Source: Sediminimonas sp.
GTDB lineage: Bacteria > Pseudomonadota > Alphaproteobacteria > Rhodobacterales > Rhodobacteraceae
Direction of reading: 5' to 3'
Assembly (NCBI RefSeq): GCF_024637375.1
Contig: NZ_JAGXFK010000074.1
Location: 1 to 64,000 of the forward strand
DNA length: 64,000 nt
Under the pieces are notes generated by a model. That model made no database searches and was not told the origin of the DNA. It worked only from the letters and a program-made list of their open reading frames with translations. Position 1 is the first letter of the stretch. Every line of letters starts with the position of its first letter. The position numbers and the translations under genes were made by a program. Shown here one piece after another: positions 1-64,000 of the stretch.

Positions 1-815
1 GCCTCCGCATACCGCCCCTGCGCCTTGACCGTCAGGGCGTGTTCATTCAGGGCCATCGCGAGCTGTTCCTGCGTGCCTTCATCTCGGGCAAAGGCCACCA
101 GGTCCGCCCCGTAGCGATGCGCGGCGTCGAGGTTTCCCGCCCGCCAAGCATACTCCCGGGCCTTTTTGAGGGTGTCGAATCCCGGGTCCAGCCGTGCGGC
201 ATCCGCATAGTGCCGGGCGGCGTCGTGCCAGCGCACCTCGGCCTCGGCCACCTCGCCGCGGCCATGGGCTGCGCGGGCGGTTTCCTGCACGGCGAGTTCG
301 TTGCGGGCCTCGATCTCGGCGAAGATATCGTCGGCGATGGAATAGTCGCCCTGCTCCAGCGCCGCCTTGGCCTCTTGGATGCGGTCAGCGCCGATATGGT
401 TGCCCTCGCGATCAAGCAGCGCCTCCAACTCGGCAATGCGCTCCCGGGCCTTGGCCAGGGCTTCCTCGGGGTTGGCGATCTGGCTTTCCAGTTCCGCGAT
501 GCGCGCGCGCAGTTGTTCTTTCTCCGCGTCCTGCGCATTGGCCAGTTCCTGTTCAAGGTCGGCCTTGAGCTCGCGGCGCAGGCGGATGAATTCGGGAACG
601 GTCAGCGCCGGGCCGTCCTTGGCTTGCGGCGGCTTGATCTGATCGATTGTATCGGCGGCGAGTTGGGTGGGCTTGTCACGTTTGAAAGGCTTCGTCACGA
701 AGGCCCATGCAAAGCCGACGATGGCCAGACCCGCAGCGGCGGATCCGAGTACCACCGCATTTCCTTCCAGAAAGGCAAGAATTACGTCCCACATGGCTGC
801 GCCATCCAAAGTCAT
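1..815 (-). CDS. Membrane-anchored coiled-coil/TPR-like protein, C-terminus cut by window edge
   Basis: This frame stays open to the left edge, so the C-terminus is missing; about 271 residues are visible. They begin with one hydrophobic segment (about residues 11-36, ending in a KPFKR basic anchor). A charged linker and a probable coiled coil follow (about residues 80-140, with repeated ELE/ARIAEL heptads), then an alanine-rich helical region containing RWHDAARHYADAARLDP, a typical tetratricopeptide-type unit. I infer an inner-membrane anchored TPR protein with a cytoplasmic repeat domain; its function is unknown. The start at 815 has a weak GGGTGG upstream, and an in-frame ATG at 794 is an alternative. 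It reads in the same direction as mraY, 167 bp downstream of it. Confidence 0.75.
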   Translation of the reverse strand, partial: MTLDGAAMWDVILAFLEGNAVVLGSAAAGLAIVGFAWAFVTKPFKRDKPTQLAADTIDQIKPPQAKDGPALTVPEFIRLRRELKADLEQELANAQDAEKEQLRARIAELESQIANPEEALAKARERIAELEALLDREGNHIGADRIQEAKAALEQGDYSIADDIFAEIEARNELAVQETARAAHGRGEVAEAEVRWHDAARHYADAARLDPGFDTLKKAREYAWRAGNLDAAHRYGADLVAFARDEGTQEQLAMALNEHALTVKAQGRYAE

Positions 816-842
816 CGGGAAGCCACCCTACCCGACACACGC

Positions 843-891
843 AAAAAGGGAAGGGCTGCCCCTGACCCCGGGAGGGGTGAAGCCCCCTCCC
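843..891 (-). terminator. Hairpin plus T-tract after mraY (possible terminator)
   Basis: On the minus strand an 8-bp GC-only inverted repeat (GGGAGGGG/CCCCTCCC, 870-891, 6-nt loop) is followed about 25 nt later by a run of five T (843-847). The distance is longer than in a canonical intrinsic terminator, so it may only reduce read-through from mraY into the TPR gene. Confidence 0.35.
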
Positions 892-982
892 GTGGGGAGG
901 GTCGGGGGCTGCCCGGGGCAAGCCCGGGCGACAAGTCAAGCCGGCGCGCGGCCGTGTCCCGCCCGTGGGGGGCGGGCCGTTC

Positions 983-2065
983 TTACCGCACCTTCAGCGT
1001 CGCCAGACCGATCATCGCCAGGATCATCGCGATGATCCAGAAGCGGATCACGATGGTGGATTCCGCCCAGCCCTTTTTCTCGTAGTGGTGGTGGATCGGC
1101 GCCATCAGGAACACCCGCTTGCCGGTGCGCTTGAAATAGATCACCTGGATGATGACCGACAGCGCCTCGACCACGAACAGCCCGCCGACGATGGCCAGCA
1201 CGATCTCGTGCTTGGTGACCACCGCGATGGCGCCCAGCGCCCCGCCCAGCGCAAGGCTGCCGGTGTCGCCCATGAACACCGCCGCCGGCGGCGCGTTGTA
1301 CCACAGGAACCCAAGCCCCCCGCCGACCAGCGCGGCGGTGAAGATCAGCAGCTCGCCGGTGCCGGGCACGTAGTGCAGATCGAGGTAGTCGGTGAAATCG
1401 ACGCGCCCGACCGCGTAGGCGATCACCCCCAGCGTGGCGCTGGCGATCATCACCGGCATGATCGCCAGCCCGTCCAGCCCGTCGGTCAGGTTGACCGAGT
1501 TGGCCGAGCCGACGATCACGATCATCGCGAAGGGCACGAAGAAATACCCGAGGTTGATCAGCGTATCCTTGAACACCGGCAGCGCCAGTTGCGATTGCAG
1601 CGCGTCGGGGTGGTACTGCGTCGCCCACCACCCGGCCACCGCCGCGATGATCAGCCCCAGGCCAAAGCGCACATGCCCCGGCACGCCGCCACTGCTCTGG
1701 CTGGATACCTTGGCGTAATCGTCGGCGAACCCGATGGTGCCGAAGGCCATGGTGACGAACAGCACCAGCCAGACATAGGGGTTGTCGAGCCGCGCCCACA
1801 GCAATGTCGAGAACAGCAGCGCGCCGACGATCAGCAGCCCGCCCATGGTGGGGGTGCCGGCCTTGGTGAAGTGCCCCTGCGGGCCATCCTCGCGGATTGG
1901 CTGGCCCTTGCCCTGGCGCTTGCGCAGCACCCCGATAAGCGGCGGCCCGAAGATGAACCCGAACACCAGCGCCGTCATGAACGCGCCACCGGCCCGGAAG
2001 GTGATGTAGCGAAACAGGTTGAAGACGTCGCCGCCCTGCGAGAACTCGGTCAGCCAGTACAGCAT
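983..2065 (-). CDS. mraY: Phospho-N-acetylmuramoyl-pentapeptide transferase
   Basis: Integral membrane enzyme that transfers phospho-MurNAc-pentapeptide from UDP to undecaprenyl phosphate, giving lipid I. At 360 residues it has the usual family length. The catalytic aspartates are visible in FADDY (D115/D116) and in [13 protein letters not shown] (about residues 190-201), and the family PIHHHYE histidine motif lies near the C-terminus. About ten hydrophobic segments are present. The start abuts the murF stop directly with no gap, implying translational coupling. It is the last recognised wall gene of this block; the expected murD does not follow within the window. Confidence 0.97.
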
Positions 2066-3514
2066 CTAGCGCGTTTCCTTGTCTGAGTGCCGGCCGCCAT
2101 GGCCCAGTTTGCGGATCGCGTCAACGACAAGGCTCACCCGGCTGCCCTTCGAGCCCTTGACCAGCACCACGTCGCCCGCGTCGATCAGGTGGTGGGCGCG
2201 CGCCGCCATCGCCTCGGCGGTCTCGACCCACTCGCCGCGCCGGCCCGTCGGCAACGCCCGCCACAGCGCGCCCATGCGGTGGCCCACGCAGTGCACCCGG
2301 TCCAGCGCCGCAATGTGCGGCAGTTCGGCCAGCGCGGCGTGCATGGCTGCCTCGTCGCGGCCCAGTTCCAGCATGTCGCCCAGCACCGCGATGCGCCGGC
2401 CGCGCGCCACGCGCCCGGTGTCGTGGCGCGGGGTGGCCGCGGCCAGCACCTCAAGCGCCGCCGCGACCGAGGCGGGGTTGGCGTTGAAGGCGTCGTCGAT
2501 CAGGTCCAGCGTCAGATCCTCGTGCGCGGGGTCGAGGATCACGCGCTCGCGCAGGCCCCGGCCCGAGGGCGGGTGCCAGTTGCCCAGGTCCGACACCGCC
2601 AGCCCGGGGTCGAGGCCCAGCGCATCGACCACCGCCAGCACCCCCATGGCGTTGACGGCGAAGTGCCGGCCCGGCGCCTTGACCTTGAACAGCAGCGTAT
2701 CGCCCTGCGCCATGCGCCCGCGCGCCACCGTGACGCTTTCGCGCAGCGTGATGTCGCCCAGCGAATAGTCGTTCGACGCGCCCTCGCCGAATGTCAGCAC
2801 CCGCGCGCCGGCGGCCTGCGCGGCCTCTTGCAGGATGGCGCTCACCTCCTGATCGCCGTTGATCACGGTCACGCCGCCCTGCGCCAACCCGGCGACGATC
2901 GACGCCTTTTCGCGCGCGATGGCCTCGATGCTGTCGAAGGCCGCCAGGTGGGCGGCGGTGACCGAGGTGATCATCGCCACATGCGGGCGCGCGAGCCGCG
3001 ACAGGGGCGCGATTTCGCCGGGGCTGTTCATGCCGATCTCGATCACGGCGAAGTCGGCATCGACCGGCAGCCGCGCCAGCGTCAGCGGCACGCCCCAATG
3101 GTTGTTGTAGCTGGCTTCGGCGGCATGGGTGCGCCCCTGCCCTGAAAGCACCGCGCGCAGCATTTCCTTGGTCGAGGTCTTGCCCACCGACCCGGTCACC
3201 GCCACCACCCGCGCGGCGCTGCGTGCGCGGCCAGCGCGGCCCAGGGCCTCCAGCGCCGCCTGCACGTCACCGACCAGCAGCAAGGGCGCATCCGCCGCAA
3301 CACCCTCGGGCCGGTGGCTGACCATGGCCGCGGCGGCGCCCTTGCGCAGCGCCTCGGCCACGAAATCATGCCCGTCGCGCGCCGCGCTGAGCGCCACGAA
3401 CAGATCGCCGGGCGCCAGGGTGCGCGTGTCGATCGACACGCCCGTCGCCGCCCAGTCGCCCTGCGCCCGGCCACCGGTCGCGGCGGCGCCGTCGCCGGCC
3501 GTCCACAGCGTCAT
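2066..3514 (-). CDS. murF: UDP-N-acetylmuramoyl-tripeptide--D-alanyl-D-alanine ligase
   Basis: Cytoplasmic ATP-dependent ligase that adds D-Ala-D-Ala to UDP-MurNAc-tripeptide. At 482 residues it is close to the family norm. The Mur-ligase P-loop is TGSVGKTSTKEM (about residues 110-121). It is followed by NNHWGVPLTLARL and the DAFNANPAS substrate motif, and the C-terminal domain contains VKGSKGSR. The first four bases overlap the end of murE (ATGA type), as expected for a coupled dcw operon. Nothing is missing or unusual. Confidence 0.97.
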   Translation of the reverse strand: MTLWTAGDGAAATGGRAQGDWAATGVSIDTRTLAPGDLFVALSAARDGHDFVAEALRKGAAAAMVSHRPEGVAADAPLLLVGDVQAALEALGRAGRARSAARVVAVTGSVGKTSTKEMLRAVLSGQGRTHAAEASYNNHWGVPLTLARLPVDADFAVIEIGMNSPGEIAPLSRLARPHVAMITSVTAAHLAAFDSIEAIAREKASIVAGLAQGGVTVINGDQEVSAILQEAAQAAGARVLTFGEGASNDYSLGDITLRESVTVARGRMAQGDTLLFKVKAPGRHFAVNAMGVLAVVDALGLDPGLAVSDLGNWHPPSGRGLRERVILDPAHEDLTLDLIDDAFNANPASVAAALEVLAAATPRHDTGRVARGRRIAVLGDMLELGRDEAAMHAALAELPHIAALDRVHCVGHRMGALWRALPTGRRGEWVETAEAMAARAHHLIDAGDVVLVKGSKGSRVSLVVDAIRKLGHGGRHSDKETR

Positions 3515-5004
3515 GCCACGCCCCCGTCCAGAGCCGATACCGCCAGGCTGGCCTGTTCGGCATCGTCGAAGGGAAACACCGTGTCGCCGACGACCTGCCC
3601 GGATTCGTGGCCCTTGCCGGCGATCAGCAACGCATCGCCCGGCCCCAGCATGTCGACCCCGCGCAGGATCGCCTCGGCCCGGTCGGCGACCTCGATCGCG
3701 TGCGCCCCCGTTCCCCGGGCCCCGTCGAGCACCGCACGGCGGATCGCGGCGGGCACCTCGCTGCGCGGGTTGTCGTCGGTCACCAGCACGGCGTCGGCAT
3801 GTTCGGCCGCGGCGCGGCCCATCAGCGGGCGCTTGGTGGTGTCACGGTCACCACCGGCGCCGATGATGGCAATCAGCCGCCCCATGACATGGGGGCGCAG
3901 CGCCTGGAGCGCGGTCGCCACGGCGTCGGGCGTGTGGGCGTAATCGACGAACACGGCCGCCCCGCTGCCGCGCCGGGCGGCCAGTTGCATGCGCCCGCGC
4001 ACCGTGGTCAGGGCGGCAAGCGCCTCGATCGCGCGGTCGGGATCGGCACCGCAGGCAATGACCAGCGCCACGGCCAGCGCCGCATTCTCGGCCTGGAACC
4101 CGCCGATCAGCGGCAGCCGCACCTGGCTGGCGCGCCCGGCCCATTCCAGGCGCAAATCCTGCCCCGTCGGGTCGAATCGCTGGCCGGTGATGCGCAGGTC
4201 GGCCGCCGGGGCGCGGCCCACCCGGATAACGCTGCGCGCGCGCATCGCCGCGATTTCGGCCATCTCGTCGCCGCGCGGAGTGTCGATGTTGATCACCGCC
4301 ACGCCGTCCTGTGGCAGAACGCGGGTGAAAAGCCCTGCCTTGGCGTTGAAGTATTCATCGAAGTCGGCGTGGTAATCGAGGTGATCCTGGCTGATATTCG
4401 TGAACGCCGCGGCGCACAGGTGCACCCCGTCGAGCCGCCGCTGCGCCAGCCCGTGGCTGGACGCCTCCATCGCCGCGTGGGTAACGCCGGCGCGCGCGCA
4501 ATCGCGCAGCAGCCGGTGCAGGGTAACCGGCTCGGGCGTGGTGTGGGCCAGCGGCGCCTGCCACGCGCCCTCAACCCCGGTGGTGCCCAGGTTGACGGCG
4601 GGCTTGCCGAGTTCCTCCCATATCTGGCGGGTGAAGGTGGCGACGCTGGTCTTGCCGTTGGTGCCGGTGACCGCAACCATGCATCCGGGCTGTTCCCCGA
4701 ACCACAGCGCCGCGGCGCAGGCAAGGGCCTGGCGCGGGTCTTCAGCCACCACCACGGCCACGCCGGCCGCGTCGAGCGCGGGGGCCGCGATACGGGCGCC
4801 CTCGGCATCGGTGAGAACCGCCGCCGCGCCCGCCTCGATCGCCGCACCGGCATAGCGTGCGCCGTGCACGCGCACGCCGGGCAGCGCCGCGAACAGGTCG
4901 CCGGCGCGCACCTTGCGGTTATCCACCGCCAGCCCGGTGATCGTGGCCTCGCGCCCGCCGCGGGCGGTCAGGCCGAGATCCGTGAGTGATGTCGCTTGCG
5001 CCAC
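3511..5004 (-). CDS. murE: UDP-N-acetylmuramoyl-L-alanyl-D-glutamate--2,6-diaminopimelate ligase
   Basis: Adds the third stem-peptide residue. The P-loop GTNGKTS is at residues 114-120, the MEASSHGL motif in the central domain, and the C-terminal DDNPRSE contains the DNPR signature that selects meso-diaminopimelate rather than lysine, consistent with a Gram-negative wall. AGKGHE near the C-terminus is also conserved. The protein has 497 residues. A 44-bp gap separates it from ftsI upstream and its end overlaps murF by 4 bp. Confidence 0.97.
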   Translation of the reverse strand: MAQATSLTDLGLTARGGREATITGLAVDNRKVRAGDLFAALPGVRVHGARYAGAAIEAGAAAVLTDAEGARIAAPALDAAGVAVVVAEDPRQALACAAALWFGEQPGCMVAVTGTNGKTSVATFTRQIWEELGKPAVNLGTTGVEGAWQAPLAHTTPEPVTLHRLLRDCARAGVTHAAMEASSHGLAQRRLDGVHLCAAAFTNISQDHLDYHADFDEYFNAKAGLFTRVLPQDGVAVINIDTPRGDEMAEIAAMRARSVIRVGRAPAADLRITGQRFDPTGQDLRLEWAGRASQVRLPLIGGFQAENAALAVALVIACGADPDRAIEALAALTTVRGRMQLAARRGSGAAVFVDYAHTPDAVATALQALRPHVMGRLIAIIGAGGDRDTTKRPLMGRAAAEHADAVLVTDDNPRSEVPAAIRRAVLDGARGTGAHAIEVADRAEAILRGVDMLGPGDALLIAGKGHESGQVVGDTVFPFDDAEQASLAVSALDGGVA

Positions 5005-5048
5005 CTGTCGCTCCCCGCGTCATTGCGGCCCGGCCCGGCCGGCCCGAC

Positions 5049-6824
5049 CTAGTTGGACGATGTCAGCGTTATACCAGCCGCGGGCGGCTGTTCAATCTCG
5101 GGGCGCACCCCCAGAAGCGGCGCGATGCGGCGGATGATCTCGGCGGCCACGGGCACCGCCGTCCAGCCAGCTGTGCGGCGCGGCTCGGGGCCCGATGTCT
5201 CGACCGGCTCGTCCAGCGTCACAACCAGCGCGTAGCGGGGCGCGTGCGCGGGGAAGAAACTGGCGAAGGTGGCGATCACCTTGTCATCGTAATAGCCCCC
5301 CCGCGGGTCGGGTTTATCGGCGGTGCCGGTCTTGCCCGCAACCGCGTAGCCCGCCACTTCGCCAAAGCTTGCCGTGCCCTCGGTGACCACCTGGCGCAGC
5401 ATGCGCCGCGCCGCGGCCGCCGCCTCGGGGCTGATGACCCGCTTGCCGGGCGTGCGCCCCGGCTGCGCGAGGATCGTGGGTCGTACCTGCCGGCCGCCGT
5501 TGGCGATGATGCTATAGGCGGTGGCGAGATGCAGCGGCGAGACGGAAATCCCGTGACCGTAGGAAATCGTCATCGCCGATATTTCGGACCAGCGCGGCGG
5601 CAGCAGCGGCTGGCTGCCGCCCGCTTCGATGATTTCCAGCGGCACGGGGTCGAGCAGCCCCATTTCCCGCAGGAATTCCTGTTGCCGTTCGGCGCCGATC
5701 TGCTGCGCGACGCGGGCCGCGCCGATGTTCGACGATTTCACGATGACCTCGCTGGCGGTCATCTCGGCGCCGTAGTCGTGAAAGTCGCGAATCCTGAACT
5801 TGCCCCACTTCAACGGCCCGGAGGTATCGACCATGGTTTCGGGGGTGAGCAGCCCCAGGTCCATCGCCTGCGCCACGGCGAATATCTTGAAGGTCGAGCC
5901 CAACTCGTAGACCCCCTGCACGGCACGGTTGAACACCGGGCTTTCGGTGCCACCGACGGCGGAAGGGCGGTCGTTGGGGTCGAAGTCGGGCAGCGAGGCG
6001 ACCGAAACGACCTCGCCGGTGCGCACGTCCATCACCACCGCGGCGGCGCCCATGGCATTCATCAGCGACATGCCGCCGGAGAGCACCCGCTCGACCGCCG
6101 CCTGCACCGTCAGGTCAAGCGACAGGCGCACCGGCGCACCGCCGCGCGCCGGATCGCGCAGCATCTCGTCGAGCTTCTTTTCCACACCGGCGACGCCGAC
6201 AACCTCGGCCGCGTTCACACCCTCGCGCCCGAACCGCGCACCGCCCAGGACGTGCGCGGCAAGCTGCCCGTTGGGGTAAAGCCGCATCTCGCGCGGCCCG
6301 AACAGCAGGCCCGGGTCACCGATGTCGTGCACTGCCTGTTTCTGCTCGGGGCTGATCTTGCGCTTGATCCACAGGAATTTGCGCTTGCCGGTGAACCGGG
6401 CAAGAAGCGCGTCGCTGTCAAGGTCTGGAAAGATCGCCGCCAGCCGGTCGGCGGCATGGGCGGGGTCGATCATCTGCGGCGGCTGCGCGTAGAGCGAAAA
6501 GGTCTCCATGTTGGTGGCAAGGATGCGTCCGCGCCGGTCGAGTATGTCGGCCCGCTGCGCCCGTATCTGGGCGCCGGCGGCGCTGGCGCGCGGCTCGGCG
6601 GGCTCGGACCCGGCAATCAGGGCCATGCGCCCCCCGACCAGCACGAACAGCGCCAGAAATGTCACCCCCAACAGCAGCAGGCGGCCTTCGGCCTGTATGC
6701 GCGCGCGGTCGCGCATTTCCTCGTGCCTGTGGCGCAGGTTTTCGTGTTCAATGGCATCGGGGTTCTCGCCCTTGCCGCGCGCGTCGAGAATCCGCGCCAG
6801 CGGGCGCAGCGGGGTGCGGATCAT
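5049..6824 (-). CDS. ftsI: Septal peptidoglycan transpeptidase, penicillin-binding protein 3
   Basis: Class B penicillin-binding protein that cross-links septal peptidoglycan in the divisome. It has 591 residues with a single N-terminal membrane anchor (around residues 48-68, after a long charged cytoplasmic tail), a pedestal domain containing RGRILATN, then the transpeptidase domain. The active-site motifs are STFK (nucleophile serine), SSN, and KTGTADKP. No PASTA domains are present. The ATG overlaps the ftsL stop by four bases. The N-terminal tail of roughly 45 residues before the anchor is somewhat long but common in Rhodobacterales. Confidence 0.96.
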   Translation of the reverse strand: MIRTPLRPLARILDARGKGENPDAIEHENLRHRHEEMRDRARIQAEGRLLLLGVTFLALFVLVGGRMALIAGSEPAEPRASAAGAQIRAQRADILDRRGRILATNMETFSLYAQPPQMIDPAHAADRLAAIFPDLDSDALLARFTGKRKFLWIKRKISPEQKQAVHDIGDPGLLFGPREMRLYPNGQLAAHVLGGARFGREGVNAAEVVGVAGVEKKLDEMLRDPARGGAPVRLSLDLTVQAAVERVLSGGMSLMNAMGAAAVVMDVRTGEVVSVASLPDFDPNDRPSAVGGTESPVFNRAVQGVYELGSTFKIFAVAQAMDLGLLTPETMVDTSGPLKWGKFRIRDFHDYGAEMTASEVIVKSSNIGAARVAQQIGAERQQEFLREMGLLDPVPLEIIEAGGSQPLLPPRWSEISAMTISYGHGISVSPLHLATAYSIIANGGRQVRPTILAQPGRTPGKRVISPEAAAAARRMLRQVVTEGTASFGEVAGYAVAGKTGTADKPDPRGGYYDDKVIATFASFFPAHAPRYALVVTLDEPVETSGPEPRRTAGWTAVPVAAEIIRRIAPLLGVRPEIEQPPAAGITLTSSN

Positions 6825-7171
6825 GGCCGGTCCTCCACCGCCATCGCATCGACAACGCCGGTAATCGGCACATGCCGCGCTTTCTGCGGCGGATAGGGCA
6901 CCTGGTCGACCTTGCCGAATTGTTCGGGCGCCAGCGACATGAGCCCCAGCTTGTCGAAGTTGAGATCGGCCAGCTCGCGCAGCCGGTCAGGGCGATTGAG
7001 ATAGGCCCACTCGCCGCGCAGCATCGACAGCCGCGCACGGGCGCGGGCGATATCGTACTGCAACTGCTCGGTCCGCTTGAGGGCAAGCTGGGTCTTGTAG
7101 TTCTCGTGATAGGCCCAATAGGCCAGCCCGATCACCGCCAGCGCGGCCAGAACGTAGAATACGGTGCGCAT
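6821..7171 (-). CDS. ftsL: Cell division protein FtsL
   Basis: Small bitopic divisome protein of 116 residues. One membrane segment occupies about residues 4-21, immediately followed by a heptad-rich periplasmic coiled coil (TEQLQYDIARARARLSML) and the NRPDRLRELA stretch seen in alphaproteobacterial FtsL. Identification rests on this architecture and on its place between rsmH and ftsI, since FtsL sequences are poorly conserved. It is three bases from rsmH and overlaps ftsI. Confidence 0.88.
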   Translation of the reverse strand: MRTVFYVLAALAVIGLAYWAYHENYKTQLALKRTEQLQYDIARARARLSMLRGEWAYLNRPDRLRELADLNFDKLGLMSLAPEQFGKVDQVPYPPQKARHVPITGVVDAMAVEDRP

Positions 7172-7174
7172 GTC

Positions 7175-8164
7175 TTACCCCCCTTTCAGCGTCGGCATGC
7201 CGAGGCTGCGTGCATCGCTCTGCCCCGGCGGCGCATCGGTACGTTCGGCCACCCGCAGCCGGGCACTGCGGGCGCGCGGGTTGGCGGCCAGTTCATCGTC
7301 GTCGGGGCCGATCGCCTTGCGTATCGCTTGCGTGAACTGCGGCGCGCGCTGCGGTCGGTCGGGTGCGTGGCGGCTGCCGCCGCCGCCGGTGTCGGTGCGC
7401 GCTTGCAGGAAACGCTTGACGATGCGGTCGTCGACCGAGTGGAAGGTCACCACCGCCAGCTTGCCGCCCGGCCGCAGGGCGCGCTCGGCGGCTTCCAGCC
7501 CGCCCACCAGTTCGGCATATTCGTCGTTCACCGCGATCCGCAGCGCCTGGAAACTGCGCGTGGCGGGGTGCGACTGACCCGGGCGCCGGCGCGGCAGGCA
7601 GGATTCGACGATTTCCGACAATTGCCGGGTACGGGTGATCGGCGTTTGGGCGCGGGCACGCACGATGGCGCGCGCGATGCGACGGCTGGCGCGCTCCTCG
7701 CCATAGACATAAAGGATCTCGGCCAGGTCGGCCTCGTCAAGCTCGGCCACCAGGTCGGCGGCACTGCGTCCGGACTGGCTCATGCGCATGTCGAGCGGCC
7801 CGTCGCGCGAAAAGGAAAAGCCGCGCTCGGCCTGATCGAGCTGCATCGACGATACCCCGAGATCCAGCACCACGCCGTCAACATCCTGGGCATGGCAGTC
7901 AAGGGACGAAAAGACATCCTCGACGCAATCGATGCGGCCCGCGAAATCGCCGATCCAGCTTTCGGCCATGCGAAACGCCAGCGGGTCGCGGTCGATGGCG
8001 ATGACGCGCCCGGCGCCCGCTGCAAGCAGGCCGCGGGTGTAGCCACCGGCGCCGAAGGTGCCATCCACCCAGACCCCGTGCACCGGCGCCACCGCCCGCA
8101 ACAGCGGCTGCAACAGGACCGGGACATGGGCGGGCGCGTCATGGCTGTGGGGCGAGCCGGGCAA
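7175..8164 (-). CDS. rsmH: 16S rRNA m4C1402 methyltransferase RsmH
   Basis: SAM-dependent methyltransferase that N4-methylates C1402 in the ribosomal P site (formerly MraW). The 329 residues contain motif [14 protein letters not shown], the DRDP acidic loop, [24 protein letters not shown] and [14 protein letters not shown], all characteristic of RsmH. It starts 3 bp after the mraZ stop and is almost contiguous with ftsL, the standard dcw order. Confidence 0.97.
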
Positions 8165-8167
8165 CGC

Positions 8168-8668
8168 TTATTCCCCCTTGTCGCGGTCCAGCAGGATGAG
8201 AGGGTCGAAATCCTCGGGCAACTCGTCGAGCCATTCTTCGGTCTTGGCTTCCTCGGCCGCGTAGGTTTCGGGCTTCCATATCTGGAAAGTGTCGCCGGCG
8301 GCGATGAAGAACGCCTCGTTTTCCAGCCCGATCTTGGTGCGCAGCTTGGCCGGCAGCACCAGGCGGCCGGTCTCGTCCACGTTGGTGGGGTAGGATTGCC
8401 CATGGAACAGGCGCTGGAGCATCTTGCGCTCCATCGAGCCGCGCGGCAGCGCGTCGATCTTCTCGTCGACCTCGGTGATCGCGTCGATCGTGTAGCATTC
8501 AAGGTAATTGCGGCGGTGATCGCCGTAGACGATCACCAGATCGGGGCTGAGGCCCTCGGTCCAGTTCGGGTCGCCGGCCTCGAGAACACGGCGAAAGGAG
8601 GCCGGAATCGACACCCGCCCCTTGCTGTCCACCTTGTGGTGGCTTTCACCTCTGAACCTGCGAACCAC
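8168..8668 (-). CDS. mraZ: Transcriptional regulator MraZ
   Basis: Ring-forming SpoVT-AbrB type DNA-binding protein that represses the dcw operon in Escherichia coli. Two tandem half-domains are visible, KVDSKGRVSIPASFRRVL near the N-terminus and NVDETGRLVLPAKLR in the middle, each with the DxxGR core. I chose the GTG at 8668, giving 166 residues beginning MVRRFRGE. This matches the family N-terminus, and an AGAAGGA ribosome-binding sequence lies 10 bases upstream. A longer frame to 8803 would add 45 residues unlike any MraZ. First gene of the cluster. Confidence 0.95.
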   Translation of the reverse strand: MVRRFRGESHHKVDSKGRVSIPASFRRVLEAGDPNWTEGLSPDLVIVYGDHRRNYLECYTIDAITEVDEKIDALPRGSMERKMLQRLFHGQSYPTNVDETGRLVLPAKLRTKIGLENEAFFIAAGDTFQIWKPETYAAEEAKTEEWLDELPEDFDPLILLDRDKGE

Positions 8669-8933
8669 TGTCCCGTGATCCTTCTGTTTGCATCCCCTGA
8701 ATTTTCGACCCCTCGGAAACGAAACGGCGGATTGAGCTGCTGCCACTGCCCAATCCGCCGCCCTCGTCCCGCTGCTCGCGGGGTTTCCGACTGCGCGCGC
8801 CACCTGGGGGGATGTCTGCTCGCCCGCGCGCCGGATTCGTCGTCTCGATGAGAGCGGGGCCTGTATGAAACCTGCTCTTGGGAGTTGTTGCGGGGTCGTT
8901 TGGTGCCCCTATTTCCCGTCCCATCGTGCAAAT

Positions 8934-8958
8934 AGGGATGCCATGGGAATTTATGGAA
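8934..8958 (+). promoter_or_regulatory. Candidate MraZ-binding repeats
   Basis: Three pentamers AGGGA, TGGGA and TGGAA begin at 8934, 8944 and 8954, exactly 10 bp apart. Escherichia coli MraZ binds TGGGN repeats separated by 5 bp, the same period. They lie about 270 bp upstream of the chosen mraZ start. Only the middle copy is a perfect match, so this is a suggestion from spacing and position. Confidence 0.35.
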
Positions 8959-9043
8959 ATCAATTATTTTCTTTCCTGATATCTCTTCAAAAGGCCCTAC
9001 AACGCGCCATCTCGACGTGCATTGGCAGCGGAGAACCACCCCC

Positions 9044-9072
9044 ACTACACCCTCCATTGCGATACAAATCAA
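9044..9072 (-). promoter_or_regulatory. Weak candidate sigma-70 promoter for the dcw cluster
   Basis: TTGATT (9067-9072) and TGTAGT (9044-9049) on the minus strand are separated by 17 bp. The -10 element is poor and the implied leader to mraZ would exceed 360 nt, so a closer promoter may exist. Confidence 0.25.
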
Positions 9073-9373
9073 AACGGACACCATATATTGACATTCAGGC
9101 CGCATCCGGATTTTTCCCACGAATTCCCGAATTTTTTGATCTCGGCGGCGGATTTGCAGTGAAATCGCGCCCTTCACGGCCTGAAGACGGCCTTGACCCC
9201 GCGAATCCTGCACCGCGATTCGACGCCTGCCGCAGCCCGGCGCAGGCGTGTCCCATGGTTTCCCGTGTGGTATCTCGTGGGCGCGCTCGATTCCGCGGCG
9301 CAGCGGGGGCTTGCAGTTTCATCGCCAGCCCGTATCTTTCGCGCAACGGCTCGCCCCTCGCCCAACGGACCCC

Positions 9374-10006
9374 ATGTCAGATCATCTGCCGCGCCCAGAC
9401 GGCTTTGCCGGAAACGACAACCTCGAACGGTTGCTCGACCAGCTTGAAGCGGTCGGCCGGGGGCGCGCGCCGGACGATCCCGTCAGCCTTGGCGACATCG
9501 TCACGGCGCTCGGCACGCGGTCGTTCGGCGCGCTGCTGCTGGTGCCGTCGCTGCTGATCGTCTCGCCGCTTTCTGCGGTGCCGGCGGTGCCCACGATCCT
9601 GGCGGCGATGATCGGATTGGTCGCGGTGCAGATCATCCTCGACCGTCCGGCAATGTGGCTGCCGCAGGTACTGTTGCGGCGCAGCCTTTCGTGCCGGCGC
9701 CTGGTGCGGGCGCTCGAATCGCTCCGCCCGCTGCTCAAGCGGCTCGACCCCTATCTGAACGAGCGCATTACCGGGTTGACCGACCGGCCGGGCAACCTGG
9801 TCGCGCTGGTCCTTTGCTGCGTCATCCCGCTGATGATGCCAATCATCGAGTTCGTGCCCTTTCTGACCTCGGTCGTCGCCACCGCCATGGCGCTGTTCGG
9901 GCTGGGCATTTTCGTGCGCGACGGGGTGCTGATGCTGCTGGGCTACGGCATCCTGCTGGTCGCGGCGCTGATACTGTCCGGCACTGCGGTGCTTGCACTC
10001 GGCTGA
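9374..10006 (+). CDS. ExoD-family integral membrane protein
   Basis: A 210-residue protein matching the exopolysaccharide synthesis ExoD family in length and layout. It has a soluble N-terminal helical part (LERLLDQLEAVG, then DPVSLGDIVTALGTRSFGALLLVPSLL), an amphipathic middle with arginine-rich helices, and three to four hydrophobic segments to the C-terminus. ExoD was first described in Sinorhizobium as affecting exopolysaccharide production and alkali sensitivity; its biochemical role is unknown. The ATG at 9374 gives the family N-terminus but has no strong ribosome-binding site. It stands alone, divergent from mraZ. Confidence 0.8.
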   Translation: MSDHLPRPDGFAGNDNLERLLDQLEAVGRGRAPDDPVSLGDIVTALGTRSFGALLLVPSLLIVSPLSAVPAVPTILAAMIGLVAVQIILDRPAMWLPQVLLRRSLSCRRLVRALESLRPLLKRLDPYLNERITGLTDRPGNLVALVLCCVIPLMMPIIEFVPFLTSVVATAMALFGLGIFVRDGVLMLLGYGILLVAALILSGTAVLALG

Positions 10007-10118
10007 CGGCCCGCCCCCTTTCCACTTGGCCATACGCCCAATTTCGCGGCAGTTTGCACAAAAAATAGGTCAGGTCTTCATATGCATTTTCTGCATAGCA
10101 GCATTGCCGATCTGTCCA

Positions 10119-10146
10119 TTGTGCAACCGCAGAAACTACGTATATT
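10119..10146 (+). promoter_or_regulatory. Probable promoter of the DUF1127-sRNA transcript
   Basis: TTGTGC (10119-10124) and TATATT (10141-10146) with a 16-bp spacer, about 60 bp before the DUF1127 start. In Rhodobacter sphaeroides the corresponding transcript is driven by RpoHI/RpoHII under stress. This element resembles such promoters, but sequence alone cannot separate them from sigma-70. Confidence 0.5.
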
Positions 10147-10205
10147 CGATCTCAACAGGGCAACAAGATATCGCCCAAGCGAATTGTGACGAAAGTGAAA
10201 CGAAC

Positions 10206-10427
10206 ATGGCACACGTAACCGACATCCGCGCCCCGCGCTCTGCTCTTGTTGACCGGATCAGCGCGATGCTCAAGTCGCTGGCCGAACGGCACGCGCGCTA
10301 CGCCGCCTTCCGTGAAACGGTCAGCGAACTGTCCGAGTTGTCGGACCGCGAGCTTGCCGATATCGGCCTTTCCCGGACGCAGATCCGGTCGGTGGCAATG
10401 GAACACGCATACGGGCCTTGCGCCTGA
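10206..10427 (+). CDS. DUF1127 small protein (CcaF1-like)
   Basis: A 73-residue basic protein with the DUF1127 core in its second half, containing RYAAFRETVSELSELSDRELADIGLSR. In Rhodobacter sphaeroides the DUF1127 protein CcaF1 is co-transcribed with CcsR1-4 and acts as an RNA-binding factor that affects their processing. The same arrangement follows here: four CCUCCUCC-loop hairpins start 10 bp after the stop. The ATG is at 10206 with only a weak purine-rich upstream region (GAAAGTGAAACG). Expected regulation is by stress sigma factors, inferred from the family. Confidence 0.9.
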   Translation: MAHVTDIRAPRSALVDRISAMLKSLAERHARYAAFRETVSELSELSDRELADIGLSRTQIRSVAMEHAYGPCA

Positions 10428-10436
10428 TGCTGAGAA

Positions 10437-10471
10437 TCAGGGTTTCCTCTCCTCCTCCCCGGAAACCCTGA
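10437..10471 (+). ncRNA. CcsR-like sRNA hairpin 1
   Basis: Perfect 11-bp stem (TCAGGGTTTCC/GGAAACCCTGA) with a 13-nt pyrimidine loop containing CCTCCTCC, the anti-Shine-Dalgarno motif that defines the CcsR (cuckoo) RNAs. It begins 10 bp after the DUF1127 stop, so it is probably released from that transcript by RNA processing, as in R. sphaeroides. Confidence 0.85.
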
Positions 10472-10477
10472 GACAAG

Positions 10478-10511
10478 GCGGCGGCATCCTCCTCCTCCCT
10501 GATGCCGTCGC
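10478..10511 (+). ncRNA. CcsR-like sRNA hairpin 2
   Basis: An 11-bp stem (GCGGCGGCATC/GATGCCGTCGC, one G-U pair) encloses a 12-nt loop CTCCTCCTCCCT. The loop matches hairpin 1 in motif, but the stem sequence is different. This is the CcsR pattern of conserved loop and diverged stem. Confidence 0.85.
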
Positions 10512-10521
10512 GTTGGATACC

Positions 10522-10538
10522 GGCCCGGACACCGGGCC
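10522..10538 (+). other. Small GC hairpin between sRNA units 2 and 3
   Basis: Perfect 7-bp stem GGCCCGG/CCGGGCC with a 3-nt loop. It lacks the CCTCCTCC loop, so it is not an sRNA unit of the same kind. It may form the base of unit 2 or 3 or act as a processing signal. Confidence 0.4.
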
Positions 10539-10554
10539 AAACGAAATACGGCAA

Positions 10555-10578
10555 GCGCCCCTCCTCCTCCCTGGGCGC
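10555..10578 (+). ncRNA. CcsR-like sRNA hairpin 3
   Basis: A 6-bp stem GCGCCC/GGGCGC encloses the same 12-nt loop CTCCTCCTCCCT as unit 2. It is the shortest of the four stems. Confidence 0.8.
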
Positions 10579-10593
10579 AGGTCGTAGACAAGG

Positions 10594-10637
10594 ATCGGCG
10601 GCGCCCCCTCCTCCCTGGGCGTCGCCGATTTCTTTTT
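10594..10637 (+). ncRNA. CcsR-like sRNA hairpin 4 with intrinsic terminator
   Basis: A 13-bp stem (ATCGGCGGCGCCC/GGGCGTCGCCGAT) holds a 10-nt loop CCTCCTCCCT and runs into a T-rich tail at 10629-10637. It therefore serves both as the fourth CCTCCTCC unit and as the Rho-independent terminator of the whole DUF1127-sRNA transcript. Confidence 0.85.
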
Positions 10638-10782
10638 GCCGATCCGCTATCATCCCGATCATCATGAAGGTTCACCACCACGCCCCCGTGACCATTGGCG
10701 CAAGGGGCGTGAAGGTGGAGCGTACCGCCGGCGCGCGCGCAAGGCCGAAGGCAGCGCGCGACGGCAGGGCGTCTCCGGGTGT

Positions 10783-13134
10783 TCAGAACGGCATGTCGTC
10801 CGCCGCGGTCACGAACCGCGCCACGACCTTCTTGGTGCCGGCCTTGTCGAAGGCGATTTCCAGCTTGTCGCCATCGATCCCCGTGATCGCACCGTAGCCG
10901 AACTTCTGGTGAAAAACCCGCTCGCCCATGGTGTGGGCGCTGGTAGCGGTGGCGTCGATCACGGTGGCACGCGCCGCGTGCGGCTGCGCCACGGGTCGGC
11001 GCGCCGTGCGCTGCTGCAGGCGCCGCCAGCCCGGCGAATCGTAGACATCGGCCCGCGCCGCGCGCTGGTCGAGCTCGCTGTCCGCCACGCCCGCGCCCGA
11101 GCCGCCCATCGGCCCGCCATGCAACCCCGGCGGCGTGAGCACCTCGACATGATCGGGGGGCAATTCATCAACGAAACGCGACGGCATCTGGCTTTGCCAT
11201 TGGCCGAAAACGCGCCGGTTGCCGGCGAAGGATATGGTGCAGACCTCTTCGGCGCGGGTGATGCCGACATAGGCGAGGCGGCGTTCCTCCTCCAGCCCCT
11301 TGAGGCCGCTTTCGTCCATCGAGCGTTGCGAGGGAAACAGCCCGTCTTCCCACCCCGGCAGGAACACGGCGGGAAATTCCAGCCCCTTGGCGGCGTGCAG
11401 GGTCATGATCGACACCTTCGCCTCGCCCGCGTCGCTGTCGTTGTCCATGATCAGGCTGACATGTTCCAGGAACCCGGTCAGGTTCTCGAACCCTTCCAGC
11501 GCCTTGACCAGTTCCTTGAGGTTTTCCAGCCGCCCCGGCGCCTCGGGTGTCTTGTCGTTCTGCCACATCGCGGTGTAGCCCGATTCGTCCAGTATCGTTT
11601 CGGCCAGTTCGATATGGCTTACCTCGGTGCCGCCCACCATCCGGCCCCAGCGGGCCAGGTCGATCACCAGTTGCCGCAGCGCCGACGCCCCCTTGCCCTT
11701 GATCGCGCCCTCCTCGACCGCGCACGCCGCCGCGTCCAGCAGCGGCATGCCGCGTTCGCGCGCCACCGCCCGAATCGCCTGCTGCGCCTTGTCGCCAAGG
11801 CCGCGCCGGGGGGTATTCACGATCCGCTCGAAGGCCAGGTCGTCGGCGGGGCTGACCACCAGCCGGAAATAGGCCATGGCGTCGCGGATTTCCTGACGCT
11901 CGTAGAACCGCGGCCCGCCGATCACCCGGTAGGGCAGGCCGATGGTCAGAAAGCGGTCCTCGAAGGCGCGCATCTGGTGGCTGGCGCGCACGAGGATCGC
12001 CATTTCATCCAGCGAAAAGGGCCGCATGCCGCGGGTGCCGCGTTGCATCGCCTCGATCTCCTCGCCGATCCAGCGCGCCTCTTCCTCGCCGTCCCAGTGG
12101 CCGATCAGGCGTACCTTTTCGCCCTCCTGCGCATCGGTCCACAGGGTCTTGCCCAGCCGGTTCTCGTTGCCGGCGATCACCGCGCCTGCGGCGGCCAGGA
12201 TATGCGGGGTCGAGCGATAGTTCTGCTCCAGCCGCACGACGTGCGCGCCGGGAAAATCCTTCTCGAAGCGCAGGATGTTGCCCACCTCGGCGCCGCGCCA
12301 GCCATAGATCGACTGGTCGTCATCGCCCACGCAGCAGATGTTGTGATGCCCGCCCGCCAGCAGCCGCAGCCACAGGTATTGCGCCACGTTGGTGTCCTGG
12401 TACTCGTCCACGAGGATATAGCGGAACCGCTGCTGATACTGTGCCAGCACGTCCTCGTGGGCCTGAAAAATCGTGACCATGTGCAACAGCAGATCACCGA
12501 AATCCACCGCGTTCAGCTCGCGCAGCCGCGCCTGGTAGAGCTTGTAAAGCGCCGGCCCCTTGCCGTCATAGGCGCTTGCCTCCTCCGCGGGCAGGTTGTC
12601 GGGGGTCCAGGCGCGGTTCTTCCAGCCGTCGATGACCCCGGCGAGGTGGCGGGCCGGCCAGCGCTTGTCGTCGATGCCCGCCGCCTGCACCAGTTGCTTG
12701 AGCAGGCGCAACTGGTCGTCGCGGTCGAGGATGGTGAAATTCGACTTCAGCCCGGCCAGTTCGGCGTGGCGCCTGAGCAGCTTGACACAGATCGCGTGGA
12801 AGGTGCCCAGCCACGGCATGCCCTCGCTTCCCTGACCCGTCAGGGCGCCAACGCGCGCCTTCATCTCGCGCGCGGCCTTGTTGGTGAAGGACACCGCCAG
12901 TATCCCACCAGGGTGCGCCCGCCCGGTGGCCAGCAGGTGCGCGATGCGCGCGGTCAGCGCGCGGGTCTTGCCGGTGCCCGCGCCGGCCAGCATCAGCACC
13001 GGGCCATCCAGCGTCTCGACCGCGGTGCGCTGCGCGGGGTTGAGATCGTCGAGATAGGGCGCCGGCCGCGCGGCCATGGCGCGGGCCGACAATGAGGCGC
13101 CTTCAAAGGCGTCGGTTTCATCGAAATCGCTCAT
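10783..13134 (-). CDS. uvrD: ATP-dependent DNA helicase UvrD/PcrA
   Basis: SF1A 3'-to-5' helicase of nucleotide excision and mismatch repair, 783 residues. Helicase motifs appear in order: Walker A GAGTGKT (about residue 51), DEYQDT (motif II), GDDDQSIYGWRGA (III), LEQNYRST (IV), LHAAKGLEFPAVFL (V) and AYVGITRA (VI). The C-terminal tail contains GERVFHQKFGYGAI, the tudor-like module of UvrD/PcrA that contacts RNA polymerase. It converges on the sRNA array and is divergent from the 2-hydroxyacid dehydrogenase gene. PcrA/UvrD naming is interchangeable here; Rep is unlikely because of the C-terminal module. Confidence 0.95.
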   Translation of the reverse strand: MSDFDETDAFEGASLSARAMAARPAPYLDDLNPAQRTAVETLDGPVLMLAGAGTGKTRALTARIAHLLATGRAHPGGILAVSFTNKAAREMKARVGALTGQGSEGMPWLGTFHAICVKLLRRHAELAGLKSNFTILDRDDQLRLLKQLVQAAGIDDKRWPARHLAGVIDGWKNRAWTPDNLPAEEASAYDGKGPALYKLYQARLRELNAVDFGDLLLHMVTIFQAHEDVLAQYQQRFRYILVDEYQDTNVAQYLWLRLLAGGHHNICCVGDDDQSIYGWRGAEVGNILRFEKDFPGAHVVRLEQNYRSTPHILAAAGAVIAGNENRLGKTLWTDAQEGEKVRLIGHWDGEEEARWIGEEIEAMQRGTRGMRPFSLDEMAILVRASHQMRAFEDRFLTIGLPYRVIGGPRFYERQEIRDAMAYFRLVVSPADDLAFERIVNTPRRGLGDKAQQAIRAVARERGMPLLDAAACAVEEGAIKGKGASALRQLVIDLARWGRMVGGTEVSHIELAETILDESGYTAMWQNDKTPEAPGRLENLKELVKALEGFENLTGFLEHVSLIMDNDSDAGEAKVSIMTLHAAKGLEFPAVFLPGWEDGLFPSQRSMDESGLKGLEEERRLAYVGITRAEEVCTISFAGNRRVFGQWQSQMPSRFVDELPPDHVEVLTPPGLHGGPMGGSGAGVADSELDQRAARADVYDSPGWRRLQQRTARRPVAQPHAARATVIDATATSAHTMGERVFHQKFGYGAITGIDGDKLEIAFDKAGTKKVVARFVTAADDMPF

Positions 13135-13263
13135 GCTGCCGACATTAGCCCGACCCGCGTCCGAGCGAAAGGCATGTTCGCGGGATGTTCCAGCGAAATT
13201 TCACACCCCCGCGGACTCGCGCGGGGCCCTTGCCAAACCGTTGCGCCCGCCCCACAAAAGCGC

Positions 13264-14418
13264 ATGGACCTGCACCGACGATACCCGGCCATTGCCGATC
13301 TCAAGGCCCGCGCCCGCCGCCGCATCCCGTGGTTCGCCTTCGAGTACCTCGACAGCGCCACGGGCACCGAGGCCACGCAGGCGCGCAACCGCCGCAAGCT
13401 CGACGAGGTGCTCTTGATGCCCTCGATCCTGCACGGCGAATTCAGCGCCGATCTGTCCGCCACCCTGCTGGGGCGGCACCACCCGCTGCCCTTCGGGGTC
13501 AGCCCGGTGGGCATGTCGGGGCTGTTCTGGCCCGATGCCGAACGCCTGCTGGCGCGCGCGGCCACCGAAGCCGGGTTGCCCTATGGCCTGTCGACCGTCG
13601 CCAGCCGCACGCCCGAGGATGTCGCGCCGCATCTCGACGGCAACGGCTGGTTTCAGATGTATCCGCCGCGCGACACGGGCATCCGCGACGACATGCTGAC
13701 CCGTGCGCGCGATTGCGGGTTCACCACGCTGGTTCTGACGGCGGATGTGCCGGTGGCCAGCCGCCGCGAGCGGCAGTCGCGATCCGGCCTGACGAGCCCG
13801 CCGCGCCTGACGCCGCGACTGATGGCGCAGGTTGCGCGCTGCCCGGCCTGGGCACTGGGCACGGCGCGGCAGGGCATGCCGCGCATGCGGCTGATCGACG
13901 ATTACGCAGGCGCGATCACCGGGCTGGGATCGACCGAGCATGCCGGGTACATGCTGCGCACCTCGCCCGACATGGGCTACCTGCACGCGCTGCGCGCCGC
14001 ATGGGACGGGCCGCTGGTGGTCAAGGGCGTGCTGGACGCGCGCGACGTGCCCGCGCTGGAATCAGCGGGCGTTGACGCAATATGGATCAGCAACCATGCC
14101 GGGCGGCAGTTCGACGCCGCCCCCGCCAGCATCGAGGCGCTGCCCGCGATCCGCGCCGCCACGCGCCTGCCCGTCATTTTCGACAGCGGCATCGAGGGCG
14201 GGCTGGACATGGTGCGCGCCATCGCACTGGGCGCCGATTTCGTGATGCTGGGCCGCGCCTGGCACTACGCGCTCGGGGCCCTCGGGGCGGCCGGCCCGGC
14301 GCATCTGATCGACATGCTGCGGCGCGATCTGGACGCCAACATGGGCCAACTGGGCGCGCGCCGGCTGTCCGATCTGCCCGGCCGCCTGGTCGCGGCGCCG
14401 CCGGCGCTGTCGCTGTAG
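13264..14418 (+). CDS. FMN-dependent alpha-hydroxy-acid dehydrogenase (LldD/glycolate oxidase family)
   Basis: TIM-barrel flavoenzyme of 384 residues that oxidises an L-2-hydroxy acid to the 2-oxo acid. Visible family features are PFGVSPVGMSGLFWP (FMN-binding strand), WFQMYPPRD, TADVPVASRRER, the conserved active-site lysine in VVKGVL, ISNHAGRQFD with catalytic histidine and arginine, and FDSGIEGGLDMVRAIALGADFVMLGR (FMN phosphate loop). The usual SNHGGRQ is SNHAGRQ here. The ATG at 13264 gives the family start (MDLHRRYPAIADLKARARRR). Three c-type cytochromes sit tail-to-tail downstream and could be electron acceptors, which is inference. The substrate may be lactate, mandelate or another acid. 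Confidence 0.88.
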   Translation: MDLHRRYPAIADLKARARRRIPWFAFEYLDSATGTEATQARNRRKLDEVLLMPSILHGEFSADLSATLLGRHHPLPFGVSPVGMSGLFWPDAERLLARAATEAGLPYGLSTVASRTPEDVAPHLDGNGWFQMYPPRDTGIRDDMLTRARDCGFTTLVLTADVPVASRRERQSRSGLTSPPRLTPRLMAQVARCPAWALGTARQGMPRMRLIDDYAGAITGLGSTEHAGYMLRTSPDMGYLHALRAAWDGPLVVKGVLDARDVPALESAGVDAIWISNHAGRQFDAAPASIEALPAIRAATRLPVIFDSGIEGGLDMVRAIALGADFVMLGRAWHYALGALGAAGPAHLIDMLRRDLDANMGQLGARRLSDLPGRLVAAPPALSL

Positions 14419-14425
14419 GCCGTGC

Positions 14426-14845
14426 TCAGCTTTCCTGGATGCTTTCCAGATAGACCATCAGCGCCGCCAGCGGGCGCGGCACCGGCGTCAGCTTGCCGTC
14501 GCCCACGTCCACCGGCACCGTTTCGCCACGCAGCAGCAGGCCGAACTCGGGCATTTCCTGGGGTATGTCGGCGCGATCCATGCGGGTGTAGCCGTCGATG
14601 GTCGACAGCGCGTCGGCACGCGGGAATACCCCGCCATTGCGCGCGGCGATGCGCGTCAGGTCGGCCGGTGCGGGGTCGAGCCCCGCCGCCAGCGGCCCGT
14701 CGCCGCGCCCGCCCGGCCCATGGCAGAGCGCACAGTTCTCGTCATATAGCGCGGCGCCTTCGGGCGGCAACGGCATCTCGGGCGTGGCACAGGCCACGAA
14801 CACCCCCGCGGCGCCCACGGCCATCATCCAGTATTTCATCGGCAT
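14426..14845 (-). CDS. c-type cytochrome, probable lipoprotein
   Basis: A 139-residue monohaem cytochrome c. The N-terminal hydrophobic stretch ends in a lipobox-like FVAC (cysteine about residue 19), suggesting a periplasmic lipoprotein. The haem site is CALCH (about residue 38), and MPEFG about 60 residues later offers the axial methionine. It is the most distal of three tandem paralogues on this strand (the others at 14885-15337 and 15440-15904) that share PRxR, IDGY/I-G and MPxFG/MPVYG elements. No oxidase genes are adjacent. Confidence 0.85.
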   Translation of the reverse strand: MPMKYWMMAVGAAGVFVACATPEMPLPPEGAALYDENCALCHGPGGRGDGPLAAGLDPAPADLTRIAARNGGVFPRADALSTIDGYTRMDRADIPQEMPEFGLLLRGETVPVDVGDGKLTPVPRPLAALMVYLESIQES

Positions 14846-14884
14846 GCTCCTCGTGCGGCCGGGCGGCGGTAGCGCCGGCGTTGA

Positions 14885-15337
14885 TCAATCCTGAAGCGTT
14901 TCCAGGAAGGACACAAGATCGGCGACAGGCTGGCTGGTCATGATCGGTTGGCCGGCGTCGGTACGCAGTGCGACATCGCTGCCCTCGAAAAAGAACCCGT
15001 AGACGGGCATCGGGCTGCCATGGCTGACCAGCGGGTCGCGCCCGTCGATACGCCGCACGACGCGGCCGCGCGGAAAGCGCCCATCGGGGTCGTTCGCGGC
15101 GAGAGCCGTCAGATCGACAGGCTTGATCGTCAGCACCCCGGCCATCGGCCCGGCGCCCTCAGCCGCCGGTCCGTGGCAGGCAACGCAGTATTCCATGTAG
15201 AGCGCGCGGCCGTCATCCGCATTGCCGGGCGCGTTGCCGGTTTCGGCTGCCGCCGGCCCCACCGGCCCGGCCACCGCCATCAGCGCGGCCAGCGCCGCCG
15301 CGACGGCACGTCCGGGGGTCATTGCCTTGAAAAACAT
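14885..15337 (-). CDS. c-type cytochrome, Sec-exported
   Basis: 150-residue monohaem cytochrome c with a clear Sec signal peptide (MFFKAMTPGRAVAAALAALM, cleavage after AAA about residue 31) and a haem site CVACH. A likely axial methionine lies in SPMPVYGF. The ATG at 15337 was chosen because a perfect AGGAGG lies 8 bases upstream; a frame open to 15361 lacks one. It is the middle gene of three tandem cytochromes. A longer segment between MPVYG and the C-terminus distinguishes it from its neighbours. Confidence 0.86.
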   Translation of the reverse strand: MFFKAMTPGRAVAAALAALMAVAGPVGPAAAETGNAPGNADDGRALYMEYCVACHGPAAEGAGPMAGVLTIKPVDLTALAANDPDGRFPRGRVVRRIDGRDPLVSHGSPMPVYGFFFEGSDVALRTDAGQPIMTSQPVADLVSFLETLQD

Positions 15338-15439
15338 CACTTGTCCTCCTGTCCGTGTCATCCTTGGATCGGCGCGGCCTACAGCGGGCTTGCCGGTCGA
15401 GTCTATACACGCGGCGCACGCCGCGCACCTTGCTCGGAA

Positions 15440-15904
15440 TCAGTTCCGTTGCACATGTTCAAGCCATGCCACCAGGTCGACCACGGCCCGCGGGGTCGGC
15501 ACGACGGCACCGTCCCCGGCCACCACCGGCACGCGCGGCCCTTTCAGAAGCGGCCCGAACTCGGGCATTACCGAGGTGTTGAAACGCCCAGGGTAGCCAT
15601 GCACCTGCTCATAGACCCTGTCGCGGGGAAACTGCCCGCCGTTGGCGGCGCTCAGCATCGTCAGGTCCGCAGGCGCCACCGGAAGATCGGCGGCAAGCGG
15701 CCCGTCGCCGCGCCCCTCGGGCCCATGGCAGGCGGTGCAATGGCGCCGATAGGCCGCGCGCCCGCGGCTGACCTCGGGCGACGCGGCATCCGGCGCGGCG
15801 GCAAGCCCCTGCCAAGGCCCGGCGCCGCCTTCATCGCAGCCCGCCAGCCCCGCCAGCCCCAGCACCGCGGCCACTGCCACCATCCTGCCGATCCGATCCG
15901 CCAT
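15440..15904 (-). CDS. c-type cytochrome, probable lipoprotein
   Basis: 154-residue monohaem cytochrome c. The N-terminal hydrophobic segment ends in LAGC, a good lipobox (cysteine about residue 23). Haem site CTACH at about residue 56; MPEFGPLL supplies the probable axial methionine. The segment PADLTMLSAANGGQFPRDRVYEQVHGY closely parallels the protein at 14426-14845, so the two probably arose by duplication. First gene of the cytochrome trio. Role unknown; electron transfer from a periplasmic or membrane dehydrogenase is the general expectation. Confidence 0.86.
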   Translation of the reverse strand: MADRIGRMVAVAAVLGLAGLAGCDEGGAGPWQGLAAAPDAASPEVSRGRAAYRRHCTACHGPEGRGDGPLAADLPVAPADLTMLSAANGGQFPRDRVYEQVHGYPGRFNTSVMPEFGPLLKGPRVPVVAGDGAVVPTPRAVVDLVAWLEHVQRN

Positions 15905-16036
15905 CTCTTGGCCTCCCCGTTTGGGTACCCTAGCAGGGTTTCACGGCCAAGGGCCAGCGCCGGTGCGCAAAGACCGGTGACAAACCTGCCCGCCCACGCC
16001 ATGGTGGGCGCGCGAAACGCGGCAGGGAGACCAGTG

Positions 16037-16459
16037 ATGAGCTTCGATTCAGCGCAGGCGCAGGATTTTCTGGCACACGCCTTTGCCCCTTGGGTGCGGG
16101 CGCTCGACCTGACGGTCGAGGAGATCAGCCCGCAACAGGCGGTGCTGTCGATGCCGATCACCGACGACATCGCGCGTATCGGCGGCATCGTCTGCGGGCA
16201 GGCGCTGGCCACCATGGCCGACACCGCGATGGTGATCGCCACCGCCGGTCACTACGGCCACCCGCGCCCGGTGGCGACGACCAACCTCGACACCCAGTTC
16301 CTGCGCCCGGGCAGCGGCGACCGCGTGCGCTGCGTGGCGCGGGTGCGCCGGGCTGGGAAGGCGATGCTGTTCGCGCAAGCCGACATGCACGCCCTGCCCG
16401 ACGACCGGCTGATCGCGTCGGCCACGGCAACCTTTTTCGTGCCGCCCGACGCACCCTGA
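16037..16459 (+). CDS. PaaI-family hotdog thioesterase
   Basis: 140-residue single hotdog-fold protein. The central helix motif GGIVCGQALATMADTAM contains the usual substrate-site glycine and acidic residue, followed by the beta strand TTNLDTQFLRPG typical of PaaI/YdiI thioesterases that hydrolyse acyl- or aryl-CoA. The ATG at 16037 is preceded by GGGAGACCAGTG. The next plus-strand gene starts 25 bp later, so the two may be co-transcribed. Substrate not predictable. Confidence 0.85.
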   Translation: MSFDSAQAQDFLAHAFAPWVRALDLTVEEISPQQAVLSMPITDDIARIGGIVCGQALATMADTAMVIATAGHYGHPRPVATTNLDTQFLRPGSGDRVRCVARVRRAGKAMLFAQADMHALPDDRLIASATATFFVPPDAP

Positions 16460-16484
16460 GACCCACCAAGGAGGCAACACCGCG

Positions 16485-16931
16485 ATGCCCACAACGACAG
16501 TTTACGCCCTGATCATGCTGACCGCGGGGATTGGCATCCCGATTCTGGCGGCGCTCAATGCCGCGCTCGGCGCGCGCATGGCTGCGCCGGCGGCGGCATC
16601 GGTGATCCTGTTTTTGGTGGCGCTTTGCGCGGCGCTGGTGGTGCTGTTCGCCACCGCCGGACCGCAGGCGCTGACCCGCGCGGTCGGGGCGCCGCGCCAC
16701 CTGTTCCTGGCCGGGCTGTTGGTGGCGTTCTACGTGCTGTCGATCACCTTCGTCGCGCCGCATTTCGGGGTCGGCAACGCGATTTTCTTCGTGTTGCTGG
16801 GGCAGTTGATCAGCGCCGCGGCGATCGACCATTTCGGCCTGCTCGGCGCGCGCCCCAACCCGCTGACGATGGCCCGCATGGGCGGCATCGCCCTGATGGC
16901 GGCGGGGGTGTTCCTGACCCAGAAGCTCTGA
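16485..16931 (+). CDS. YdcZ/DUF606-like small membrane protein (DMT superfamily)
   Basis: 148 residues forming four to five hydrophobic segments. It opens with MLTAGIGIPILAALNAALG, the signature of the DUF606/YdcZ half-size drug/metabolite transporter family, and shows FGVGNAIFFVLLGQLISAAAIDHFGLLG in the second half. An AAGGAGG ribosome-binding site precedes the ATG. Proteins of this family may act as dimers and their substrates are unknown. Confidence 0.85.
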   Translation: MPTTTVYALIMLTAGIGIPILAALNAALGARMAAPAAASVILFLVALCAALVVLFATAGPQALTRAVGAPRHLFLAGLLVAFYVLSITFVAPHFGVGNAIFFVLLGQLISAAAIDHFGLLGARPNPLTMARMGGIALMAAGVFLTQKL

Positions 16932-16973
16932 GCCGCCGCCGCCCCCGCGCGCCAAAGGCTGGCCGCGACGCGA

Positions 16974-17591
16974 CTACAGCCGCCGTACCGCCCAGACCCG
17001 CGCGCCAAGGCCGATCTCGGGCAGGTGGGGGCCGTCTTCGGCCATCAGCTTTTCGACCCGGCCGTCGGCGATGGCGGCGTTCAACCGCGCCTCGAACTGC
17101 GGGTCTTCCAGCGTGTGATCGTTCAACGAGACGACGAAAATCCCGCCCGGCTCAAGGTTGTCGATCACGGCGTCGATGCTTTCCACCGGGGCTGCGCCGG
17201 CACCGATGGCCCCCACCGCGGTGATCGCGCGGTAGTGCCGTCCGCCGGTGTCGAGCGGCCGATCGGCGCTCATCCGCCACAGCTCGCGGTAAACCCCCTT
17301 GGTGCGTGCCTTGTCGAGCATCCCCTGCGAGATGTCGGTGCCGTCAACCGCGGTGAACCCGGCCGCGTGCAGCGCCTCGCCCGACAGGCCGGTGCCGCAG
17401 GCGAAATCAAGGACCGGCGCATCGCGGTCGGGCAGATAGGCGGCCAGCGCCTCGGCCGCGCGGCGCGGCGTGCGGTAGTCGCTGTCGTGCAGGTCGCTGT
17501 CATAGCTCTCGGCCCAGTCATCGTAGTAGCGGCGCATGTCGTCACCGCCATCGACGGAATAGATGTTGTCGAGAAAACTACTGGTGCTCAC
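16974..17591 (-). CDS. Class I SAM-dependent methyltransferase
   Basis: 205-residue methyltransferase. Motif I is VLDFACGTGLSGEAL, followed by DGTDISQGMLDKAR (adenosine-binding acidic loop) and the post-motif LEPGGIFVVSLND. The start is a GTG at 17591, chosen because AAGGAG lies 6 bases upstream; a frame continuing to 17780 adds an unsupported 63 residues. The N-terminal DDMRRYYDDWAESYDSDL stretch is common among Rhodobacterales methyltransferases of unknown substrate. It is divergent from the Liv-type transporter. Confidence 0.85.
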   Translation of the reverse strand: MSTSSFLDNIYSVDGGDDMRRYYDDWAESYDSDLHDSDYRTPRRAAEALAAYLPDRDAPVLDFACGTGLSGEALHAAGFTAVDGTDISQGMLDKARTKGVYRELWRMSADRPLDTGGRHYRAITAVGAIGAGAAPVESIDAVIDNLEPGGIFVVSLNDHTLEDPQFEARLNAAIADGRVEKLMAEDGPHLPEIGLGARVWAVRRL

Positions 17592-17897
17592 GTCGGTCTC
17601 CTTGTTGATTTTTTCCTGCGCGCAGCGATAGCAGTTGCCGGCGGGATTTGCAAAAAGCGACAACTCACGGCTAAAAACGACATCAGGGCGGCGACACGCC
17701 GCCGCCGTCACCCGCCCGACAAGGCCTCGCGCTCGGGAAAGACCTGCCGGTGCTTGACCACGCCCGAGGACCGCGTGCAATTGACGCAGGCCGGCCCTGG
17801 CAAGTTCCTTGACGCGCTGGCGCGCGCCGCCGCCATGCCCCTGCCCGATTTACGTTGCGTCGCGCCCGAAACCCGGCAACGTGCGGCACCGGCGACA
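17592..17897. other. Intergenic region before the Liv-type operon
   Basis: About 300 bp of divergent spacer between the methyltransferase and the transporter operon. Codon-like GC bias continues on the plus strand but no start, ribosome-binding site or family match supports a gene. The useful signals are the promoter at its right end and the short upstream ORF, annotated separately. Confidence 0.5.
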
Positions 17898-17926
17898 TTG
17901 ACAGGGTTTCGCGACGCTTGTTTAGT
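17898..17926 (+). promoter_or_regulatory. Strong sigma-70-type promoter of the Liv-type operon
   Basis: A perfect TTGACA (17898-17903), a 17-bp spacer and TTTAGT (17921-17926). The expected start of transcription near 17933 lies about 38 nt before the short upstream ORF and about 100 nt before livH. Confidence 0.65.
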
Positions 17927-17970
17927 TTCTCCCAAGCCCGCAAAAAATCAGGGCAGGGAGGACATATTCT

Positions 17971-18039
17971 ATGACAGCTATCGCAGGGCGGCCCCGTGCC
18001 GTGCCCCAATTCGATTGCCGGTGCGCCCCATGGACCTGA
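17971..18039 (+). CDS. Short upstream ORF (22 residues) overlapping livH
   Basis: An ATG at 17971 sits 8 bases after AGGGAGGA, the best ribosome-binding sequence in this leader. It opens a 22-residue frame (MTAIAGRPRAVP..., ending in CAPWT) that stops at 18039, 10 bases inside livH in a different frame. The livH ATG at 18030 has no visible Shine-Dalgarno sequence. The layout suggests that ribosomes finishing the short ORF re-initiate at livH. The peptide has no recognisable family. Confidence 0.5.
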   Translation: MTAIAGRPRAVPQFDCRCAPWT

Positions 18040-18905
18040 TCCAGCTTCTTGTCGGGGGGGTCGCAACAGGGTGCGTCTACGGGCTGGTCGCCCTGGGGTT
18101 CGTGCTGATCTACAAGGCCACCGAAGGGGTGAACTTCGCCCAGGGCGACATGATGATGCTGGGCGCATTCATCGCGCTCGGGCTGGTCAATTCCGATCAT
18201 CTCGGGCTTGCGTTCATTCCCGGCGTGGCGCTGGCCGCGGTGCTGATGGGCGGAGTCGGCTACGGGATCGACCGCTTCGTGGTGCGCCAGATATTCGGTC
18301 AACCGCAGTTCGCGCTGGTGATCCTGACCATCGCCCTGGGGTTCGTGCTGCGATTCATCGCCGGTTCGATCTGGGGTTATTCGCCGCTGGTGCTGGAAAC
18401 CCCGTTCGCCGGCCGCAACCTGTCGATGGGCGGTGTCAACATCTCGCTCGCCGACATCGTCACCATCCTGGTCACCGCGCTGCTGACCGTGGCGCTGTGG
18501 GGGTTCTTTGCCTACACCCGCATCGGCCTGGCCGCGCAGGCGGCATCGCAAAACCAGATGGCGGCCTATATCGTGGGCGTGCCGGTGCGGCGCATCAACT
18601 CGATCATCTGGGCGCTGTCGGGGATGGTCGCCACCGTAGCCGGGGTGCTTTATGCCTCGAAGGGCGCGATCGACCCCAATATCGGCCTGCTGGGCATCAA
18701 GGCGTTCGCCGCCGCGGTGATCGGCGGCTTCGGCAGCCTGCCCGGCGCGCTTCTGGGCGGCATCCTGATCGGCGTGGTCGAGCCCCTGGCGGCGCGTTAC
18801 CTGCCCGGCGGTTTCAGCCAGATGTCGCCTTACATCATCATGCTCGCGGTGCTGGTGACGCGGCCCAACGGGCTGTTCGCGCAAATGCACGCCAAGAAGG
18901 TCTGA
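18030..18905 (+). CDS. livH: Branched-chain amino acid-type ABC transporter permease LivH-like
   Basis: Inner-membrane permease of the hydrophobic amino acid transporter (HAAT) family, 291 residues. It begins MDLIQLLVGGVATGCVYGLVALGFVLIYKATEG, the classical LivH N-terminus. The family EAA-type loop region GVPVRRINSIIWALSG and C-terminal GGFGSLPGALLGGILIGV are present; about eight hydrophobic segments. The start at 18030 lies inside the short upstream ORF. The LivH name denotes the family; the co-encoded acyl-CoA ligase argues that the ligand need not be a branched-chain amino acid. Confidence 0.92.
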   Translation: MDLIQLLVGGVATGCVYGLVALGFVLIYKATEGVNFAQGDMMMLGAFIALGLVNSDHLGLAFIPGVALAAVLMGGVGYGIDRFVVRQIFGQPQFALVILTIALGFVLRFIAGSIWGYSPLVLETPFAGRNLSMGGVNISLADIVTILVTALLTVALWGFFAYTRIGLAAQAASQNQMAAYIVGVPVRRINSIIWALSGMVATVAGVLYASKGAIDPNIGLLGIKAFAAAVIGGFGSLPGALLGGILIGVVEPLAARYLPGGFSQMSPYIIMLAVLVTRPNGLFAQMHAKKV

Positions 18906-18909
18906 GCGC

Positions 18910-20007
18910 ATGAAAGTGATCTTCAAGACCAGCTACGACCGCGACATCGACCTGCACAAGGACGGCTGGGCGCGCGCGCGCATCGTGGCACTGGTGGCAG
19001 TGATGGCGGCGCTGCCCTTCCTGGTGGGCGAGTATTACCTGGCCGAGGCCACCAACACCCTGATCTGGGCGCTGGCGGGGATGGGGCTGATGCTGCTGGT
19101 CGGCCATAGCGGGCAGGTCAGCCTGGGCCACGCGGCGTTCCTGGCGATCGGGGCCTATACCGACACCGCCCTGATGAACGCCGGCCTGCCCTTCGTGGTG
19201 ACCTTCCCGGCGGCGGCGCTGGCGGCGGGGTTGTTCGGCGCGCTGGTGGCGATCCCGGCGGTGCGCATGTCGGGCATCTACCTGGCCATCGCGACGCTGG
19301 CGTTGTTCGTCATCGTCGAGGAAATGATCATCATCGCGGAGCCGATCACCGGCGGCGTCGGCGGCATCATGGCGCCCGCGATTCAGATCGCGGGCATTGA
19401 TTTCGATCGCTACGGGCAGCTCGACCGCTTCTACTGGCTGTGCCTGGCGGTGGTGGTCGCGGTGACCTGGGCCTATGCCAACCTGCTGCGCAGCCCCACC
19501 GGGCGCAGTTTCCTGGCGGTGCGCGACAGCGAGGTTTCGGCGCGCGCCCTGGGCATCAACGTCACCCGCACGCGGGCGCTGGCCTTTGGCCTGTCGTGCG
19601 CGATGACCGGTCTGGCCGGGGCGCTGATGGGCCACTACATCGCGTTTTTCAACTACGAGCTGTTCTCGATCTTCATCTCGATCAACCTGCTGCTGGTGGT
19701 CACCATCGGTGGGCTGGGGTTCATCCAGGGGGCGTTCTTCGGCGCCATCCTGATCACCGCGGTTCCGCAAGCCATTACTATCCTGCGCGGGGTGGCGCGC
19801 GACAGCCTCGGCGTCGATATCGGCGGCATGCCGGGGCTCGACACGATGCTGTTCGCGATGATCCTGATCGGTTTCATCATCTACGAGCCGACCGGGCTTT
19901 ACGGCCGCTGGCTGAAGATCAAGGCCTGGGTCGAGCTGTTCCCCCTGGCCCGGCGCGACATGTTCCGGCGGCAGAAATCCTACCTGAAAACGGAGCGTCA
20001 GAAATGA
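18910..20007 (+). CDS. livM: Branched-chain amino acid-type ABC transporter permease LivM-like
   Basis: Second permease of the transporter, 365 residues with about nine to ten hydrophobic segments. It has LLVGHSGQVSLGHAAFLAIGAYT, the signature LivM stretch, and LLRSPTGRSFLAVRDSEVSARALGIN, the cytoplasmic coupling loop. It starts 4 bp after livH and its last bases overlap the livG start (ATGA). The hydrophilic N-terminal tail (about 20 residues with DRDIDLHKDGWAR) and C-terminal tail are slightly longer than in E. coli LivM. Confidence 0.92.
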   Translation: MKVIFKTSYDRDIDLHKDGWARARIVALVAVMAALPFLVGEYYLAEATNTLIWALAGMGLMLLVGHSGQVSLGHAAFLAIGAYTDTALMNAGLPFVVTFPAAALAAGLFGALVAIPAVRMSGIYLAIATLALFVIVEEMIIIAEPITGGVGGIMAPAIQIAGIDFDRYGQLDRFYWLCLAVVVAVTWAYANLLRSPTGRSFLAVRDSEVSARALGINVTRTRALAFGLSCAMTGLAGALMGHYIAFFNYELFSIFISINLLLVVTIGGLGFIQGAFFGAILITAVPQAITILRGVARDSLGVDIGGMPGLDTMLFAMILIGFIIYEPTGLYGRWLKIKAWVELFPLARRDMFRRQKSYLKTERQK

Positions 20008-20774
20008 GCCTTCTGGAGGTCGAGGATCTGGCGATTCACTTCGGCGGGGTCAAGGCCGTGGACGGCGTCTCGTTCGCCGTGGCGCCGGGCGAGGTGTTCT
20101 CGATCATCGGGCCCAACGGGGCGGGAAAATCGACGATCTTCAACCTGATCTCGCGCATCTACGCGCCCACCCGCGGCACGATCCGCTTCAACGGGCGCGA
20201 CATCACCGGGCTTCAGGCGCACCAGGTCGCGCCCTTGGGCATCGCGCGCACCTTCCAGAACATCGAGTTGTTCGATCACTCCACGGTTCTGGACAACCTG
20301 CTGATGGGGCGGCACGTCCACCGCAGCACAAATTTCATCCAGGACATGCTGTTCCTGCCCGCGGTGCGCCGGGCCGAACGGGCGCACCGACACCGCGTCG
20401 AAGAGGTGATGGAGTTTCTCGAACTCGAAGCCTACCGCGAAAAGATGATCGCCGGCCTGCCCTACGGCGTGCGCAAGGTGGTCGAGATCGGGCGCGCGCT
20501 GGCCGTGGGGCCCGAGCTGATATTGCTGGACGAACCCGCCTCGGGCCTGTCGGTCGAGGAAAGCCAGGACGTCGCCTTCTGGATCGAGGACATGCGCCGC
20601 GACATGGGGCTGACGGTGCTGATGGTCGAACACGACATGCGCCTGGTTTCGCAGGTCTCCGACCGGGTGCTGGCGGTGGCCAACGGCAAGCCGCTGGCGC
20701 AGGGAACGCCATCGCAGGTGCAGGCCGACCCGGGCGTGCAGGCGGCTTACCTGGGCACGGAGGTGGCGCAATGA
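20004..20774 (+). CDS. livG: ABC transporter ATP-binding protein LivG-like
   Basis: 256-residue ATPase. Walker A is GPNGAGKST and the Walker B region is LILLDEPASGLS. The ABC signature is degenerate: where LSGG is expected, the sequence reads LPYGVRKVVEIGRAL, which is normal for LivG subunits. GIARTFQNIELF is the LivG Q-loop region. The start overlaps the livM stop by four bases and its end overlaps livF by four bases. Confidence 0.93.
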   Translation: MSLLEVEDLAIHFGGVKAVDGVSFAVAPGEVFSIIGPNGAGKSTIFNLISRIYAPTRGTIRFNGRDITGLQAHQVAPLGIARTFQNIELFDHSTVLDNLLMGRHVHRSTNFIQDMLFLPAVRRAERAHRHRVEEVMEFLELEAYREKMIAGLPYGVRKVVEIGRALAVGPELILLDEPASGLSVEESQDVAFWIEDMRRDMGLTVLMVEHDMRLVSQVSDRVLAVANGKPLAQGTPSQVQADPGVQAAYLGTEVAQ

Positions 20775-21541
20775 CCCAAGCCGTGCTGCAAGTGCGCAAC
20801 GTCGAGACGTTCTACGGCGCGATCATGGCGCTGCGCGGCGTGACGCTGGATGTGCAGGAAGGCGAGATCGTCACCATCCTGGGCGCCAACGGGGCCGGCA
20901 AGACGACGCTGATGAAGACGGTGTCGGGGCTGATGGACCCGGAGAAGGGCCAGATCGAGTTCGACGGCACCCGGATCGACGGGATGGACCCCGACCGGAT
21001 CGTGCGCATGGGCCTGGCGCATGTGCCCGAGGGGCGCGAGGTGTTCCCTTACCTCACGGTCGCTGAAAACCTGCGCATGGGCGCCTACAGCCGCAAGGGC
21101 GCGGGCATCGCCGAGGATCTCGAAATCGTCTATTCCTATTTCCCGGTGCTCAAGGAGCGCCGGGCACAGGCGGCGGGCCTGTTGTCGGGCGGCCAGCAAC
21201 AGATGCTGGCGATCGGCCGCGGGCTGATGGCGCGACCGCGGCTGATGCTGCTGGACGAGCCGTCGCTGGGCCTGTCGCCGCTGCTGACGCAAGAGATTTT
21301 CGCGATCATCAAGCGCCTCAACGCGGAACGGGGCGTGACCATGCTGCTGGTCGAGCAGAACGCCAACGTCGCACTGCAAACCGCGCACAAGGGCTATGTG
21401 CTGGAAATGGGACGTATCGTGATGGCCGGCAGCAGCGAGGAGTTGCGAAATTCCGAGGATATCCAGGAATTCTACCTTGGCCGGCAGGACGAGGGCCAGC
21501 GCGGTCAGAAACGCTGGAAACGGCGCAAGACATGGAGGTGA
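20771..21541 (+). CDS. livF: ABC transporter ATP-binding protein LivF-like
   Basis: 256-residue ATPase. Walker A GANGAGKTT; LAHVPEGREVFPYLTVAENLRMG is the LivF-specific Q-loop region; signature LSGGQQQMLAIGRGL; Walker B LMLLDEPSLGLSP. It is about 20 residues longer than E. coli LivF, with a basic C-terminal tail (KRWKRRKTWR) that reads into the ribosome-binding site of the next gene, so the tail length is partly set by that overlap. Confidence 0.93.
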   Translation: MTQAVLQVRNVETFYGAIMALRGVTLDVQEGEIVTILGANGAGKTTLMKTVSGLMDPEKGQIEFDGTRIDGMDPDRIVRMGLAHVPEGREVFPYLTVAENLRMGAYSRKGAGIAEDLEIVYSYFPVLKERRAQAAGLLSGGQQQMLAIGRGLMARPRLMLLDEPSLGLSPLLTQEIFAIIKRLNAERGVTMLLVEQNANVALQTAHKGYVLEMGRIVMAGSSEELRNSEDIQEFYLGRQDEGQRGQKRWKRRKTWR

Positions 21542-21543
21542 GC

Positions 21544-23409
21544 GTGGCGCACGGGGCCGATCAGGGGATCATTGCGGACGATGAGCCGATCATTCTGGAC
21601 GGGTGCGAGACCGTCGTCGCGCTCTGGGCCAAGCGTTGCGCCGAAATGGGCGAGAAGGTCGCGCACCGCGAAAAGAAGCTGGGCATCTGGCAGGCTTACG
21701 GCTGGAACGACTATTATCACGGTGGGCGCTGCGTCGGGCTGGCGCTGCTGTCGATGGGGCTGCAAAAGGGCCAGCCGGTGCAGATCCTGTCCGAGGACCG
21801 GCGCGAATGGCTCTATTGCGATCTGGGCGTCGCCGCCGTCGGGGGCATCCCGTCGGGCGTCTATACCACCGACAGCGCCGAACAGCTTGCCTACCTGGTC
21901 AACGACTCGGGCGCCGTGTTCCTGTTCGTCGAGAACGACGAGCAGCTCGACAAGTTCCTGGAGGTCCGCGGCCAGATGCCCGGCCTGCAAAAGGTCATCG
22001 TCTTCGACCGCGAGGGGCTGGCCGATTTCCACGACCCGCAGGTGATGTTCTTCGACGAATTGCTGGATATCGGCGAGGAGGAACTGACCGTCCACACCGA
22101 TCGCTTCGAGGCCGCGATTTCGGCCGTGCGGCCGGGCGACCCGCGCATGCTGATCTATACCTCGGGCACCACCGGCCCACCCAAGGGGGCGATCATTACC
22201 CACCGCAACATGATCTACCAGTTGTCCGCGGGGCAGGAGATTCTGGACTATTACCGCGACGACGAATTGCTATGTTTCCTGCCGCTGTGTCATGTGCTGG
22301 AGCGGCTGATCTCGGTCGAGTTTCCCATACTCGCGGGCTGCCGGGTGAACTTCGCCGAAAGCCCCGAGACGGTGTTCGACAACCTGCGCGAGGTCAGTCC
22401 GCACAGCTTTACCGGCGTGCCGAGGATCTGGGAAAAGGTCTATAGCCGGGTGACGATCATGCGCTCGGAGGCGGGGTGGATCGGGCGCACCGCGTTTGAC
22501 TGGGCCGTTGCCGCGGGCATGCGAAGGGTCGTGGCGCGCCAGGAGGGCCGCGCCATGGGGCTGGGCGCGCGGCTCAACCTGGCATTGGCCGACCTTCTGG
22601 TGCTGCGCAACCTGCGCAACCTCGTGGGGCTGGCGCGCACCCGGCGCTGCACCTCGGGCGCGGCCCCCATATCGCCCGAGTTGATCCGCTGGTTCGCGGC
22701 CATCGGGGTGGAGCTGATCGAGGGTTACGGGATGACCGAAACCTCGGGCGTGGCCACCGTGAACACGGTCGAGGACAACCACATCGGCACCGTCGGCCCG
22801 CCGCTGCCGGGGCTGGGCCTGCGCATCGCCGAGGATGGCGAGTTGCAAATCAAGGGCCCCGCGGTGTTCGCCGGCTACTGGAACAAGCCTGAGAAGACCG
22901 CCGAGACCTTCACCGATGACGGCTGGCTGCGCACCGGCGACGTGGGCCGGATCGACAACCACGGGTGCCTGACGATCACCGGGAGGCTCAAGGACATCAT
23001 CATCACCGCCGGCGGCAAGAACATCACCCCCGCCGAGATCGAGAGCCGGCTGAAATTCTCGCCCTACATCTCGGATGCGGTGGTGATCGGGGATGGGCGC
23101 AAGTTCCTGACCTGCCTGATCATGATCGACCAGGAAAACGTCGAACGCTTCGCGCAGGACCACCAGATACCCTATGCCGATTTCGCCTCGCTCACCCGCG
23201 CGCCGGAAGTGCGCGAACTGATCGGGCAGGTTGTGGCCGAAACCAACACCGCCTTCGCGCAGGTCGAACAGATCAAGGATTTCCGCCTCATCGACATCCT
23301 GCTGACCGCCGAGGACGAGGAACTGACCCCGACGATGAAGCTCAAGCGCAATTACGTCAACAAACGCCACGCTGATCTGATAGAAAGCATGTACCAGGCT
23401 CGCGCGTGA
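21544..23409 (+). CDS. Long-chain acyl-CoA ligase (AMP-dependent synthetase)
   Basis: 621-residue adenylate-forming enzyme that activates a carboxylic acid to an acyl-CoA. Motifs: LIYTSGTTGPPKGAIITHRN (P-loop), EGYGMTETSGV, WLRTGDVGRID, and GRLKDIIITAGGKNITPAEIE (hinge and A8). The long insertions around LIYTSGTT and RTAFDWAVAAG are those of the FadD15-like long-chain subfamily. The GTG at 21544 follows GGAGG by 5 bases; an ATG at 21532 without a good site is the alternative. It lies between livF and the binding protein, so the imported ligand is likely an acid that is CoA-activated after uptake (inference). Confidence 0.9.
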   Translation: MAHGADQGIIADDEPIILDGCETVVALWAKRCAEMGEKVAHREKKLGIWQAYGWNDYYHGGRCVGLALLSMGLQKGQPVQILSEDRREWLYCDLGVAAVGGIPSGVYTTDSAEQLAYLVNDSGAVFLFVENDEQLDKFLEVRGQMPGLQKVIVFDREGLADFHDPQVMFFDELLDIGEEELTVHTDRFEAAISAVRPGDPRMLIYTSGTTGPPKGAIITHRNMIYQLSAGQEILDYYRDDELLCFLPLCHVLERLISVEFPILAGCRVNFAESPETVFDNLREVSPHSFTGVPRIWEKVYSRVTIMRSEAGWIGRTAFDWAVAAGMRRVVARQEGRAMGLGARLNLALADLLVLRNLRNLVGLARTRRCTSGAAPISPELIRWFAAIGVELIEGYGMTETSGVATVNTVEDNHIGTVGPPLPGLGLRIAEDGELQIKGPAVFAGYWNKPEKTAETFTDDGWLRTGDVGRIDNHGCLTITGRLKDIIITAGGKNITPAEIESRLKFSPYISDAVVIGDGRKFLTCLIMIDQENVERFAQDHQIPYADFASLTRAPEVRELIGQVVAETNTAFAQVEQIKDFRLIDILLTAEDEELTPTMKLKRNYVNKRHADLIESMYQARA

Positions 23410-23467
23410 CGGGGAGGCACCGGGCAGGCACGTTCAAGCCACTGAAAACCAAACGGGAGGAAAGACA

Positions 23468-24637
23468 ATGAGGACAATCAAGGCAATCGCCGCCACAGCG
23501 GCCCTGTCGCTGAGCGCGGCCGGTAGCGTCAGCGCCGGCAATGGCGTCACCGAGGACGAGATCAGGATCGGCGGCGCGCACGACATGTCGGGTATCTTCG
23601 CGCCCTTCTCGGTGCCCGCGGTCACCGCCGCCAATCTCTATTTCGACCAGATCAACGCCGATGGCGGCGTGCACGGCCGCAAGATCACCTACATCACCGA
23701 GGATCACGGCTACCAGGTGCCGCGCGCGGTGCAGGCGGCCAACAAGCTGATCAACCGTGACGAAGTGTTCGCGATGCTGCTCAGCCTGGGCACGCCGCAC
23801 AACCTTGCGATGTTCAAGCTGATGGGGCCCAAGGGCATCCCCAATGTGAGCCCGCTGACCGCCGCGCGGCAGATGGTCGACCCGCCCGCGCCGTGGAAAT
23901 TCGCCGGCACCGCATCCTATTACGAGGGCGTCAAGGCAACGGCCACCTACCTGGCCGAGGAAAAGGGCGCGCAGACCTTCTGCCTGATGTACCTGCCCAC
24001 CGATTTCGGCACCGAGATCGAGCAGGGCGTCAAGGACGCCGCCGCCGAGGTGGGCGCCGAGTTCGGCACCGAGACCCAGCACAAGCCTGACCAGAGCGAC
24101 TTCACCGGCGCACTGGGCAAGATCCGCGAGGCCGGATGCGACACGGTCGGGCTGGCGCTTGGCGTGGGCCAGACAATCAACGTGGTCGCCACCGCCCACA
24201 AGATGGGGATGGAAGACCTTGATTTCCTGACCTCCAGCGCGGGCTTTCACACCGTGGTGGCCAAGGGCCTGGCGCAGCAGGGCGTGATGGGCGGCCTCTA
24301 TGCCGGCGCCGGCTGGCAGGACCTGGAGGCGCGCATGGACACCCCCGAGGTGGCGCAATGGGTCAAGGACTACACCGAGGCGACCGGCGAATCCTTCCCC
24401 GGCACCGGTGCCCTGCTGGGCCGCTCGGCGGCCGAGATCATGGTGCGCGCGCTTGAAAACGCGGGCCCCGAGCCCACCCGCGAGAAGTTCATCGAAGCGA
24501 TGGAAAGCCTGGACTACGCCGACGAGGTCGCCGGCAACCACGTCAGGATGAGCGCCGACGACCACGTCGCGGCATCCGAGATCTACGTCTCGGTCGTCGA
24601 TAACGGCTCGTGGAAACTGGTCAAGACCATCGAGTGA
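23468..24637 (+). CDS. ABC transporter periplasmic substrate-binding protein (LivK-like)
   Basis: 389-residue type I periplasmic binding protein of the Peripla_BP_6 family. Signal peptide about residues 1-23 (RTIKAIAATAALSLSAAGS, cleaved at SVSA). The mature start VTEDEIRIGGAHDMSG is typical, followed by NADGGVHGRKITYI and DFGTEIEQGVKDAA. It is last in the operon, 58 bp after the ligase, with GGGAGG 9 bases before the ATG. The ligand cannot be deduced; related systems handle amino acids, amides, urea and aromatic or aliphatic acids. Confidence 0.92.
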   Translation: MRTIKAIAATAALSLSAAGSVSAGNGVTEDEIRIGGAHDMSGIFAPFSVPAVTAANLYFDQINADGGVHGRKITYITEDHGYQVPRAVQAANKLINRDEVFAMLLSLGTPHNLAMFKLMGPKGIPNVSPLTAARQMVDPPAPWKFAGTASYYEGVKATATYLAEEKGAQTFCLMYLPTDFGTEIEQGVKDAAAEVGAEFGTETQHKPDQSDFTGALGKIREAGCDTVGLALGVGQTINVVATAHKMGMEDLDFLTSSAGFHTVVAKGLAQQGVMGGLYAGAGWQDLEARMDTPEVAQWVKDYTEATGESFPGTGALLGRSAAEIMVRALENAGPEPTREKFIEAMESLDYADEVAGNHVRMSADDHVAASEIYVSVVDNGSWKLVKTIE

Positions 24638-24663
24638 GCCGGGCCACATTGGCGGGAACACCA

Positions 24664-24690
24664 GGGGGCGCCGGTTGGCGCCCCCTTTTT
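24664..24690 (+). terminator. Intrinsic terminator of the Liv-type operon
   Basis: Perfect 9-bp stem GGGGGCGCC/GGCGCCCCC with a 4-nt loop followed directly by five T, 27 bp after the binding-protein stop. Confidence 0.92.
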
Positions 24691-24821
24691 CGTGGGGGGC
24701 AAAACGGCGGGCGGTATGGCGTCGGTATAACGTCGGTATCGCGGCGGTGCGCCCGCGCGGGCGGCAAGGGCCGCGTTAACCGGGACGCGGGATGCTCCCT
24801 CCCCCGCAACCGGAGAGACCC

Positions 24822-25166
24822 ATGGCCCGCATGAGCAAGACCGAACGCCTGGCCCGCGACAGGCTGATGCGCGACCTCATCCACCTCAACCGCGACGGCT
24901 GGATCACCTCGACGCTGGCCGAGGAGGTGCCCGACGCCTGGCACACGCTGGAGGCCGACACGGACGTGGACGAGCCGCGCGAGAAGGTGACGCTTTACCT
25001 CGACCGGTCGGTGGCGCGGTTCTATCGCGCGATGGGGCGCGGCTATCACGCGCGCATCAACCGGCTGCTCAGGACATGGGCGCAGATGAAGATCGCGGGC
25101 GAGGTGCGGCTGGATGCCTACCTGGCGAAACGGGTGGCGGGGGAAGAGGAGGAGGCGGAGGGCTGA
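24822..25166 (+). CDS. BrnA-like antitoxin-family protein (orphan)
   Basis: 114 residues. The C-terminal part KVTLYLDRSVARFYRAMGRGYHARINRLLRTWAQ resembles the ribbon-helix-helix-like domain of BrnA/DUF4415 antitoxins (beta strand, helix, GYHARIN turn, helix). The N-terminal half is basic and helical. No brnT toxin gene is adjacent on either side, so a toxin-antitoxin role is not supported; many Rhodobacterales have such stand-alone copies. GGAGAGACCC precedes the ATG at 24822. The C-terminus ends in a glutamate run. Confidence 0.7.
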   Translation: MARMSKTERLARDRLMRDLIHLNRDGWITSTLAEEVPDAWHTLEADTDVDEPREKVTLYLDRSVARFYRAMGRGYHARINRLLRTWAQMKIAGEVRLDAYLAKRVAGEEEEAEG

Positions 25167-25231
25167 GGCCCCTGCCCCGGCCCGGTGGGCGTCGTCCCCG
25201 GATCCCGAAGTCATCCTCGGCCCACGGAGTC

Positions 25232-25291
25232 ATCCTCGGGCTTGCCCCGAGGATCTGGTGGGGCGGAGATCCTCGGGGCGAGCCCGAGGAT
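25232..25291. repeat. Pair of REP-like palindromes (family A)
   Basis: Two palindromes of the form ATCCTCGGG-N5-CCCGAGGAT, at 25232-25254 and 25269-25291, in a short BIME-like arrangement. The same palindrome occurs around 46.6 and 47.2 kb in this window. Confidence 0.8.
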
Positions 25292-25320
25292 GACGGGGGA
25301 GAAGCCGCGCGGGCGCCTGC

Positions 25321-25396
25321 GCCGCCGGGCAGAACGGCCCGAGATGTAGGGTGGGCAATTTTGCCCACCGTGGCGCGGGGGTGGAATTGGTGGGCT
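25321..25396. repeat. GTAGGGTGGGC-type repeat, copy 1 (degenerate right end)
   Basis: About 76 bp closely matching the first part of the copies at 26018 and 26123, including the GGGC/ACGGCCC lead and GTAGGGTGGGCAATTTTGCC core, but the closing inverted repeat is lost. Confidence 0.8.
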
Positions 25397-25402
25397 GAAC
25401 GC

Positions 25403-25430
25403 AAAAAGGGGCAGCCGAAGCCGCCCCTTT
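25403..25430 (-). terminator. Intrinsic terminator of the cold-shock gene
   Basis: On the minus strand an 11-bp stem (AAAGGGGCGGC/GCTGCCCCTTT, one G-U pair) closed by a TTCG tetraloop and ending in five T. It lies 21 bp after the csp stop. Confidence 0.9.
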
Positions 25431-25451
25431 CCGAATCGTGTCGCGTCCGGC

Positions 25452-25658
25452 TCAGGCCAGGGCGATGTTCGTCGCGCTCTCGCGGCCGTCGCGGCCGGCT
25501 TCGACGTCGAAGGTGACCTTCTGATCGTCGGACAGGCCGGTCAGCCCGGCACGCTCGACAGCGGAGATGTGGACGAAAACGTCCTTGCCGCCGGTCTCAG
25601 GTGCGATGAAGCCGAAGCCTTTGGTGGTGTTGAACCATTTCACGGTGCCATTGGACAT
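25452..25658 (-). CDS. cspA: Cold-shock domain protein
   Basis: 68-residue single cold-shock domain that binds single-stranded RNA/DNA and prevents mRNA secondary structure. The RNP1 motif KGFGFI and RNP2 motif VFVHI are intact, and the start MSNGTVKWFNTTKGFGFI is the common alphaproteobacterial form. AAGGAAG lies 8 bases upstream of the ATG. It has its own terminator. As in other csp genes, the upstream transcribed region could be long and regulatory; about 200 bp upstream contain no other supported gene. Paralogue naming (cspA or another csp) is uncertain. Confidence 0.95.
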   Translation of the reverse strand: MSNGTVKWFNTTKGFGFIAPETGGKDVFVHISAVERAGLTGLSDDQKVTFDVEAGRDGRESATNIALA

Positions 25659-26017
25659 GTGAAGTCTTCCTTATGATGTATGCTGCCCGCGTTGGTGCGG
25701 CAGCCCGGCGTAGTCAGTCTGAGTCGAAGAACTGAGTGCCGGTTAAGGAAGTCAGGGTCGAGGTAGAATAACGTTGCATGGGCCGTATGACGGTTTTGAA
25801 GGCGGATAGCAAGGGGTAATCGTAGCCCGCGCGGCATCAGCCATCTTGCAATCACCCGATACGCGACACTTGCAGCCTAGTCACCCTTAGGCGCTTCGGT
25901 GCCCTTGGGGGCCGTCTGCGGGAGCTTCTTTTGCTCCTCTTTCTCGGCGGCGATTGCGCCAATCCTGGAAAATCGCGCTTCGCGCTCAATATACCTGCCC
26001 CCTACGATTGCTCCGGC
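25659..26017. other. Non-coding stretch upstream of the cold-shock gene
   Basis: About 360 bp without a supported gene. It contains the csp leader (minus strand). A minus-strand frame ending at 25877 encodes a lysine/glutamate-rich end (EKEEQKKLPQTAPKG) but its N-terminal half is translated repeat DNA, so it is at most a gene remnant. A degenerate repeat end is visible near 25996-26017. Confidence 0.5.
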
Positions 26018-26110
26018 GCCGCCGGGCGGAACGGCCCGAGATGTAGGGTGGGCAATTTTGCCCACCGTGGCGCGGGAGGTGGAATTGGTGGGCAGGACTG
26101 CCCACCCTAC
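26018..26110. repeat. GTAGGGTGGGC-type repeat, copy 2
   Basis: 93-bp unit. Its last 68 bp (26043-26110) are bounded by a perfect 12-bp inverted repeat GTAGGGTGGGCA/TGCCCACCCTAC and contain two inner palindromes. This resembles a small non-autonomous element or compound REP. Confidence 0.85.
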
Positions 26111-26122
26111 GATTGCCCCTGC

Positions 26123-26216
26123 GCCGCCGGGCGGAACGGCCCGAGATGTAGGGTGGGCAATTATTGCCCACCATGGCGCGGGGGGTGGAATTGGTGGGCA
26201 GGACTGCCCACCCTAC
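26123..26216. repeat. GTAGGGTGGGC-type repeat, copy 3
   Basis: 94-bp near-identical tandem neighbour of copy 2, 12 bp away, with the same outer inverted repeat. Differences are a few substitutions in the centre. From 26217 to 26451 I see only GC-rich spacer before the end of ettA. Confidence 0.85.
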
Positions 26217-26451
26217 GCTTGCTGCTGCATCTCCTGCGCCGAGTGTGATGCGATACACGCGCGGAATCAAGGCCGCAGGCCGCCGCGCGATCGCCGACGC
26301 GCCCCCACGCGGCGGCGATTTGGTGAGGCTGGGCGCGCGGCATCGAGGTTACGCAGACGTGGCAACATAAAGTGCCCCGCTCAACGGTTGGATCGCCCCC
26401 GCGCGCGTCGGCAATCGCGCGACTTTGGCGGATTGCAGTTCGGCATTTCAT

Positions 26452-28107
26452 TCACCTCGTGAACTTCTTAAACTTCACCCGCTTGGGCTCCACCGCGTCG
26501 GCGCCGAGGCGGCGTTTCTTGTCTTCTTCGTAGGCCTCGAAGTTGCCTTCGAACCATTCGACGTGGGCCTCGCCCTCGAAGGCCAGGATATGCGTGCACA
26601 GCCGGTCGAGGAAGAACCGGTCGTGGCTGATGACCACGGCGCAGCCGGCGAAGTCTTCGAGCGCGTCTTCGAGCGCGCGCAGGGTTTCCACGTCCAGATC
26701 GTTGGTCGGCTCGTCCAGGAGCAGCACGTTGCCGCCCGAGCGCAAGAGCCGCGCCATGTGGACGCGGTTACGCTCGCCCCCCGAAAGCAGCCCGACCTTT
26801 TTCTGCTGGTCGCCGCCCTTGAAGTTGAAGGCCGAGCAATAGGCGCGGGCGTTGACCTCGGCATCGCCCAGCTTGATGATGTCGAGCCCGTCGGCGATGG
26901 CCTCCCAGACGTTGTCGTCGGGGTTGAGTTCATCGCGGTTCTGATCGACATAGGACAGCTGCACCGTGTCGCCATATTCGATGGTGCCTTCGTCGGGCTC
27001 TTCCTGCCCGGTGAGCATGCGAAACAGCGTCGTCTTGCCGGCGCCGTTGGGGCCGATCACGCCGACGATGCCGCCGGGCGGCAGCGAGAATGTCAAATCC
27101 TCGATCAGCAGCTTGTCGCCCTTGGCCTTTTTCAGGCCGTTCACCTCGATCACCTTATTGCCCAGGCGCGGGCCGTTGGGGATGATGATCTGCGCGCGGC
27201 CCACCTTTTCGCGTTCCGACTGGCCCGCCATCTCGTTGTAGCTGTTGATGCGCGCCTTCGACTTGGCCTGCCGCGCCTTGGGGCTGGCGCGCATCCATTC
27301 CAGTTCGCGTTGCAGGGTCTTCTGCTTGGACTTGTCCTCGCGCGCCTCCTGCTCCAGGCGCTTGGCCTTCTGTTCCAGCCAGCTTGAATAATTGCCCTCG
27401 TGGGGGATGCCGCGACCGCGGTCGAGCTCGAGTATCCAGCCGGTGATACTGTCGAGGAAATAGCGGTCGTGGGTGACGATCAGGATGGTGCCCTTGTACT
27501 CGACCAGGTGCTGTTGCAGCCAGGCGATGGTTTCCGCGTCGAGGTGGTTGGTGGGCTCGTCCAGCAGCAGCATGTCGGGCGCTTCCAGCAGCAGCTTGCA
27601 CAGCGCCACGCGGCGCTTTTCGCCGCCCGACAGGGTGGTCACGTCGGCGTCGTCGGGGGGGCAGCGCAGCGCCTCCATGCTGACATCGACCTGCGCGTCG
27701 AGATCCCACAGGTTGTCGCTGTCGATCTCGTCCTGAAGCGCGGCCATCTCGTCGGCGGTCTCATCCGAGTAGTTCATCGCCAGTTCGTTGAAGCGCTCCA
27801 GCTTGGCCTGTTTCTCGGCCACGCCCAGCATCACGTTGCCGCGCACGTCGAGCGACGGGTCGAGCTCGGGCTCCTGCGGCAGGTAGCCCACGCGCGCGCC
27901 CTTGGCCGCCCATGCCTCGCCGGTGAAATCGGTGTCCTGGCCGGCCATGATGCGCAGCAGCGTGGACTTGCCCGAGCCGTTGACGCCGACGACGCCGATC
28001 TTGACGCCGGGCAGGAAGTTGAGGTGGATGTCCTCGAAGCACTTCTTGCCGCCGGGGTAGGTCTTGGACACTCCGGACATGTGATAGACGTATTGATAAG
28101 AGGCCAT
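26452..28107 (-). CDS. ettA: Energy-dependent translational throttle protein EttA (ABC-F)
   Basis: ABC-F ATPase that binds the ribosomal E site and gates the first peptide bond according to ATP/ADP ratio. 551 residues, close to E. coli EttA. Two nucleotide-binding domains: Walker A GVNGSGKST and GPNGAGKTT; signatures LSGGEKRRVAL and LSGGERNRVHM; Walker B regions LLLDEPTNHLDAET and LLLDEPTNDLDVET. The arm insertion (EKQAKLERFNELAMNYS) and the interdomain linker rich in lysine/arginine are present. The start MASYQYVYHMSGVSK at 28107 is preceded by GGGGAG 5 bases upstream; a frame to 28224 is an extension without support. Confidence 0.95.
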   Translation of the reverse strand: MASYQYVYHMSGVSKTYPGGKKCFEDIHLNFLPGVKIGVVGVNGSGKSTLLRIMAGQDTDFTGEAWAAKGARVGYLPQEPELDPSLDVRGNVMLGVAEKQAKLERFNELAMNYSDETADEMAALQDEIDSDNLWDLDAQVDVSMEALRCPPDDADVTTLSGGEKRRVALCKLLLEAPDMLLLDEPTNHLDAETIAWLQQHLVEYKGTILIVTHDRYFLDSITGWILELDRGRGIPHEGNYSSWLEQKAKRLEQEAREDKSKQKTLQRELEWMRASPKARQAKSKARINSYNEMAGQSEREKVGRAQIIIPNGPRLGNKVIEVNGLKKAKGDKLLIEDLTFSLPPGGIVGVIGPNGAGKTTLFRMLTGQEEPDEGTIEYGDTVQLSYVDQNRDELNPDDNVWEAIADGLDIIKLGDAEVNARAYCSAFNFKGGDQQKKVGLLSGGERNRVHMARLLRSGGNVLLLDEPTNDLDVETLRALEDALEDFAGCAVVISHDRFFLDRLCTHILAFEGEAHVEWFEGNFEAYEEDKKRRLGADAVEPKRVKFKKFTR

Positions 28108-28360
28108 TGCGACTCCCCGGCAAACTGCGCGTTTAAGGTCATGGTGGATGCGTTGACCGTGTCTAGTGACATTGCCCGGGCGGGGCAAGAGGGCGGCGCG
28201 TGCGCGGCCGGCCCCCGGCGGCACCCCACCCGGCCGGGCCGGCCGCCGAACGCGCCCCGCGAACGGCGTGGATAACCGCGCGGGCGCATGCTATCGGCTG
28301 GGTCTGTCGCGACGCCGGCAGCGACGGGCGCGCAGACGCGCAAGGATGAAGGGGCGCAGC

Positions 28361-28963
28361 ATGAGGTATCACTTTCCGGTCGCGCGGGCCGGTCAGAGAA
28401 TCGGCATCCTCGGCGGGTCGTTCGACCCGGCCCATGCCGGGCATTCCCATATCACGCGCGAGGCGTTCAAGCTGTTCGGGCTGGACCGCGTGTGGTGGCT
28501 GGTAAGCCCGGGCAACCCGCTCAAGGCCGATGGCCCCGCGCCGATGCCGCAGCGGCTTGCGCGTGCCCGGCAGGTCATGGCGCACCCGCGCGTCACGGTC
28601 ACCGACATCGAACAGCGGCTGGGAACCCGCCACACCGCCCAGACCCTTGCGGCGCTGCAAGGGCTCTATCCCGGGGTGCGCTTTGTCTGGCTGATGGGGG
28701 CGGACAACCTGGGGCAGTTCGACCAATGGCAGAACTGGCACGACATCATGGCGCGGGTTCCCGTCGGGGTTCTGGCACGACCGGGGCAGCGGATATCGGC
28801 GCGGGTGTCGCGGGCGGCGCGAATCTACCGCGCGGCGCGGTTGGGGGCGCGGGCCAGCCACCTGCTGCCCGGGGCCGCGCCACCGGCCTGGTGTTTCGTC
28901 AACGTGCCCATGGTTGATGTATCGTCATCAATGATCCGCTCGCGCGGGGATTGGCGCCGATGA
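28361..28963 (+). CDS. nadD: Nicotinate-nucleotide adenylyltransferase
   Basis: Adenylates nicotinate mononucleotide to deamido-NAD. 200 residues. The nucleotidyltransferase motif [10 protein letters not shown] is at about residues 20-29, [11 protein letters not shown] and [14 protein letters not shown] match NadD substrate-binding regions, and the C-terminal SSSMIRSR is the SSTxIR family motif. ATG at 28361 with GAAGGGG upstream; an in-frame ATG 15 bp earlier is possible. The 253 bp between it and ettA carry both divergent promoters. Confidence 0.95.
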
Positions 28964-29056
28964 CCGCTGCCGCCGGCCTTGCAGGCCCCACCGGACGCAT
29001 CCGCCGGCACGCGGGCACCACTTGCGCAACCCCCTGCGGTGCACTAGTTTTTCGCA

Positions 29057-30535
29057 ATGGTTAATAAGTATTCACGGCGCCTCTTTTTGGCCGGTGCGGG
29101 CAGCCTGCTGGCCGGTGCGGCGTCGGCGGCGATAAGCACATCGCTGCGGCCACGGTTGCGTCCCAGCCATGTGGCGCCGGGCGTCCCGGCGGAGGCCGAG
29201 TCGCTGATCGCGCAGGCGCTGCCCGATGGCGTTGTCTCCTACGCGGTGGCGGATGCGCGTACCGGGGAGATGCTGGAGGATCGCCACGCCGCGCGCGGCC
29301 TGCCGCCGGCCAGCGTGGCAAAGACGATCACGGCGCTCTATGCGCTTGATACCCTGGGAGAAAAGCATCGCTTTGCCACCCGGCTGCTGGCCCGGGGCAC
29401 GCTGCGCGACGGGGTGCTGGAGGGCGACCTGGTGCTTTCCGGGGGTGGCGACCCGACGCTGGACACCCGCGGGCTGGCGGCGTTGGCCGCCGATCTCAAG
29501 GCATCCGGCCTGCGCGAGGTGCGCGGGCGGTTCGTGGTCTGGACGGGGGCGCTGCCCTATACCCGGCAGATCGACGCGGCGCAGCCCGCGCATGTCAGCT
29601 ACAACCCCGCGATCTGTGGCTTGGCGCTGAATTTCAACCGCATACGATTTGGGTGGACGCGCGCCGGCAAGGACTACGGCGTCACCCTGGACGCCCGCGC
29701 AGGGCGCTATCGTCCCGCGGTGGAAATGGCGCGGATAACGGTCGTGGACCGCGGCATGCCGGTCTATACCTACAGCGAAAAGGCTGGCGTGGATCACTGG
29801 ACGGTGGCGCGCGGCGCGCTTGGCAACGGCGGCGCGCGGTGGCTGCCGGTGCGGCGGCCCGACCTGTACGCAGCGGACGTGTTCCGCACCCTGACGCGAG
29901 CGCATGGCATCGAGCTGCCGCGCGAGGAAATCGCCGAAACCGCCCCCGGGGGCCGCGAGATCGCCGTGCATCACAGCGATGACCTGACCACGATATTGCG
30001 CGCAATGCTGAAGTATTCCAATAACTTGACGGCAGAAATGATCGGCATGAGCGCGAGCAGCGCACGCACCGGACAGCCCGTGGGCCTGCGTGCTTCGGCA
30101 GAGCTGATGAGCCGATGGACCGAGGTCGAGATGGGCATGGCGGATGTCGCGCTGGTGGACCATTCCGGGCTGAGCGACGGATCGCGGCTGCAGGCGGCCG
30201 ACATGGTGCGCGCGCTGGTGTCGGCCCCCGCGCGGCAGGCGCTGGAACCGCTGCTGAAAACCATCCAGGTACAGCTTTCCGACGCCGGGAACGCCAACGA
30301 CATCACCGTGCGCGCCAAGACCGGAACGTTGAATTTCGTAAGCGGGCTGGCCGGTTACATCGAAGGCGATGGCGGGCGCGACCTGGCTTTCGCGGTCTTT
30401 TCCGCGGACCTTTCAAGGCGCGCCGAGATCCCCCGCGCGCAGCGCGAGCGCCCCAGCGGCGCACGGCCCTGGAGCCGCCGCGCGCGGCGTCTGCAACGTG
30501 AGCTGATCACCCGGTGGGAGCAGCTATACGCCTGA
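29057..30535 (+). CDS. dacB: D-alanyl-D-alanine carboxypeptidase/endopeptidase (PBP4 family)
   Basis: Periplasmic class C penicillin-binding protein (peptidase S13), 492 residues. The N-terminus carries SRRLFLAGAG, a twin-arginine-like export signal followed by AGAASAA. Active-site motifs: SVAK (serine nucleophile, about residue 86), SNN in KYSNNLTAEM, and KTGTLN. The roughly 150 residues between SVAK and SNN hold the family insertion domain. It trims or hydrolyses peptidoglycan cross-links. It stands 93 bp after nadD. The C-terminal 30 residues are arginine-rich, which is unusual but not disruptive. Confidence 0.93.
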   Translation: MVNKYSRRLFLAGAGSLLAGAASAAISTSLRPRLRPSHVAPGVPAEAESLIAQALPDGVVSYAVADARTGEMLEDRHAARGLPPASVAKTITALYALDTLGEKHRFATRLLARGTLRDGVLEGDLVLSGGGDPTLDTRGLAALAADLKASGLREVRGRFVVWTGALPYTRQIDAAQPAHVSYNPAICGLALNFNRIRFGWTRAGKDYGVTLDARAGRYRPAVEMARITVVDRGMPVYTYSEKAGVDHWTVARGALGNGGARWLPVRRPDLYAADVFRTLTRAHGIELPREEIAETAPGGREIAVHHSDDLTTILRAMLKYSNNLTAEMIGMSASSARTGQPVGLRASAELMSRWTEVEMGMADVALVDHSGLSDGSRLQAADMVRALVSAPARQALEPLLKTIQVQLSDAGNANDITVRAKTGTLNFVSGLAGYIEGDGGRDLAFAVFSADLSRRAEIPRAQRERPSGARPWSRRARRLQRELITRWEQLYA

Positions 30536-30761
30536 CGGCAGTCCCGTCTTGTACCGCCAGCCCGGGCGTTTCGTACCGCCGGGATGTGCCGATCCGCGCC
30601 TTTTTCGAACGGCGACGGTGGCCGCGCATCGCGCATGGCACATGCTTTCAGCATGGCCCCGCCCCCGCCGCCGCCCGCTTGACGGAGGTAGGTGGCGCGG
30701 GTACCGCTGCGCCTGATCCCTGCCCCGCCGCGCCCTTTGCCCCGAACGGAGCCCGCCCGCC

Positions 30762-31484
30762 ATGAGCCGCCTTTTCGAGGAACTGGATTACTGCCCGACG
30801 CCGATCGGCACGCTGAGCCTGCGGCGGCGCCGCGATGCCAAGCTGGGCGTCGACGTGTTCGAGATCAAGCTCGGCGACGAGTTCCTGATGACCAGCCTGT
30901 TCACCGCCTCCGAGGTGGCGCTGGCGCGGCTGGGGTTGGAAGCCTGCGAGGCGCAGGCGCCCGAGGTGGTGGTCGGCGGGCTGGGGCTGGGCTATACCGC
31001 GCAGGCGGTGCTGGAACGGCCCGGGGTCGCGGAGTTGCGGGTGATCGAGTACCTCGCCCCGGTGATCGAGTGGCACGAGGCGGGGCTGCTGCCGATGGGC
31101 ACAGCGCTGGCCGACGATCCGCGCTGCCGGCTGGTGGAGGGCGATTTCTTTGCCATGGCGCGCGGGTCCGAGGGCTTTGACGCAGCACACCGGGGGCGGC
31201 GTTTCGACGCCATCCTCGCCGATATCGACCACGCCCCCGATCACCTGCTGGACGCGCACAGCGACAGCTTCTACCAGCCCGAGGGCCTGCGCGCGCTGGC
31301 GCGGCACCTGAAACCGGGCGGCATCTTCGGGCTGTGGTCGGACAAGGTGACGGATCAGCGGTTCGTCGACCGGCTGGAGGCGGTCTATGCCACTGCCTGG
31401 GCCGCGCCGGTGACCTTCGACAACCCGCTGACGGGGCGGCCGTTCACGCAGACGGTGTACCTGGCGCGAACGGCGCGGGCATGA
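30762..31484 (+). CDS. Spermidine synthase-like methyltransferase-fold protein
   Basis: 240 residues with a Rossmann methyltransferase/spermidine synthase fold: motif I VVVGGLGLGYTAQAVL, acidic loop VIEYLAPVIEWHE, and AILADIDHAPDHLLD followed by LKPGGIFGLWSDK. Length and the DIDH motif fit the spermidine synthase-like proteins of Rhodobacterales, not a proven polyamine enzyme; the product is uncertain. First of three genes joined by ATGA overlaps (31481 and 32155), all with SAM-methyltransferase folds. Confidence 0.8.
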   Translation: MSRLFEELDYCPTPIGTLSLRRRRDAKLGVDVFEIKLGDEFLMTSLFTASEVALARLGLEACEAQAPEVVVGGLGLGYTAQAVLERPGVAELRVIEYLAPVIEWHEAGLLPMGTALADDPRCRLVEGDFFAMARGSEGFDAAHRGRRFDAILADIDHAPDHLLDAHSDSFYQPEGLRALARHLKPGGIFGLWSDKVTDQRFVDRLEAVYATAWAAPVTFDNPLTGRPFTQTVYLARTARA

Positions 31485-32158
31485 GCGGCGCGGCCGCCCC
31501 GCATACCGGCACCGCCCCGCCCTGCCCGCTGTGCCGCGCCGGGGCCACGGTGCCGTTCGCGGTGATCGACGCGCGCGCCTACCGCCGCTGCCCGGCCTGC
31601 GGGGTGCGGTTTCTCGACCCCGCGCACCACCCGGCGCGCGCGGATGAGCACGCGCATTACCTGCATCACGAAAACGATGTCGACGACCCGCGCTACCGGC
31701 GTTTCCTGTCGAAGCTGGCCGATCCGCTGCTGGCGCGACTGGCGGGGCCGGCGGCGGGGCTGGATTACGGCTGCGGCCCCGGCCCGGCGCTGGCGGCAAT
31801 GCTGCGCGAGGCGGGCCACGAGGTGGCGCTATACGATCCGTTCTTCGCCCCCGACCCGGCGCCGCTGGAGGCGTGCTACGATTTCGTCACCTGCACCGAG
31901 ACGGCCGAGCATTTCCACCACCCGGCGGCCGAGTTCGACCGCCTGCGGGCGCTGGTGCGCCCGGGCGGCTGGCTGGCGGTGATGAGCTGTTTCCAGACCG
32001 ACGACGCGCGCTTTGCGAGCTGGCACTACCGCATGGACCCGACACATGTGATCTTTTACCGCGAAGAGACGTTCCACCACCTGGCGCGGCTGTGGGGCTG
32101 GCGCTGCGAGGTGCCGGCCAAGGACGTGGCGCTGTTGCAGCGCCCGGCGCCGGCATGA
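31481..32158 (+). CDS. Class I methyltransferase with N-terminal zinc-ribbon
   Basis: 225 residues. The N-terminus has two CPxC pairs (CPLC about residue 15, CPAC about residue 37), a small zinc-ribbon as in Methyltransf_13/23 proteins. The methyltransferase core follows: LDYGCGPGPALAAMLREAG (motif I), CTETAEHFHHP, and LVRPGGWLAVMS. Its start overlaps the stop of the spermidine synthase-like gene by four bases and its end overlaps the Hen1-like gene. Substrate unknown; zinc-ribbon methyltransferases of this type often modify sugars or lipids, though that is general family knowledge. Confidence 0.83.
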   Translation: MSGAAAPHTGTAPPCPLCRAGATVPFAVIDARAYRRCPACGVRFLDPAHHPARADEHAHYLHHENDVDDPRYRRFLSKLADPLLARLAGPAAGLDYGCGPGPALAAMLREAGHEVALYDPFFAPDPAPLEACYDFVTCTETAEHFHHPAAEFDRLRALVRPGGWLAVMSCFQTDDARFASWHYRMDPTHVIFYREETFHHLARLWGWRCEVPAKDVALLQRPAPA

Positions 32159-32751
32159 CCGGGCAGTTGCACGAGGAACGCATGGCGGCGGTGATGGCGG
32201 CGGTGCGCGCGGGCGCCCCGGCGCGGGTGCTGGACCTGGGTTGCGGCGACGGCGACATGTTGGTGCGGCTGGCCGCCGAGCCGTGCATCGCGGCGCTGGT
32301 GGGGCTCGACATCGACGAGGGCGCGCTAGCCCGCGCGCGGGCACGGCTGGCGCGCGTGGCGGCGACGGCGGGGCGGGTCGATCTGCGCCTCGGCTCGATG
32401 CTGGCGCCGCCCGACGACCTGGTCGGATGGGATTGCGCGGTGCTGGTCGAGACGATCGAGCATATCGAGCCCGGCCAGCTATCGCGGCTGGAACAGGCGC
32501 TGTTTTCGCGCCTGCGCCCGGCGCGCGTGGTCCTGACCACCCCCAACGCCGAGTTCAACCGCCTGCTGGGCGTGCCGGCGCGCCGCCGCCGCCACCCCGA
32601 TCACCGGTTCGAGTGGACGCGGGCGCAGTTCCGCACCTGGTGCGCGCGCGCGGTGCGCGGCAGGGGCTTTGATGTCACCATCACCGACATCGCCGGGGCG
32701 CACCCCGACCTGGGCGGCGCCAGCCAGATGGCGGTGTTCACCCGCGCCTGA
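32155..32751 (+). CDS. Hen1-like (RNA 3'-end 2'-O-methyltransferase fold) protein
   Basis: 198 residues. Motif I VLDLGCGDGDML and acidic loop GLDIDEGAL give a SAM fold. The key feature is E99-T-I-E-H103 (ExxEH) followed by H150 in DHRFEWTRAQFRTW: this is the Mg-binding set of Hen1 methyltransferases that 2'-O-methylate RNA 3' ends, and LTTPNAEFN after it is also Hen1-like. Bacterial Hen1 normally partners Pnkp in RNA repair and is about twice this length; no pnkp is nearby and the N-terminal half is absent. Third gene of the methyltransferase operon. The RNA substrate is inference. Confidence 0.75.
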   Translation: MTGQLHEERMAAVMAAVRAGAPARVLDLGCGDGDMLVRLAAEPCIAALVGLDIDEGALARARARLARVAATAGRVDLRLGSMLAPPDDLVGWDCAVLVETIEHIEPGQLSRLEQALFSRLRPARVVLTTPNAEFNRLLGVPARRRRHPDHRFEWTRAQFRTWCARAVRGRGFDVTITDIAGAHPDLGGASQMAVFTRA

Positions 32752-32937
32752 CCGGGACCGGGGGCGCAAGCTGCGGCTTGGGCACTGTTCCCGCGGGTGC
32801 GAAGTGTTATTTTCGCAATTGCAGCAAGGCCGATGCGGCGGGCGGGGCGGCGATTTCCGCCGGTGCCACGTTGTCTTGCGCCGCGCGCGTGCCCACGTTG
32901 CACCCAGCCGCCTTGCCGATCGGGATGCCAGACAGAC

Positions 32938-34143
32938 GTGGAGGGCATCATTACCTATTTCCAGAGCCTCTCCGCCGCCGGGTTTGCAGCGACCGCCATC
33001 AGTTACGGGCCGGGGCGGATGGGGTTTGGCCTATTCGTGCCGGAATTCAGATCGGCGTTCTCGATGTCGACCACGGCGGTCGGCTTCGTCTCGAGCCTTG
33101 GGTTTCTCGGGTTCTTCGCCGGGCTGCTGATCGCGCAGGCCCTGCTGACGCGGCGGGGGCCGAAGGCGCCTGTCCTGTCGGGCATGATCGCGGCCACGGC
33201 CGGCATGGCAATTGTCGCCCTCGCGCCCACCGCAACCATCCTGGCGGTCGGCGTGTTCCTAGCCGCGTCGAGTGCCGGTTTCGCGTGGACGCCGTTCAAC
33301 GACGCGGTTCACCGCAAGGTCTGCGACGTGAACCGGCCGACGGCCCTGTCGCAGATAAGCACCGGCACCAGTATCGGGGTCGTTGGCGCCGGCCTCGCGG
33401 CGCTCGTCATGGTGCTGACAGGCCTGTCCTGGCGAGTTTTCTGGATGGTCTTCGCGGCGGCGGGCGCCGTCGCGCTGATTGCCAACCAGGCCGCCCTGCG
33501 CTAGGTCGAGAAGAACCCCGAGGGCATTCCGCAAAAGGGCTGGCACAACGTTCTGCAGGTCGGGGCGCTGCCCCTTTTCGCCATCGCCTTCGTGTACGGA
33601 ACGACCTCGTCGATCTATATCTCCTTCGCGGCCGACCACATGCTTGACAGCGGCGGCGTGGCCGGGGTGCCCGTCGCGGCCACGCCGGCGGTGGTCTTCG
33701 TCGTGTACGGCGTCTTCGGCCTGGTCGGGCTGCTTGCCGGGCGGGTGCGGGCGATGATCGGTCTGCCACGGCTTTTGCGGCTTCTGATGATGGCCGGCGC
33801 GCTGTCGGTCGCGCTTGTCGCGTTTGCACCGGGAAGCTGGCTGGGTCTGATCCCGTCGGCCGGGCTGCAGGGGGTGCAGGTGATGATGACAAGCGCCGTG
33901 CTGGCGTTCTGGTCGGAACGGCTGTTTCCATTGCTGCCGTCGTTCAGTTTCACGGCGGCCCTTCTGGCCATGGCGGGCGGGAGCATCCTGGGCCCGGCCA
34001 TCGCGGGCGTTGTCGCGGATGCCTACGGGGCCGGGACGATGTTCCTTGGCGCAGCCACGCTTCCGGCGGCGACGGCGTTGCTGCTGCGGGACCGTCACGC
34101 GGTTGAACAGCCCCTGCGCGGCGCGCTGATGGCGCGCCCGTGA
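32938..34143 (+). pseudogene. MFS transporter interrupted by an amber codon
   Basis: A major facilitator protein of about 400 residues is continuous except for an in-frame TAG at 33502-33504. The first half begins near a GTG at 32938 (VEGIITYFQS) and includes YGPGRMGFGLFVPEF and SLGFLGFFAGLL. The second half resumes with VEKNPEGIPQKGWHN in the same frame and ends at 34143, with six further hydrophobic segments. A single C-to-T change from CAG would explain the stop. The start is uncertain (no clear ribosome-binding site). It could be a genuine pseudogene or a sequencing error; no frameshift is needed. Confidence 0.8.
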
Positions 34144-34198
34144 CCGGGGGCAACCCGGGGTGCGCCCATTTGACGGCCAGAGCGCATGCGAAAGCGGT

Positions 34199-35068
34199 TC
34201 AAGCTTCCTCAAACGATTGCCGTTGATCGAAGGCAACGAGCCGGCGCACCGCAACCGGCAAAGGTTCGGCCGGGGACAGACATGGCGAGCCGTGTGGTTG
34301 TTCCGGCGCAGCTATCAGATCAAGCTGATCGCCGGCCAGTTCGTTGATGCGCGCGACCGACGAGAAAGGGACATGCGCGTCGTTCGGGTTGTGGATCGCC
34401 AGGAACCTCGTGTCGGTCGGCCGCCAGAAGGACGGGTACGCGAAACCACCCGAAAGAACCAGGCCGGTCCGTATGGTCGGGAGGGGTTGACCAATAACGT
34501 CATGCAGCATGATGGCATTGAGTACCGATATTCCGCCGGCGGAGGACCCGCCGAGGACAAACTCTCCCGTCAGGTTGAAGTGTTCCAGCCGTATGTTGAT
34601 CCATTTGAAGAATGCGCAGATGTCTTCGACCACGGCGATCGGGCGCTGGCGGCGAAAGGGCTCCTGCATCTCTTCGCCCCATTTTTCGGAATCCCGGATC
34701 AGGGCGCCCATGGCCCGCCGTGCCGGGGCGGTCAGAACAGCGGGCGGGCGCGCCAGGCGGTAGTCGATACACGCCATGGCGTAGCCTTCCCGAGCCAACG
34801 TTTCCGCGATCAGCCCGTGTTTTCGGTTGCGCCGCGTCCCGGCGCGAAATCCCCCGGCATGAGCCCAGACCACAAGCGGCCAAGGGCCCGTCGAATTGCC
34901 TGGAAGATAGAGATCGGCACGCAGATCGAGCTTGCCCTGCTTGGTATCGGGCCGTGAGAAGATATACGAAAACCGTTCGAAACACATTTCCGGCACGTCT
35001 TTCACACCTCCTTTCACGTAGCCAGGAACCGCATGATGTCGTGGCAATATTTCACCGGATTGCTGCAA
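34199..35068 (-). CDS. Alpha/beta hydrolase (esterase/lipase-like)
   Basis: 289 residues. The oxyanion-hole sequence is VWAHAGGFRAG, the nucleophile elbow is LGGSSAGG (serine in GSSAG), and NPNDAHVP plus PHGS probably supply the aspartate and histidine. This fits the carboxylesterase-type (hormone-sensitive lipase-like) families. ATG at 35068 with GGTGGAG about 9 bases upstream; a shorter start at MCFERF is possible. It is convergent with the interrupted MFS gene and may be part of the same acquired segment, being visibly less GC-rich than its neighbours. Substrate unknown. Confidence 0.78.
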   Translation of the reverse strand: MQQSGEILPRHHAVPGYVKGGVKDVPEMCFERFSYIFSRPDTKQGKLDLRADLYLPGNSTGPWPLVVWAHAGGFRAGTRRNRKHGLIAETLAREGYAMACIDYRLARPPAVLTAPARRAMGALIRDSEKWGEEMQEPFRRQRPIAVVEDICAFFKWINIRLEHFNLTGEFVLGGSSAGGISVLNAIMLHDVIGQPLPTIRTGLVLSGGFAYPSFWRPTDTRFLAIHNPNDAHVPFSSVARINELAGDQLDLIAAPEQPHGSPCLSPAEPLPVAVRRLVAFDQRQSFEEA

Positions 35069-35262
35069 TGCGTGTCAACTCCACCGTCATGAAAAGGTCG
35101 GGGCAGGTGATGCGTCCGCTACGGCGTGGGCGTGCATTTCGCCGCGTCGGATTCGGGCGGCCGCCCCGGTTTGCCGCCCTCGAACGTCGATCCCTTCCGT
35201 TGCCGAACAGCAGGCGCCCCCACCCCACCATCTGCTGGACGCTTGCATGCGGGTAAGGCAGT

Positions 35263-36537
35263 GTGGCGGGCATGGGTGACGTTGATCTTTTCATGCGGTT
35301 CGGGCTGGCGCTGGCGATCGGGCTGTTGTTCGGGGTCGAGCGCGGCTGGCAGGGGCGCGGCGCCTCGGAGGGTGCGCGCATGGCCGGCATCCGCACCTTT
35401 GCGCTGACGGCGCTTTTGGGCGCGGTCACGGGCTGGCTGGCGACGCTGGCCGCGCCGGTGGTCCTGGGGCTGGGGTTTGCCGGGCTGGCGGCGCTGGTCG
35501 CGGTCGGTCACTGGGCGGGGATGCGCGCCGACGACGACCGCGGGATCACCACCGAGGTGGCGATGCTGCTGGTCTTCGGGCTGGGCGCCGCGGCGGTTCT
35601 GGGCGCCATGGCGCCGGTGGCGGTGGTGGCGGTGGTGGCGACCTTGCTGCTGTCGATGAAGCGGCGGTTGCACGGGCTGGTCGCCGGGGTCGAGCAGCTG
35701 GAGCTTGACGCGCTGCTTCGCCTGGCGGTGCTGTCGGTGGCGGTGCTGCCGCTGCTGCCCGACCGGGGTTTCGGGCCCGGCGGGGTGCTCAACCCCTACC
35801 AGATATGGTGGGCGGTGGTGATAGTGGCGGGGCTGTCGTTTTTCGGCTACGTGGCGATCCGGCTGGCGGGGGCGCGCATCGGCGTGCTGGCCACGGGGCT
35901 GTTCGGGGGGCTGGCCTCGTCGACCTCGACCACCGTGGCGCTGGCGCGGCTGGCGCGGCAGAACGCGGCGCTGGTGCCGCTGGCGGCCACCGGAACGGTG
36001 CTGGCCGGGTCGGTCACCTTTCTGCGCATCCTGGTGCTGGTGGCGGTGTTCGAGCCGCGGCTGGTAATGCCGCTGGCGCTGCCGATGGCGGCGATGGCGG
36101 CGGCGGGGTTCGCCGCGGCGCTGGTCATCCATTCGCTTGCGGGCAGTGGCGACGCCACCGACGCGGCGGACCGCGCCGACGCCCTGCGCAACCCGCTGGA
36201 GCTGGGCGCGGCGCTGATGTTCGGGGCGGTTCTGGCGGTGGTGATCGTGGCCACGCATTACCTCGAAGGCTGGCTGGGCGCGCGCGGCGTCTATGCCGCC
36301 GCGGCGCTGTCGGGGGTCACGGACGTGGACGCGATGACGATCTCGGTGGCGCGGCTGGTGGGCGCGGATTTCACCCCGGCGCAGGGCGCGGTGGCGGTTT
36401 TCGTCACCGCCGCCGTCAACACCGCCGTCAAGGGCGGGCTGTCCTTTGCCGCGGGCAGTGCGGGCCTTGGCTGGCGCGTGGCGCTGGCCTATGTGGCGGT
36501 GCTGGGCGTCGGCGGTCTGGCGCTGTGGTGGGGCTGA
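35263..36537 (+). CDS. MgtC/SapB-DUF4010 family membrane protein
   Basis: 424 residues with about twelve hydrophobic segments. The N-terminal half has the MgtC-like LALAIGLLFGVERGWQGR and AGIRTFALTALLGAVTGWL; the second half is the DUF4010 part, with LFGGLASSTSTTVALARLAR and ALSGVTDVDAMTISVARL. The family function is unknown; MgtC itself affects Mg2+ homeostasis and virulence. The start is GTG 35263 (TAAGG just upstream) or ATG 35272 three codons later. It stands alone on this strand. Confidence 0.85.
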   Translation: MAGMGDVDLFMRFGLALAIGLLFGVERGWQGRGASEGARMAGIRTFALTALLGAVTGWLATLAAPVVLGLGFAGLAALVAVGHWAGMRADDDRGITTEVAMLLVFGLGAAAVLGAMAPVAVVAVVATLLLSMKRRLHGLVAGVEQLELDALLRLAVLSVAVLPLLPDRGFGPGGVLNPYQIWWAVVIVAGLSFFGYVAIRLAGARIGVLATGLFGGLASSTSTTVALARLARQNAALVPLAATGTVLAGSVTFLRILVLVAVFEPRLVMPLALPMAAMAAAGFAAALVIHSLAGSGDATDAADRADALRNPLELGAALMFGAVLAVVIVATHYLEGWLGARGVYAAAALSGVTDVDAMTISVARLVGADFTPAQGAVAVFVTAAVNTAVKGGLSFAAGSAGLGWRVALAYVAVLGVGGLALWWG

Positions 36538-36700
36538 GCGGGACGCGTCTGCGCGCTGGAAACCGGGCCCGAGGCGCGGGGTGGCGCCTCGCCACAAGCG
36601 CGATTTTGCAGCCGCGAAAACTCGCGACTTGATAGTGCCGGGATTCGTCCGCACTGTGCAGGGGGCAAATCACCGGGCACAGGAGGCACAGGGGGGTACC

Positions 36701-37231
36701 ATGACAGATCGCGATTCCGGCGCCCGCTGGTTTCTGGCCCAGCACAAGCCCAACAGCCACCGGGTTGCCAAGCGCAATCTCGAGCGGCAGGGGTTTTCCA
36801 CCTTCCTGCCCGTGCAGGAGGAAACCCGGCGCACGCGGGGCCGTTTCGTCACCCATCTGCGGCCGCTGTTTCCCGGCTACATTTTCGTCGCGTTCGACCC
36901 GGCGGGCGGCAACTGGCGCGCGATCAATTCGACCGTCGGCATCACCCGGCTGATCGGCGCCGGCAATGCGCCGCGCATCGTACCCGGCGAACTGGTGGAC
37001 CAACTGAAGGCGCGTTGCGACGCCGAGGGCAAGTTGCTGGAATCGCAGGCGCTTGCGCCCGGCGACCGGGTGACGCTGGCCACGGGGCCGTTCGCCGACT
37101 ATGTCGCCACCGTCGAAAGCCTGGCGCCCGACCGGCGCGTGTGGCTGCTGCTGGACCTCATGGGCCAGCAGACGCGCGTCGCGATGGACGTGGCGGAACT
37201 GCGCGGGGCACGGCCCGAGGGCGCCGGATGA
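36701..37231 (+). CDS. NusG-like transcription antitermination factor (NusG/RfaH paralogue)
   Basis: 176 residues with the NGN domain (WFLAQHKPNSHRVAKRNLERQGFSTFLPVQEE..., about residues 10-105; PLFPGYIFVAFD is the conserved core) and a C-terminal KOW domain (LAPGDRVTLATGPFADYVATVESL). The housekeeping NusG is normally next to secE and L11 genes, so this is a specialised paralogue like RfaH or those that drive long exopolysaccharide operons. No such operon lies beside it: proV converges from the right. Purine-rich AGGAGG is 15 bases and GGGGGG 5 bases before the ATG. Confidence 0.88.
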   Translation: MTDRDSGARWFLAQHKPNSHRVAKRNLERQGFSTFLPVQEETRRTRGRFVTHLRPLFPGYIFVAFDPAGGNWRAINSTVGITRLIGAGNAPRIVPGELVDQLKARCDAEGKLLESQALAPGDRVTLATGPFADYVATVESLAPDRRVWLLLDLMGQQTRVAMDVAELRGARPEGAG

Positions 37232-37300
37232 GGCGTTGTGCGGCAGGCCGCGCGCAGCCCCGCCGGATGGCCTGCGTGTCGTGACCCGGCGGTGGCCGGC

Positions 37301-38368
37301 TCAGGTGGCTTGCGTGCGCATGCCGCTTTCGGAGGCTTCGGCCGGCACCAGCGCCTTTACCACCTCGGCCATGTCCAGCGTGCCAACCCGCTTGCCGTCG
37401 CGGGTAACCACGAAATGGGCCGCCATTTCGCCCTCGGATTTCGCCAGCACCGATTCCAGCGTATCGTCATGGTCGACCTCGACCGCGCCTTCGGACAGCG
37501 GTGCGCCGCTTTCGTTCATCACCGAGCGCACGCGCAGCACCCGCGCGCGGTTGATGTCGGAAACGAAGTCGACGATGTAATCGTCCTCGGGCTCCAGCAG
37601 GATCTTCTGCGGCTCGCCCTGCTGGACGACGTAGCCATCCTTGAGGATCACCAGGTGATCGGCCAGTTTCAGCGCCTCGTCGAGGTCGTGGCTGATGAAC
37701 ACCACCGTCTTTTGCAATTCCGCCTGCAATTCAAGCAAGAGATCCTGCATGTCGGTGCGGATCAGCGGATCGAGGGCGGAGAACGCCTCGTCCATGAGCA
37801 TGATCGGCGAGTTGGACGCCAGCGCGCGCGCCAGCCCGACACGCTGCTGCATGCCGCCCGACAACTCGTGCGGGTACTGGTCGGCGTTGCCGCCCAGCCC
37901 GACACGGTCGAGCCATTTGTGCGCGTCCTTTTCGTAATCGGCGCGCTTGTCGCCACGCGTCGCGGCGGCCATGCCGGTGTTGTCCAGCACCGTCCAGTGC
38001 GGCAGCAGCGCGAAGTTCTGGAACACCATCGACATGCGTTCGCGGCGCACGAGGCGCAACTGTTCCTGCGACAGCGACAGCACGTCCTCGCCATCGAGCA
38101 GGATCTCGCCCGCGGTGGGTTCGATCAGGCGGTTGAGGTGGCGGATCAGCGTCGACTTGCCCGACCCCGACAGGCCCATCATCACCGTGATGTCACCCTC
38201 GCGCACCTCGGTGTTGATGTCGTTGAGGCCCAGCACATGGCCGGTCTCCTCCATCAGTTCTTCCTTGCCCAAGCCCTCCTCGCGGACGCGCTTGAGCGCG
38301 GCCTGGGGATCGGCGCCGAAGATCTTGTAGAGATGCTTGATCTCGATAAGGGTTCGCTTCCCGGTCAT
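37301..38368 (-). CDS. proV: Glycine betaine/proline ABC transporter ATP-binding protein
   Basis: 355-residue ATPase of the OpuA/ProU type. The N-terminal extension KHLYKIFGADPQAALKRVREEG is the ProV-specific part. Walker A GLSGSGKST, signature LSGGMQQRVGLARAL, Walker B IMLMDEAFSALDP. After the ATPase domain, a CBS-like C-terminal region (ARVLRVRSVM...) senses ionic strength in this family. It is the last gene of proXWV, 10 bp after proW. Confidence 0.95.
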   Translation of the reverse strand: MTGKRTLIEIKHLYKIFGADPQAALKRVREEGLGKEELMEETGHVLGLNDINTEVREGDITVMMGLSGSGKSTLIRHLNRLIEPTAGEILLDGEDVLSLSQEQLRLVRRERMSMVFQNFALLPHWTVLDNTGMAAATRGDKRADYEKDAHKWLDRVGLGGNADQYPHELSGGMQQRVGLARALASNSPIMLMDEAFSALDPLIRTDMQDLLLELQAELQKTVVFISHDLDEALKLADHLVILKDGYVVQQGEPQKILLEPEDDYIVDFVSDINRARVLRVRSVMNESGAPLSEGAVEVDHDDTLESVLAKSEGEMAAHFVVTRDGKRVGTLDMAEVVKALVPAEASESGMRTQAT

Positions 38369-38378
38369 CGGCTGATCC

Positions 38379-39416
38379 TCACGATTTATGGGTCGTATTG
38401 ATGCGCGCCAGCGATGCTTTGGTGACCCGGTCCAGGATCACCGCCAGCAGCACGATGCCAAGCCCCGCGACCAGGCCGACGCCCAGTTCGAGGTTGCGGA
38501 TGCCGCGCAGCACCAGCACGCCCAGGCCCGGTGCCGAGACCAGCGAGGCGATCACCACCATGGCGAGGCTCATCATGATCGTCTGGTTGACGCCGGCCAT
38601 GATGTTGGGCAGCGCCAGCGGCACCTGCACGCCGAACAGCTTCTGCCGGTCGGTCATGCCGAAGGCGTCGGCGGCCTCGATCACGCTCTTGTCGACCATG
38701 CGGATGCCAAGGTCGGTCAGGCGGATCACCGGAACGATGGCGTAAAGGATGATGGCGATGCCGTATAGCTTGGGCTCGGTCACGCTGAACAGGAAGATCA
38801 GCGGAATCAGGTAGACAAAGGGTGGTAGCGTCTGGAGCATGTCGAGGATCGGGATCGTCATGCGTTGCATGGTGTTGGATCGTGACATGGCGATGCCTAT
38901 CGGCACCCCGAAGAGGACGCATATGAAGGCGCACACGAAGATGATCGCCAGCGTCTGCATGGTGTATTCGTAGTGGTCGATGAAGGCCAGCCCGCCGAAG
39001 GCCAGCGTCACGAAAGTCAGGAGCGCGAAAGACCGCGACACCAGCCAGGTGATCAGCATCAGAAGCGGAAGGACGATCCACCACGGCGTGTTGAGGATGC
39101 CGTAGAGCGACGCTTCGAGCGCCCAGCTAAGCGGCTGTGTCAGCGGGTCGAGCACGAAGCTCAGGCTGTCCTTGATGTTCAGGAACCCCTGCTCCAGCCC
39201 GAGGGTCAGCTCGCGCGAGCGCGGGAACGACTGGCACGCCGCATTGAATGCGTCCATCGACGGAAAGGGCAGTTCCCAAATCGAAACGTCGGCGGCTTCT
39301 TCGCCCCGTGAGCTGGCCCTGAGATCAGCCAGCGACATCGGCGCGCTGCCGCCGCCACCGCTCTCGCACCAGTCTTTCAGGCCGAGAGCCGAGAACACGA
39401 AGTCATAGGTTGCCAT
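38379..39416 (-). CDS. proW: Glycine betaine/proline ABC transporter permease
   Basis: 345-residue permease. A long soluble N-terminal tail (about residues 1-110, with SLADLRASSRGEEAADVS) precedes six or more hydrophobic segments and the coupling loop EAADAFGMTDRQKLFGVQVPLALPNIMAG, which is the EAA-G signature of ProW/OpuAB. The extended N-terminal region is typical of ProW from proteobacteria. It is separated from proX by 125 bp containing a strong hairpin. Confidence 0.94.
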   Translation of the reverse strand: MATYDFVFSALGLKDWCESGGGGSAPMSLADLRASSRGEEAADVSIWELPFPSMDAFNAACQSFPRSRELTLGLEQGFLNIKDSLSFVLDPLTQPLSWALEASLYGILNTPWWIVLPLLMLITWLVSRSFALLTFVTLAFGGLAFIDHYEYTMQTLAIIFVCAFICVLFGVPIGIAMSRSNTMQRMTIPILDMLQTLPPFVYLIPLIFLFSVTEPKLYGIAIILYAIVPVIRLTDLGIRMVDKSVIEAADAFGMTDRQKLFGVQVPLALPNIMAGVNQTIMMSLAMVVIASLVSAPGLGVLVLRGIRNLELGVGLVAGLGIVLLAVILDRVTKASLARINTTHKS

Positions 39417-39494
39417 CTGTCATGCGCTCCTGAATGCGTGCCGGGAAACCCGCACGTCGCGGATAGGGTTGCGGCGGGGGGCAGGAATAATCGC

Positions 39495-39524
39495 GGCGGG
39501 GGCGGCACGCAGGCCGCCCCCGCC
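39495..39524. other. Strong hairpin between proX and proW
   Basis: Perfect 12-bp GC stem (GGCGGGGGCGGC/GCCGCCCCCGCC) with a 6-nt loop. There is no following T run on the minus strand, so it more likely stabilises the proX message or attenuates transcription, keeping the binding protein in excess. Such intercistronic stems after binding-protein genes are common. Confidence 0.6.
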
Positions 39525-39541
39525 GACAGGTACGCCGGGGC

Positions 39542-40516
39542 TTACTCGAGCAGGCCGGCGAGGTTCTCACGCGCGGAGTCGTTCAGCCACTCGCCCCACT
39601 GGTCCTTGTAGTTGCCAAGGAAGTAGACGGCCGTCTCCTCGTAGGAGGCGCTGTTCTCGTCCGCCCAGGCCAGCAGCTTGCTCATGGTGCTGGTCTGGAA
39701 GCTCATCTTCGAGAAGAACTCCGTCACTTCGGGGTTGCTCTCGGTAAAGGCGGTGGTCGCCGCGGTCAGGATCGGCGCCGCCGGGAAGTCGGAAACACCC
39801 GGGTTCGGCGTATCCGGGTTCTGGTTGCGACCGTGCACTTCGGCATCGACCGGGCCGAGATCGACCCGGGTCATGTCGTACTTGCCCATCGGCACCGTCG
39901 GACCCCAGTAATAGCCAAACCAGGGCTCCTTGTCGTTGACCGCCGCACCCATCGAGGTTGCCAGCGTTTCGCCCGAGCCATGGTTGAACACCTCGATGCC
40001 GGCGCCTTCGAGATCCAGCGCGCGCACCAGGTTGTCGCTGACCACGCGGCAGCCCCAGCCGTCGGGGCAGTTGTTGAACATCCCGCCGACCAGTTCGGGG
40101 TTGTCCATGACGCCCTGAATGGTGGTCAGCTCGGGGTATTCCTCGGCCAGGTAGGTCGGGATCCACCAGCCTTCGACACCGCCGGGTTGGAGCACCGAGT
40201 TCAGCCGCTTGACCTTGCCCTGCTCTTCGAGCTTGTCATAGGCATCGCCGGCCGAGTTGAGCCAGAAGTTGGTGATCACGTCGGGTTCGCCGTTCTCGGC
40301 CACGGAGGTGACCGCAGGGACGGTATCGGAGGGAACCAGGGTGACGTCGCAGCCATAGCCTTCTTCCAGAATGAACTTGGCCACCTCGGTGGTGACCTTG
40401 GCCGCCGCCCAGTTCATCTGTGCGATCGACACCTCGCCGCACTCCTGTGCCTGCGCGCCGGATGCCAGCGGGAATGCCAGCACGGTTGCGCCAAGAAGCT
40501 TTGTCATATGTTTCAT
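39542..40516 (-). CDS. proX: Glycine betaine/proline-binding periplasmic protein
   Basis: 324 residues with a clean signal peptide (KHMTKLLGATVLAFPLASGAQA, cleavage before QECG). The mature protein has the OpuAC-type fold: IAQMNWAAAKVTTEVAKFILEE, VTNFW-like NFWLNSAG, and WW-containing EGWWIPTYLA, whose tryptophans resemble the aromatic cage residues that bind the quaternary amine. GAGG lies 7 bases before the ATG at 40516; a longer frame to 40612 lacks support. First gene of proXWV, under the promoter at 40649-40676. Confidence 0.93.
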   Translation of the reverse strand: MKHMTKLLGATVLAFPLASGAQAQECGEVSIAQMNWAAAKVTTEVAKFILEEGYGCDVTLVPSDTVPAVTSVAENGEPDVITNFWLNSAGDAYDKLEEQGKVKRLNSVLQPGGVEGWWIPTYLAEEYPELTTIQGVMDNPELVGGMFNNCPDGWGCRVVSDNLVRALDLEGAGIEVFNHGSGETLATSMGAAVNDKEPWFGYYWGPTVPMGKYDMTRVDLGPVDAEVHGRNQNPDTPNPGVSDFPAAPILTAATTAFTESNPEVTEFFSKMSFQTSTMSKLLAWADENSASYEETAVYFLGNYKDQWGEWLNDSARENLAGLLE

Positions 40517-40886
40517 CGTAAATCCTCGTATGTTGTGTCGGTCTTCGAGACTCGCACGGGAAACGCGCTCACCGCGTTTCCATATTCGGTGGGCCGTCGC
40601 GGCTTGCCGCAATGCGGCGCAGCGCCCCGTGCCCGACCGTCGCGGCGAATGATATTTAGCGTGGCTGAGGATTCAAGCCGTAAATTTTGCGTTAACGGGG
40701 AAAGATACGTGCGAATCGGGGCGAAACGGCATGTTTTCCCATGTGAAAAGGGCTTATGCGCCGTCGAGGCGCCGGGAGTGCGGGCCCGGATTATTTGATA
40801 TCATTTCTTGTCAACCGGGCTGTTGATGACAAATCCGCGCGGAATGTCGGGGCGGCGGCGGGGTCGTGCGCCCCGCCGCGCCGCCC
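40517..40886. other. Intergenic region between proX and the ZIP transporter gene
   Basis: 370 bp without a gene. It carries the proX promoter and leader in the left part. The rest is AT-richer spacer up to about 40820, then a GC-rich stretch with inverted-repeat character at 40845-40885, just after the ZIP gene stop, which could help end that transcript. Confidence 0.5.
40649..40676 (-). promoter_or_regulatory. Sigma-70-type promoter of proXWV
   Basis: On the minus strand TTGAAT (40671-40676) and TATCAT (40649-40654) with a 16-bp spacer, giving a leader of about 125 nt before proX. Confidence 0.55.
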
Positions 40887-41669
40887 TCACCCCAGCCAGA
40901 CGTCGAGGAACAGCATCAGAACCAGCCCGATCGACAGCCCCAGGGTCGCCTTGTTCTGGTGGCCGCTGCGGTGGGTTTCGGGGATGATTTCGTGGCTGAT
41001 GACGTAAAGCATCGCGCCGGCGGCGAAGGCCAGCCCCCAGGGCAGCAGCGGCTGCGACAGGACGATGACACCGGCGCCCAGCAACCCGCCCACGGGTTCG
41101 ACAAGCCCGGTCAGCGCGGCGATACCCCAGGCGCGCCACCTGGGGTAGCCCTCGCCCAGAAGCGCCACCGCGACGGCAAGCCCCTCGGGTACGTTCTGCA
41201 ACCCGATCCCGATCGCCAGCGGCATGCCGCCGCTCAGCCCGTGCGCCCCGAACCCCACGCCGACGGCAAGGCCCTCGGGGAAGTTGTGGATGGTGATCGC
41301 GATGATGAACAGCCAGACGCGGCGCAGGGCGACCGCCTCGGGCCCTTCACGGCCCAGCTTGAAATGCTCGTGCGGGAGCTTCTCGTTCATCAGCGCCACC
41401 GCACCCATGCCCAGCAGGATGGCGACACAGACGATGGCCGCCGGGGCGGCGGCGCTCTGATACTGCAACCCGGCGGCGTCGAGCGCCGGGATGATCAGCG
41501 AAAAGAACGACGCCGACAGCATGACCCCGGCCGCAAAGCCGAGCGACATGTCGCGCGTCCCCCGCGACGGGACGCGCCCGAACAGAACCGGGATTGCCCC
41601 GACAGCGGTCATCGATCCGGCGATCAGGCTGCCCAGAAAACCGAGCATGACGGGCGATAGCGAATCCAT
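40887..41669 (-). CDS. ZIP-family metal (Zn/Fe) transporter
   Basis: 260-residue inner-membrane protein with eight hydrophobic segments. The metal-binding helices are clear: HNFPEGLAVGVGFG (TM4) and GLQNVPEGLAVAVALLGEG (TM5). A short histidine-containing loop (LPHEHFKLG) lies between segments 3 and 4. It belongs to the GufA-like ZIP subfamily and likely imports zinc or related divalent metals. The start at 41669 is preceded by CAGGAGGTACTC, a near-perfect ribosome-binding site; the frame to 41813 is extension. Confidence 0.9.
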   Translation of the reverse strand: MDSLSPVMLGFLGSLIAGSMTAVGAIPVLFGRVPSRGTRDMSLGFAAGVMLSASFFSLIIPALDAAGLQYQSAAAPAAIVCVAILLGMGAVALMNEKLPHEHFKLGREGPEAVALRRVWLFIIAITIHNFPEGLAVGVGFGAHGLSGGMPLAIGIGLQNVPEGLAVAVALLGEGYPRWRAWGIAALTGLVEPVGGLLGAGVIVLSQPLLPWGLAFAAGAMLYVISHEIIPETHRSGHQNKATLGLSIGLVLMLFLDVWLG

Positions 41670-41758
41670 GAGTACCTCCTGTTGAGCTTTGGAGGTTATT
41701 TCCCATTTTTGCGAGCGACTTGCAATTACGTCTTTTGCCCGCAGTTTGTCGCGTCGCG

Positions 41759-42760
41759 TCAGGTGCGTGCCATCGCGGCGGCAACGTCGAGCATCCGGTT
41801 GGAAAACGCCCATTCGTTGTCGTACCAGCTCAACACCCGGGTCATGCCGCCCTCGGTCTGCCGGGTCTGGTCGGTGGCAAAGACCGACGAGCGCGGGTCG
41901 TGGTTGAAATCCGACGACACCAGCGGCGCCTCGGACAGCCCCAGGATACCCGCCAGCGGCCCCTGCCCCGCCGCGGCGCGCATGGCGTCGTTAACCGCAT
42001 CGACATCCGCGGCGCGGCGCAGCATCACGCACAGGTCAACCGCCGAGACGTTGGGCGTCGGCACCCGGATGGCCGACCCGTCGAGCCGCCCGGCCAGATC
42101 GGGCAGCACCAGCCCCACGGCGCGGGCCGCCCCCGTCGAGGTGGGGATGACGTTGGCCGCCGCGGCGCGGGCGCGGTAGAGATCGCGGTGCGCGGCGTCC
42201 AGCGTGGGCTGGTCGCTTGTATAGCTGTGCACGGTAGTCATGTAGCCGGTCTCGATCCCGAACTCGCGGTGCAGCACCATCGCCACCGGCGCCAGGCAGT
42301 TGGTGGTGCACGACGCGTTCGACACCACGCGGTCATCCTTGGTCAGGCTGTCGTGGTTGACGCCGAAGACCACGGTGCGGTCGGCGCCCTTGGCCGGCGC
42401 CGAGACCAGCACCCGGTCAGAGCCGTTGTCCAGATGCGCCGCGGCGGCGTCGCGGTCGGTGAATACGCCGGTGCATTCCAGCGCCACATCAACGTCGCCC
42501 CATTGCAGGGCGGCCGGGTCGCGTTCGGCGGTGAAGCGGATCTCGCGCCCGGCAACGACCAAGCGGTCGCCGTCGGCCTGCACCGGGTGCGCGAAGCGGC
42601 CGTGGACGGTGTCGTGCGCCAGCAGGTGCGCCGCCGTCGCGACGGGGGCGAGATCGTTGATCGCGACGACCTCGACGTCGCGGCGGCCTTCCTCGACAAG
42701 GGCGCGCAGCACGCAGCGCCCGATGCGCCCGAACCCGTTGATCGCCAGCTTGATGGTCAT
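41759..42760 (-). CDS. gap: Glyceraldehyde-3-phosphate dehydrogenase
   Basis: 333 residues, type I phosphorylating GAPDH. NAD site INGFGRIGR at the N-terminus and INDLAP (about residue 35); catalytic NASCTTNC; phosphate-site SYTSDQPTLD and TGAARAVGLVLPDLAGRLDG; C-terminal SWYDNEW. It lies 123 bp after glpK on the same strand, so glycerol carbon entering as DHAP can be passed to lower glycolysis. A second gap gene would be expected elsewhere, possibly in the Calvin-cycle or central pathway cluster; here the placement suggests a role with glycerol. AAGGACACAGACC precedes the ATG at 42760. Confidence 0.95.
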   Translation of the reverse strand: MTIKLAINGFGRIGRCVLRALVEEGRRDVEVVAINDLAPVATAAHLLAHDTVHGRFAHPVQADGDRLVVAGREIRFTAERDPAALQWGDVDVALECTGVFTDRDAAAAHLDNGSDRVLVSAPAKGADRTVVFGVNHDSLTKDDRVVSNASCTTNCLAPVAMVLHREFGIETGYMTTVHSYTSDQPTLDAAHRDLYRARAAAANVIPTSTGAARAVGLVLPDLAGRLDGSAIRVPTPNVSAVDLCVMLRRAADVDAVNDAMRAAAGQGPLAGILGLSEAPLVSSDFNHDPRSSVFATDQTRQTEGGMTRVLSWYDNEWAFSNRMLDVAAAMART

Positions 42761-42883
42761 GGTCTGTGTCCTTTCATGTCTGTTCCCTGGTGTCGTTTTC
42801 GCGCCGCGCAAGCGGCGCAGGTAGCGCTAACATCGACGCACGGCCGCAACCCGCAACGCCGCGCTGTGCGGCATCCGTGCCGC

Positions 42884-44383
<1,500 letters not shown>

Positions 44384-44471
44384 TGCCGCCGGCTCCGTTC
44401 GATGTCGTGGGCGCCGCGCGCGAGCGGCACTGGTGGTCGGGGCCCGCAGGCCCCGACCGGGGACAGGGCTA

Positions 44472-46181
<1,710 letters not shown>

Positions 46182-46271
46182 GTTTTCCTCCCGTTTTGTA
46201 GGAACTTCGGTTTTTTTCAGTCGCGGCGGCCCGCCAGGATTGACGCCCACGGGCCGCCGCATCGTTGCTCG

Positions 46272-46544
46272 TCACACCCAGCGGAACACCGCCGCGGCGT
46301 AGACGAGGCAGACCAGCAGCGCCCAGGGCTGCGGCCCGACTTCCAGCCCCAACCAGATCAGGTTGATGAAGGCCGATCCCAGCAAGGTGATGAACAGGCG
46401 GTCGCCGCGGGTGGTGTCGATCCGCAGGATGCCGCGGCGCGGCGTTTCGGGATACTTGATACCGATCACGGTGAAGACCGCCAGCAGTGCCGCGGTGACG
46501 ATGAAGAAGATCGCGGTCGGCGTGGTCCATGCCATCCAGGTCAT
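46272..46544 (-). CDS. glpU: Small membrane protein GlpU (DUF2160)
   Basis: 90 residues with two or three hydrophobic segments and the DUF2160 pattern (MTWMAWTTPTAIFFIVTAAL at the N-terminus, RRGILRIDTTRGDRLF in the middle). In Rhizobium this protein is a required small component of the glycerol transporter. I chose the ATG at 46544 because GGAGGGG stands 7 bases upstream; a TTG 6 bp earlier is possible. It is the first glp gene after the GIY-YIG insertion and lies about 800 bp from glpQ. Confidence 0.92.
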   Translation of the reverse strand: MTWMAWTTPTAIFFIVTAALLAVFTVIGIKYPETPRRGILRIDTTRGDRLFITLLGSAFINLIWLGLEVGPQPWALLVCLVYAAAVFRWV

Positions 46545-46637
46545 GTTCAAACCCCTCCAGCTTTGTGTGTGTCATGGGCCGGCTTGCGTGCGTGCGGGTC
46601 ACCGTCCGGCCCGGCCGTACGACGCGCAAGGCCGGAG

Positions 46638-46660
46638 ATCCTCGGGTCAAGCCCGAGGAT
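46638..46660. repeat. REP-like palindrome, family A
   Basis: ATCCTCGGG-N5-CCCGAGGAT, the same 9-5-9 palindrome as at 25232 and 25269, here left of the GIY-YIG gene. Confidence 0.8.
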
Positions 46661-46723
46661 GACAGGGCCAAGCCCGAGGACGACGGGGCCAAGCCCGAGG
46701 ACGACAGGGCCAAGCCCGAGGAC
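46649..46723. repeat. 21-bp tandem direct repeats
   Basis: Three and a half copies of a 21-bp unit derived from half of the family A palindrome (AAGCCCGAGG core), starting at 46649, 46670, 46691 and 46712. Copies differ at one to two positions. It looks like slippage of the repeat, not a CRISPR. Confidence 0.8.
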
Positions 46724-46765
46724 GGGGTCAGCCCCGGGGGTGACGCGCACGCGGCCATGTCCGTC

Positions 46766-46788
46766 ATCGTCCGGCTCGACCGGACGAT
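46766..46788. repeat. REP-like palindrome, family B
   Basis: ATCGTCCGG-N5-CCGGACGAT, same 9-5-9 architecture as family A but a different sequence; the flanking TCCGTC matches the copy at 47252. Confidence 0.8.
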
Positions 46789-46851
46789 CCCCGCGGACGG
46801 CGCCCTTGGCATCGGGCCCGGTGACGACGGGGACGGGAACCGGATGCCACC

Positions 46852-47148
46852 CTAGGGAATGGCGATATCGGACCACAGATCGCGCCACGCCGGATTGCCC
46901 TTTTCGACCAGTGCGACCTTCCAGGCGCGCCGCCAGCGTTTCAGCGCCTTTTCGCGCCGGATCGCTTCGAGAAACTCGGAATGGGTTTCGAGCCAGACGA
47001 GACGTGTCAGATTGTAACGGTCGGTAAAGCCCGGCAGGGCGTGGGTGCGATGCTGCCAGACGCGATGCCCGAGATTCCCGGTCATGCCTATATACAGCGT
47101 GCCGCGCGGCTTGTTCGTCACGATGTAAACGGCAGGCATTCGCATCAT
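46852..47148 (-). CDS. Stand-alone GIY-YIG nuclease family protein
   Basis: 98 residues forming a single GIY-YIG domain: VYIVTN in the first strand, LYIGMT as the YIG strand, then HRVWQHRTH with the catalytic arginine, and EAIRREKALKRWRR bearing the metal-binding glutamate. No DNA-binding partner domain is fused. Such small proteins are widespread in alphaproteobacteria and their cellular job is unclear. It sits inside the glp operon between glpQ and glpU, same strand, with palindromic repeats on both sides. The start could also be 47145 or 47139; no ribosome-binding site is convincing. Confidence 0.85.
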   Translation of the reverse strand: MMRMPAVYIVTNKPRGTLYIGMTGNLGHRVWQHRTHALPGFTDRYNLTRLVWLETHSEFLEAIRREKALKRWRRAWKVALVEKGNPAWRDLWSDIAIP

Positions 47149-47206
47149 GTTCGTTGTCCGCCATAGCCATGGGCTGAGCGTCCCATCGACTGGTCCGCGA
47201 GGAGAA

Positions 47207-47225
47207 CCTCGGGTCAAGCCCGAGG
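47207..47225. repeat. REP-like palindrome, family A (7-bp stem)
   Basis: CCTCGGG-N5-CCCGAGG with the same loop as the copy at 46638, right of the GIY-YIG gene. The outer AT/AT pair of the stem is lost on one side. Confidence 0.75.
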
Positions 47226-47251
47226 ATGACGCGCGCGGGGCCGCGTCCGTC

Positions 47252-47274
47252 ATCGTCCGGCTCGACCGGACGAT
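47252..47274. repeat. REP-like palindrome, family B
   Basis: Second copy of ATCGTCCGG-N5-CCGGACGAT, identical in stem and loop to the copy at 46766, in direct orientation. Confidence 0.8.
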
Positions 47275-47288
47275 CTCTACGCGCGGCG

Positions 47289-47311
47289 ATCCTCGGGTCG
47301 GCCCCCAGGAT
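47289..47311. repeat. REP-like palindrome, family A, imperfect
   Basis: ATCCTCGGG-N5-CCCCAGGAT: a family A copy with one mismatched pair, about 30 bp beyond the glpQ stop. Confidence 0.7.
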
Positions 47312-47340
47312 GGCACGGGAGAGGTTAACAAACCGTTCCA

Positions 47341-49073
<1,733 letters not shown>

Positions 49074-49101
49074 GTCTTTCGCTCCCCTCCCCGGGCGCGG
49101 C

Positions 49102-50181
<1,080 letters not shown>

Positions 50182-50195
50182 TTCGGTTTCCTCCC

Positions 50196-51284
50196 TCAGG
50201 CGGCCTGCGCGTAGGCGGCGGGCGCGATCAGCGTGCCGTCCTCGGCAAAGACGTAGACATGCGCGGGGTCGAGGTAGACCGACAGCGGCTGACCCAGGGC
50301 GATGTCGCGCACCCCGTGGACGAGCCCGACCCAGCGCGCGCCGTGGTGGTCGAGGTGCACATAGGTTTCCGAGCCGGTGATCTCGGTCACCGCAACGCGG
50401 CCGGTGAACTCCATGCTGTCGCCGGGCTGCGGTTCGATCTCGAGATGGCTGGGGCGGAAGCCGGCGGTGTAGCGGCCATCTGCAAGCGCCGCCAGCGCCC
50501 CCAGCGCCGGGGCCGACTGGCCGTCGCCGAACAGCAGTCGGTCGCCTTGCTTGGCGATGTCGAGAAAGTTCATCGGCGGGTCGCTGAACACCCGCGCGGT
50601 GGTGGCGTCGACGGGCTGGCGGTAGACCTGCGGGGTGGGGCCGACCTGCGTCACGCGGCCTTGCCACAGCGTCGCCGTGTTGCCGCCCAGCAGCAGCGCC
50701 TCTTCGGGTTCGGTGGTGGCGTAGACGAAGATGCTGCCCGCCTCGGCGAAGATATTCGGGATCTCGGCGCGCAATTCCTCGCGCAGCTTGTAGTCGAGGT
50801 TGGCCAGCGGCTCGTCCAGCAGCACCAGGCCTGCGTCCTTGACCAGCGCGCGCGCCAGCGCGCAGCGCTGCTGCTGCCCGCCCGACAGCTCCAGCGGCTT
50901 GCGCTCCAGCATCGGCCCAAGCTGCATCAGGTCGGCGGTCTTGCGCACCGCGGCGTCGATCTCGGCGCGCGACTTGCCCAGCAGGCGCATCGGCGAGGCG
51001 ATGTTCTCGTAGACGCTCATCGACGGGTAGTTGATGAACTGCTGGTAAACCATCGCGACGGCGCGGTCCTGCACGCGCATGCCGGTCACATCCGAGCCGT
51101 TCCAGATGATCCGGCCGCTGTCGGGCACGTCGAGTCCCGCCATCAGCCGCATCAGCGACGTCTTGCCGGCCTGCGTCGGCCCCAGCAGCACGTTCATGGT
51201 GCCGTTTTCAAGCGTCAGGTCGGTGGGGTGGATATGCACCTGCCCGCCAACCGTTCGCGTGACCCGTTCCAACGTGAGCGTCAT
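50196..51284 (-). CDS. glpS: Glycerol ABC transporter ATP-binding protein GlpS
   Basis: 362-residue MalK-type ATPase, partner of GlpT. Walker A is GPTQAGKTS, with G-to-Q relative to the usual GxxGxGKST; signature LSGGQQQRCALARAL; Walker B LVLLDEPLANLDYK; the D-loop is followed by VYATTEPEEAL, where the usual switch histidine (THD) is replaced by threonine-rich TTEPEE, so one of the two ATP sites may be degenerate. The ATG at 51284 overlaps the glpD stop by four bases. Confidence 0.92.
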   Translation of the reverse strand: MTLTLERVTRTVGGQVHIHPTDLTLENGTMNVLLGPTQAGKTSLMRLMAGLDVPDSGRIIWNGSDVTGMRVQDRAVAMVYQQFINYPSMSVYENIASPMRLLGKSRAEIDAAVRKTADLMQLGPMLERKPLELSGGQQQRCALARALVKDAGLVLLDEPLANLDYKLREELRAEIPNIFAEAGSIFVYATTEPEEALLLGGNTATLWQGRVTQVGPTPQVYRQPVDATTARVFSDPPMNFLDIAKQGDRLLFGDGQSAPALGALAALADGRYTAGFRPSHLEIEPQPGDSMEFTGRVAVTEITGSETYVHLDHHGARWVGLVHGVRDIALGQPLSVYLDPAHVYVFAEDGTLIAPAAYAQAA

Positions 51285-52915
51285 GCGCGCCTCCCCCCTT
51301 GCGCGGGCGTCTGCGCCCGGCTGATGCCGTCGCCGTCGCCCGCGCGTTCGTGTGCGATCCACTCATCGAGCGCCGTGATCTGGCCTGCGTCAAGACGCAG
51401 GCCCAGCCGCGAGCGCCGCCAGACGACATCCGCGGCGGTGTGAACATACTCGTGCGCGATCAGCCAGCGCACTTCGGCTTCCGTCAGCGTCGCACCGAAG
51501 TCGCGGCCCATGTCGCCGGCAGTGCGCGCCTCGCCCAGGATCCCGGTCGCCTCGGTGCCGTAGGCGCGCACCAGGCGCCGGGCCCAGAAATCATCGAGAA
51601 ACGGATAACGTGCGCGCAGATCGGCGATCAACGCCTCGACCCCGTCCAGGGCAAAATCGCCGCCCGGCAGCGGCACCCCGGCCGTCCATGGCGGCGCCAC
51701 CGGCCCCAGCGCCTCGGCCACCTTGGCAAGCGCCGCCTCGGCCAGCCGCCGGTAGGTGGTGATCTTGCCGCCGAAGACGTTGAGCACCGGCGCACCGGCG
51801 CCGGTGTCGAGCGACAGGACGTAGTCACGCGTCGCCGCCGTGGCCGACTTGGCGCCGTCATCGTATAGCGGGCGGACGCCCGAGAAGCTCCAGACGATAT
51901 CGTCGGGCGTCACCGGGTCGCGGAAATAGGCCGAGGCGAAATCGCACAGGTATTGCGCCTCTTGGGGCGTGCATTCGGGCGGCGTGTCGAGATCGTCATG
52001 TTCGGCGTCGGTGGTGCCGATCAGGGTGAAATCGGTCTCGTAGGGGATGGCGAAGATGATCCGCCCGTCGGAGCCCTGGAAAAAATAGCACTTGTCGTGA
52101 TCGTAAAGCTTGCGGGTCACGATGTGGCTGCCGCGCACAAGGCGCACGCCTTCGCCGGAGTTCAGCCGCGCGGTGTTGCGGATCACCTCGCCGACCCACG
52201 GCCCGGCGGCGTTGACCAGCATGCGCGCCTCGACGGTGCGGGTCGCGCCAGTTTCGGTACATTCCATGCGCACGCGCCAGATGTCATCCGCGCGCTCGGC
52301 CGATACGACCCGGGTGCGCGGGTTGATGCGGGCGCCGCGGGCCTCGGCATCGCGGGCGTTGAGCACCACCAGGCGCGAATCCTCGACCCAGCAATCGGAA
52401 TATTCGAATGCCTTGAGAAACCTGTCTTGCAACGGCGCGCCGGCGGGATCGCTGCGCAGATCGACCGCGCGGGTGCCGGGCAGAATGCGGCGCCCGCCGA
52501 GGTGATCGTAAAGGAACAGCCCCAGCCGGATGACCCAGGCCGGGCGGCGGCCCCTCATCCACGGCATGACGGTGTTCAGAAGCTTTGACGTGGGCGTGTC
52601 GCCCTCGAAGCGCATGCCGGGGTGGTAGGGCAAAACGAAGCGCATCGGCCAGGCGATATGCGGCATGGCGCGCAGCAGCACCTCGCGTTCCATCAGCGCC
52701 TCGCGCACGAGGCGGAACTCGAAGTATTCCAGGTAACGCAGCCCGCCGTGAAAGAGCTTGGTCGAAGACGATGACGTGGCCCAGCCGATATCGTTCATCT
52801 CGGCCAGCTCGACGCCGAGCCCGCGCCCGGCAGCATCGCGGGCGATCCCGAAGCCGTTGACCCCGCCGCCGATCACGAACAGATCGACCGGTCCCGTTTT
52901 TCGAGCTGCCGGCAC
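51281..52915 (-). CDS. glpD: Glycerol-3-phosphate dehydrogenase, FAD-dependent, aerobic
   Basis: 544 residues. FAD-binding GGGVNGFGIARDAAGRG at the N-terminus, TSSSSTKLFHGGLRYLEYFEFRLVREAL in the active region, and IGTTDAEHDD and GGKITTYRRLAEAAL later, all characteristic of GlpD. It oxidises sn-glycerol-3-phosphate to DHAP and reduces quinone at the membrane. The GTG at 52915 was chosen because GGAGGAG lies 4 bases upstream; an ATG at 53020 would read through the promoter. First gene of the glp operon. Confidence 0.95.
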   Translation of the reverse strand: MPAARKTGPVDLFVIGGGVNGFGIARDAAGRGLGVELAEMNDIGWATSSSSTKLFHGGLRYLEYFEFRLVREALMEREVLLRAMPHIAWPMRFVLPYHPGMRFEGDTPTSKLLNTVMPWMRGRRPAWVIRLGLFLYDHLGGRRILPGTRAVDLRSDPAGAPLQDRFLKAFEYSDCWVEDSRLVVLNARDAEARGARINPRTRVVSAERADDIWRVRMECTETGATRTVEARMLVNAAGPWVGEVIRNTARLNSGEGVRLVRGSHIVTRKLYDHDKCYFFQGSDGRIIFAIPYETDFTLIGTTDAEHDDLDTPPECTPQEAQYLCDFASAYFRDPVTPDDIVWSFSGVRPLYDDGAKSATAATRDYVLSLDTGAGAPVLNVFGGKITTYRRLAEAALAKVAEALGPVAPPWTAGVPLPGGDFALDGVEALIADLRARYPFLDDFWARRLVRAYGTEATGILGEARTAGDMGRDFGATLTEAEVRWLIAHEYVHTAADVVWRRSRLGLRLDAGQITALDEWIAHERAGDGDGISRAQTPAQGGRRA

Positions 52916-52938
52916 TGGCTCCTCCCCATCACCGAAAC

Positions 52939-52975
52939 TGTTCAATACGAAACAGAAAGCGCGCGTTCCGTCAAC
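52939..52975 (-). promoter_or_regulatory. Promoter and candidate operator of the glp operon
   Basis: On the minus strand TTGACG (52970-52975) and TCGTAT (52946-52951) with an 18-bp spacer. An inverted repeat CTGTT-N8-AACAG (52939-52956) overlaps the -10 element, and GTTTCG occurs twice within it, resembling DeoR-family GlpR sites. No glpR gene lies in the window, so the regulator is not shown. Confidence 0.5.
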
Positions 52976-53020
52976 AAATAATGTTCGTTCTTGATCGGTT
53001 TTGGCAATTTGCGAAAGCAA

Positions 53021-53169
53021 TCGCGGATCTATGGCGGGGTCTGCATCGCATCCTCGGTGCTGTGGATGTGGCTGGCGGAAGGATACAGGCCGGACAGATG
53101 GACATGATCGGCGCGGCGGTCTGCCTTGTGGGCGCGACGATCATCCTGACGGCGCCGCGCGGCGCCTGA
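53021..53169 (+). pseudogene. Relic of a YnfA/UPF0060 membrane protein
   Basis: The YnfA C-terminal pattern is readable in two frames: [20 protein letters not shown] then RPDRW up to about 53100, and after a one-base shift [20 protein letters not shown] to the stop at 53167-53169. A single lost G (TGGGAC to TGGAC) explains the frameshift. The N-terminal half (about 60 residues) is missing. The gene is broken by truncation plus frameshift. Confidence 0.7.
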
Positions 53170-53441
53170 GGGACGGGGCTTGAAGCTTCAGCTACTATGG
53201 TCGCTAGCTGTTCAATTCAGACGATTCGCGGAGTCTTCCCTTGCCGCATGACCATCAAGGTCATGCTCACATGGACCCGAAATCCGGTGGTCCGGGTGTT
53301 TCCGCCACGGCCCGGGCGAACACAGCCGCGCATATTGCATGACACCATGACACACAGCCCGACGCCTTGACGTGGGTTCTAGCCCAATCAACGGGTTTCC
53401 CGCCCATGGCCACTTCCGAATCGTTCGGTTTTTTCAAATAA

Positions 53442-53630
53442 CCAAAGGAGATAGAGCCACGGGTGGGCGCGATGCTGCCCGGCAACGTCATCCTGCGCGC
53501 AGTTGACGACGGGGTGGAGACAAGCGCCATCGACCCGGTCGCATCCATGCAGGCAATCGACAATGCCGATCTGCACGCCGTCGCGGGCCAGGTGCGCGAT
53601 ATGCTGGCCAAGGCGGTGGATGCCATCTGA
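53442..53630 (+). pseudogene. Relic of a DUF302 protein
   Basis: From 53442 to the stop at 53630 the plus strand encodes KEIEPRVGAMLPGNVILRAV followed by a PVASMQAIDNADL core and a closing VAGQVRDMLAKAVDAI. This is the C-terminal part of the DUF302 family (MLPCNVI..., PVASM... motifs). A stop codon and no start lie directly upstream, so the N-terminal half is gone. The remaining spacer at 53170-53441 and 53631-53772 shows no supported gene. Confidence 0.6.
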
Positions 53631-53772
53631 CAGGCGACACCGCAGAACAGCGACGGCCGGCGAGGGTTTATATGATCAGGGATGGACCAGGTCGTGTCCC
53701 AGCGCCCGATCGAAGGGGTGAAGGCGGGGCGTGGACGGCGGCGAATTTCGCATATGCCGGAACCGGACCGCC

Positions 53773-54483
53773 TCATGGCTGATCGCCGGCCTCGGCTTCG
53801 AGCTTGCGGAAATGGCCGACCACGGCCTTGCGCGCGACGCCGATGTGATACTCCATCGCCGCGCGTATCGCCGCCTCGTCGCCTGTCTCAAGCGCCTCGA
53901 TGATCAGGTAATGATTGCGCGCCACCCTGCCCGGTTCGTCGAACACCCGTTCGATCAACGCCGTGCATGCCTGGATTTCCGAAGCCAGATTGTCGAACAC
54001 CGACAAGAAACGCCGGTTGCCGCTGGCGTCCACGATGGTCCGGTGAAACTGCAGGTCCACATCTATCTGGTAGATCAGATGGTTCTCGCTGGCCGAGGCA
54101 ATCATGTCCTCTATCTGCGACACCAAGATCGGGATGATCGTGGCGGCGCGCCCCTCGCGTACCACGCGCGCGGCCGCTTCGCGCTCGATACAAAGCCGCA
54201 ATTCGTAAAGCGAATCCAGATCTTCGGAATCGATCGTGCGCACGAAAAACCCACGGTTGGCTTTCGACACCAGTAAGCCCGCGCTTTCCAGCAGACGGCC
54301 GGCTTCGCGCACGGGCGCGCGGCTGACGCCCAATTCCCGGGCGATCACCGATTCCGCCACCCGGTCACCGGGCTTTAGGCGGCCCGACACAATCGCATCG
54401 GTCAGCATTTGCGCGACCCGCTGAGACAAGGCATCGCGCGCAAGAGGTCCGAACAACGGTTCATTTTCGCGCGTCATGATCAA
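53773..54483 (-). CDS. GntR-family transcriptional regulator (FadR subfamily)
   Basis: 236 residues. N-terminal winged helix (SRAPVREAGRLLESAGLLVSKANRGFFV, about residues 48-80) followed by the helical FCD effector domain; DVDLQFHRTIVDASGN contains the conserved histidine/aspartate that bind a metal in FCD proteins, and a further histidine is in MEYHIGVARKAV. It is divergent from the ABC transporter operon across 223 bp, so it is the probable regulator of that operon, responding to an acidic or amine metabolite (inference). Confidence 0.92.
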   Translation of the reverse strand: MIMTRENEPLFGPLARDALSQRVAQMLTDAIVSGRLKPGDRVAESVIARELGVSRAPVREAGRLLESAGLLVSKANRGFFVRTIDSEDLDSLYELRLCIEREAAARVVREGRAATIIPILVSQIEDMIASASENHLIYQIDVDLQFHRTIVDASGNRRFLSVFDNLASEIQACTALIERVFDEPGRVARNHYLIIEALETGDEAAIRAAMEYHIGVARKAVVGHFRKLEAEAGDQP

Positions 54484-54506
54484 ACACTAGCGCTACAAGT
54501 GTCGTC

Positions 54507-54514
54507 TGTCGACA
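54507..54514. promoter_or_regulatory. Palindrome in the gntR-ABC intergenic region
   Basis: TGTCGACA is a perfect 8-bp palindrome 24 bp upstream of the gntR start, in the divergent region. FadR-type regulators often bind short GT-N3-AC palindromes of this kind, so it is a candidate operator. Confidence 0.4.
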
Positions 54515-54706
54515 ATTTTGCTTGACTTCGATCGTGTTCCCCGACGAGCCTAGGGCACGGGTGGCCCTGCGGCCCCCGGTCTAACACAACGCGCCAAAGA
54601 TCGGAAAAACCGGCAGGCGTGACACGGAACGTTCCGGCGCTTTGGCCTGCCTGCCACATGCGGGCAGCCTGTGGCATCACCGGACAATTCCAATAGGGAG
54701 ATACAA

Positions 54707-56251
54707 ATGAAGAACCTCTTTACCGCATCCCTGCTGTCGCTTGGGCTGGCCTTTCCGGCCATGGCCCAGGATGCAGGCGGGCGCCTTGACATCGTTGTGC
54801 AGCCCGAACCGCCCAGCCTGATGCTGGGTCTGGTTCAGAACGGCCCCACACAGCTTGTCGCGGGCGACATCTATGAAAGCCTGCTGCGCTATGACACCGA
54901 CCTGAACCCGCAGCCCTCGCTGGCCAAGTCATGGGAAATCTCCGATGACGGGATGACCTATACGTTCAACCTGCACGAAGGCGTGACATGGCACGATGGC
55001 GAGCCCTTCACCTCAGAGGACGTGGTGTTTTCGGTCGACACGTTCCTGCGGGAAACCCACGCCCGTCTGCGCGTCAGCCTGCAACATGTCGACACCATCA
55101 CCGCCCCTGACGACCACACGGTCGTCTTCAAGATGAAGAATCCCTTCGGCCCCTTCATCGGCGTGTTCGAGGCCGGCACCATGCCGATGGTCCCCAAGCA
55201 CATCTACGAGGGCACCGATTTCGCCAACAACCCGGCCAACAACACACCCATCGGCACCGGCCCCTTCAAGTTCAAGGAATGGCAGAAGGGCAGCTATATC
55301 CACCTGGTCAAGAACGAAGACTACTACCTGGATGGGCAGCCCTACCTGGACGAGGTGTACTATCGGGTGATCCCGGATGCCGCCTCGCGCGCAGTAGCCT
55401 TCGAGAACGGCGAGGTTGACGTTCTGCCCGGCGGCTCGGTCGAGAACTGGGACGTGAAACGCCTGACCGAAATGGACAACGTCTGTTCCACCGGCAAGGG
55501 CTGGGAATATTTCGCGCCGCACGCCATGGCGTGGATGAACAACCGCGAAGGCCCGACCGCCAACAAGAACTTCCGCAAGGCGGTCATGTACGCGATGGAC
55601 CGTGAATTCGTCAGGGACGTGATCTGGAACGGCTTCGGCAAGGTCGCCACCAGCCCCGTGTCGTCCAAGACGAATTTCTACACCGACGACACGATCATGT
55701 ACGATCAGGACGTCGAAAAGGCCAAGGAACTGCTGGCCGAAGCGGGATATGACGGAGAACCGGTGCGTATCCTGCCGCTGCCCTATGGCGAAACCTGGCA
55801 GCGCTGGGCCGAGGCGATGAAACAGAACCTCAAGGAGGTCGGCATCAACAGCGAAGTCGTTGCCACCGACGTGGCCGGCTGGAACCAGAAACAGGCCGAG
55901 TGGGACTTCGACATAGCCTTCACCTACCTCTATCAGTATGGCGATCCGGCGCTTGGTGTCGCACGCAGCTACCTGTCGTCCAACATCGCCAAGGGCAGCC
56001 CGTGGAACAACGTGGCAGGCTACGCCAACGAAGAGGTGGACGCCATGTTCGCCGAGGCCGCCGTCGCCCCGACGACCGAGGCGCGCCAGGAGATCTATAC
56101 CGAGATCCAGAAGCAACTGGTCGACGACGTGCCGGTGGCGTGGTTGCTGGAGATCGAGTTCCCGACGATCTACCGCTGTGATGTGCAGGATCTTGTCACC
56201 ACCGCCATCGGCGTGAATGACGGCCTGCGCGACGCATGGATCAAGCAGTAA
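54707..56251 (+). CDS. Peptide/opine-type ABC transporter substrate-binding protein
   Basis: 514-residue SBP_bac_5 protein. A signal peptide KNLFTASLLSLGLAFPAMA precedes the mature start QDAGGRLDIVVQPEPPSL. The family motif is LAKSWEISDDGMTYTFNLHEGVTWHDGEPFTSEDVVFS. The family binds di-/oligopeptides, nickel, opines or amines; this protein is shorter than many DppA. TAGGGAG lies 8 bases upstream of the ATG at 54707. First gene of the operon with two permeases, a fused ATPase and an amidase, which suggests an amide- or peptide-like ligand. Confidence 0.92.
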   Translation: MKNLFTASLLSLGLAFPAMAQDAGGRLDIVVQPEPPSLMLGLVQNGPTQLVAGDIYESLLRYDTDLNPQPSLAKSWEISDDGMTYTFNLHEGVTWHDGEPFTSEDVVFSVDTFLRETHARLRVSLQHVDTITAPDDHTVVFKMKNPFGPFIGVFEAGTMPMVPKHIYEGTDFANNPANNTPIGTGPFKFKEWQKGSYIHLVKNEDYYLDGQPYLDEVYYRVIPDAASRAVAFENGEVDVLPGGSVENWDVKRLTEMDNVCSTGKGWEYFAPHAMAWMNNREGPTANKNFRKAVMYAMDREFVRDVIWNGFGKVATSPVSSKTNFYTDDTIMYDQDVEKAKELLAEAGYDGEPVRILPLPYGETWQRWAEAMKQNLKEVGINSEVVATDVAGWNQKQAEWDFDIAFTYLYQYGDPALGVARSYLSSNIAKGSPWNNVAGYANEEVDAMFAEAAVAPTTEARQEIYTEIQKQLVDDVPVAWLLEIEFPTIYRCDVQDLVTTAIGVNDGLRDAWIKQ

Positions 56252-56349
56252 CAGGACTTGCAGGAACAACAGGATCGGCCCGAACAGGTTTCGGGCCGAT
56301 CTGCCCCTGTCTTGCGTGATTTCATGGATCGAATCGTCAGGTTGCCCAT

Positions 56350-57315
56350 ATGACACTTGCTGCCGCCATTTTCGGGCGCGCCGCGAAGGCGGTGACCACG
56401 CTCTTGCTGATCGTCATCCTCAATTTCTTTCTGATCCACGCCGCCCCCGGCGACCCGGCCATGGTCATGGCGGGCGAGGCGGGCGCGGCGGACGAGCAAT
56501 TCATCCAGCAACTGCGTGAACAATTCGGGCTGGATCAGCCGCTTTACGTCCAGTTCTGGAATTACGTCTCGGGCGTCGTGCAACTGGACCTGGGCTATTC
56601 CTACCGCCAGCAGATGCCAGTGCTTGACCTGATCCTCGATCGGCTGCCCGCCACCTTGCTGCTGACAATGACCGCCTTTGGCATGTCGCTGCTGCTGGGC
56701 ATCGTCTTCGGGATGGCGGCCGCCGCGCGGCAGGGCAAATGGGGCGACACCGCGATCACCTCGATGGCACTGCTGTTTTATGCCACGCCGCTCTTTTGGG
56801 TGGCGCTGATGGCTGTTGTACTGTTTTCGGTCAAGCTGGGTTGGTTCCCGGCCTTCGGCTATGAAAGCGTCGGCGCGGAGTTCACCGGCCTGGACATGGT
56901 GCTGGACAGGCTGAAGCACCTGTTCCTGCCCGCGCTGACACTGGGGCTGTTCTTCATGGCGATCTACGTGCGCATGACGCGCTCTTCGGTACTGGAAGTC
57001 AGCCAGATGGATTTCGTCAAGACGGCCCGCGCCAAGGGCCTGGCCGAGGGCACGATCCGACGCCGCCATATCCTGCGCAACGCGCTCTTGCCGGTGGTGA
57101 CACTGGCGGGCCTGCAGGCGGGGCAACTGGTGGGCGGGGCGGTGCTGACCGAGACCGTCTTTGCATGGCCCGGCATCGGGCGGCTCATGTTCGAAAGCCT
57201 GACCGCGCGGGATTACAACACGCTTCTGGGCGTGTTCCTTGTTTCGGCGGCGATGGTCATCGCGTTCAACATCATCACCGATATCGTTTATCGGCTGATC
57301 GATCCACGGATATGA
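56350..57315 (+). CDS. Peptide/opine-type ABC transporter permease (DppB-like)
   Basis: 321-residue permease with six hydrophobic segments. The N-terminal LLIVILNFFLIHAAPGDPA and the coupling loop MDFVKTARAKGLAEGTIRRRHILRNALLPVVTLAG (EAA-type) identify the DppB/OppB family. ATG at 56350. The next permease begins 10 bp after its stop. Confidence 0.93.
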   Translation: MTLAAAIFGRAAKAVTTLLLIVILNFFLIHAAPGDPAMVMAGEAGAADEQFIQQLREQFGLDQPLYVQFWNYVSGVVQLDLGYSYRQQMPVLDLILDRLPATLLLTMTAFGMSLLLGIVFGMAAAARQGKWGDTAITSMALLFYATPLFWVALMAVVLFSVKLGWFPAFGYESVGAEFTGLDMVLDRLKHLFLPALTLGLFFMAIYVRMTRSSVLEVSQMDFVKTARAKGLAEGTIRRRHILRNALLPVVTLAGLQAGQLVGGAVLTETVFAWPGIGRLMFESLTARDYNTLLGVFLVSAAMVIAFNIITDIVYRLIDPRI

Positions 57316-57325
57316 GGAGGCGGGC

Positions 57326-58165
57326 ATGATCGATTTCCTCAAACGCTTTTCGCGCAATCGCGGCGCCCTGATCGGGGCGCTGATCCTGATCACCGTGGTG
57401 TTGCTGGCGGTCTTTGCGCCGTTGATTTACCCCGACAGCCCATGGAAGATGGTGCAACGCCCCTTCCTGCCCCCTTTCAGCACCGAGGGGCTTCCGCTCG
57501 GCACCGATACCCTTGGCCGCGACGTGGCCGCGGGGCTGGTGTACGGCGCGCGGGTGTCTTTGATCGTGGGGCTGGTCTCGACGCTGGTGGCGCTGCTGAT
57601 CGGGGTGCCGCTTGGCGCTTTCGCGGGGTTTTATGGCGGGCTGATCGACGACGGCGCCATGCGCTTTACCGAGTTCTTCCAGACCATCCCCAATTTCGCG
57701 CTCGCCATCGTGCTTGTCGCCATACTTGAGCCGACACTGCCCACCATCACCCTCGCCATCGCCATCGTCAGCTGGCCGCCCGTCGCCCGCCTTGTCCGGG
57801 CCGAGGTGCTGTCGCTGCGCAAGCGCGAATTCGTCGAAGCGGCGCGGCTGGCGGGGCTGTCGAATACGCGCATCCTGTTTGGCCATGTACTGCCGAATGC
57901 GATGTCACCGATCATCGTCATGGCCTCCCTGATGGTGGCTACGGCGATTCTGCTGGAAAGTTCGCTGTCGTTTCTGGGCCTTGGCGACCCCAATATCATG
58001 AGCTGGGGCTACATGATCGGCGCGGCGCGGACCGTGATCCGCTCGGCCTGGTGGCTCAGCTTCATTCCGGGCGTGGCGATCCTGCTGACGGTACTGGCGC
58101 TGAACCTCATCGGCGAGGGGTTGAACGATGCGCTCAACCCGCGCCTGGCCAGAAAGGGGCGCTGA
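57326..58165 (+). CDS. Peptide/opine-type ABC transporter permease (DppC-like)
   Basis: 279-residue second permease. DppC/OppC features: PLGTDTLGRDVAAGLVYGARVSL near residue 60 and the coupling loop KREFVEAARLAGLSNTRILFGHVLPNAMSPIIV. GAGGAGG is 6 bases upstream of the ATG. It is followed after 3 bp by the ATPase. Confidence 0.93.
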   Translation: MIDFLKRFSRNRGALIGALILITVVLLAVFAPLIYPDSPWKMVQRPFLPPFSTEGLPLGTDTLGRDVAAGLVYGARVSLIVGLVSTLVALLIGVPLGAFAGFYGGLIDDGAMRFTEFFQTIPNFALAIVLVAILEPTLPTITLAIAIVSWPPVARLVRAEVLSLRKREFVEAARLAGLSNTRILFGHVLPNAMSPIIVMASLMVATAILLESSLSFLGLGDPNIMSWGYMIGAARTVIRSAWWLSFIPGVAILLTVLALNLIGEGLNDALNPRLARKGR

Positions 58166-58168
58166 GAT

Positions 58169-59779
58169 ATGGAACCCGTGCTTTCCATTCGGGATATGGC
58201 GATTTCCCTGCCTCCGGGGGCCGACCGGGATTTCGCCGTGCAGGATATCAGCTTCGATCTGAATGCCGGGGAAATCCTGTGTGTCGTGGGCGAGTCCGGT
58301 TCGGGCAAGTCGATGACCGCGAACGCGCTGATGGGGCTTCTGCCCGATCAGGTCGAGGTTGCGCGCGGCACCGCCCATTTCGAGGGGCGTGACATCATGG
58401 CCCTTCCCGAGAGCGAACGCCGCAAGCTGCGCGGCGACCGGATCGGCATGATCTTTCAGGAACCGATGACCGCGCTCAACCCCCTGATGCGCATCGGGGA
58501 CCAGATCACCGAGGTGTTCGAGGCGCACAACCGCCACTCGCCGTCCGAGCGGCGCGAAAAGGCGCTGGCGCTCATCCGCGAGGTCGGCCTGCCCGATCCC
58601 GACAAGATCATCCGCGCCTATCCGTTCCAACTGTCCGGCGGGCAGCGGCAGCGCGCGATAATCGCCATGGCCCTGGCCCTTGATCCGGCCATCCTGATCG
58701 CGGACGAACCCACCACGGCGCTTGATGTCACGACGCAGGCGCAAATCCTCGATCTGATCAAGACGATCCAGCAACGCCACGGCATGGCGGTGATGTTCAT
58801 CACCCATGATTTCGGCGTGGTGGCCGAGATCGCCGACCGCGTGATCGTCATGCGCTATGGCGAGATCGTCGAACACGGCACGGCCTCGGAGGTGCTGGAA
58901 AACCCACAGCACGCCTATACACGCGCCCTGCTCAAGGCGATCCCGACCGATTCCGTCCCGACCCCCGACCCGGTGACCGCGCCGCCGGTGTTGGAGGTGC
59001 GCAATCTGCGCAAGACCTTCGTCACCTCGGGCGGCTTCTTCAGACCCACCCGCAGCGTGACGGCGATCGACGGCGTGTCCTTCAGCATCGCGCGCGGCGA
59101 GGTTCTGGGCATCGTCGGCGAATCCGGTTCCGGCAAATCGACCGTGGGCCGCGCCATCGTGCGGCTGGTCGAGGCCGATAGCGGCGAGGTGATCCTTGAC
59201 GGCCAGGACATGAACGCGCTTTCCGCCAGCGAGTTGCGCAGCGCGCGCCGAAGGGTTCAGATGATCTTTCAGGATCCCTACGCCTCGCTCAACCCGCGCA
59301 AGAAGATCCTGCACGCCCTTTCCGAAGGCCCCATCGTGCAGGGTGTTGCCAAGGATCGGGCCCATGCCCGCGCGCGCGAGTTGCTGGAAATCGTGGAACT
59401 GGACGCAGGCGCCGCCGAACGCTACCCGCATGAATTTTCCGGCGGCCAGCGCCAACGCATCGGCATTGCCCGCGCGCTGGCGATGGACCCCGACCTGATC
59501 ATCGCGGACGAGGCGGTTTCGGCGCTCGATGTATCCATTCAGGCGCAGGTACTGAACCTGCTGCGAGACCTGCAAAAGCGCCTCAACCTGTCGCTGATGT
59601 TCATTACCCATGACATGCGCGTGGCCGCACAGCTTTGTGACCGGGTCGCGGTGATGCAACACGGCAAACTGGTCGAGATCGGCCCTGTGGCCGAGGTGTT
59701 TCTGTCCCCGAAGGCCGACTATACCCGAAGCCTGCTGGCCGCTGTCCCCGGTACCGATTGGCTGGAGGGCGCGGCGTGA
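58169..59779 (+). CDS. Fused double ATP-binding protein (DppD-DppF/GsiA type)
   Basis: 536 residues comprising two complete ABC domains in one chain. First half: [10 protein letters not shown], signature [15 protein letters not shown], Walker [15 protein letters not shown]. Second half (from about residue 280): [38 protein letters not shown]. Between the halves is the oligopeptide-type linker region [11 protein letters not shown]. It replaces the separate DppD and DppF subunits and drives the two permeases. Its stop overlaps the amidase start. Confidence 0.94.
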
Positions 59780-61152
59780 ACGACCTTTGGTCCCTGACCG
59801 CGACAGAGGTGGCCGATCTCGTTCGCCGCGGCGATGTCCGCGCCCGCGAGGTAACCGAAAGCACCCTGGCCCGCATCGACGCGGAAAACCCCGGTTGCAA
59901 CGCCATCGTGGCGCGTTGCGACGACGCGGCTCTGGCCACGGCCGATGCGGTGGATCAGGCGCTGGCCCACGGCCTCGACCCCGGCCCGATGGCGGGCGTC
60001 CCCGTCACGATCAAGGCCAACACAGATCAGGCGGGACATGCCACAACCAACGGGTTGCGCCTGCAACGCGATCTGATCGCGACCGAGGACAGCCCCGTCG
60101 TTTCGAACCTGCGCCGTGCCGGCGCGGTGATCGTCGGGCGCACCAACACGCCGGCATTTTCGCTGCGCTGGTTCACCCGCAATTCACTGCACGGCCACAC
60201 GACCAATCCGCGCGCGCCCGGTGTGACGCCCGGTGGCTCTTCCGGTGGGGCCGGTGCGGCAGTGGCGGCGGGCATGGGGCCGGTGGCCCAGGGCACCGAT
60301 ATCGCGGGCTCCATCCGGTACCCGGCCTACGCTTGCGGCATCCACGGCCTGCGCCCATCGCTTGGCCGCGTGCCGGCGTTCAACAGCTCCGGCCCCGACC
60401 GGCATATCGGCGCGCAATTGATGGCTGTCTCGGGGCCACTGGCCCGCTCGATCGCCGATTTGCGGCTGTCGCTTGCGGCGATGGCACAGCCGGACCTGCG
60501 TGACCCGTGGTACACGCCCGCGCCGATGCAGGGGCCCACCCTGCCCCGCCGTGCGGCGCTGTGTTTGTGCCCTGACGGGATGCGAGTGGCCGCGCCCGTC
60601 AAGGACGCGCTGCGCGGGGCGGCCAAACGGCTAAGCGACGCCGGCTGGCAGGTGGACGAGGTTGACACCCCACCCCTGCACGAGGCGATGCGCCTGCAAT
60701 TGATCATGTGGTTGTCGGAAATGCGCCACAGTGCCGGGCAGGCCGTGCGCGACGAAGACGACCCGGACGCCACCGCGGTCTACACCTATCTGCAAGCGAT
60801 CACGCCCGAAGCCGACCTGCACGCCGTCATGAACGCGCTGCAATCGCGTTCGCGCCTGATACGCGGGTGGCGCGCCTTCCTGTCGGATTATCCGGTCATG
60901 CTGTGCCCCGTTTCGGGCGAATTGCCGTTTGACGATCTGCGCGACGTGGTCAGCCAATCGGAGTTCGAGGCGATCGTCGCCGCGCAAGCACTGCAAATCG
61001 GCCTGCCCTTTCTCAACCTTCCGGGGCTGAGCGTGAGCACCGGCACGGCCCGCGGGCGCCCCGTCGGGGTGCAATTGGTCGCCAACCAATTCCGCGAGGA
61101 TATCTTGCTGGACGCAGGCGCGCTGATTGCCGGGACAGTGCCGCCGACGTAA
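59776..61152 (+). CDS. Amidase signature family hydrolase
   Basis: 458 residues. The serine-cis-serine-lysine triad is visible as VTIKANTD (lysine), TPGGSSGGAGAAVA (cis-serine) and QGTDIAGSIRYPA (nucleophile serine). The usual motif is DTGGSIRIPA, so DIAGSI is slightly divergent but keeps the serine. It hydrolyses a carboxamide to acid and ammonia in the cytoplasm. GTG start at 59776 overlaps the ATPase stop, with GGAGGG 7 bases upstream, showing translational coupling with the importer. It may act on the transported compound (inference). Confidence 0.92.
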   Translation: MNDLWSLTATEVADLVRRGDVRAREVTESTLARIDAENPGCNAIVARCDDAALATADAVDQALAHGLDPGPMAGVPVTIKANTDQAGHATTNGLRLQRDLIATEDSPVVSNLRRAGAVIVGRTNTPAFSLRWFTRNSLHGHTTNPRAPGVTPGGSSGGAGAAVAAGMGPVAQGTDIAGSIRYPAYACGIHGLRPSLGRVPAFNSSGPDRHIGAQLMAVSGPLARSIADLRLSLAAMAQPDLRDPWYTPAPMQGPTLPRRAALCLCPDGMRVAAPVKDALRGAAKRLSDAGWQVDEVDTPPLHEAMRLQLIMWLSEMRHSAGQAVRDEDDPDATAVYTYLQAITPEADLHAVMNALQSRSRLIRGWRAFLSDYPVMLCPVSGELPFDDLRDVVSQSEFEAIVAAQALQIGLPFLNLPGLSVSTGTARGRPVGVQLVANQFREDILLDAGALIAGTVPPT

Positions 61153-61349
61153 TAGCCTTGGGTCAAGGCTGTCCAGGGAAACCGCCTGGTATCCATTCCG
61201 TTTTGTTGGCCTGCCTCGACAAGCAGCAGCCAGCGGGCGATCGGCCGCGAACGCGCGCCGGGCCGGTCTGTGGTCGGCGGCAGGACGCCATGATGCGCCC
61301 GCAGAGATGGGGGCTTTCAGCTATGGTTCATGGTTGAGCGACGTCATCG

Positions 61350-62366
61350 TCAGGAACCGCGCAAGTTCCTTTCAGGCCCGCCATTGCCCTCGGAAGGCGA
61401 CCTTCCGAAACGCGCTCGGTAGTGCTGCGCAAAACGGCCCAAATGTGGAAATCCGCAGGAAACCGCCACATCGGTCACACGTTCCCGGCCCTGACGACGA
61501 CGCAGTCTGTAATGTGCAGCATCGAGGCGGACCTTTTGCAAGTATTGCATCGGCGACAGATTGAACGCCTTGCGGAATCCAAGCTGAAGCGCCCGCGGGG
61601 TCACGCCGCTGTGTGCTGCGATCTCGTCCAGGCGAAGCGGGTCGGGATAGTGCGCATGCATGTAGTCGATCGCACGGTGCAGATCGCGCGAGAGCAAAGG
61701 CCGTTCACTGCGCCACAAGGCATGCGAGATATTGCTTTCGTGAAGACCAAGAAGGCCGACCGCCAGTTCCCGCTCGGTCCAGCTCTCCTGAAGGCCCGCC
61801 CCGGCGCACCAGAGTTCGCCGCGTTCCGCCCGCCGGGCAGCGGTTAGCACACAGCTACGCAACGCCCGTCCCTGCGGCCTGTCGAGATCCACGGCCGGCG
61901 CAAACCGCACGGGGCCGGGAAGTGGGCCGGCCAGGAGATCCTCCGCCACGCCTTCCAGGTAGGTCCGGTCAATTTGCAGAAGAAGTTTATCGCAGTTCCC
62001 GGACCAAACCATGCGGGTGCCACGGTCCGGATTGAGGATCGTGGCGATCTTGCGCGATGCCGATACCTCCTCGCCGCGGTGGGTCACGAACGCATGACCC
62101 TGTAGCGGAATCTGCAAGAGGTAGAAGCCGCCGAGTTGCCCGGGGTCGATCTCGACCTCTGCGCCGTAGCGCAGCGCGTTCAGCGAAATGTTCCGGCCAC
62201 TGACATGATTGTGCCGAACCGCAAGCCGAGCGTCCCGGTGACGCAGGTTCAGCCTGTGATCACAAAAGGCACGCCCGACAACTGCGCGCGCCTCGCAAAG
62301 GCTTTCCGTCCGCAAGAGCGGGTGCGCCTGCAACAGATCCGTGTGCACGATGCGACCTTCCGTCAT
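61350..62366 (-). CDS. AraC-family transcriptional regulator
   Basis: 338 residues. The C-terminal 100 residues form the two-HTH domain: LDEIAAHSGVTPRALQLGFRKAF (HTH 1) and VTDVAVSCGFPHLGRFAQHYRARFGRSP (HTH 2). The N-terminal part is of the AraC_binding_2 type (FeaR/OruR-like), with GGFYLLQIPLQGHAFVTHRG. It is divergent from the cupin and monooxygenase genes and opposite to the amidase gene, so it most likely controls the cupin-monooxygenase unit. Effector unknown. Confidence 0.92.
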   Translation of the reverse strand: MTEGRIVHTDLLQAHPLLRTESLCEARAVVGRAFCDHRLNLRHRDARLAVRHNHVSGRNISLNALRYGAEVEIDPGQLGGFYLLQIPLQGHAFVTHRGEEVSASRKIATILNPDRGTRMVWSGNCDKLLLQIDRTYLEGVAEDLLAGPLPGPVRFAPAVDLDRPQGRALRSCVLTAARRAERGELWCAGAGLQESWTERELAVGLLGLHESNISHALWRSERPLLSRDLHRAIDYMHAHYPDPLRLDEIAAHSGVTPRALQLGFRKAFNLSPMQYLQKVRLDAAHYRLRRRQGRERVTDVAVSCGFPHLGRFAQHYRARFGRSPSEGNGGPERNLRGS

Positions 62367-62502
62367 GCGGCGAGTCTACACAGCACCGAATTTACTTCAA
62401 GCTTGAAGAATTGGATTCGCAATCTGGATAACGCGGGGGCGAGGTTTGGTGGGACCATCGGCAACGCGCCGCGAAGGCGCCTGCCAAAAGGAGACAACGA
62501 AC

Positions 62503-62943
62503 ATGCAACAGGGAATCACCCCGGCCGCCGAGGGGCTGGACGCCACCAGCTGGAACGTCGTCGGCCATACCTACACGCCCAAGCTGCTCAGCCCGAATGC
62601 CTTTATCTGGCATGCGCACATCCCCGACGGCACCTTCGTGCCGCCTCATGTCCATCCGACGCAGGACGAATGGATCGTCATGCTGGAAGGAAACCTGGAG
62701 GTGGAATTCGGCAACGACGTGCACAAAGCCGGCCCCGGCGACACGATCCGCATGCCCATGGGCGTCGCGCACGGTATCTTCAACCGCTCCGGCGCCGACG
62801 CGACCTGTGTCTTCGGCGTCGCCCCGTCGCGCAAGCTGTACGAGCTGTTCACCAAACTGGACAACGTGACGGACCCCGAAGAGCTCGTCCGTATCTCGGC
62901 CGACCACGAAGTCGATTTCCTGCCGCCGCCGGATGCGGATTGA
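62503..62943 (+). CDS. Cupin-domain protein
   Basis: 146 residues of one cupin domain. PPHVHPTQDEWIVMLEGNLEV holds the first metal-binding set (H-x-H...E) and PGDTIRMPMGVAHGIFN gives the last histidine. AAGGAG precedes the ATG at 62503 by 8 bases. It may be a metal-dependent enzyme or a ligand-binding partner of the following flavin monooxygenase, which starts 10 bp after its stop, implying co-transcription. Function not predicted. Confidence 0.88.
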   Translation: MQQGITPAAEGLDATSWNVVGHTYTPKLLSPNAFIWHAHIPDGTFVPPHVHPTQDEWIVMLEGNLEVEFGNDVHKAGPGDTIRMPMGVAHGIFNRSGADATCVFGVAPSRKLYELFTKLDNVTDPEELVRISADHEVDFLPPPDAD

Positions 62944-62953
62944 GGAGGCACCC

Positions 62954-64000
62954 ATGGTCAAACGCAAGAAAGTCGCGGTCATTGGCGGCGGGGTCAGCGG
63001 GCTGGCTGCCGCCAAGGCATTCGACGAAAAGGGGCACCGTGTATGCGGGTTCGAGCGCAGCCACGATTTCGGCGGTGTGTGGGAGCTGTCACGCTCCTAC
63101 CCCGGCGTGCAGACCCAGTCACCGAAAGAGCTCTATCGCTTCACCGATCACCCGATGCCCAAGGACTATCCGGAATGGCCCAAGGGGCCGCAGGTTCATG
63201 CCTATCTGCATTCCTATGCCGAAAAGCATGATCTTCGGCGGCTGTTTCGCCTGAATACCGAGGTCCTCTCCATGGATCGCCGATCAGACGGCGCGCCAGG
63301 CTGGACACTGACGCTGCGCGCGGGCGAAATCACCTGGCAGGAGGATTTCGACTTCGTCGCCGTATGCACCGGGCAGTTCTCGGAAAAGAACGTCATCAGC
63401 CATCCCGGGCAGGAGGCATTCGTCGCCGCCGGGGGGCAGGTCATGCACTCGTCGGATTACACCGACCCGGAACTGGCCAGGGACAAGCATGTCGTGGTGC
63501 TCGGGGCATCGAAATCGGGCACCGACATCGCCGTGAACGCGGCGCGAAACGGGGCGAAATCCGTTCACATCGTGTACCGCCAGAACGTCTGGCGCCTTCC
63601 CTATTTCGTGGGCGGCATCAACTTCAAGCGGCTGCTTTACATGCGCGCGCAGGAAATGCAGTTCAACGGCTGGGGCCGCGGCCCGGTCGCGCGCACGGTG
63701 GCCGCGGTGACGCGGCCGCTGGTCTGGGCCAATTTCCGGGGGCTGGAGACGCTTATCAAGCTTCAGCTTGGCCTCAAGAAGCACAACATGGTCCCCGATA
63801 CCCCGATTGAACGGGAAGCGTCCTGCTCGCTGCCGATCGTCACGCCGGGTTTCTTCGAGTTCATGAACGAAGGAAAGATCACCCCGGTGATCGGCACCTT
63901 CGAAGCCTACGAGAAAGACGGCGTTCGCTTGACCACGGGGGAAAAAGTGCCCTGCGACATCGCCGTTCTGGCGGTCGGCTGGAAACTGGGCGTGCCGTAC
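62954..64000 (+). CDS. Flavin-containing monooxygenase, C-terminus cut by window edge
   Basis: 349 residues visible; the frame remains open at the right edge. N-terminal FAD site VIGGGVSGLAAAKA, then FGGVWELSRSYPG (the GGxW FMO region), and GQVMHSSDYTD, a variant of the FMO fingerprint (GxxxHSxxY), followed by the NADPH-binding GASKSGTDIAVNAA. It oxygenates a nitrogen, sulfur or ketone substrate using NADPH. AGGAGG lies 7 bases before the ATG. Together with the cupin it may modify the compound taken up by the neighbouring importer, though this is inference. Confidence 0.88.
   Translation, partial: MVKRKKVAVIGGGVSGLAAAKAFDEKGHRVCGFERSHDFGGVWELSRSYPGVQTQSPKELYRFTDHPMPKDYPEWPKGPQVHAYLHSYAEKHDLRRLFRLNTEVLSMDRRSDGAPGWTLTLRAGEITWQEDFDFVAVCTGQFSEKNVISHPGQEAFVAAGGQVMHSSDYTDPELARDKHVVVLGASKSGTDIAVNAARNGAKSVHIVYRQNVWRLPYFVGGINFKRLLYMRAQEMQFNGWGRGPVARTVAAVTRPLVWANFRGLETLIKLQLGLKKHNMVPDTPIEREASCSLPIVTPGFFEFMNEGKITPVIGTFEAYEKDGVRLTTGEKVPCDIAVLAVGWKLGVPY

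Follow-up and report, generated by a model that had tools for sequence, protein, structure and literature searches.

A CcsR-type RNA locus of Sediminimonas sp. with two A-B units and a conserved promoter block proposed as an LsrB/VtlR-type target

The locus at 10206–10637 of a 64,000-nucleotide stretch of Sediminimonas sp. DNA (contig NZ_JAGXFK010000074.1; the whole stretch is called the window) is a ccaF1-CcsR locus of the CIN1 or 'cuckoo' type, another member of an established kind, and we are highly confident that this identity is the best explanation of the locus as a whole. It adds one more CcsR-type array to those described and corrects the counting of its units. The kind of array is already known; the new element lies upstream, in a conserved promoter block, which offers a cheap and concrete test of what switches on this widespread stress-RNA locus. 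The source genome comprises 2.97 Mb in 98 contigs, with a completeness of 87.9%. The features, all on the forward strand, are as follows.

10081–10097, +: inverted repeat TATGCA-N5-TGCATA, 5' half of the conserved promoter block (sequence)
10092–10106, +: TGCATAGCAGCATTG (the box), proposed LsrB/VtlR-type recognition site (motif match, genome scans)
10119–10134, +: TTGTGCAACCGCAGAA, second conserved element, proposed activation site overlapping the -35-like TTGTGC
10141–10146, +: TATATT, putative -10 element (alignment of relatives)
10206–10427, +: DUF1127 gene, 73 aa, CcaF1-like (Pfam PF06568 match, alignment with 19 relatives)
10437–10471, +: hairpin A1, loop TCTCCTCCTCCCC, first half of CcsR unit 1 (repeats, folding, Rfam CcsR1)
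10474–10515, +: hairpin B1, loop CTCCTCCTCCCT, second half of CcsR unit 1 (repeats, folding, covariation)
10522–10538, +: motif-free 7-bp hairpin in the spacer separating CcsR units 1 and 2 (folding, spacers of other arrays)
10547–10586, +: hairpin A2, loop CTCCTCCTCCCT, first half of CcsR unit 2 (repeats, folding, Rfam CcsR1)
10592–10631, +: hairpin B2, loop CCTCCTCCCT, second half of CcsR unit 2, terminator stem (repeats, folding)
10629–10637, +: U-rich terminator tail TTTCTTTTT (sequence)

The open reading frame at 10206–10427 matched Pfam DUF1127 (PF06568) with 49.7 bits against a cut-off of 23.3. The run of four hairpins on its 3' side starts within 10 bases of the stop codon, and all four loops are open, each containing CCTCCTCCC, as seen by sequence, repeats and folding. 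A DUF1127 gene followed by four hairpins with near-identical anti-Shine-Dalgarno (anti-SD) loops, the last doubling as the terminator, had been claimed in a preliminary description of this DNA; the layout was confirmed by sequence, repeats, folding, shuffles and Pfam, and the terminator by the B2 stem being followed by TTTCTTTTT at 10629–10637. B2 was absent from the list of a terminator scan, which admits loops of 3–8 only. The four stems, described as unrelated in sequence, are not all so: the stems of hairpins 2 and 4, both of type B, have CGGCGGC in common.

A search of Rfam yielded no match reaching the gathering cut-off. The covariance-model search suggested in the preliminary description, with the region searched alone, found CcsR1 (RF02791) twice, at 10434–10516 (36.3 bits, E 4.5e-7) and at 10544–10633 (32.4 bits, E 6.5e-6), both below the family's gathering cut-off of 65.3 bits; ar14 (RF02344) was matched at 39.7 bits, likewise sub-threshold, and the E-values of the CcsR1 and ar14 matches spanned 4.5e-7 to 9.6e-6. 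Among the matches listed, 48 of 61 genomes (the source genome included) had CcsR1 at E ≤ 1 and 3 of 61 exceeded the cut-off, implying that the Rfam model is narrow. Weak CcsR1 matches also occurred in 6 of 14 control genomes, and therefore only low E-values were counted. Two genomes outside the family with such weak matches (G047, G050) had neither hairpins nor box in the stretches inspected, and a third genome (G045) had two hairpins and boxes with three mismatches only. The earlier CcsR family call was upheld by the sub-threshold CcsR1 and ar14 matches, the DUF1127 gene directly 5' and the same layout in relatives. Adjacent hairpins with CCUCCUCCC loops on variable stems and a short DUF1127 gene beside the RNAs, the marks of CIN1/cuckoo loci, were both found. 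A second array was not found in the source genome, where the other CcsR matches were weak (best E 0.022).

Twenty relatives had strong CcsR1 matches, and a DUF1127 gene lay 5' of the array in 19 of them, the exception being L012; named loci of the same layout, drawn from the best 80 of at least 104 confirmed DUF1127 loci, came mostly from Rhodobacteraceae records. The other two DUF1127 genes of the source genome have neither arrays nor boxes (best box: 4 mismatches). Several observations were made alongside. An ExoD-family gene lies directly 5' of the locus (window 9341–10003), and a DNA alignment of this region with the same-genus relative L020 was without clear similarity; from this alignment, the neighbour may be poorly conserved. 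At L006 (G009:C6), four DUF1127 genes alternate with CCTCCTCC hairpins in one stretch over the whole locus, as if gene and RNA pair had been duplicated jointly. CcsR-type arrays without a DUF1127 gene were seen at L190 (G032:C111), which has the box and the second promoter element, and at L012 (G025:C11, about 1425–1757, + strand), which has only the second promoter element; the gene seems dispensable or lost at both. Two records with DUF1127 loci, L029 (CP059262.1, titled Exiguobacterium profundum) and L084 (CP051228.1, titled Mesoflavibacter sp.), look mistitled; L029 has eight motif hairpins, and its DUF1127 protein shares 80% identity with the one at the array locus L001.

Upstream of the gene, the block shows the same order in most relatives, namely the inverted repeat, TGCATRGCAGCATTG, 12–13 bases, TTGTGCA-N2-TGCAGCA and then CCCATGTT or a TATATT-like -10. 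The second element of the window starts 27 bp 3' of the start of the first, and its promoter reads TTGTGC-N16-TATATT, many relatives having CCCATGTT in the -10 position, which we take to be RpoH-like. A sigma-70 scan gave no promoter. The inverted repeat is kept as YATGC-N7-GCAT in the aligned promoter rows; these 53 rows, which contain the window twice, were picked for both elements 27–28 bp apart, so that only the flanks (the inverted repeat and the -10) escape that selection. Comparison with L020 revealed 6 of 66 bases to differ at 10081–10146 and 68 of 222 in the DUF1127 coding sequence. Such striking conservation of the promoter, read from aligned sequences, suggests a regulator.

The VtlR-binding motif is given as CAATGCAGCCATGCA (PMC12595884). 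Taken as its reverse complement, this motif is one base away from the commonest form of the box in relatives and two bases away from the window box (13/15 identical), and the window box is one base off the published consensus GCAT-N3-TG-N3-T; a near-motif site 5' of the promoter, as belongs to an LsrB/VtlR regulon, is thus present with one departure from consensus. The source genome holds no further copy at 0–1 mismatch and 19 at two mismatches. With at most one mismatch, 65 sites were found in 61 genomes, compared with 6 for the reversed pattern. All 12 exact TGCATRGCAGCATTG sites of the 61 genomes lie 300–407 bp 5' of a CcsR match on the same strand, and one-mismatch sites precede a CcsR match in 12 of 40 cases within the family and in 0 of 13 outside it, both counts and the distances resting on 49 CcsR1 matches among those listed. 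The best CcsR1 scorer among the matches listed (G036) and G018 have no 0–1-mismatch box and weaker versions only, the version of G036, CGCATAGCTGCGTTG, conforming to the consensus. For the best 80 of at least 104 named DUF1127 loci, a box with up to two mismatches was present upstream at 31 of 35 loci with an array vs 3 of 45 without. Thirty box loci were examined downstream: the exact ones all had a DUF1127 gene and at least three motif hairpins (8/8), and 5 of 22 one-mismatch loci had a DUF1127 gene (one of these, L171, without an array), L190 having an array without the gene. The association of box and array may come partly from common descent. Separately, L171 (G037:C51:56272), outside the family, has its one-mismatch box before the array-less DUF1127 gene, as a VtlR regulon predicts.

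We consider it on balance probable that an LsrB/VtlR-type LysR activator, together with a sigma factor, acts at the two-part promoter site. A Bradyrhizobium LysR protein whose gene adjoins trxB (L131) served as query and revealed a homologue in the source genome with 271.8 bits and 47% identity, the next match there scoring 121.1 bits, and in the reverse search the query gene was the best match of this protein in the L131 genome. The orthologue assignment rests on these values and on one reciprocal best pair, all from pairwise searches. In two of three Rhizobiales genomes the best match of the Sediminimonas protein was the trxB-linked LysR gene; in the third it lay away from the trxB match. 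The helix-turn-helix region is nearly identical in the Sediminimonas and Bradyrhizobium proteins (LSQSAVSRQ, LFHRHARGLILTEQGE). The former has one cysteine and the latter two, so redox sensing may differ. Of the 37 family genomes, 25 were searched, and 23 of these (the source genome included) have one strong homologue (>255 bits); the two without a strong match are 58% and 85% complete, the latter (G024) having box and array. Conversely, G003 has an LsrB homologue and no CcsR match among the matches listed. A LysR gene beside trxB of the source genome was looked for and rejected, no LysR domain being found in the 10 ORFs tested around trxB; in the same-genus relative, the homologue lies beside a POR/DUF6537 gene, not trxB.

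A reading of the block as purely an RpoHI/RpoHII promoter, or as the site of another regulator, with LsrB uninvolved, deserves serious weight and is given a little less than an even chance. It would fit the RpoH-like CCCATGTT at -10 in many relatives, and is countered by the strong conservation 5' of the -35-like element and by the dyad, which is identical to the VtlR motif at 13–14 of 15 positions. For R. sphaeroides, an RpoHI/RpoHII promoter is described before ccaF1-CcsR, the passages concerned naming no LysR protein (PMC10253847). Against this stands the position of the dyad at about -61 to -47 of the presumed start, the LsrB site in the abcR1 promoter being reported at -61 to -49 (PMC8844928). 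VtlR/LsrB is reported to act in Brucella on DUF1127 genes and AbcR2, in Agrobacterium on abcR1 and a gene for a small protein, and in Sinorhizobium on AbcR1 and NfeR1, the NfeR1 promoter of S. meliloti having an LsrB site (PMC10746234); one account found the abcR RNAs unaffected in S. meliloti under its conditions (PMC7486931).

LsrB has been called unique to Rhizobiales, where lsrB is described as adjoining trxB (PMC11975290, 2025). We lean towards an LsrB/VtlR circuit, in which a redox regulator of the LysR type drives DUF1127 proteins and anti-SD RNAs, that extends beyond Rhizobiales, with an orthologue general in Rhodobacteraceae and ccaF1-CcsR as its main, perhaps only strong, target there. 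If LsrB control holds true, host-associated Rhizobiales and Rhodobacteraceae would share a single regulator-protein-RNA circuit, lsrB deletion phenotypes from either group could be interpreted in the other, and the LsrB/VtlR and CcsR literatures, so far separate, would be joined. No published tie of LsrB or VtlR to CcsR was found in a search that lay outside the core CcsR/cuckoo papers, which may note the block.

According to the mechanism we propose, the LsrB/VtlR-type activator would bind the two-part promoter site, and a single transcript would run from near 10153 to the B2 terminator and encode the CcaF1-like DUF1127 protein. Cleavage of its 3' part, of the kind seen in R. sphaeroides, would yield two A+B sRNAs parted by the spacer hairpin. 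Each sRNA would expose two CCUCCUCC loops, predicted to pair with GGAGG-type SD sequences of mRNAs, which may block translation or start decay, by analogy with the work of others on NfeR1 and ntrB. The protein encoded by the DUF1127 gene probably binds the RNAs and aids their maturation, as reported for CcaF1, which affects CcsR maturation in R. sphaeroides (PMC10253847).

The preliminary description had also suggested that the loops titrate ribosomes. By reasoning, this is unlikely to occur through pairing, since the loops, being of the sense of the 16S anti-SD itself, would instead base-pair with the SD sequences of mRNAs. That the hairpins are sponges, whose loops sequester CcaF1, Hfq or ribosomes without mRNA pairing, is improbable in our estimation. 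The many near-identical loops that one transcript holds (in relatives, about 6 pairs at most), the interaction of R. sphaeroides CcsR with Hfq (PMC8307010) and the effect of CcaF1 on CcsR maturation (PMC10253847) would suit a sponge; the anti-SD sense of the loop, which precludes pairing with the 16S anti-SD, speaks against it, as does NfeR1, which has the same motif and silences ntrB, this silencing being lost upon mutation of the motifs (PMC10746234).

As possible targets, 67 GGAGGAGG sites outside the array were collected; they fall in 66 stretches, where double counting of overlaps gives 72 occurrences. Placement 3–12 nt before a start codon with at least 60 open codons was found in 20 rows, corresponding to 19 distinct sites. 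Seven of nine candidate targets checked had a Pfam match: IGPS, NAPRTase, acyl-CoA dehydrogenase, two alpha/beta hydrolases, a molybdopterin-binding domain and phage Mu GemA. In our judgement, some sites look false, being of low complexity or intragenic, and the genes are a candidate list only, the control words being too few for a judgement. The phage Mu GemA-like gene region (L254–L256, G000:C79:25920-30620), with GGAGGAGG before start codons, is possibly a resident Mu-like prophage.

With regard to the number of RNAs, the Rfam CcsR1 model covers two hairpins, and RS0680a of R. sphaeroides is presumably the old name of CcsR1. RS0680a is reported to consist of two stem loops, each with the anti-SD motif (PMC3927594), and four CcsR RNAs are reported for R. 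sphaeroides (PMC10253847). Because the CcsR1 model and RS0680a each comprise two hairpins, the window is, on sequence criteria, composed of two CcsR-type units (A-B, A-B), not four, half the R. sphaeroides number. The preliminary description had equated the locus with the ccaF1-ccsR1-4 layout, the number of sRNAs included; the order of DUF1127 gene and array stands, and the number does not, two hairpins making one CcsR. By a crude rule, hairpins with GCGGC-like, strong stems were classed as B and the rest as A in 56 loci (the window, 35 named loci and 20 relatives, among which named and unnamed loci may overlap in species). Strict A-B alternation was found in 35 of the 56, the window being ABAB. 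The comparison of copy number across relatives proposed earlier gave about 1 to 6 A-B pairs in this set, set against two in the window and four in R. sphaeroides; L020 also has two units, its A2 having been missed by the finder and revealed by alignment.

Inter-unit spacers usually fold. In 107 distinct B-to-A spacers of 20–70 nt from 43 loci (34 shorter or longer ones were left out), the mean folding energy was -11.8 kcal/mol vs -8.3 kcal/mol for shuffles, with a median z of -1.6, below -1 in 83/107 and below -2 in 36/107. The 'extra' motif-free hairpin of the preliminary description is present at 10522–10538 and is not peculiar to this locus; as 83 of the 107 spacers beat shuffles by more than one standard deviation, it is a usual part of such arrays. 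It perhaps sits at the cleavage boundary between units and may flag where they are cleaved apart. Four independent one-hairpin sRNAs, as implied earlier, would agree with the likeness of the four loops, processing being a prediction only in this DNA; the A-B alternation, the structured B-to-A spacers and the two hairpins of both the CcsR1 model and RS0680a (PMC3927594) make this reading very unlikely, and it was rejected on the stem loops of RS0680a and the alternation.

Selection on the loop had been proposed in the preliminary description, with loops drifting as freely as stems in close relatives named as the contrary outcome. Between the window and L020, the anti-SD core loops changed at 0 of 32 bases, whole loops at 2 of 47 and stems at 14 of 106, which supports selection on the loop in a small sample. 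Covariation was assessed on 30 of 55 B1 hairpins chosen for similar loop length (L057 gave no B). Where rows were anchored on CTCCC, loop columns were invariant partly through the anchoring, and these were not used. In 29 distinct rows, all 261 of 261 cells of a 9-pair helix, taken from the very alignment tested, were paired, and 37 cells were changed on both sides vs 6.7 in shuffles; slid controls showed 24–82% pairing. The number of further pair types, one of five measures, stayed at the level of the shuffles (11 vs 10.0, reached by 153 of 500). From the B1 covariation, the hairpin structure is judged to be under selection. In arrays pre-selected for at least two such hairpins, 236 of 262 CTCCTCC runs lay within stems; outside arrays, this applied to 0 of 18 runs on the same strand and 0 of 4 on the other.

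The minimum-energy fold of the array was -108.2 kcal/mol (z -7.1), a value as low being reached by 0 of 200 shuffles. The four CCTCCTCC hairpins observed compare with none in 1992 and one in 8 of 2000 dinucleotide shuffles of 10428–10640, and a search of both strands of the window with an unchanged stem threshold gave no further CCTCCTCC hairpin. An origin by chance or as a low-complexity CCT repeat, which the short pyrimidine repeat of the motif might suggest, is of negligible probability and was rejected given the shuffle counts, the folding z, the B1 covariation and the conservation within the genus.

Compared with known systems, the locus resembles ccaF1-CcsR1-4 of R. sphaeroides in the DUF1127 gene directly 5', the tandem two-hairpin RNAs, the CCUCCUCCC loops and the terminal terminator; it differs in having two units (there four) and TATATT at -10, and it scores under the Rfam cut-off of CcsR1, the family of the R. 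sphaeroides RNAs. The R. sphaeroides system is further characterised by co-transcription, RNase E processing, Hfq binding and induction under stress. With NfeR1/ar14 of Sinorhizobium meliloti it shares CCUCCUCCC loops and a promoter with an LsrB site, reported there and proposed here; NfeR1, by contrast, is a three-hairpin RNA with its own promoter, and the passages describing it mention no DUF1127 gene (PMC10746234). The VtlR/LsrB regulon of Rhizobiales is alike in its LysR regulator, GCAT-N3-TG-N3-T site, and DUF1127 and sRNA genes; lsrB lies beside trxB there and elsewhere here, where LsrB control is a proposal. From Cuckoo/CIN1 (Reinkensmeier and Giegerich 2015; via PMC10253847, PMC10746234), with its adjacent hairpins of the same loop, variable stems and DUF1127 neighbour, no essential difference was noticed in the accounts given there, and the window locus is a member.
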